NCBI GenBank assembly: GCA_031285115.1
Contig: JAITWU010000251.1
Span: forward strand, 1-20,568
Length of the DNA: 20,568 nt
Source of the DNA: Azonexus sp.
Lineage (GTDB): Bacteria; Pseudomonadota; Gammaproteobacteria; Burkholderiales; Rhodocyclaceae
Direction: 5' to 3'
Numbering within the stretch: the first letter of the stretch is position 1; the number at the start of each line of letters is the position of its first letter. A program made the position numbers and the translations under genes. Under the pieces are notes generated by a model, which was given only the letters and a program-made list of their open reading frames with translations, had not been told where the DNA came from and did no database searches. This document shows, one piece after another, positions 1-20,568 of this stretch.

Positions 1-116
1 AGGCGCTGTATACCGAGGGTACGCAGGCCAGCGAATTCAAGCGCACCGTGTCGCGGCTGACCGAGATGCACTCGCGCGACTATCTGGCCCTGCCGCACCT
101 GCCCGCGACGCCATGA
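1..116 (+). CDS. zapE: ZapE/AFG1-like ATPase, C-terminal end (partial)
   Basis: Only the last 37 codons are present; the frame starts at base 3 and ends at TGA 114-116. The tail reads [20 protein letters not shown] followed by MHSRDYL, which matches the conserved C-terminus of the AFG1/ZapE P-loop ATPases (E. coli ZapE has the same F-x-RT-x-SRL-x-EM-x-S pattern before a short His-containing end). ZapE is a cytoplasmic ATPase that associates with FtsZ and modulates the division ring; the mitochondrial homologue is Afg1/Lace1. The ATPase motifs are outside the window, so the call rests on the tail alone. A small membrane-protein gene follows 16 bp downstream on the same strand. Confidence 0.8.
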
Positions 117-132
117 AAATCGGAGGAAATCA

Positions 133-366
133 ATGAGAAAACCGCGTCACGCCGGACACAAAATATCCCTGATTCTTGCTGGCTTCTGTGCCCTGCTGAT
201 TCTGCCGTCGCTCGGCGCTTTTGTCTGGCTGTGGCAAACGCGCGGACTTGGCGATACGTGGACGCCGAGTCTGCTGGCCGTGGCGGCGTTTTTTGCCTGT
301 TGCGCCGCTGTCCTGTTCACCATGAGCCTGCCACCGCAGCGGTTGCCGCCTGAAACAGAGGCGTGA
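133..366 (+). CDS. Small two-helix membrane protein, 77 aa
   Basis: A clear GGAGG ribosome site at 122-126 sits 6 nt before ATG 133, and the gene lies 16 bp after zapE, so the two are probably co-transcribed. The product is basic at the N-terminus (MRKPRHAGHK), then has two predicted membrane helices at about residues 11-35 and 46-68, joined by a short loop (QTRGLGDTWTPS) and ending in a short polar tail. I do not recognise the family. It may be an inner-membrane protein of unknown role. Its stop codon lies inside a perfect inverted repeat shared with the convergent gene. Confidence 0.7.
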   Translation: MRKPRHAGHKISLILAGFCALLILPSLGAFVWLWQTRGLGDTWTPSLLAVAAFFACCAAVLFTMSLPPQRLPPETEA

Positions 367-381
367 GCGCACGGCGCTCAC
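363..381. terminator. Hairpin between convergent genes
   Basis: GTGAGCGC (363-370) and GCGCTCAC (374-381) form a perfect 8-bp stem with a 3-nt loop. It contains the stop codon of the plus-strand small protein (364-366) and that of the minus-strand membrane ORF (378-380). There is no T-tract on either side, so it is a plausible but weak bidirectional terminator or mRNA 3'-end stabiliser. Confidence 0.45.
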
Positions 382-1034
382 CGGCGGCGAAGTTTTTGTC
401 CCCAGGCGGCAATGGCCCTGTCCAAGCCAAAGAGTAGACAGGTGCAGATGATCCATGCCGGGAACAGGAAGACGGATTCGGTTCGGGCCGGGGTCGAAAT
501 GAGCGCCAGAGCGCAGGCGGCGATGGCTGGCGTCGGTGATTCCTTTTGCGCCCAAAGCATGACCGTGGCGGGCCAGGCGATCAGGGTGGCGCTCAGACGG
601 AGCGGCAGCGTTCTTGACGCCAGCCAGTGCGGGCGATGGTGGTAGATCAACATGCTCGACATGAACCACAAAGCGCCAGCCACTGCGCCACTCAACGGTC
701 TTTGGATGAGATCGAGAAGGCCGAAGCCGATCAGGAGGCATAGGGACAGTACCCATGGCGCCACCATATCGGTACTGGTGGCCGGCCACTGCGCCAGCAG
801 AAATGACAAAATGAGCAAAGCGGCAACGCCACCGGCGATAGCGCCATTGTTCATGCTGATGATGGTGCTGATGGCGAAGGCGACGAGAAGCAGCAGCAGA
901 TTCCACGTTTTCGAGGAATCTGTTTTGCGCTTTTCGGTCTCACCCTTTTGGCTGAGCGAGATAATGAGCCATACAAGAAGGATGAGACCGCCTAGGCCGC
1001 CGATGATGTTTCTCCCCGGAAAAAAGGTTTCTTC
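378..1034 (-). CDS. Membrane C-terminal part of the J-domain protein, in a shifted frame
   Basis: This reading frame continues directly from the end of the J-domain ORF but one nucleotide out of phase. From the codon at 1034-1032 it encodes about 218 residues with roughly seven or eight hydrophobic helices, starting with NIIGGLGGLILLVWLIISL and ending in a basic tail (GQKLRRR). No ATG, GTG or TTG lies in frame between 1034 and an internal ATG within the second helix (ISMNNG). The ORF stays open upstream to 1220, but that part is Trp/Arg-rich and looks like a shadow of the J-protein. Joined by a +1 shift at the TTG-TGA of the upstream ORF, the product would be about 641 aa: J domain plus multi-helix membrane domain. 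Alternatives: an authentic frameshift mutation, an assembly error, or a separate gene using a non-standard start such as ATC after GGGGAG. Stop is TGA at 380-378. Confidence 0.6.
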   Translation of the reverse strand, partial: EETFFPGRNIIGGLGGLILLVWLIISLSQKGETEKRKTDSSKTWNLLLLLVAFAISTIISMNNGAIAGGVAALLILSFLLAQWPATSTDMVAPWVLSLCLLIGFGLLDLIQRPLSGAVAGALWFMSSMLIYHHRPHWLASRTLPLRLSATLIAWPATVMLWAQKESPTPAIAACALALISTPARTESVFLFPAWIICTCLLFGLDRAIAAWGQKLRRR

Positions 1035-2304
1035 ACAACCAGCCGCTTTCCAATGCCACAGTTCCGGCCAGCGCCAGCGCCAGGCAAGCGGTTGCCGCCA
1101 GCGTCCGAACCGGGATGCCTTGCCACATCCGGCCATCGCCGACGCCAAAGAAACGATGACGCCAGAGCTTTTGCCGAAAATCAATGGATGGGGTGTGGAA
1201 CATAAAAACGACAAGACCACCGATAAAGGTCATCAAAAGAGTCAGCGCCGTGTCGTAATCCCCCCACGAAACGGCGGATAAAACCAGTGGAATCAGCAGG
1301 AATACGAGCCGCAGGAAGCCCGAGCCGTCCAAGGCGGCACTGATGCGATTCTGGAATGTTTGCTCGATGTCCATGGCCTTACGCTGGACGGGTTCCAGTT
1401 CCCGCCACAAGCGCCGGACGCGGCTGCTGGCGGATATGGGGTAAAGCATCAGTCGCCAGCCTTGCAAATACCGCATATCCTGAACGAAAGCGAAAATATC
1501 CCGGTAGCGGTTGAGGAAAGCCTCGTCCGGCTCAAATGACACGTCATTCTCGAAGAACAAATGTAAATCGCGTGCCCGCTGCCAGCCCAGTGTCTGGCTC
1601 ACCCGAAAGTCATTCAGCCAGCTAAAACGCCGCCGCAAGGCATGGCGGACAATAAACGGCGGGCTGCCTTCCGCCGTCAATACGGCATCGGCGAAGCAGC
1701 GACTGGCTTCGTCGTGCAGGGAAAGGGGCAGGTTATCCAGTTCGTGTTCGAGAATTTTCCATTCGGCGAGGGTAGCGTCTCTATCGCGGGCGTCCAGTTT
1801 TTGCTTGAAGGCTTGGGCCAATTCGGCGGGCGCGCGCCATGTCGGTGGTTGCTCAGGTTTTTGCCAGGAGGCGTGCAGTTCTTCGGGTTGCTCGGTGTCG
1901 ATTGTCCCGGCATTCTCGTCTGGTTCGCTGCTATGGGTCTCCAGCCATATTGTCTCGGCGGGCGCATCTTCCTCTTCAGCGGCGGGGGCGATTTCGACGG
2001 CGATTTTAAGAGCGAAGGCCAATTCGGCGGGGCGCCATGTCGGCAGTTGTTCAGGTTTTTGCCAGGAGGCGGGTGGTTCTTCGGGTTGCTCGGCGTCAAT
2101 TGCTGCGGGGGCGTCGTTTTCCGCCGACTCTTCCACCATCCGTTTCGCCTGCATCTTGGCCGCCTCGTAGGCTTCGCGCAGGGCTTGGTAGGCGGCGGCA
2201 TCGTCGTCGGGTTTTGTGTGTTTCAAACGGGCGGCGTAGGCGCTCTTGATTGCCTTGAGGTCGCTGGTCGGGGCGATGCCAAGGCGCTGCCAGATGGCGC
2301 TCAC
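1033..2304 (-). CDS. J-domain co-chaperone (DjlB/DjlC-like), partner of HscC
   Basis: The N-terminus (residues 1-55) is a J domain: IWQRLGIAPTSDLKAIKSAY, then KHTKPDDDAAAYQALREAYE. The usual HPD tripeptide is spaced out as H-T-K-P-D, as in many membrane-anchored J-proteins of this type. It is followed by an acidic, Pro/Trp-rich linker (about 60-165) containing a duplicated segment, then a soluble helical region and two hydrophobic stretches near the end (about 335-365 and 395-418). Start ATG 2304 overlaps the hscC stop (ATGA, 2301-2304), implying translational coupling. In E. coli HscC works with the membrane J-proteins DjlB/DjlC, so this is the likely co-chaperone that stimulates HscC ATPase activity at the membrane. 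The ORF stops at 1033 just as a transmembrane region begins; the rest lies in another frame (378-1034). Assignment to DjlC specifically is inference. Confidence 0.8.
   Translation of the reverse strand: MSAIWQRLGIAPTSDLKAIKSAYAARLKHTKPDDDAAAYQALREAYEAAKMQAKRMVEESAENDAPAAIDAEQPEEPPASWQKPEQLPTWRPAELAFALKIAVEIAPAAEEEDAPAETIWLETHSSEPDENAGTIDTEQPEELHASWQKPEQPPTWRAPAELAQAFKQKLDARDRDATLAEWKILEHELDNLPLSLHDEASRCFADAVLTAEGSPPFIVRHALRRRFSWLNDFRVSQTLGWQRARDLHLFFENDVSFEPDEAFLNRYRDIFAFVQDMRYLQGWRLMLYPISASSRVRRLWRELEPVQRKAMDIEQTFQNRISAALDGSGFLRLVFLLIPLVLSAVSWGDYDTALTLLMTFIGGLVVFMFHTPSIDFRQKLWRHRFFGVGDGRMWQGIPVRTLAATACLALALAGTVALESGWL
1818..1904 (-). repeat. Linker direct repeat, copy 2 (C-terminal)
   Basis: This segment encodes EQPEELHASWQKPEQPPTWR plus A-PAELA in the J-protein linker. 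It matches 2019-2102 closely at both nucleotide and protein level, differing by one extra codon (Ala) and a few substitutions. It lies about 200 bp from the other copy, so the linker seems to have grown by an internal duplication. Confidence 0.75.
2019..2102 (-). repeat. Linker direct repeat, copy 1 (N-terminal)
   Basis: This segment encodes EQPEEPPASWQKPEQLPTWR followed by PAELA, nearly identical to the copy at 1818-1904. The high nucleotide identity, including shared third positions, points to a fairly recent duplication within the gene. Confidence 0.75.
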
Positions 2305-3998
2305 AGGACGAATCCGCGGTCGATGCTGTCGAGGTAGGTTTTGAATTCGCTGCGCGCCTGGCGAATCAGGTGTTCGTCCTGGGCATCGAGCGCCATTTCA
2401 AAGCGGGTCAGTTCGTGGCCGATGTTGGCGCGCAGGTTGCCGAGGTGGTCTTCGTAGAGGCGCTTGGCGCGGGCGAGGAGATAAATGTTTTCCTGCTTGT
2501 CGCGCGGGTGAATCTTGAGGCTTTGCATTTTTTCCAGCGCCTGCGCTACGGCGGCTTCGTCCATCACCTGAGAATCGCGGCGAATCAGGCGCTGCACGGT
2601 TTTGCCGGTGAGCGGCACATGCGCTTCGACTTCAAGGAGGCCGTTGGCGTCATAGGTAAAGCGCACCTTGACCGGGACTTCGCCCTTTGGCCGGGGCGGG
2701 ACGGCGACATCGAGGGCGCCGAGCGGGAGATTTTCGCTGGCGGTGGGCGACTCGCCCTGGCGGATGTCAAGTTCGATCAGCGATTGATTGTCTTCAAGGG
2801 TGGAGAAACTCTGCACTTTGGAAACCGGCACCGGCGTATTGCGCTCGATGATCGGTGCGAAACGGTCGCCATGACGCTGGCCGCCGATTTCTTCGCTGAC
2901 GGCAAGGCCGAGCGAGTAGGGCATGACGTCGGTGAGCACCACTTCAGCGAGCGCCGCATCGCGCGCCTTGAGGGCGGCCTGAATCGCCGCGCCATGCGCT
3001 ACCGCTTCGTCGGGATTGATGGTGCGCAGCGGCAGACGCCCGAACAGGCGGGTGACCAACTGCCGCACCATCGGCAGGCGCGTGGCGCCGCCGATGAGCA
3101 CGACTTCGTCGAGTTCTTCCGGACGCAGCCGGGCATCCATGAGCGCCCGTTCGATGGGGCGGCGCAGACGCTGGAGCAGCGGGGCGGCGCACGCTTCGAA
3201 ATCGGCGCGGGAAATGTTGCCGCTGATGTCCTTGCCGTCCAGGCGCAGCGCGAGTTCGACGCTGTCTTTTTCGCTCAGGTCGCGTTTGGCTTGTTCGGCG
3301 CTGCGCCACAACAGTTTGTTGGTCAGCGCCGCCTGCCGCTCGGCTTCGCCGACGCCGGTCTGGCGCAGAAACTGGTCGAGCAGCGCGACCACGAAATCTT
3401 CGCCGCCGAGCCGCGTGTCGCCCGCGCTGGCGCGAACTTCGACCACGCCCTCGAAATATTCGAGAACCGAGACATCAAAGGTGCCGCCGCCGAGGTCGAA
3501 AATGAGAAAAGTCGCGTGATCGCGGCGCTCCTGCAAACCGTAGGCCAGACCCGCCGCCGTCGGCTCGTTGAGGAGGCGCTCGACCTTCAGCCCGGCGAGA
3601 TGCCCCGCCGTTTGCGTCGCCTTGCGCTGAACGTCGTTGAAATAGGCCGGAACGGTAATGACCGCCTCGCTGACCGGCTCGCCCAGCCAGGCTTCGGCGT
3701 CGGCCTTGAGGGCGCCGAGGATGAGGGCGCTCAATTCCTCGGCGCGCAAACGCCGGTTGCCAAGCGTGACTTCGTGATCGCTGCCCATCCAGCGTTTGAA
3801 ATTGCTCGCCGTGCGCTGCGGATGCGTCGCCAGCCGCTCGCGCGCCGCCAGCCCGGTCAGCCAGGCGCCGTCATCGGCGAGACTGACGACCGAGGGCGTC
3901 AGAACATGGCCGAGGGCATTCGGGATGAGGCAAGGCCCGCCATCCCGAAAAACGCCGACGAGACTGTTGGTGGTGCCGAGGTCAATGCCGATGATCAT
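2301..3998 (-). CDS. hscC: Hsp70-family chaperone HscC
   Basis: 565 aa, shorter than DnaK (about 640) and close to E. coli HscC (about 556). Hsp70 signatures are intact: phosphate-1 loop GIDLGTTNS (4-12), VPAYFND (116-122), NEPTAAGLAYG (144-154), phosphate-2 IFDLGGGTFDVS (166-177) and adenosine loop IGGATRLP (302-309). The substrate-binding domain has NTPVPVSK, and the helical lid is short, without a C-terminal EEVD. HscC is a specialised Hsp70 that uses dedicated J-proteins rather than DnaJ; here a J-domain gene overlaps its stop codon. It starts 16 bp after metY, so the three genes may share a transcript. No strong ribosome site is visible before ATG 3998; the start is chosen because MIIGIDLGTT matches the family N-terminus. 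Confidence 0.93.
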   Translation of the reverse strand: MIIGIDLGTTNSLVGVFRDGGPCLIPNALGHVLTPSVVSLADDGAWLTGLAARERLATHPQRTASNFKRWMGSDHEVTLGNRRLRAEELSALILGALKADAEAWLGEPVSEAVITVPAYFNDVQRKATQTAGHLAGLKVERLLNEPTAAGLAYGLQERRDHATFLIFDLGGGTFDVSVLEYFEGVVEVRASAGDTRLGGEDFVVALLDQFLRQTGVGEAERQAALTNKLLWRSAEQAKRDLSEKDSVELALRLDGKDISGNISRADFEACAAPLLQRLRRPIERALMDARLRPEELDEVVLIGGATRLPMVRQLVTRLFGRLPLRTINPDEAVAHGAAIQAALKARDAALAEVVLTDVMPYSLGLAVSEEIGGQRHGDRFAPIIERNTPVPVSKVQSFSTLEDNQSLIELDIRQGESPTASENLPLGALDVAVPPRPKGEVPVKVRFTYDANGLLEVEAHVPLTGKTVQRLIRRDSQVMDEAAVAQALEKMQSLKIHPRDKQENIYLLARAKRLYEDHLGNLRANIGHELTRFEMALDAQDEHLIRQARSEFKTYLDSIDRGFVL

Positions 3999-4014
3999 CG
4001 CGGCATGGCTGCTT

Positions 4015-5286
4015 TCAGACCGCCTTGAGCGCCTGATCGAGGTCGGCGATCAGATCGTCGATATGCTCGATGCCGACCGAGAGGCGGATCATGTCTTCGG
4101 AAACGCCGGCGCGGGCGAGTTCTTCCGGCGCCAGTTGGCGGTGGGTGGTGGACGCCGGGTGGCAGGCGAGCGTCTTGCAGTCGCCGATATTGACCAAGCG
4201 GGTGACCAGCTTGAGCGCATCCTGGAAGCGGCCACCGCCTTCGCGTCCGCCTTTGACGCCGAAGTTGAGGATGCCGGAAGCGCGCCCGCCCATGTATTTT
4301 TGCACCAGCGCGTGATCCTTGTGTTCGGGCAGCCCGGCGTAATTGACCCAGCCGACGTTGGCGTGATCGCGCAGGAAGCGGGCGATTTTGAGCGCGTTGT
4401 CGCAGATGCGATCCATGCGCAGCGCCAGCGTTTCGACGCCTTGCAGAATCAAAAAGGCGTTGAAGGGGCTGATCGCCGCGCCCATATTGCGCAGCGGCAC
4501 GACGCGGGCGCGGGCGATGTAGGCGGCGGGGCCGAGGGCTTCAGTGTAGATGACGCCGTGGTAGGAAACATCCGGCTCGTTCAAACGCTTGAATCTGGCC
4601 CTGTGCTCGGCCCACGGGAATTTGCCGCTATCGACGATGATGCCGCCGAGCGAGTTGCCGTGACCGCCGAGATATTTGGTCAGGGCATGGACGACGATGT
4701 CAGCCCCATGCTCGAAGGGGCGGCACAGGTAGGGGGAGGGCACGGTGTTGTCGACGATCACCGGCACGCCGTGTTTGTGGGCGATGGCGGCGAGTTGCTC
4801 GAAATCGGTGATATTGCCGAGCGGGTTGCCGACCGATTCGCAAAAGACGGCTTTGGTTTTGCCGTCGATCAGTTTTTCAAAAGTTTGCGGATCGCGGTAA
4901 TCGGCAAAGCGCACGTCGATACCGTACTGCGGCAGGGTGTGGGCAAAGAGATTGTAGGTGCCGCCGTAGAGGGTACTCGACGTGACGATGTTGTCGCCCG
5001 CCTCGGCAATGGTCTGAATCGCGGCGGTAATGGCGGCCATGCCGGAAGCCATCGCCAGCCCGGCAATGCCGCCTTCGAGCGCGGCGATGCGCTTTTCCAG
5101 CACATCCTGGGTCGGAGTCATGATCCGCGTGTAGATGTTGCCGGGCACTTTGAGGTCGAACAGGTCGGCCCCGTGCTGGGTGCTGTCGAAAGCGTAGGAG
5201 GTGGTCTGGTAGATCGGCACAGCGACCGCGCGGGTGGTCGGGTCGGGGCTGTAGCCGCCGTGTACGGCAAGGGTTTCGAGTTTCAT
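4015..5286 (-). CDS. metY: O-acetylhomoserine sulfhydrylase (MetY-type)
   Basis: 423 aa, the usual length of O-acetylhomoserine (thiol)-lyases of the Cys/Met metabolism PLP-dependent (fold type I) family. It has the N-terminus ETLAVHGGYSPDPTTRAVAV, YTRIMTPTQDVLE, the glycine loop ASGMAAI (80-86), PLP-contacting D179 in VIVDNT, and the Schiff-base lysine K204 in ALTKYLGGHG. The C-terminus RLSVGIEHIDDLIADLDQAL is typical. The enzyme makes homocysteine (or methionine from methanethiol) from O-acetylhomoserine in the cytosol. ATG 5286 follows a GGGAG ribosome site by 7 nt. It is upstream of hscC by 16 bp. Cystathionine gamma-synthase is a less likely alternative because of length and the long insert around 230-270. 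Confidence 0.92.
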   Translation of the reverse strand: MKLETLAVHGGYSPDPTTRAVAVPIYQTTSYAFDSTQHGADLFDLKVPGNIYTRIMTPTQDVLEKRIAALEGGIAGLAMASGMAAITAAIQTIAEAGDNIVTSSTLYGGTYNLFAHTLPQYGIDVRFADYRDPQTFEKLIDGKTKAVFCESVGNPLGNITDFEQLAAIAHKHGVPVIVDNTVPSPYLCRPFEHGADIVVHALTKYLGGHGNSLGGIIVDSGKFPWAEHRARFKRLNEPDVSYHGVIYTEALGPAAYIARARVVPLRNMGAAISPFNAFLILQGVETLALRMDRICDNALKIARFLRDHANVGWVNYAGLPEHKDHALVQKYMGGRASGILNFGVKGGREGGGRFQDALKLVTRLVNIGDCKTLACHPASTTHRQLAPEELARAGVSEDMIRLSVGIEHIDDLIADLDQALKAV

Positions 5287-5315
5287 GCAGGTCTCCCGGT
5301 CGGAATAAAAGCGAG

Positions 5316-5321
5316 AGTGTA
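5316..5321 (-). promoter_or_regulatory. Candidate extended -10 for metY
   Basis: On the minus strand TGC-TACACT forms an extended -10 element about 30 bp before the metY ATG. No good -35 is seen at the expected distance. This is pattern matching only. Confidence 0.3.
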
Positions 5322-5339
5322 GCAGGGCGCGAGCGGCTG

Positions 5340-5360
5340 CCAGCAGCCATTTTCTGCTGG
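5340..5360 (-). terminator. Hairpin after the unknown 266-aa gene
   Basis: CCAGCAG and CTGCTGG form a perfect 7-bp stem with a 7-nt loop, 24 bp downstream of the stop of the minus-strand gene at 5384 and upstream of the metY start. There is no T-run after it, so termination would be weak; it could also be chance. Confidence 0.3.
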
Positions 5361-5383
5361 TCGCGCAAGGCAGAAACCGCGCC

Positions 5384-6184
5384 TCAGATCAGGATGTAGC
5401 GGTGATTGTGCTTTTCGTTTCGTAACGCGGCGGCGGCTTCAGCGGCCGGAAAGCTGACCAGACAAGTCAACCATTGCCGCCGGTCGCTGCAATGCAGGAG
5501 CGGCAAGGCCGAGGCGTCGTCAGCCGTCGCGGCTGGCGGGTCGATGCGCAAATAGCTTTCCGGCGCGGCGAGCCAGCTTTGCAAGCCCTTGACGATATTC
5601 TCCGGCATCAACTCGCGCCCCGTTTCCGTCGCTTCTGCGGGCGGCTCGCTGACGCCAACGCCTTGATCTTGTTCCGAGGCCATGCGCTGCATACGGTCAT
5701 GGCGGCGCAGCTTGTGGAGATGTTCGGCAAAATTGCCGAGCAGGCGGTCGAGCGCCGCCAGACAGATTTGCTCACGACAGGCTTCGATGCTGGTGGTCAG
5801 GCTGTGCAGGGTATGGTCGGTGAGGCTGGATGCGCCGTTGGCCGTCGTTTTCCGGCGCATCCCGAGGAGGGCGTGAATTTCGCCATCGGCGGGCAATTGG
5901 GGCATGTGTTTCTTGGCCGCCAGACTGCATCCGAGGGCCTGGCTGATTTCTTCGGCATTGGCGAACAGCGGGCCGGGCGTCACCGCCAGCGGCCCGGGCA
6001 GGGCGGCGACCTGACGCTCGAAATAAGCCAGCGTCGTCCTGGCTGCGGGCAGCAGACTCCCGAAAAAAGCCGGGGTCGTATGGATCTGGTTGCCGACGGT
6101 GACTTCGATGCGCGTCAGCAGCGAATCCTGTTTGACGGGCATTGTCGGGGAAGAACGGATGAGGCGAGCCAGTTTGCCAAGCAT
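5384..6184 (-). CDS. Hypothetical protein, 266 aa
   Basis: I do not recognise this protein. ATG 6184 is preceded by an AGGAG ribosome site, which supports the start. The protein is soluble, without signal peptide or membrane helices. Residues about 20-160 look mostly helical, with a conserved-looking block KKHMPQLPADGEIHALLGMR; a helix with Cys/His residues (CREQICLAALDRLLGNFAEH) follows, then a low-complexity acidic linker (about 175-195) and a C-terminal segment around WLTCLVSFPAAEAAAALRNE. It stands alone between mnmC and metY behind a long 5' leader, so context gives no function. It could be a lineage-restricted betaproteobacterial family. Confidence 0.65.
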   Translation of the reverse strand: MLGKLARLIRSSPTMPVKQDSLLTRIEVTVGNQIHTTPAFFGSLLPAARTTLAYFERQVAALPGPLAVTPGPLFANAEEISQALGCSLAAKKHMPQLPADGEIHALLGMRRKTTANGASSLTDHTLHSLTTSIEACREQICLAALDRLLGNFAEHLHKLRRHDRMQRMASEQDQGVGVSEPPAEATETGRELMPENIVKGLQSWLAAPESYLRIDPPAATADDASALPLLHCSDRRQWLTCLVSFPAAEAAAALRNEKHNHRYILI

Positions 6185-6260
6185 GGTGTCGGTCTCCTGA
6201 AGAAAGGGATGATGTCCGGGTTGTACCGCTATCTTGTGCCGTTAATCTTGCGCTGCTGTC

Positions 6261-6356
6261 TCTTGTTACCTCAAAAACCCCCGGTGTGCAAATGGAAATG
6301 GCCGGTTTCCGGGCTGCGGCTCAGGTTTAAGGCAGGGGTTTTTTATTGTAACAAGA
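6261..6356. repeat. Imperfect inverted repeat, 21-22 bp arms
   Basis: The left arm (6261-6281) reads TCTTGTTAC-CTC-AAAAACCCC and the right arm (6335-6356) GGGGTTTTT-TATT-GTAACAAGA. Two perfect 9-bp blocks are separated by a 3-4 nt mismatch, and weaker similarity continues outward to about 6254 and 6363. The 53-nt interior is G/C-rich. Together with 6185-6514 this is the only non-coding stretch above 300 bp. It could be a small palindromic element, a structured 5' leader, or a terminator acting on the plus strand (stem followed by T6). A TACAAT box on the minus strand (6350-6345) lies inside the right arm and might be the -10 of the 266-aa gene. Confidence 0.5.
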
Positions 6357-6423
6357 TACTGCAATCGCCAATCATCGTTTTGTGATATGCCATTCCACTA
6401 TTCCGGCCCTTGAGTATGTTTAG

Positions 6424-6454
6424 AAAAGCCCCTCGCCCCCTTGGGGGAGAGGGG
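6424..6454 (-). terminator. G/C-rich terminator-like hairpin after mnmC
   Basis: CCCCTCGCCCCC (6429-6440) faces GGGGGAGAGGGG (6443-6454): 11 of 12 positions pair. Read on the minus strand, the stem is followed by CTTTTCT, as in an intrinsic terminator, about 60 bp after the mnmC stop. Similar C-rich/G-rich strings recur at 6456-6467 and 6488-6500. This class of sequence is a common dispersed intergenic repeat in proteobacteria. Confidence 0.6.
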
Positions 6455-6514
6455 TTGGGGAGAGGGGGTTGCAACCGGAAAAACGCTCGCCCCCTCGCCC
6501 TTTTCCAATACCCG

Positions 6515-8401
6515 CTACCCCCCGCCATGCAGCAAAAAGCGTCCCGGATGCACGGCATCGGCCAAGTCGCGTTCGAGCGGCAGCGGCTCGCCTTCGAGAT
6601 AACTCAAGAGCAGATCGGCCATCAGCGCCGACCAGACAATGCCGCGTGTGCCAAAGCCCTGGACGCACCACAGGCCGGGCGTCGCTGGCAAGTTGCGCAA
6701 ACGGCGGTTGGTGGCGGTGTCCGGCGGCACGAGCGGGCCGACGATGGGCAGGCGATCCGGCGACATCGGGCGAAAACCGACGCGGCCAGGCAGGTCTTCC
6801 GGGGTGACGCCAGCGGCGAAATCAGGCAGGGTCAAGCGCAGGGCGGCGAGGTTTTCGGCGTGGTCTTTGGCGCGCAGGCCGGGTTCATCATCATCGTAAC
6901 TGCTCGTTGCGCCAATCAGGCGGACGCCATCGACTACCGGCAGGGCGTAGCCAAACTGAAACAGCGCCACCTCAAGAGCGGGCGCGGCGCTGGATGGCAG
7001 ATGGCTGACCTGGCCGCGAGCGGCGCGTTGCGGCAGGTGGGCGAACTGGGCAAAACGCGGCGCAGCGACGCCGCTCGCCATGACCAGCACCGGCGCGGCG
7101 GCAAGGAGACGGCCATCGGCAGCCAGCGCCTGCCACTCTCCGTTATCCGCGTTGCGTTCGAGGGCTGCGACGGCGCTGGAAAAACGGCAGTCGATGCGCT
7201 CAGGAAAAGCCGCCAGCGCCGCCCGGCAAAGCGACGGCGGCTGCGCCCAACCGGCAGTCGGGAACCACCAGCCGCCGCGCCGCAGCGGCTGTTTGAGGCG
7301 CGCCGAGGCGGCTTCCCGGTCGGCAAATTGGAAAAATTCAGGCGGCAGGCCAAGTTGCTCGACGGTTCGCCGCTGCTGCGCCTCGTGCTCGGCTTCCCGC
7401 GCCAGATGCAAAATGCCGCAGGCCGACCAGCGGGCCGTCGGCAGGGTTTCGAGTAAAGCGCGGGTGGCGAAAAAACCGGCGCGGGTAAGGCGGGCGAGGC
7501 GGTTGTCGTCGGCGCTCGGCAGTGGCCGCAACATCCCGGCGAGATTGCCGGAAGCGCCGTCGCCCGCCGCTGCTTTTTCTTCCAGCACGGTAACTTGCCA
7601 GCCCGCCGCCGCCAGCCGGTGGGCGGCGGTGCTGCCAGCAACACCCGCGCCAATCACCATCGCCCGCCGTTCAGCGGGCAGGGGGCGGCGATCAGGCCGC
7701 TGCGAGCGGAAACGGCCTGTCAACATCTGGCGCTTGCCAGCGAAACCGGGGCGTTTTTCCAGATCGAACTCAGCGGCCGCCAGCGCCGCGCGCACCTCGC
7801 CCGCCACCGACCAGGTCGAGAGCGTCGCCCCCGGCGCGGCCATGCGGGCCAGCCCCCGGCACAGGCGCGGCGTCCACAGTTCCGGGTTTTGGGCGGGCGA
7901 AAAACCGTCGAGGTAATAAGCGTCGACCGAGGCGTCGATGCTGCCGAGTTCCGTGGCCGCATCGCCAAACAACAGGGTCAGAACGACCTGGCCGTCGGCA
8001 AAATAAAGCCGGTGCATCCCCGGCGTCAGCGGCGGCCAGCGGCGCTGCAACTCGCCCGCCAGCGCCGCCAGCTCCGGCCAGGCGCGATGGGCGCGGGCAA
8101 GGTCGGCGGCGGTCAACGGATGTTTTTCGACAGAAACGAAATGCAGCCGCCGACAACGCCGGGGATCATCACGCCAGGCTTGCCAGGTGGCGAGAAAATT
8201 AAGCCCCAGCCCAAAGCCGGTTTCGAGAATGACGAAACGCTGCCGACCCTGCCAGCGCGTTGGTAAATCGTTGCCGCCAAGAAAAACATGCCGCGCCTGC
8301 GCCGGGCCGCCGTGGGCCGAGTGGTAAACATCGCCAAAGACGACAGAGCAGGGCGTGCCGTCAGCGGTGAAATCGAGTTGGCCGGGATGGAGTTTGGGCA
8401 C
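6515..8401 (-). CDS. mnmC: Bifunctional tRNA mnm5s2U34 methyltransferase/oxidoreductase MnmC
   Basis: 628 aa fused enzyme (E. coli 668). The N-terminal MnmD-like methyltransferase has FGDVYHS (22-28), the SAM loop [13 protein letters not shown] (58-70) and [15 protein letters not shown] (163-177). The C-terminal FAD-dependent oxidoreductase has its Rossmann motif [13 protein letters not shown] at about 248-260 and the late [15 protein letters not shown] and [17 protein letters not shown] motifs. It performs the last two steps (cmnm5 to nm5 to mnm5) at the wobble uridine of certain tRNAs in the cytosol. Translation most likely begins at GTG 8401; no clear ribosome site is visible, but the next residues KLHPGQLDF align with the family N-terminus. 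A degenerate copy of this start region lies at 9131-9172. Confidence 0.95.
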
Positions 8402-8423
8402 GGGGGAATCAGTTGGCGCTGTT

Positions 8424-8526
8424 ATTCCATTTCCAGATCAAACGATTACTTTGTCGACTTCGCTTGCCGTGCGACAGCACTGCCTGCGCTTCGTCTTCGC
8501 GTACTCGCTTGATCTGAAAATGGAAT
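8424..8526. repeat. 103-bp element with 22-bp terminal inverted repeats
   Basis: The left arm (8424-8445) begins ATTCCATTTCCAGATCAA and the right arm (8505-8526) is its reverse complement except for two transitions, both of which could pair as G-U in RNA of one orientation. The 59-bp interior is G/C-rich, with repeated GCGAAG motifs on the minus strand. It fills the gap between mnmC and the membrane gene at 8530. No clear target-site duplication is seen. It resembles a small non-autonomous (MITE/REP-like) element or a strong bidirectional hairpin. Confidence 0.65.
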
Positions 8527-8529
8527 TAG

Positions 8530-8997
8530 CTATAGGGATAACAAACTCAGCGCATAGATGCCGCCAAGTCCTGACAAAAGCGAAAAACCGGCGAAAACGA
8601 GATGGCCGATGAGTCCGTGCTGCTTGCTTATAACGGTCAGCCAGGCGCCAAGCAGACAGGTGGCAGCAGCAAGTATGGCGGCTCCGGCAAGCGCCGAGCC
8701 GAGCAGTTCGCCAGCGAAGCCACCCCAAACCGCCCCGATTAAGGCTAATCCAAGGAAAGCGACGGGTTTCGATAGCGGCGGCGAAGGAACAGAGGCAAAG
8801 AGAGGAATGCCAGTCATCGTGCGTCCCTGCCAGATCAAGCCGAAGCCAACACCGAAAAAGAGAATTGAAAATCCGACGACCGGCCCAAGCAGATTGCCAA
8901 CCAGAAATCCAAAGATAGACGCCAGCGCGAGACATAGCAGAAAACGCCATGCAAAAAGAACAGCCATGATTGAGGGAGCGATGTCGGGTGTATCCAT
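8530..8997 (-). CDS. Multi-pass membrane protein, hypothetical, 155 aa
   Basis: I do not recognise the family. The frame stays open upstream to a TTG at 9033, but the extra 12 residues (MYIQNHNIISPL) come from A/T-rich, promoter-like sequence, so ATG 8997 (MDTPDIAPS) is preferred; neither start has a strong ribosome site. The protein has about five hydrophobic segments: roughly residues 10-30 and 31-52 at the N-terminus, then glycine/alanine-rich helices around 75-95, 97-118 and 128-152, and a short polar loop (QGRTMTGIPLFASVPSPPLS) after the second. It sits in the accessory block between lysS and mnmC, and its base composition is less G/C-rich than the housekeeping genes. Confidence 0.6.
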   Translation of the reverse strand: MDTPDIAPSIMAVLFAWRFLLCLALASIFGFLVGNLLGPVVGFSILFFGVGFGLIWQGRTMTGIPLFASVPSPPLSKPVAFLGLALIGAVWGGFAGELLGSALAGAAILAAATCLLGAWLTVISKQHGLIGHLVFAGFSLLSGLGGIYALSLLSL

Positions 8998-9021
8998 AAG
9001 TGGACTTATTATATTATGATT

Positions 9022-9033
9022 TTGTATATACAA
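9022..9033. promoter_or_regulatory. 12-bp palindrome in A/T-rich upstream region
   Basis: TTGTATATACAA is a perfect palindrome about 25 bp before the preferred ATG (8997) of the membrane gene, within an A/T-rich stretch (9003-9037) that could hold its promoter. It could be an operator; its spacing differs from the longer E. coli LexA consensus. Function is unknown. Confidence 0.3.
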
Positions 9034-9130
9034 TAAAGGCCGCAGGTTGTATCAAATAATCGTTGGTAATAGTTTATTGCGTTGCAGTTTATCCAGCCTG
9101 CCAGTCAATCTGGGCTACGCCTGTGGAAGG

Positions 9131-9172
9131 CGAGGTCGCCGGGGTGGAATTTGGACAAGGAGTGGAATCAGT
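9131..9172 (-). pseudogene. Degenerate copy of the mnmC start region
   Basis: Bases 9131-9172 align with 8374-8413 (mnmC codons 1 to about 9 and the preceding leader) with about 80% identity and one 2-nt gap. On the minus strand it reads TTG TCC AAA TTC CAC CCC GGC GAC CTC, i.e. a start-like codon then SKFHPGDL against PKLHPGQL of MnmC. It soon loses the MnmC frame and stops. It begins right at the stop of the gene at 9174. I read it as a remnant left when the block 8414-9130 was inserted or duplicated. The rest of 9034-9130 shows nothing recognisable. Confidence 0.6.
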
Positions 9173-9173
9173 A

Positions 9174-9848
9174 TCAGACAACACGACTGAGGTTAAATAT
9201 CGGCAGATACATTGCCCCCACGACAATGACAGCCGAGCAGCAGAGTATGAGTAGCAATAGCCAGAAGCCGATGATGTGGTTTGTGCGGATGCGCGGCGTA
9301 TAGGCGCTTTCCAATGAAATGAGGACAGCAGGCACGAATGCGATCAACGGCCAGACAAACAGCGCGAACCGGTAGTTGATGACGGCTGCGGTAGGGTTTG
9401 GAAGATCAACGCCAAAATTCTGAAAAACCTCCTCGAACGCCGGTATGGCGAAGACTACGAATGCAGGAAAGGCAAATGATGTGAGGAAGATGAGCCAGTA
9501 GGCGATGAGCAGAACTTTGCTGCGCGGAGCAACGTGGGCCTTGGGATCAGGCGGTGGAGGCAGGGCTGGTGACTCGGCCAACTTCGCGCCAGCAGGTTTG
9601 CCGGGATTGGGTGTATTTAGACTTTTTTCTGCCGAGACAATCTTGTTATAAACGAGCACTCCTGCGGTGGCAGGAAACAACGCAATGAATCCGTAGCTCA
9701 ACGCTGCTACGGAATCATATTGGAAGGCATAGATGGCGGCGATAAAGCTGCAAATGACTGCCAGAAGAGATGTTAGCGCGCAGATCAGTCGAAGTTTTTG
9801 TAATTTTGATTCTGGCTCAGCAATATTGTTTAGGCTCAATTTATTCAA
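9174..9848 (-). CDS. Membrane protein with GspF/PilC-like helices, 224 aa
   Basis: The start is probably TTG 9848, preceded by AAAGGA at a good distance. Five predicted helices lie at about 19-42, 47-67, 111-134, 156-178 and 191-214, with a proline-rich cytosolic loop (about 75-108) after the second. Two stretches recall the type II secretion/type IV pilus inner-membrane proteins GspF/PilC: IPAFEEVFQNFGVDLPNPT (135-153) after helix 3, and AMYLPIFNLSRVV (212-224) at the very C-terminus. The large cytoplasmic helical domains of GspF are absent, so this is at most a reduced relative and may be a resemblance only. It begins 20 bp after an attC-like site, a typical position for an integron cassette gene. 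Confidence 0.65.
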   Translation of the reverse strand: MNKLSLNNIAEPESKLQKLRLICALTSLLAVICSFIAAIYAFQYDSVAALSYGFIALFPATAGVLVYNKIVSAEKSLNTPNPGKPAGAKLAESPALPPPPDPKAHVAPRSKVLLIAYWLIFLTSFAFPAFVVFAIPAFEEVFQNFGVDLPNPTAAVINYRFALFVWPLIAFVPAVLISLESAYTPRIRTNHIIGFWLLLLILCCSAVIVVGAMYLPIFNLSRVV

Positions 9849-9866
9849 TGTTTTTTCCTTTGTTGG

Positions 9867-9916
9867 GATCTAACGCCTGAACCAAGGCGCGCCGCAAAGC
9901 GACATCTGCTTCAGGC
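9867..9916 (-). mobile_element. Integron attC-like recombination site
   Basis: On the minus strand the site ends in GCGTTAGAT-C-C with the R' box GTTAGAT (9874-9868), which fits the GTTRRRY consensus. The 35 nt up to and including it match the 3' half of the aadA-type attC as I remember it at about 29 positions, including CGCTT-x-GCGGCGCG and TTCA-x-GCGTTAGAT. The outer stem GCCTGAA/TTCAGGC (9916-9910 with 9881-9875) and an inner CGC-TTT-GCG hairpin give the expected imperfect palindrome. The left R'' box is degenerate (GCCTGAA instead of RYYYAAC), so activity is doubtful. It overlaps the stop codon of the PNPOx-like gene and precedes the next gene by 20 bp. No integrase is in the window. Confidence 0.65.
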
Positions 9917-10384
9917 CCCATTTGATAAAGGCTGAACGCGATAGGCGCACATTGCGGCTTTCATCTGTGATTGCTCGGTCGTCTCATTGGGGTAAAGCAG
10001 ATAACTCGGCGCGAGAATTGGCGTAACGGCGGTCGCTTTAATCACGAAAACACTGCGAATTGGAAATCTTGAGCCTGCAATCTGCTCAAGTGGCTTGGCC
10101 CAATGCCTGAACTCGGAAGATGTATTGGGAATATCTGCGGCTAGCCCCGAAACCTTGTAGCCCTTTTGTGAAAACACATCAATAAAGCTGACGCAGACTG
10201 CGGGGTTGCTGTGAATATTTCTGGCGCTGTCAGGCGATGCGATGTTGGCGATGACAAGGTGCTGTTCATCAAACGCCGTAAATATTTCTTTGGGCGAAAC
10301 ATTCGGCTGCCCGCCGCCATCAACCGTGGCGAGCCAGCACAGAACGCTCCGCTGAGTGGCTTCAATGATCTTGGCGGTGAGCAT
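9911..10384 (-). CDS. Pyridoxamine 5'-phosphate oxidase-like flavin protein, 157 aa
   Basis: The protein has the split-barrel FMN-binding fold of the PNPOx-like family: CWLATVDGGGQPNVSPKEIF (16-35), a strand-turn HLVIANIASPDSARNIHSNP (42-61), VCVSFIDVFSQKGYKVSG (63-80) and a C-terminal VFVIKATAVTPILAPSY. Members bind FMN or F420 and act on small substrates, or are of unknown function; the exact substrate cannot be told here. ATG 10384 lies 18 bp after the lysS stop on the same strand, so it may be read from lysS, although it has no clear ribosome site. Its stop codon TGA (9913-9911) lies inside an attC-like site, which suggests it arrived as an integron gene cassette. Confidence 0.8.
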   Translation of the reverse strand: MLTAKIIEATQRSVLCWLATVDGGGQPNVSPKEIFTAFDEQHLVIANIASPDSARNIHSNPAVCVSFIDVFSQKGYKVSGLAADIPNTSSEFRHWAKPLEQIAGSRFPIRSVFVIKATAVTPILAPSYLLYPNETTEQSQMKAAMCAYRVQPLSNGA

Positions 10385-10393
10385 GATGATGTC

Positions 10394-10415
10394 GTGACCG
10401 GATTATTCCGGTCGC
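10394..10415 (-). other. Hairpin with the lysS stop codon in its loop
   Basis: GACCGG (10396-10401) and CCGGTC (10408-10413) are perfectly complementary, extended by a wobble and a G-C pair. The 6-nt loop holds the lysS TAA (10405-10403). There is no T-tract, so it looks less like a terminator than an mRNA processing or stabilising structure between lysS and the following gene. Confidence 0.35.
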
Positions 10416-11902
10416 ATCGACGGAAACAAAATCACATCGCGGATCGCTGGAGAGTCGGTCAGCAGCATGATCAGCCGGTCGATGCCGATGCCGCAGCCGC
10501 CGGTGGGCGGCAGGCCGTATTCGAGGGCGCGGATGAAATCGGCGTCGTAATACATCGCTTCCTCGTCGCCCGCTTCCTTGGCTTTGGCCTGTTCGAGAAA
10601 ACGCGCGGCCTGGTCTTCGGCGTCGTTGAGTTCGGAAAAACCGTTGGCGATTTCGCGGCCAACGATGAACAGCTCGAAGCGTTCGGTGATTTCCGGATTG
10701 CTGTCGGAAGCGCGGGCGAGCGGCGAGACTTCGACCGGATAGTCGATGATGAAAGTCGGTTCCCAGCACTGCGCTTCGGCGCAGGCTTCAAACAACTGCA
10801 ATTGCAGGCTGCCGAGGCCGCCCGGCTTTATTTTCTCGCCGCAGGCGCGGATTTGGGCTTTGAGCCAGTCAGCGTCGGCCAGTTGGGCGTCGGTGAATTC
10901 CGGGCGCTCGCTCTGGATGGCCTGGTTGATGGTCAGCCGCCGGAAAGGCTTGGAGAGATCGAGTTCGCGGCCCTGATAGATAAACACTTCTTGGCCCAGC
11001 GCCTCGCGGGCGGCGTGGCGCAGCAAGCCCTCGGTGAAATCCATGAGCGTGCCGTAATTGGCATACGCCTCGTAGAACTCCATCATCGTAAATTCCGGGT
11101 TGTGGCGCGGACTCAAGCCCTCGTTACGAAAATTGCGGTTGATCTCGAACACCTTTTCAAAGCCGCCGACGACCAGCCGCTTCAAATACAACTCCGGCGC
11201 AATGCGCAGAAACTGCTGCATGTCGAGCGCGTTGTGGTGCGTCACGAACGGCTTGGCCGCAGCGCCGCCGGGAATCGGGTGCATCATCGGCGTTTCGACC
11301 TCCATGAAGCCGTGGCCGGTCATGTAATTGCGGATCGAGGCGACGATGGCCGAGCGGGCGCGGAAGACGAAGCGCGTCTCCTCGTTCATGATGAGATCAA
11401 CGTAACGCTGGCGGTATTTCAGTTCCTGATCGGCGAGGCCGTGGAATTTATCCGGCAGCGGGCGTAGCGATTTGGTGAGCAGCCGGATTTCCGTGGCTTG
11501 AATCGACAGTTCGCCGGTTTTGGTTTTCATCAATGTGCCGACGACGCCGAGAATATCGCCCAGATCCCAGGTCTTGAAGGCGGCGTAAGCGTCTTCGCCG
11601 ATTTTGTCGCGGGCGACGTAAATCTGGATGCGGCCCGAGAGATCCTGCACCGTGGCAAAAGACGCCTTGCCCATGACCCGCTTCAACATCATGCGACCGG
11701 CCACCTTGACCTCAACCGGCAGCGCCGCCAGTTCTTCGGCGCTTTTTTCGCCATAGCCCTGATGCAGAATGGCCGCCGTGTTTTCGCGCTGAAAGTCGTT
11801 GGGAAAGGCTTTGCCGGTCTTGCGCCACTCCGAGAGCTTGGCGCGGCGCTCGGCGATGATGTGGTTTTCGTCTGGCGGGGTGGGGGTTTCATGGGTAGAC
11901 AT
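10403..11902 (-). CDS. lysS: Lysyl-tRNA synthetase, class II
   Basis: 499 aa from ATG 11902, which is preceded by AAGGA at 6 nt; the frame is open further upstream to about 11944 but that start has no ribosome site. The N-terminal OB-fold anticodon-binding domain is seen around [19 protein letters not shown]. Class II catalytic motifs follow: motif 1 [19 protein letters not shown], motif 2 [20 protein letters not shown], and motif 3 [20 protein letters not shown] near the C-terminus. The enzyme charges tRNA-Lys in the cytosol. It lies 64 bp downstream of tex on the same strand; a palindromic TGTAAATTACA at 11928-11938 lies in the gap. The downstream neighbour is the PNPOx-like gene. Confidence 0.97.
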
Positions 11903-11966
11903 CGGGAATCCTTGGTTTCTAGGCAACTGTAAATTACAACACAACTGATCTTCTTATTCTTCTTGT

Positions 11967-14291
11967 TTACCCCCGCAATTTGGCAAACGCCGCCGCCATC
12001 GCGTTGCTGGCGGGCGGCGGGGCGTTGTGGCGGGTTTGTTGGCGGGTGAGCGCGTTGTTGTGTTGATTGCTGCGCTGGGTGGCTTCGGCGCTGCGGGTTT
12101 TGCCGGGTTCGTCGGCAAGGCGCATGGTCAGCGCGATGCGCTGGCGGGCGAGGTCGATTTCGAGCACTTTGACTTTGACGACTTGCCCGGCTTTGACGAC
12201 GCTGTGCGGGTCTTTGACGAAGGTGGAAGATAGCGCCGAGATGTGCACGAGGCCGTCCTGATGGACGCCGATGTCGACAAAAGCGCCAAAGGCGGCGACG
12301 TTGGTGACGACGCCTTCGAGAATCATGCCGGGGCGCAGGTCTTTCATTTCCTCGACGCCGTCGGCGAAGGTGGCGGTTTTGAATTCCGGGCGCGGGTCGC
12401 GGCCCGGTTTTTCCAGTTCGCGCAGGATGTCCTGCACGGTCGGCAGGCCGAAATGATCGTCGGTGTATTTGGCCGGATTGAGATTTTTGAGGGCGCGGCT
12501 GTCGCCGAGAAGGCTCTTGATCGGCTGCTTGAGGTCGATGATGATTTTTTCGACCAGCGGGTAGGCTTCCGGATGCACGGCGGAGGCGTCGAGCGGGTTG
12601 TCGCCGTGGGGCACGCGCAGAAATCCGGCGGCCTGCTCGAAGGTTTTGTCGCCAAGGCGCGGCACTTTTTTGAGTTCCTGCCGCGATTTGAAGGCGCCGT
12701 GAGCATCGCGGTAGCTGACGATATGGGCGGCGAGACCGGCGTTCAGCCCGGAAATGCGGGTGAGCAGCGGGATTGAAGCGGTATTCACATCGACGCCGAC
12801 GGCATTCACGCAGTCTTCGACCACGGCGTCGAGCGAGCGGGCGAGCCGGGTTTGTGAAACGTCGTGCTGGTACTGGCCGACGCCGATGGATTTGGGTTCG
12901 ATTTTGACGAGTTCGGCGAGCGGGTCTTGCAGGCGGCGGGCAATGGAGACCGCGCCGCGCAGCGACACGTCCAGCTCGGGGAATTCTTTGGCGGCGAGTT
13001 CGGAGGCGGAATAAACGGAAGCTCCGGCTTCGGAGACGACGATGCGCGTCAGGCCCGCTTGCGGGTAGCGTTTGATGACATCTTGCGCCAGTTTGTCGGT
13101 TTCGCGGCTGGCCGTGCCGTTGCCGATGGCGATCAGCGTCACGCCGTGTTTGGCGGCCAGCCGGGCGATGGTGGCGATGGAGCCGTCCCAGTCGTTGCGC
13201 GGTTCGTGCGGATAGATGGTGGCGGTGTCGAGCAGCTTGCCGGTGGCGTCGACAATGGCGAGTTTGCAGCCGGTGCGGATGCCGGGGTCGATGCCCATCG
13301 TCACATGCTGACCGGCGGGCGCGGCGAGCAGCAGGTCTTTCAGGTTTTTGCCGAAGATGCGGATGGCTTCTTCTTCGGCGCGTTCGCGCAATTCGCCGGT
13401 GAGTTCGAGTTCGAGATGGGTGTGGATTTTGACTTTCCAGGTCCAGCGCACGGTGTCGGCCAGCCATTTGTCCGCCGGGCGGTTTTTGCCGCTGATGCCG
13501 AAACGGGCGGCGATGCGTAATTCACAGGGGTTGGCTCCCGGTTTCACGGCATCTTCGTTCAATTCCGAATCGAGGATGAGCGCAAGGCTGAGAAAACCTT
13601 CGTTACGCCCGCGCAGCAAGGCCAACGCCCGGTGCGAGGGAATCTCGGCGATGGCTTCGGCAAAGTCGAACCAGTCGCGGAATTTGGCGCCTTCGATTTC
13701 CTTGCCTTCGATGACGGTGGATTTGAGAAAACCGTGGTCTTTCAGGTGGTCGCGCAGGGTTTGCAGCAGTTCGGCATCCTCGGCGAATTTTTCCATGAGG
13801 ATTTGCCGCGCCCCGTCGAGCACAGCCTTGATGTCGGCAAAACCGGCTTCGGCGTTGAGGTAGTTGGCGGCTTCAAGCTCCGGCGTCAGTTCGGGGTTTT
13901 CGAGGAGCGCCAGGGCCAGCGGCTCGATGCCCGCCTCGCGGGCGATCTGCGCCTTGGTGCGGCGTTTTTGTTTGTAGGGCAGATACAAATCTTCGAGCCG
14001 CTGCTTGGTTTCGGCGTTGTCGATTTCGCTTTTGAGTTCGGGCGAGAGTTTGCCTTGTTCCTCGATGCTCGCCAGAATCGCCGTCCGGCGCTCTTCCAGT
14101 TCGCGCAGATAGCCGAGGCGCTCGGCCAGGAGGCGCAATTGCGTATCGTCGAGTTCGCCGGTCGCTTCCTTGCGGTAACGGGCGATGAAAGGCACGGTCG
14201 CGCCTTCATCCAGAAGGTTGACGGCGGCTTCGACCTGCGACGGGCGGACCTTGAGTTCGGCGGCAATGCGGTGGGCGATGGGGAGCAGCAT
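11967..14291 (-). CDS. tex: Tex family S1 RNA-binding protein
   Basis: 774 aa, the normal length for Tex. In order: the N-terminal helical/HTH-like region ([20 protein letters not shown], 33-52), the [15 protein letters not shown] motif (101-115), a YqgF/RNase H-like domain with [16 protein letters not shown] (333-348), helix-hairpin-helix modules (about 500-570, with [15 protein letters not shown]), and one S1 domain (655-724, [21 protein letters not shown]). The 50-residue tail is Gln/Asn-rich and polar. Tex is a cytoplasmic nucleic-acid-binding protein linked to transcription elongation and, in Bordetella, toxin expression. ATG 14291 has no clear ribosome site; the N-terminus [13 protein letters not shown] fits the family. 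It is divergent from fliW (120 bp). Confidence 0.95.
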
Positions 14292-14347
14292 GGGGCGTGG
14301 CGCAACAGAAAAACGGGGGGGCGAATGATGCGCAATCCCGAACTAAA

Positions 14348-14376
14348 TTACAACCGCTGGAACAATGGTGTAGCAT
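14348..14376 (+). promoter_or_regulatory. Candidate sigma-70 promoter for fliW
   Basis: TTACAA (14348-14353), a 17-bp spacer and TAGCAT (14371-14376) lie 35 bp before the fliW ATG. Each hexamer is a partial match to consensus, so this is tentative. A flagellar sigma-28 signature was not seen. Confidence 0.3.
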
Positions 14377-14411
14377 TCCCGCAATGCCCATTTCATCACA
14401 AGGAGAAGCGT

Positions 14412-14849
14412 ATGAAAGTTGACACCTATCTGTTTGGTTCGATTGAAGTTGCTCCGGAAAAAGTCATTACTTTTCCCAATGGCTTGGTCGCCTTCGAGAA
14501 CGCCAAGCGTTACACCTTGATTCAGGAGGATGCGCAGAGCGGCAGCTTTACCCTGCAATCGCTCGACGAACCGGGGCTGGCGCTGCAAATCGTCGATCCC
14601 TCGACCCTTGGCTTTCAGTACGAACTCCAGTTGAGCGGGGCCGAATCGGAATTGCTGCAATGGCCCGCGCCTACCGACGTGGCGGTCATGCAGGTGTTGT
14701 CGAAGAAAGAAACCGATGGTAAATCCGGCATCGTGCCCAATCTGCGCGCGCCGCTGCTGATTAACCTCAAAGCGCGGCTCGGTCTGCAAAAAGTGATGGA
14801 AACTTTCCGTCCGAACGTCACGCTGTCGAATCTCGCCAGCGCGGTTTGA
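14412..14849 (+). CDS. fliW: Flagellar assembly factor FliW
   Basis: 145 aa, the usual FliW length. The start is set by AAGGAG (14400-14405) 6 nt before ATG 14412; the frame is open far upstream only because it is antisense to tex. Family features: [20 protein letters not shown] near residues 16-36, [15 protein letters not shown], the late [19 protein letters not shown] and a short tail. FliW binds the translational repressor CsrA (and flagellin in Bacillus and Campylobacter) and relieves repression of flagellin synthesis. No csrA or flagellar gene is in the window. It is divergent from tex and convergent with the carbonic-anhydrase-like gene, with hairpins in between. Confidence 0.95.
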
Positions 14850-14855
14850 TTATTT

Positions 14856-14871
14856 ACCGGCGGCTGCCGGT
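14856..14871. terminator. First hairpin after fliW
   Basis: ACCGGC and GCCGGT pair perfectly over 6 bp with a 4-nt loop, 7 bp after the fliW stop. No T-run follows directly. It may act together with the stronger stem immediately downstream. Confidence 0.35.
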
Positions 14872-14874
14872 CAG

Positions 14875-14896
14875 GCGCGGGGCTGCGGCCCCGCGT
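14875..14896. terminator. Second, stronger hairpin after fliW
   Basis: CGCGGGGC (14876-14883) and GCCCCGCG (14888-14895) form an 8-bp G/C stem with a 4-nt loop, followed on the plus strand by TCGTCGTTT. It lies between convergent fliW and the gamma-carbonic-anhydrase-like gene, so it probably ends fliW transcription. Confidence 0.55.
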
Positions 14897-14916
14897 CGTC
14901 GTTTACAGGGCGCGTT

Positions 14917-15438
14917 TTACAGGGCGTGCAGCGTATCGCGGTAACGGGCGGCATTGGCGACGTAATTTGCCGCTGCGGCCCGCAGCCGGGCGATTTCCTC
15001 ATCGCTCAATTGGCGCGCCACCCGGCCCGGCGAGCCGACGATCAAAGAGCGTTCGGGAAATGCCTTGCCCTCCGGAATCAGCGTATTGGCCCCGACGATG
15101 CTCTCTTTGCCGATCACCGCGCCGTTGAGGATGACCGCGCCGATGCCGATCAGGCTGCCGTCGCCGATGACGCAGCCATGCAGCATGGCCAGGTGGCCGA
15201 CGGTGACGTCAGCGCCGATGCGCAGCGGCACGCCATCATCGGTATGCAGCACGGAACCGTCCTGAATATTGGTGTTGTCGCCGATTTCGATCGGATCATT
15301 GTCGCCGCGCAGGGTGACGTTCCACCAGACCGAGGCGTTGGCGCCGAGGCGGACATCGCCGATCACCGTGGCATTGGGGGCGACCCAGACATGCGGGCCG
15401 AGTTGCGGCGCTTTATCGCCGAGTTTGAAGAGGGGCAT
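14917..15438 (-). CDS. Gamma-carbonic-anhydrase family protein (left-handed beta helix)
   Basis: 173 aa with hexapeptide repeats typical of the left-handed beta-helix trimers ([40 protein letters not shown]). The three zinc-binding histidines of the gamma class are in place: H65 (SVLHTDD), H82 and H87 (VGHLAMLHG). A short C-terminal helix follows ([20 protein letters not shown]). It is closest in style to YrdA/PaaY/CaiE-like proteins; whether it hydrates CO2 is not certain, since many members lack strong activity. ATG 15438 follows AAGGA by 7 nt. It is the last gene of the run PilZ-like, rlmJ, this gene, 18 bp after rlmJ. Its stop region contains an 11-bp duplicated sequence. Confidence 0.9.
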
Positions 15439-15456
15439 GGCGTTTCCTTGATTGGA

Positions 15457-16302
15457 TTAGCTTGCTTCGCCTTCAAGCGTAAAGGCCGCGCCGTCGCCCT
15501 GGGCGAGCAGGGTGCTTAACACTGGCAGTGTCTCGCGCAAGGTTTTTTTCAGCGTCCACGGCGGGTTGATGATGAACATGCCGCTGCCGTGCATACCAAA
15601 GCCGTCGCGGGCGGGGGCGCTGACTTGCAGGGTGGCGTGCAGCCAGTTGGCGGCGCCAAGCGCCTTGAGCCGCGCTGGCAGCTTGAGCGCCTCCGGCTTT
15701 TGCAACAGCGGATGCCAGAGGGCGTAAATGCCGGTCGGAAAGCGTTTTAAGGCGTCCTGCAAACTGCTGATGACCTGAGCGTAGTCGTCGCGCGTTTCGT
15801 AAGACGGGTCGATCAGCGTCAGGCCGCGCCGTGGCGGCGGCGGCAACAGGGCTTTCAGCCCGGCGAAGCCATCGCCAGCGGTGACCATGACCTGCCGCCC
15901 GGCGTCGCTGAAACATGCCTGCAACAGCTTGACATCGCTGCTGTGCCGCTCAAAGAGACGCAGCCGGTCGCCCGCGCGCAACAACTGGCTGGCCAGCCAG
16001 GGCGAGCCGGGATAGTGGCGCAACTGACCATCCGGATTGAGCAGGCGGACGAAATCGACGTAATCGGCAGCGGCGGGCGGCAGGTTTTTGGCGTGCCACA
16101 GACGGCCAATGCCATCGCGGTATTCGGCGAGTTTTTCGGCGGGCGCTGAATCAAGGGCGTAACGACCAGCGCCAGCGTGGGTGTCGATGATCCAGAAGGG
16201 CGCGGGTTTTTCGCCCAGATATTGGGCGATCTGGATCAGGATCAGGTGTTTTAAGACATCGGCGTGATTGCCGGCGTGAAAGGCGTGGCGATAACTGAGC
16301 AC
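15457..16302 (-). CDS. rlmJ: 23S rRNA (adenine-2030-N6)-methyltransferase RlmJ
   Basis: 281 aa, essentially the length of E. coli RlmJ (280). The N-terminus LSYRHAFHAGNHADVLKH is diagnostic. The SAM-binding site includes DTHAGAGRY (40-48), and the catalytic motif IV is DPSYE (165-169), where E. coli has DPPYE. It methylates A2030 of 23S rRNA before ribosome assembly. The start is GTG 16302, only 7 bp after the stop of the upstream PilZ-like gene, which suggests coupling; there is no good ribosome site of its own. The gamma-carbonic-anhydrase-like gene follows closely. Confidence 0.95.
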   Translation of the reverse strand: MLSYRHAFHAGNHADVLKHLILIQIAQYLGEKPAPFWIIDTHAGAGRYALDSAPAEKLAEYRDGIGRLWHAKNLPPAAADYVDFVRLLNPDGQLRHYPGSPWLASQLLRAGDRLRLFERHSSDVKLLQACFSDAGRQVMVTAGDGFAGLKALLPPPPRRGLTLIDPSYETRDDYAQVISSLQDALKRFPTGIYALWHPLLQKPEALKLPARLKALGAANWLHATLQVSAPARDGFGMHGSGMFIINPPWTLKKTLRETLPVLSTLLAQGDGAAFTLEGEAS

Positions 16303-16309
16303 CGGAAAA

Positions 16310-17797
16310 TTAGCTGGGCTGTTCGAGGGTGAAGAATTCTAACCCTTCGTTGGCTTCCATGACGCGCCCGATTCGCCGTTCGATGGTTTGGCCGAATATT
16401 TTGAGCGACAACTGCTGGCCGCTGCGCAGGGTGTTGGGCGAAACGATCAGACCGGCCTGCGCGCCCCATGCTGGCAGGCCGTGCAGGAAGATGGCGCGGT
16501 CGCCATCCGGCAGGATGACGACGCTGACCTGCGGCGACAGCAATTGCAGGCCGAGTTCGAGCCGGTTGCGCCCGGCGATTACCCGGCGCACCAGACAGAC
16601 GTGGGTGCGGCACGATTCGCGCGGTTGCAGCGCGACGATCTGACCGACGCCGAAGGAGCTGCGCTTGCCACGGACGAAGCGCGCCAGAAAACCATCGGGA
16701 CTTTCATTGACCAGCGACCACTCGCCGCTGACGAAGGGGCGCGGGTTGCCATCTTCTGGCGTATCGAGGAGACGCCGCGAACAGGCGCCGCCATCGAGAA
16801 AGGCGATTACCTCGTCCAGCCCGTTGACCAGGTCGGCGCGCGGACGAAAGCGGATGCGGCCAAAGCGGCGGGCGCTGCGGCCATCGAGCGCCAGCCGCAG
16901 GGATTGCAGCAGGGCTGGCGGAGCCGCCAGTTCCGGCTGTAGCGTCTGGCCGGGCTGATGTGCGAGATTGCGGTCGATCGCGGCCAGCACCTCGGTGCAG
17001 TCGATCAGCAAGCCGCCGGTTTTTGGCTCGTCTGCTGATTGGTGGGATAGCGGCAGGCCGGGGTGGGCCTCTTCGACGCGGACCAGAAAGTGCGGACTGG
17101 TTGTCTGCTGCGCCAGCGCCTCGCGCCTCGCGACGCTGACCACGGCGTAGGGCGCCAACTGGCGGGCGCAGCGGTAAACCGTGTCGAGATCGCCGCGCGG
17201 CTGGCGCTGCGGGTCAAAGTAAGCGAGCAATAGAGCGCCGAGATATTCGTGCTCGATCGGGGCCGTATCGCCATTGAGCGCCTGTCGACCCGGATGACAG
17301 GTCATCTGGTAGAGGGCGTGCAGTTGCAGCCAGGAACGCGCCGACGGTAGGGCGCAGGCGCGGTGAGCCAGCAACTGGCGGCGGGCGAGCAGGGTGATGA
17401 CGCGCTGGGTGGCGCGGTAAAATAGCGGCGCGGTTTCGTTGCCGCTGCGTTTGCTGGCGCTGTGGGCGATGTCGGCGTAGCACTGGGCGAGGCGCTTGAT
17501 CAGATTGTCGACCTGCAAGGCGCTGGTTCGGGCGGCCGGTGACAGCGGCAAGGGCGCGGCGCTGGTTTGGCATTCGAGTTCAGCGAGGGCCGGTTCGATT
17601 TCCTGGCAGACCGCCTCAAGTTGGCGGAAGCGTTGCAAACGACCGCGCTGCCGGGCAATCTGCGGCAGAACGTCATGGTAGATATGCACCAGCGCATCAT
17701 GCCGCGAATCGCCTGTCATCCCCGACAGGGCGACGGTGTCTCCCGACGGATGGGCGAAAGAGAGAAGTTCGCGCAAGCGCTGCAAGGAAACGCTCAT
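16310..17797 (-). CDS. PilZ-like domain protein, 495 aa
   Basis: The N-terminal two thirds (1-330) are helical and carry no motif I know. The C-terminal part, about 350-490, resembles a PilZ beta-barrel: SGEWSLVNESPDGFLARFVR, then VGQIVALQPRE and RVIAGRNRLELGLQLLSPQ. This corresponds to the (D/N)xSxxG strand of c-di-GMP receptors, here N-E-S-P-D-G; the upstream RxxxR motif is not obvious, so c-di-GMP binding is unsure. No membrane helix or signal peptide. It is the first gene of the run with rlmJ and the gamma-CA-like gene. ATG 17797 lacks a ribosome site and follows an A/T-rich divergent intergenic region. Confidence 0.7.
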   Translation of the reverse strand: MSVSLQRLRELLSFAHPSGDTVALSGMTGDSRHDALVHIYHDVLPQIARQRGRLQRFRQLEAVCQEIEPALAELECQTSAAPLPLSPAARTSALQVDNLIKRLAQCYADIAHSASKRSGNETAPLFYRATQRVITLLARRQLLAHRACALPSARSWLQLHALYQMTCHPGRQALNGDTAPIEHEYLGALLLAYFDPQRQPRGDLDTVYRCARQLAPYAVVSVARREALAQQTTSPHFLVRVEEAHPGLPLSHQSADEPKTGGLLIDCTEVLAAIDRNLAHQPGQTLQPELAAPPALLQSLRLALDGRSARRFGRIRFRPRADLVNGLDEVIAFLDGGACSRRLLDTPEDGNPRPFVSGEWSLVNESPDGFLARFVRGKRSSFGVGQIVALQPRESCRTHVCLVRRVIAGRNRLELGLQLLSPQVSVVILPDGDRAIFLHGLPAWGAQAGLIVSPNTLRSGQQLSLKIFGQTIERRIGRVMEANEGLEFFTLEQPS

Positions 17798-17817
17798 TTA
17801 TTGTTATTGACTGATTG

Positions 17818-17894
17818 ATGACATTGATATTGTCCAGCGAATTTAATACTTTCTTTAGACCTACATCATAAATTGATTTACTTTCCAATGTCAT
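17818..17894. promoter_or_regulatory. A/T-rich divergent intergenic region with a 9-bp inverted repeat
   Basis: The 95-bp gap between the PilZ-like gene and the DUF3301 gene is strongly A/T-rich and must hold both promoters, though no convincing -35/-10 pair stands out. ATGACATTG (17818-17826) and CAATGTCAT (17886-17894) are inverted copies 59 bp apart, the second overlapping the DUF3301 start codon. They may be operator half-sites or chance. Confidence 0.3.
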
Positions 17895-18228
17895 GGAGTT
17901 TATTGAGGTAACGATTATCGTCGCGCTGGCCGCCCTCATCGGTTTCTGGCTCGACACCCTGAAGGCCCGCGAGGCAGGCAGCCGCGCGGCGCGGCAGGCT
18001 TGCGCCGAGGAAGGGCTGCAATTTCTCGATGACAGCGTCGTTGGCCAATCGCTGCGCCCGGCCCGCGATAGCAACGGCCAGCTTCGTCTGCGTCGGGTCT
18101 ACCGCTTTGAATACAGCGATACCGGCGACAACCGCCGCAGCGGCAGCGTTACCCTGCTCGGCAGCGAAGTCGAATTTGTCCACATCCGCCCGCAGCTTTA
18201 TGTCGTGCCCAAGTCACAGGAAGGCTGA
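17893..18228 (+). CDS. DUF3301 family protein, single-pass membrane
   Basis: 111 aa. An N-terminal membrane helix (about 4-20, VTIIVALAALIGFWLD) is followed by a positively charged segment (LKAREAGSRAARQACAEEGL) and a small beta-rich domain: QFLDDSVVGQSLRPARDSNG, LRRVYRFEYS, then GSVTLLGSEVEFVHIRP. This pattern (helix, A-x-x-ACxxxGLQxLDxSV, RRxYxFEFS, LxGxxV) is that of DUF3301, a family of unknown function in beta- and gammaproteobacteria. ATG 17893 lacks a clear ribosome site. It is convergent with the DUF4126 gene, 17 bp apart. Confidence 0.75.
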   Translation: MEFIEVTIIVALAALIGFWLDTLKAREAGSRAARQACAEEGLQFLDDSVVGQSLRPARDSNGQLRLRRVYRFEYSDTGDNRRSGSVTLLGSEVEFVHIRPQLYVVPKSQEG

Positions 18229-18237
18229 CTGGGCCTT
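18221..18237. terminator. Short hairpin at the DUF3301 stop
   Basis: AAGGCT and GGCCTT can pair over 6 bp (one G-T) with a 5-nt loop; the DUF3301 stop TGA (18226-18228) lies at the loop edge. It is placed between convergent genes, but it is short and followed only by a loose A/T stretch. Confidence 0.25.
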
Positions 18238-18245
18238 GTCAAATT

Positions 18246-18887
18246 TCAGATGTCCCTGCCGGAGCGCGGCGCTGGCTCCGGTTCGCGTCCGGAAAACAGC
18301 CGCACCACCTTGCGCAGCAACCCGGACAAAAAGCGCCAGCAGCGCCGGATCAGCCAGATGCTGACGATCAGCGCCAGCAGCAGGGCAATGCCGAAGAGCA
18401 GCGGGTGCGTCAGGGCCAGCCACAGGCCGCCGACTGTCATGCCGTCTTCGGCGAGCGACGCGCCGATGTTGGTAAACGGTTCGGGCGAAGTGTTGATGGC
18501 GGCGCGCGCGGTGGTTTTGGCGGTGTGCGCCGTGGCCGCCAGACTGCCGCCGACGATGGCCGCCACCGTCGCCAGCGCCGCCTGATCGGCGCTGAAAACC
18601 GAGGCCGCCAGCGCCGCCCCGGCCGGGATGCGAATGGCGGTATGAACGAAATCCCACAAGGAATCCAGCCCCGGAATCTTGTCGGCGAAAAATTCGATAA
18701 AAACCATGAAACCGCTGGCGGTAATGACCGCCGGATGCGACAGAAGGCTCAATCCATCGGGCAGCGGCATCCAGCCGAAGCGGCCAGCCAGCCCGACGAT
18801 CAGGATCACCAGATACAAACGCACGCCGCTCGCCCAGCCAAGCGCGGCGGCGAGCGCGAGCAGTTGCGGCAGGGTCAGGGCGTCCAT
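18246..18887 (-). CDS. DUF4126 domain membrane protein
   Basis: 213 aa with several helices. The N-terminal LPQLLALAAALGWASGVRLY, then VGLAGRFGWMPLPDGLSLLSHP, GFMVFIEFFADKIPGLDSLWD and a Gly/Ala-rich region around VGGSLAATAHTAKTTARAAI match the DUF4126 family, found in many bacteria. A last hydrophobic segment (about 160-185) precedes a basic, Arg-rich cytosolic tail. Function is unknown; it is expected in the inner membrane. ATG 18887 follows AAGGA at about 6 nt. The upstream neighbour on the same strand is the FAD oxidoreductase, 61 bp away, so they may be co-transcribed. Confidence 0.82.
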   Translation of the reverse strand: MDALTLPQLLALAAALGWASGVRLYLVILIVGLAGRFGWMPLPDGLSLLSHPAVITASGFMVFIEFFADKIPGLDSLWDFVHTAIRIPAGAALAASVFSADQAALATVAAIVGGSLAATAHTAKTTARAAINTSPEPFTNIGASLAEDGMTVGGLWLALTHPLLFGIALLLALIVSIWLIRRCWRFLSGLLRKVVRLFSGREPEPAPRSGRDI

Positions 18888-18948
18888 GAGCTTCCTTGGC
18901 GTTTAATCGGGCGAGACTTCGATTATGTTCGAGAAAACGCCGCCTGGC

Positions 18949-20514
18949 TCATGTCAGGTCGTGCCCCAGCAGGTAGCCGGAGGCCGCGCCGGTGCCCGCG
19001 CCGGGCCAGGTGCTGGCGCCGATGTGGAAGAGGCGGTCGATGCCGGTGCGCCATCTGGAGCGGCCAAAGGCCGGGCGGAAGATGAAAAACTGGTCGAGAT
19101 GGTGGCTGCCGGAAAGACTGTCGCCGCCGACGAGATTGGGGTTGTCGCGCTCCAGATCGGCGGGCGACAGCACACAGCGGCCAAGGATGGACTGGCGCAG
19201 ACCGGGGGCGTGGCGTTCGAGCATATCGAGCACCCGTTCGGCGTAGATTTCCTTGATCTCGTCCCAGGGCGCGGCGGCAATCTGCCCGGCGGCGTCGCCC
19301 TGCGGCGTGGCGGGCAGGACGCGCGCCTGCACCCAGAGCACATGCTTGCCCGCAGGGGCGCGCGAGGGATCGAAGGCGGTCGGCTGGCCGACGACGAGAA
19401 CCGGCTCGGCAGGCAGCAATCCGGCCAGCGCCTGGTTATAGACCTGGGCGATGTGATCGAGCGAGGGGGCGAGATGGACGTAGGCGAAGGTTTGCAATTC
19501 CGCGCCCGCCCGCCAGTTGGGCAGGGCGTCGAGGGCGAGATGGATCATCATCGTCGCCGGGCCGGGGCGCAGTTTGCCAGCGCGGGCGCTGTTGGCGGGC
19601 GCGGCGGCCCCGAGCAGAGGGCCGTAGAGGGCGCGTGGATGGACATTGGCGATGATGGCGCGGCGCGCTTCGAGGCGCTGGCCGTCAGTCGTTTCCACCG
19701 CTTGCGCCCGTCCGCTGCTGACTTCGATGCGCCGCACGCTGACGCCGGTTTTCAGTTCGCCGCCCGCCTCACCCAGGGCGGCAACCATCGCGCGGATGAT
19801 GACATCCGCGCCGCCTTGCCCGAGCGCCATGCCAAAACGCTGTCCGGCCATTGCTTCGAGATAGGGAAAGAGCGCCCCGCCAGCAACGTCGGGGGCGAAA
19901 TCGAGATGCAATCCCCAGGGCGCCAGCAGGCAGCGCACGGCGTCGCTTTCAAAATTCTCAGTCAGCCAGTCGCGCGGCGAACTCAACAAGAGGCGCGCGA
20001 TGTCGGCCATGCCAGCGAGGCCAAGCGCCCGGCCCATGCGCCACAGCAGCCGCGCCGCCGCCCAGGAGGGCAGGGGCGCGCCCATCAGCCCGAACAGATG
20101 CGGCGCTTCCCGCTCGAAGCGGGCGTCCAGCGCCTGCCAGGCTTCTGCGTCGCGCGGGCTGACTGAGGCGATGCGGGCAAGCGTCGCGGCCAGCCCCTGT
20201 TCGAGTCCGAGCCAAGTGGAGCCATCGCCATAGACGGAAGCAAAAGGCCGCGCGGCGGGAACGAAAGCCAGACCATGCCGGGCGAGCCGCTCGCCGTGCT
20301 CGGCGTGGAAGGCGGAACCGGCGAACATGCTCAGGTTCATCGCATACAGATCGTGGCGAAAGCCGGGCACTGTGACTTCCGCCGTCTTGACCGCGCCGCC
20401 GGGCGTCGTCGCCTGTTCCAGCACCAGCGTCCGCCAGCCGCGCGAGGCGAGGTGCAAGGCGCAGGCCAGACCGTTATGGCCTGCGCCGATGATGATGGCG
20501 TCATGGATTGGCAT
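18949..20514 (-). CDS. FAD-dependent oxidoreductase, phytoene desaturase/PYROXD2-like
   Basis: 521 aa, complete. N-terminal dinucleotide-binding motif DAIIIGAGHNGLACALHLA (GxGxxG at 10-15), ending in the acidic residue of VLEQ, followed by GGAVKTAEVTVPGFRHDLYA, typical of the CrtI-type family. A middle GMALGQGGADVIIRAMVAAL (FAD-contacting) and a C-terminal HIGASTWPGAGTGAASGYLL complete the FAD site. Relatives include carotenoid desaturases/isomerases and human PYROXD2, so the substrate is unknown; no carotenoid genes are next to it. ATG 20514 lacks a strong ribosome site. The 54 bp beyond it to the window end show no gene. Confidence 0.88.
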   Translation of the reverse strand: MPIHDAIIIGAGHNGLACALHLASRGWRTLVLEQATTPGGAVKTAEVTVPGFRHDLYAMNLSMFAGSAFHAEHGERLARHGLAFVPAARPFASVYGDGSTWLGLEQGLAATLARIASVSPRDAEAWQALDARFEREAPHLFGLMGAPLPSWAAARLLWRMGRALGLAGMADIARLLLSSPRDWLTENFESDAVRCLLAPWGLHLDFAPDVAGGALFPYLEAMAGQRFGMALGQGGADVIIRAMVAALGEAGGELKTGVSVRRIEVSSGRAQAVETTDGQRLEARRAIIANVHPRALYGPLLGAAAPANSARAGKLRPGPATMMIHLALDALPNWRAGAELQTFAYVHLAPSLDHIAQVYNQALAGLLPAEPVLVVGQPTAFDPSRAPAGKHVLWVQARVLPATPQGDAAGQIAAAPWDEIKEIYAERVLDMLERHAPGLRQSILGRCVLSPADLERDNPNLVGGDSLSGSHHLDQFFIFRPAFGRSRWRTGIDRLFHIGASTWPGAGTGAASGYLLGHDLT

Positions 20515-20568
20515 GTTTTCAAGTCACTGTTTGAATCGGTACATGCTACGCAGCGCAGGCGGCTTCTG

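Follow-up and report, generated by a model that had tools for sequence, protein, structure and literature searches.

Integration of integron cassettes outside integrons, at attG-type sites, was reportedly described by Loot et al. 2024. The attG integration is treated in the available part of PMC12901181, and Loot et al. 2024 is also cited in the available parts of PMC12444791 and PMC12690207. Single attC sites and attC clusters without an integron integrase are termed SALIN and CALIN, respectively, in excerpts of PMC12690207 and PMC9024848, and an excerpt of PMC12444791 deals with CALINs at other loci in Xanthomonas. The fusion of gene cassettes through partial attC loss is documented in a portion of PMC4670013. 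According to a portion of PMC2426708, which also treats the cassettes of Dechloromonas aromatica, about one third of the IntI are pseudogenes. Among the papers listed, judged by their titles and abstract beginnings, none dealt with cassettes dispersed in this genus.

The DNA analysed here (the window) is a whole contig of 20.6 kb (C168; 20,568 nucleotides) from a draft genome, G000 (Dechloromonas/Azonexus; 2.64 Mb, 83% complete); other G numbers denote genus or order mates. Its minus strand carries, in this order, lysS, a PNPOx-like gene starting 18 nt past the lysS stop, an attC-like site, memA, a 47-bp copy of the mnmC start, memB, a dispersed inverted repeat and mnmC (Table 1). The best match of lysS, 90% identical, is in a Dechloromonas MAG. 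In our reading, which we regard as probable, a truncated attC joins a fused cassette pair, PNPOx and memA, behind lysS. As in SALIN and CALIN, to the extent that the excerpts of PMC12690207 and PMC9024848 define them, the site is attC-derived, has an accessory gene beside it and no adjacent integrase gene, but truncation sets it apart, and a covariance model of the whole attC does not pick it up. With the fused cassettes described in the portion of PMC4670013 it shares two co-directional accessory genes and a partial attC between them; here, however, the pair is chromosomal and no integron is visible around it, no further attC was seen behind the second gene, and what remains of the attC is its 3' part. 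The catB3/aadA-type attC (60-bp class) has 38 of 44 bases, the inner hairpin and the R' box in common with the window site, whereas R'', the spacer and the start of L'' are missing from the latter. The attG-type integration could account for single cassettes at housekeeping loci, as at contig C184 of the same genome, but at the lysS site no recombination junction is readable. The site is of a known kind (SALIN, fused cassette), and the dispersal described below is the more interesting part.

Table 1. Positions of the features in and around the lysS-mnmC interval of the window
Feature	Position	Strand	Remarks
lysS (lysyl-tRNA synthetase)	10403..11944	-	host gene, left of the insert; start codon uncertain
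PNPOx-like flavoprotein gene, 157 aa	9911..10384	-	PF01243, E 6.4e-15; probable cassette gene
truncated attC	9868..9911	-	homologous to attC positions 17-60, 60-bp class
R' box GTTAGAT	9868..9874	-	fits GTTRRRY
L' box GCCTTGG	9882..9888	-	its L'' partner mostly missing
inner hairpin GTCGC-TTT-GCGGC	9891..9903	-	at the position of GCCGC-TTC-GCGGC in intact sites
memA, 224-aa probable membrane protein (by eye), orphan	9174..9848	-	possible second member of the fused pair
diverged copy of the first mnmC bases	9126..9172	-	directly 3' of memA; may be the insert's right-hand scar
memB, 155-167-aa probable membrane protein	8530..9033	-	small metagenomic family
inverted-repeat element	8421..8530	.	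between memB and mnmC; dispersed in genome and genus
mnmC	6515..8401	-	host gene, right of the insert; lysS-mnmC order in relatives

Likeness to attC and the missing left part

The initial annotation had recognised a 35-nt 3' half similar to the aadA-type attC. The likeness was found to cover a 44-nt 3' part, which aligns without gaps to its attC counterpart and is identical at 38 of 44 positions to the attC following catB3 on plasmid pKOX71 (L178), at 37 of 44 to two further sites (L179 and L180, the second of which also sits after catB3) and at 35 of 42 to an attC of the order mate G083 (L116); with eight sites compared in all, identity ranged from 22/26 to 38/44. A profile of four attC sites found independently of the window (L112, L116, L184, L186), run at full sensitivity, ranked this place first in the window with 23.7 bits (E 8.1e-7), while the next-best place scored 8.0 bits and the best of 100 dinucleotide-shuffled windows 12.1 bits. 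When four more sites, which had been found using the window as query, were added to the profile, the score was 29.4 bits (E 1.3e-8) and that of the shuffles 11.6; the first shuffles were run with default filters. In a blastn search with 86 bases 1231 plasmid records were matched, the best E value being 3e-5 among the 20 matches listed. All four plasmid records examined had integron or cassette-like contexts: two showed the catB3 end before qacEdelta1/sul1, the third a group II intron/qac region and the fourth, a Desulforapulum plasmid, a cassette-like gene row. The G083 attC used as query over 100 genomes gave a match in 16 of them, and in the window it matched 9870-9911 at E 3.2e-6. Judged by this homology, which goes beyond chance, 9868-9911 is attC-derived sequence.

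Further features of the initial annotation were recovered as well. The R' box on the minus strand and the inner hairpin are present, the last base of the PNPOx stop codon (9911) is the first of the attC likeness, the start of memA (9848) is 19 bases past the R' box, and neither the covariance model nor the profile found a second attC in the 20.6 kb. With regard to the SALIN definition, a partial attC stands on a 20.6-kb contig without a second attC, in an 83% complete genome where no IntI over the cut-off was found.

The left quarter of the site is missing. Positions 1-16 of attC (R'' RYYYAAC, the spacer and the first L'' bases) have no counterpart, and the DNA at that place is the PNPOx end. 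The R'' register, read by hand, is TATCAAA, which does not give the R''-R' pairing; nor is there an L''/L' stem with one extrahelical base, since L' is present but no likeness precedes AAGC on the L'' side. The outer stem GCCTGAA/TTCAGGC, earlier taken as part of the attC, had to be discarded, because this pairing joins the PNPOx end to the L'-R' spacer. A covariance model of the whole attC (R1), derived from 31 attC sites in genus and order mates, did not match the site even when filters were switched off and E values up to 10 were admitted, and its best score in the window, 10.8 bits, lies elsewhere; in G028, which had supplied none of the 31 sequences, R1 scored as high as 83.3 bits. Thus the covariance-model check proposed in the initial annotation speaks against a complete attC. 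The folded strand has z = -1.01 against shuffles, i.e. it folds no better than these. Two candidates were rejected: a complete attC, on account of the unremarkable fold, the lack of an R1 match and the missing left quarter, and an RNA family of Rfam, as the search found none at the site. The missing positions 1-16, the lack of an R1 match and the ordinary fold together show at the sequence level that the site is a truncated attC which has lost its R''-proximal part. R1 misses the site because the left part is absent, as the profile and BLAST tests show. An ordinary hairpin, for example a terminator, that resembles attC by chance would explain the blank R1 result and the unremarkable fold too; against the profile and BLAST statistics, and with an IntI relic and further attC matches present in G000, we hold this explanation to be very improbable.

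The loss itself may have been a deletion of about 11 nt that placed GCCT of the old R'' beside AAGC of L''; this route would rest on four bases, and it is proposed because the PNPOx relatives P0003 and P0004 end in NGA and SGA. As PNPOx ends like these relatives (..NGA/..SGA), its final codons appear to be its own, and it may be a gene with no cassette history to which the attC piece became attached. Such an event, in which the attC fragment and the memA side alone derive from an integron and became joined to a non-cassette PNPOx by illegitimate recombination, would fit both this C-terminus and the likeness beginning exactly at the PNPOx stop codon. Cassette ORFs, however, commonly end at R'' or L'', so that the coincidence with the stop codon is expected for a cassette too, and we rate the illegitimate joining as distinctly unlikely. 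Since a site without R'' and most of L'' is not expected to form the usual attC hairpin, and the only integron integrase seen in this incomplete genome is a relic, the truncated site is most likely inactive.

The insert between lysS and mnmC

A 3-kb query across the lysS-mnmC interval was compared with 59 genomes (the own genome, 35 genus mates and 23 order mates). The PNPOx-memA-memB stretch had no match in the 58 other genomes, save one 43-nt piece in G012, and the same holds for the whole lysS-mnmC stretch of the window when the dispersed repeat is set aside. A lysS-PNPOx-membrane gene order conserved without attC, the arrangement that would have told against the initial annotation, was not seen in these 58 genomes. 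In 30 of the 35 genus mates lysS and mnmC matched on one contig and strand; left out were G003, G004, G009 and G013, which had no such pair, and G023, where an 89-nt mnmC match lies 2.4 kb behind lysS and a longer one is on another contig. The gap between the two matches was 15-84 nt in 5 of the 30 (G019, G022, G026, G027, G028) and 515-2747 nt in the other 25. The short-gap, empty sites belong to other species and not to a sister strain. Among the relatives, no attC was found in the lysS-mnmC region of 17 loci (of 80 lysS loci). The 2 kb between lysS and mnmC is a foreign insert.

The genes of the insert are rare in the group. None of 59 genus mates gave a PNPOx match, and of 40 order mates one gave a weak match; across the phylum 14 of 398 genomes matched, the own genome and that order mate among them. 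PNPOx has 2874 protein relatives at E<=1e-3, itself included, the closest other one being 73% identical among the 120 listed. For memA a search of 5.8 billion proteins returned only itself among 927 candidates, and no family reached its cut-off; memB is matched by 28 proteins at E<=1e-3, itself included. The diverged mnmC-start copy that lies between memA and memB (79% over 42 nt at E 8e-7, equalled by 1 of 500 shuffles) is perhaps a scar of imported DNA. The inverted repeat beside mnmC has copies of 97-98% identity on contigs C344, C273, C94 and C92 of G000 and of 94-97% in G013.

In the reading that we prefer, PNPOx, the truncated attC and probably memA would have arrived as integron cassettes. 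PNPOx and memA flank the partial attC, both are candidate cassette genes, and they would now be a fixed co-directional pair, that is, a fused cassette. memA may represent the next cassette, whose own attC is gone, as suggested by the full R' box directly preceding its leader. The insert may have reached the interval because an integrase used a site other than attC, or because a piece of array recombined in the ordinary way. Both genes are probably read from the lysS operon, a prediction based on the 18-nt gap between lysS and PNPOx. We counted in favour of this origin the identity to the catB3 attC, the independent profile, the G083 hit, the distribution of PNPOx and memA, the short lysS-mnmC gaps in five relatives and the near-lack of matches to the insert, the IntI relic, the other attC, the empty C184 site and the documented fusion through partial attC loss; the blank R1 result, the ordinary fold, the lack of a 5' junction, the native-looking PNPOx end and the fact that the empty lysS-mnmC sites belong to other species were counted against it. 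The lysS site suggests how a cassette gets fixed: the attC is truncated, the genes are joined behind a housekeeping gene and the integrase decays.

Alternatively, a single cassette could have been put behind lysS by an integron integrase at a non-attC site (attG-type) and degraded later, in which case memA is no cassette. Solitary attC matches at many loci of the genus, and the cassette-like insertion at C184 of the own genome with empty sites elsewhere, are in line with it. Ectopic cassette integration, however, leaves host DNA behind the G of the R' box, and here the R' box is fully GTTRRRY, which host DNA would fit by chance only. Moreover, the 18 nt between lysS and PNPOx contain no G|TTRRRY core, and no 5' cassette junction is visible. 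We consider this alternative unlikely. The initial annotation had spoken of exactly the cassette layout, which stands at the 3' end only; the insertion at a secondary site beside lysS, which it also proposed, is possible, though the 18-nt gap lacks the core.

Integron remains in the genome and attC across the genus

The erosion of an integron, which the initial annotation had considered, agrees with the remains found elsewhere in G000. The search for intI gave none over the cut-off, but contig C263 carries a decayed relic, in which the N-terminal part survives as pieces in two frames (Phage_int_SAM_4) and the C-terminal part as one piece (Phage_integrase). The C-terminal piece is 71-72% identical to two IntI of relatives, and approximately residues 119-275 are absent. 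The other strand of C263 holds a gene row with two attC matches (29.2 and 25.6 bits). The decayed integron spans 3456-7758 (L017), and the genes opposite the IntI relic include two PAAR-motif proteins and a hemerythrin.

Five other attC matches were counted in G000, on three contigs: two on C67, two on C263 and a weak one on C184; R1 matches on C395 (18.0 bits) and C318 (15.7 bits) were not counted. Those of C67 (35.5 and 28.8 bits) lie beside a GH3 (nagZ-like) gene and near earP/efp. They are placed at both ends of the 8.8-kb contig (L181; 796-852 and 7825-7885), and between them are the GH3 gene, efp and earP, as well as corA- and argC-like genes (by eye). The C184 match (16.8 bits, E 3.27 in the genome search) is weak alone and was counted because its attC stretch matches a C67 site with 87% over 53 nt. 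At this locus (L182, 2810-3250) a metallo-hydrolase and an HDOD gene flank a 120-aa ORF and a degenerate attC. In G013, 19 nt replace 463 query bases (628-1090, most of the ORF cassette and the attC), and in G001, G012, G014, G018, G033 and G035 the flanks are no more than 30 nt apart. The empty site therefore indicates that cassette-like DNA was inserted at a housekeeping locus of G000; the C184 borders have decayed, and a clean G|TT junction is not readable in them. The paired-R-box pattern found one palindrome in the own genome.

Among 60 genomes searched with R1 under stricter filters, 51 had a match at E<=1; those without were 8 of the 24 order mates and one genus mate (G019). A pattern scan for attC worked when a bulge was allowed, and a stricter L-box rule gave nothing. 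In ten single-contig genomes of the genus R1 gave 105 matches at E<=0.01, of which 33 are solitary, 36 have an IntI over the cut-off no more than 5 kb away and 36 are clustered without such an IntI nearby. When the 33 solitary stretches were rechecked (about 3 kb on each side), a further match at E<=0.01 appeared in four (L242, L245, L259, L264) and an IntI relic beside another (L233), so 28 solitary sites remain. For the box counts one opposite-strand duplicate was removed from 166 matches. Among internal array sites GTTRRRY occurred at 70 of 141, among those ending a run at 11 of 24 and among solitary ones at 11 of 33; without the four that have a second match the solitary figure is 9 of 29 (Fisher p 0.10 against the internal sites). 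Of the sites that have GTT, 133 of 136 internal ones and 22 of 29 solitary ones continue with a purine. The AAC of R'' was present at 25 of 33 solitary and 135 of 141 internal sites, and since it is also lower in the solitary ones, decay accounts for their pattern equally well. The solitary sites may stem from ectopic integration or from array decay.

Four of the 33 solitary loci (L241, L242, L246, L247) share 126-196 bp directly upstream of the cassette. A 205-base query (L242:2136-2340) found 27 copies in 18 of 36 genus genomes, the own genome having none, and one weak match among 23 order mates (L304); these loci are L286-L313, i.e. 27 of the genus and L304 of another genus. The element, of about 190 bp, stands in front of cassettes in several loci and ends in ..GTGTAAACACTG|TTRGRY. 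The GTT is at the expected place in 15 of the 24 genus loci with a readable end (the end was not reached in L307 and L311, and L313 showed the copy of L306), and R1 matches at E<=0.1 in 12 of the 27. No IntI was found in the 28 element loci within at most 1.5 kb on either side. In our reading the end resembles an attI core and a promoter. Tentatively, and with the odds rather against it, cassettes in Dechloromonas/Azonexus may settle chromosome-wide and not at the integron alone, using ordinary intergenic sites and this putative attI-like element without an adjacent integrase, with an integrase located elsewhere acting in trans; the lysS site would be a fossil of this process after the integrase was lost. 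If this wider picture holds, the genus would offer a natural record of cassette integration outside integrons and possibly a set of attI-like docking sites without integrase, and the empty C184 sites in sister species would let the target rule be tested.

At five solitary attC (L240, L246, L247, L249 and L262, in G032, G038, G042 with two, and G047) similar sequence follows, GTTCCTGAACG..GCTTTCCAAA. The likeness was seen by eye and blastn linked some of these stretches to other loci; GTTCCTGAACG..GCTTTCCAAA is perhaps a repeat used as target.
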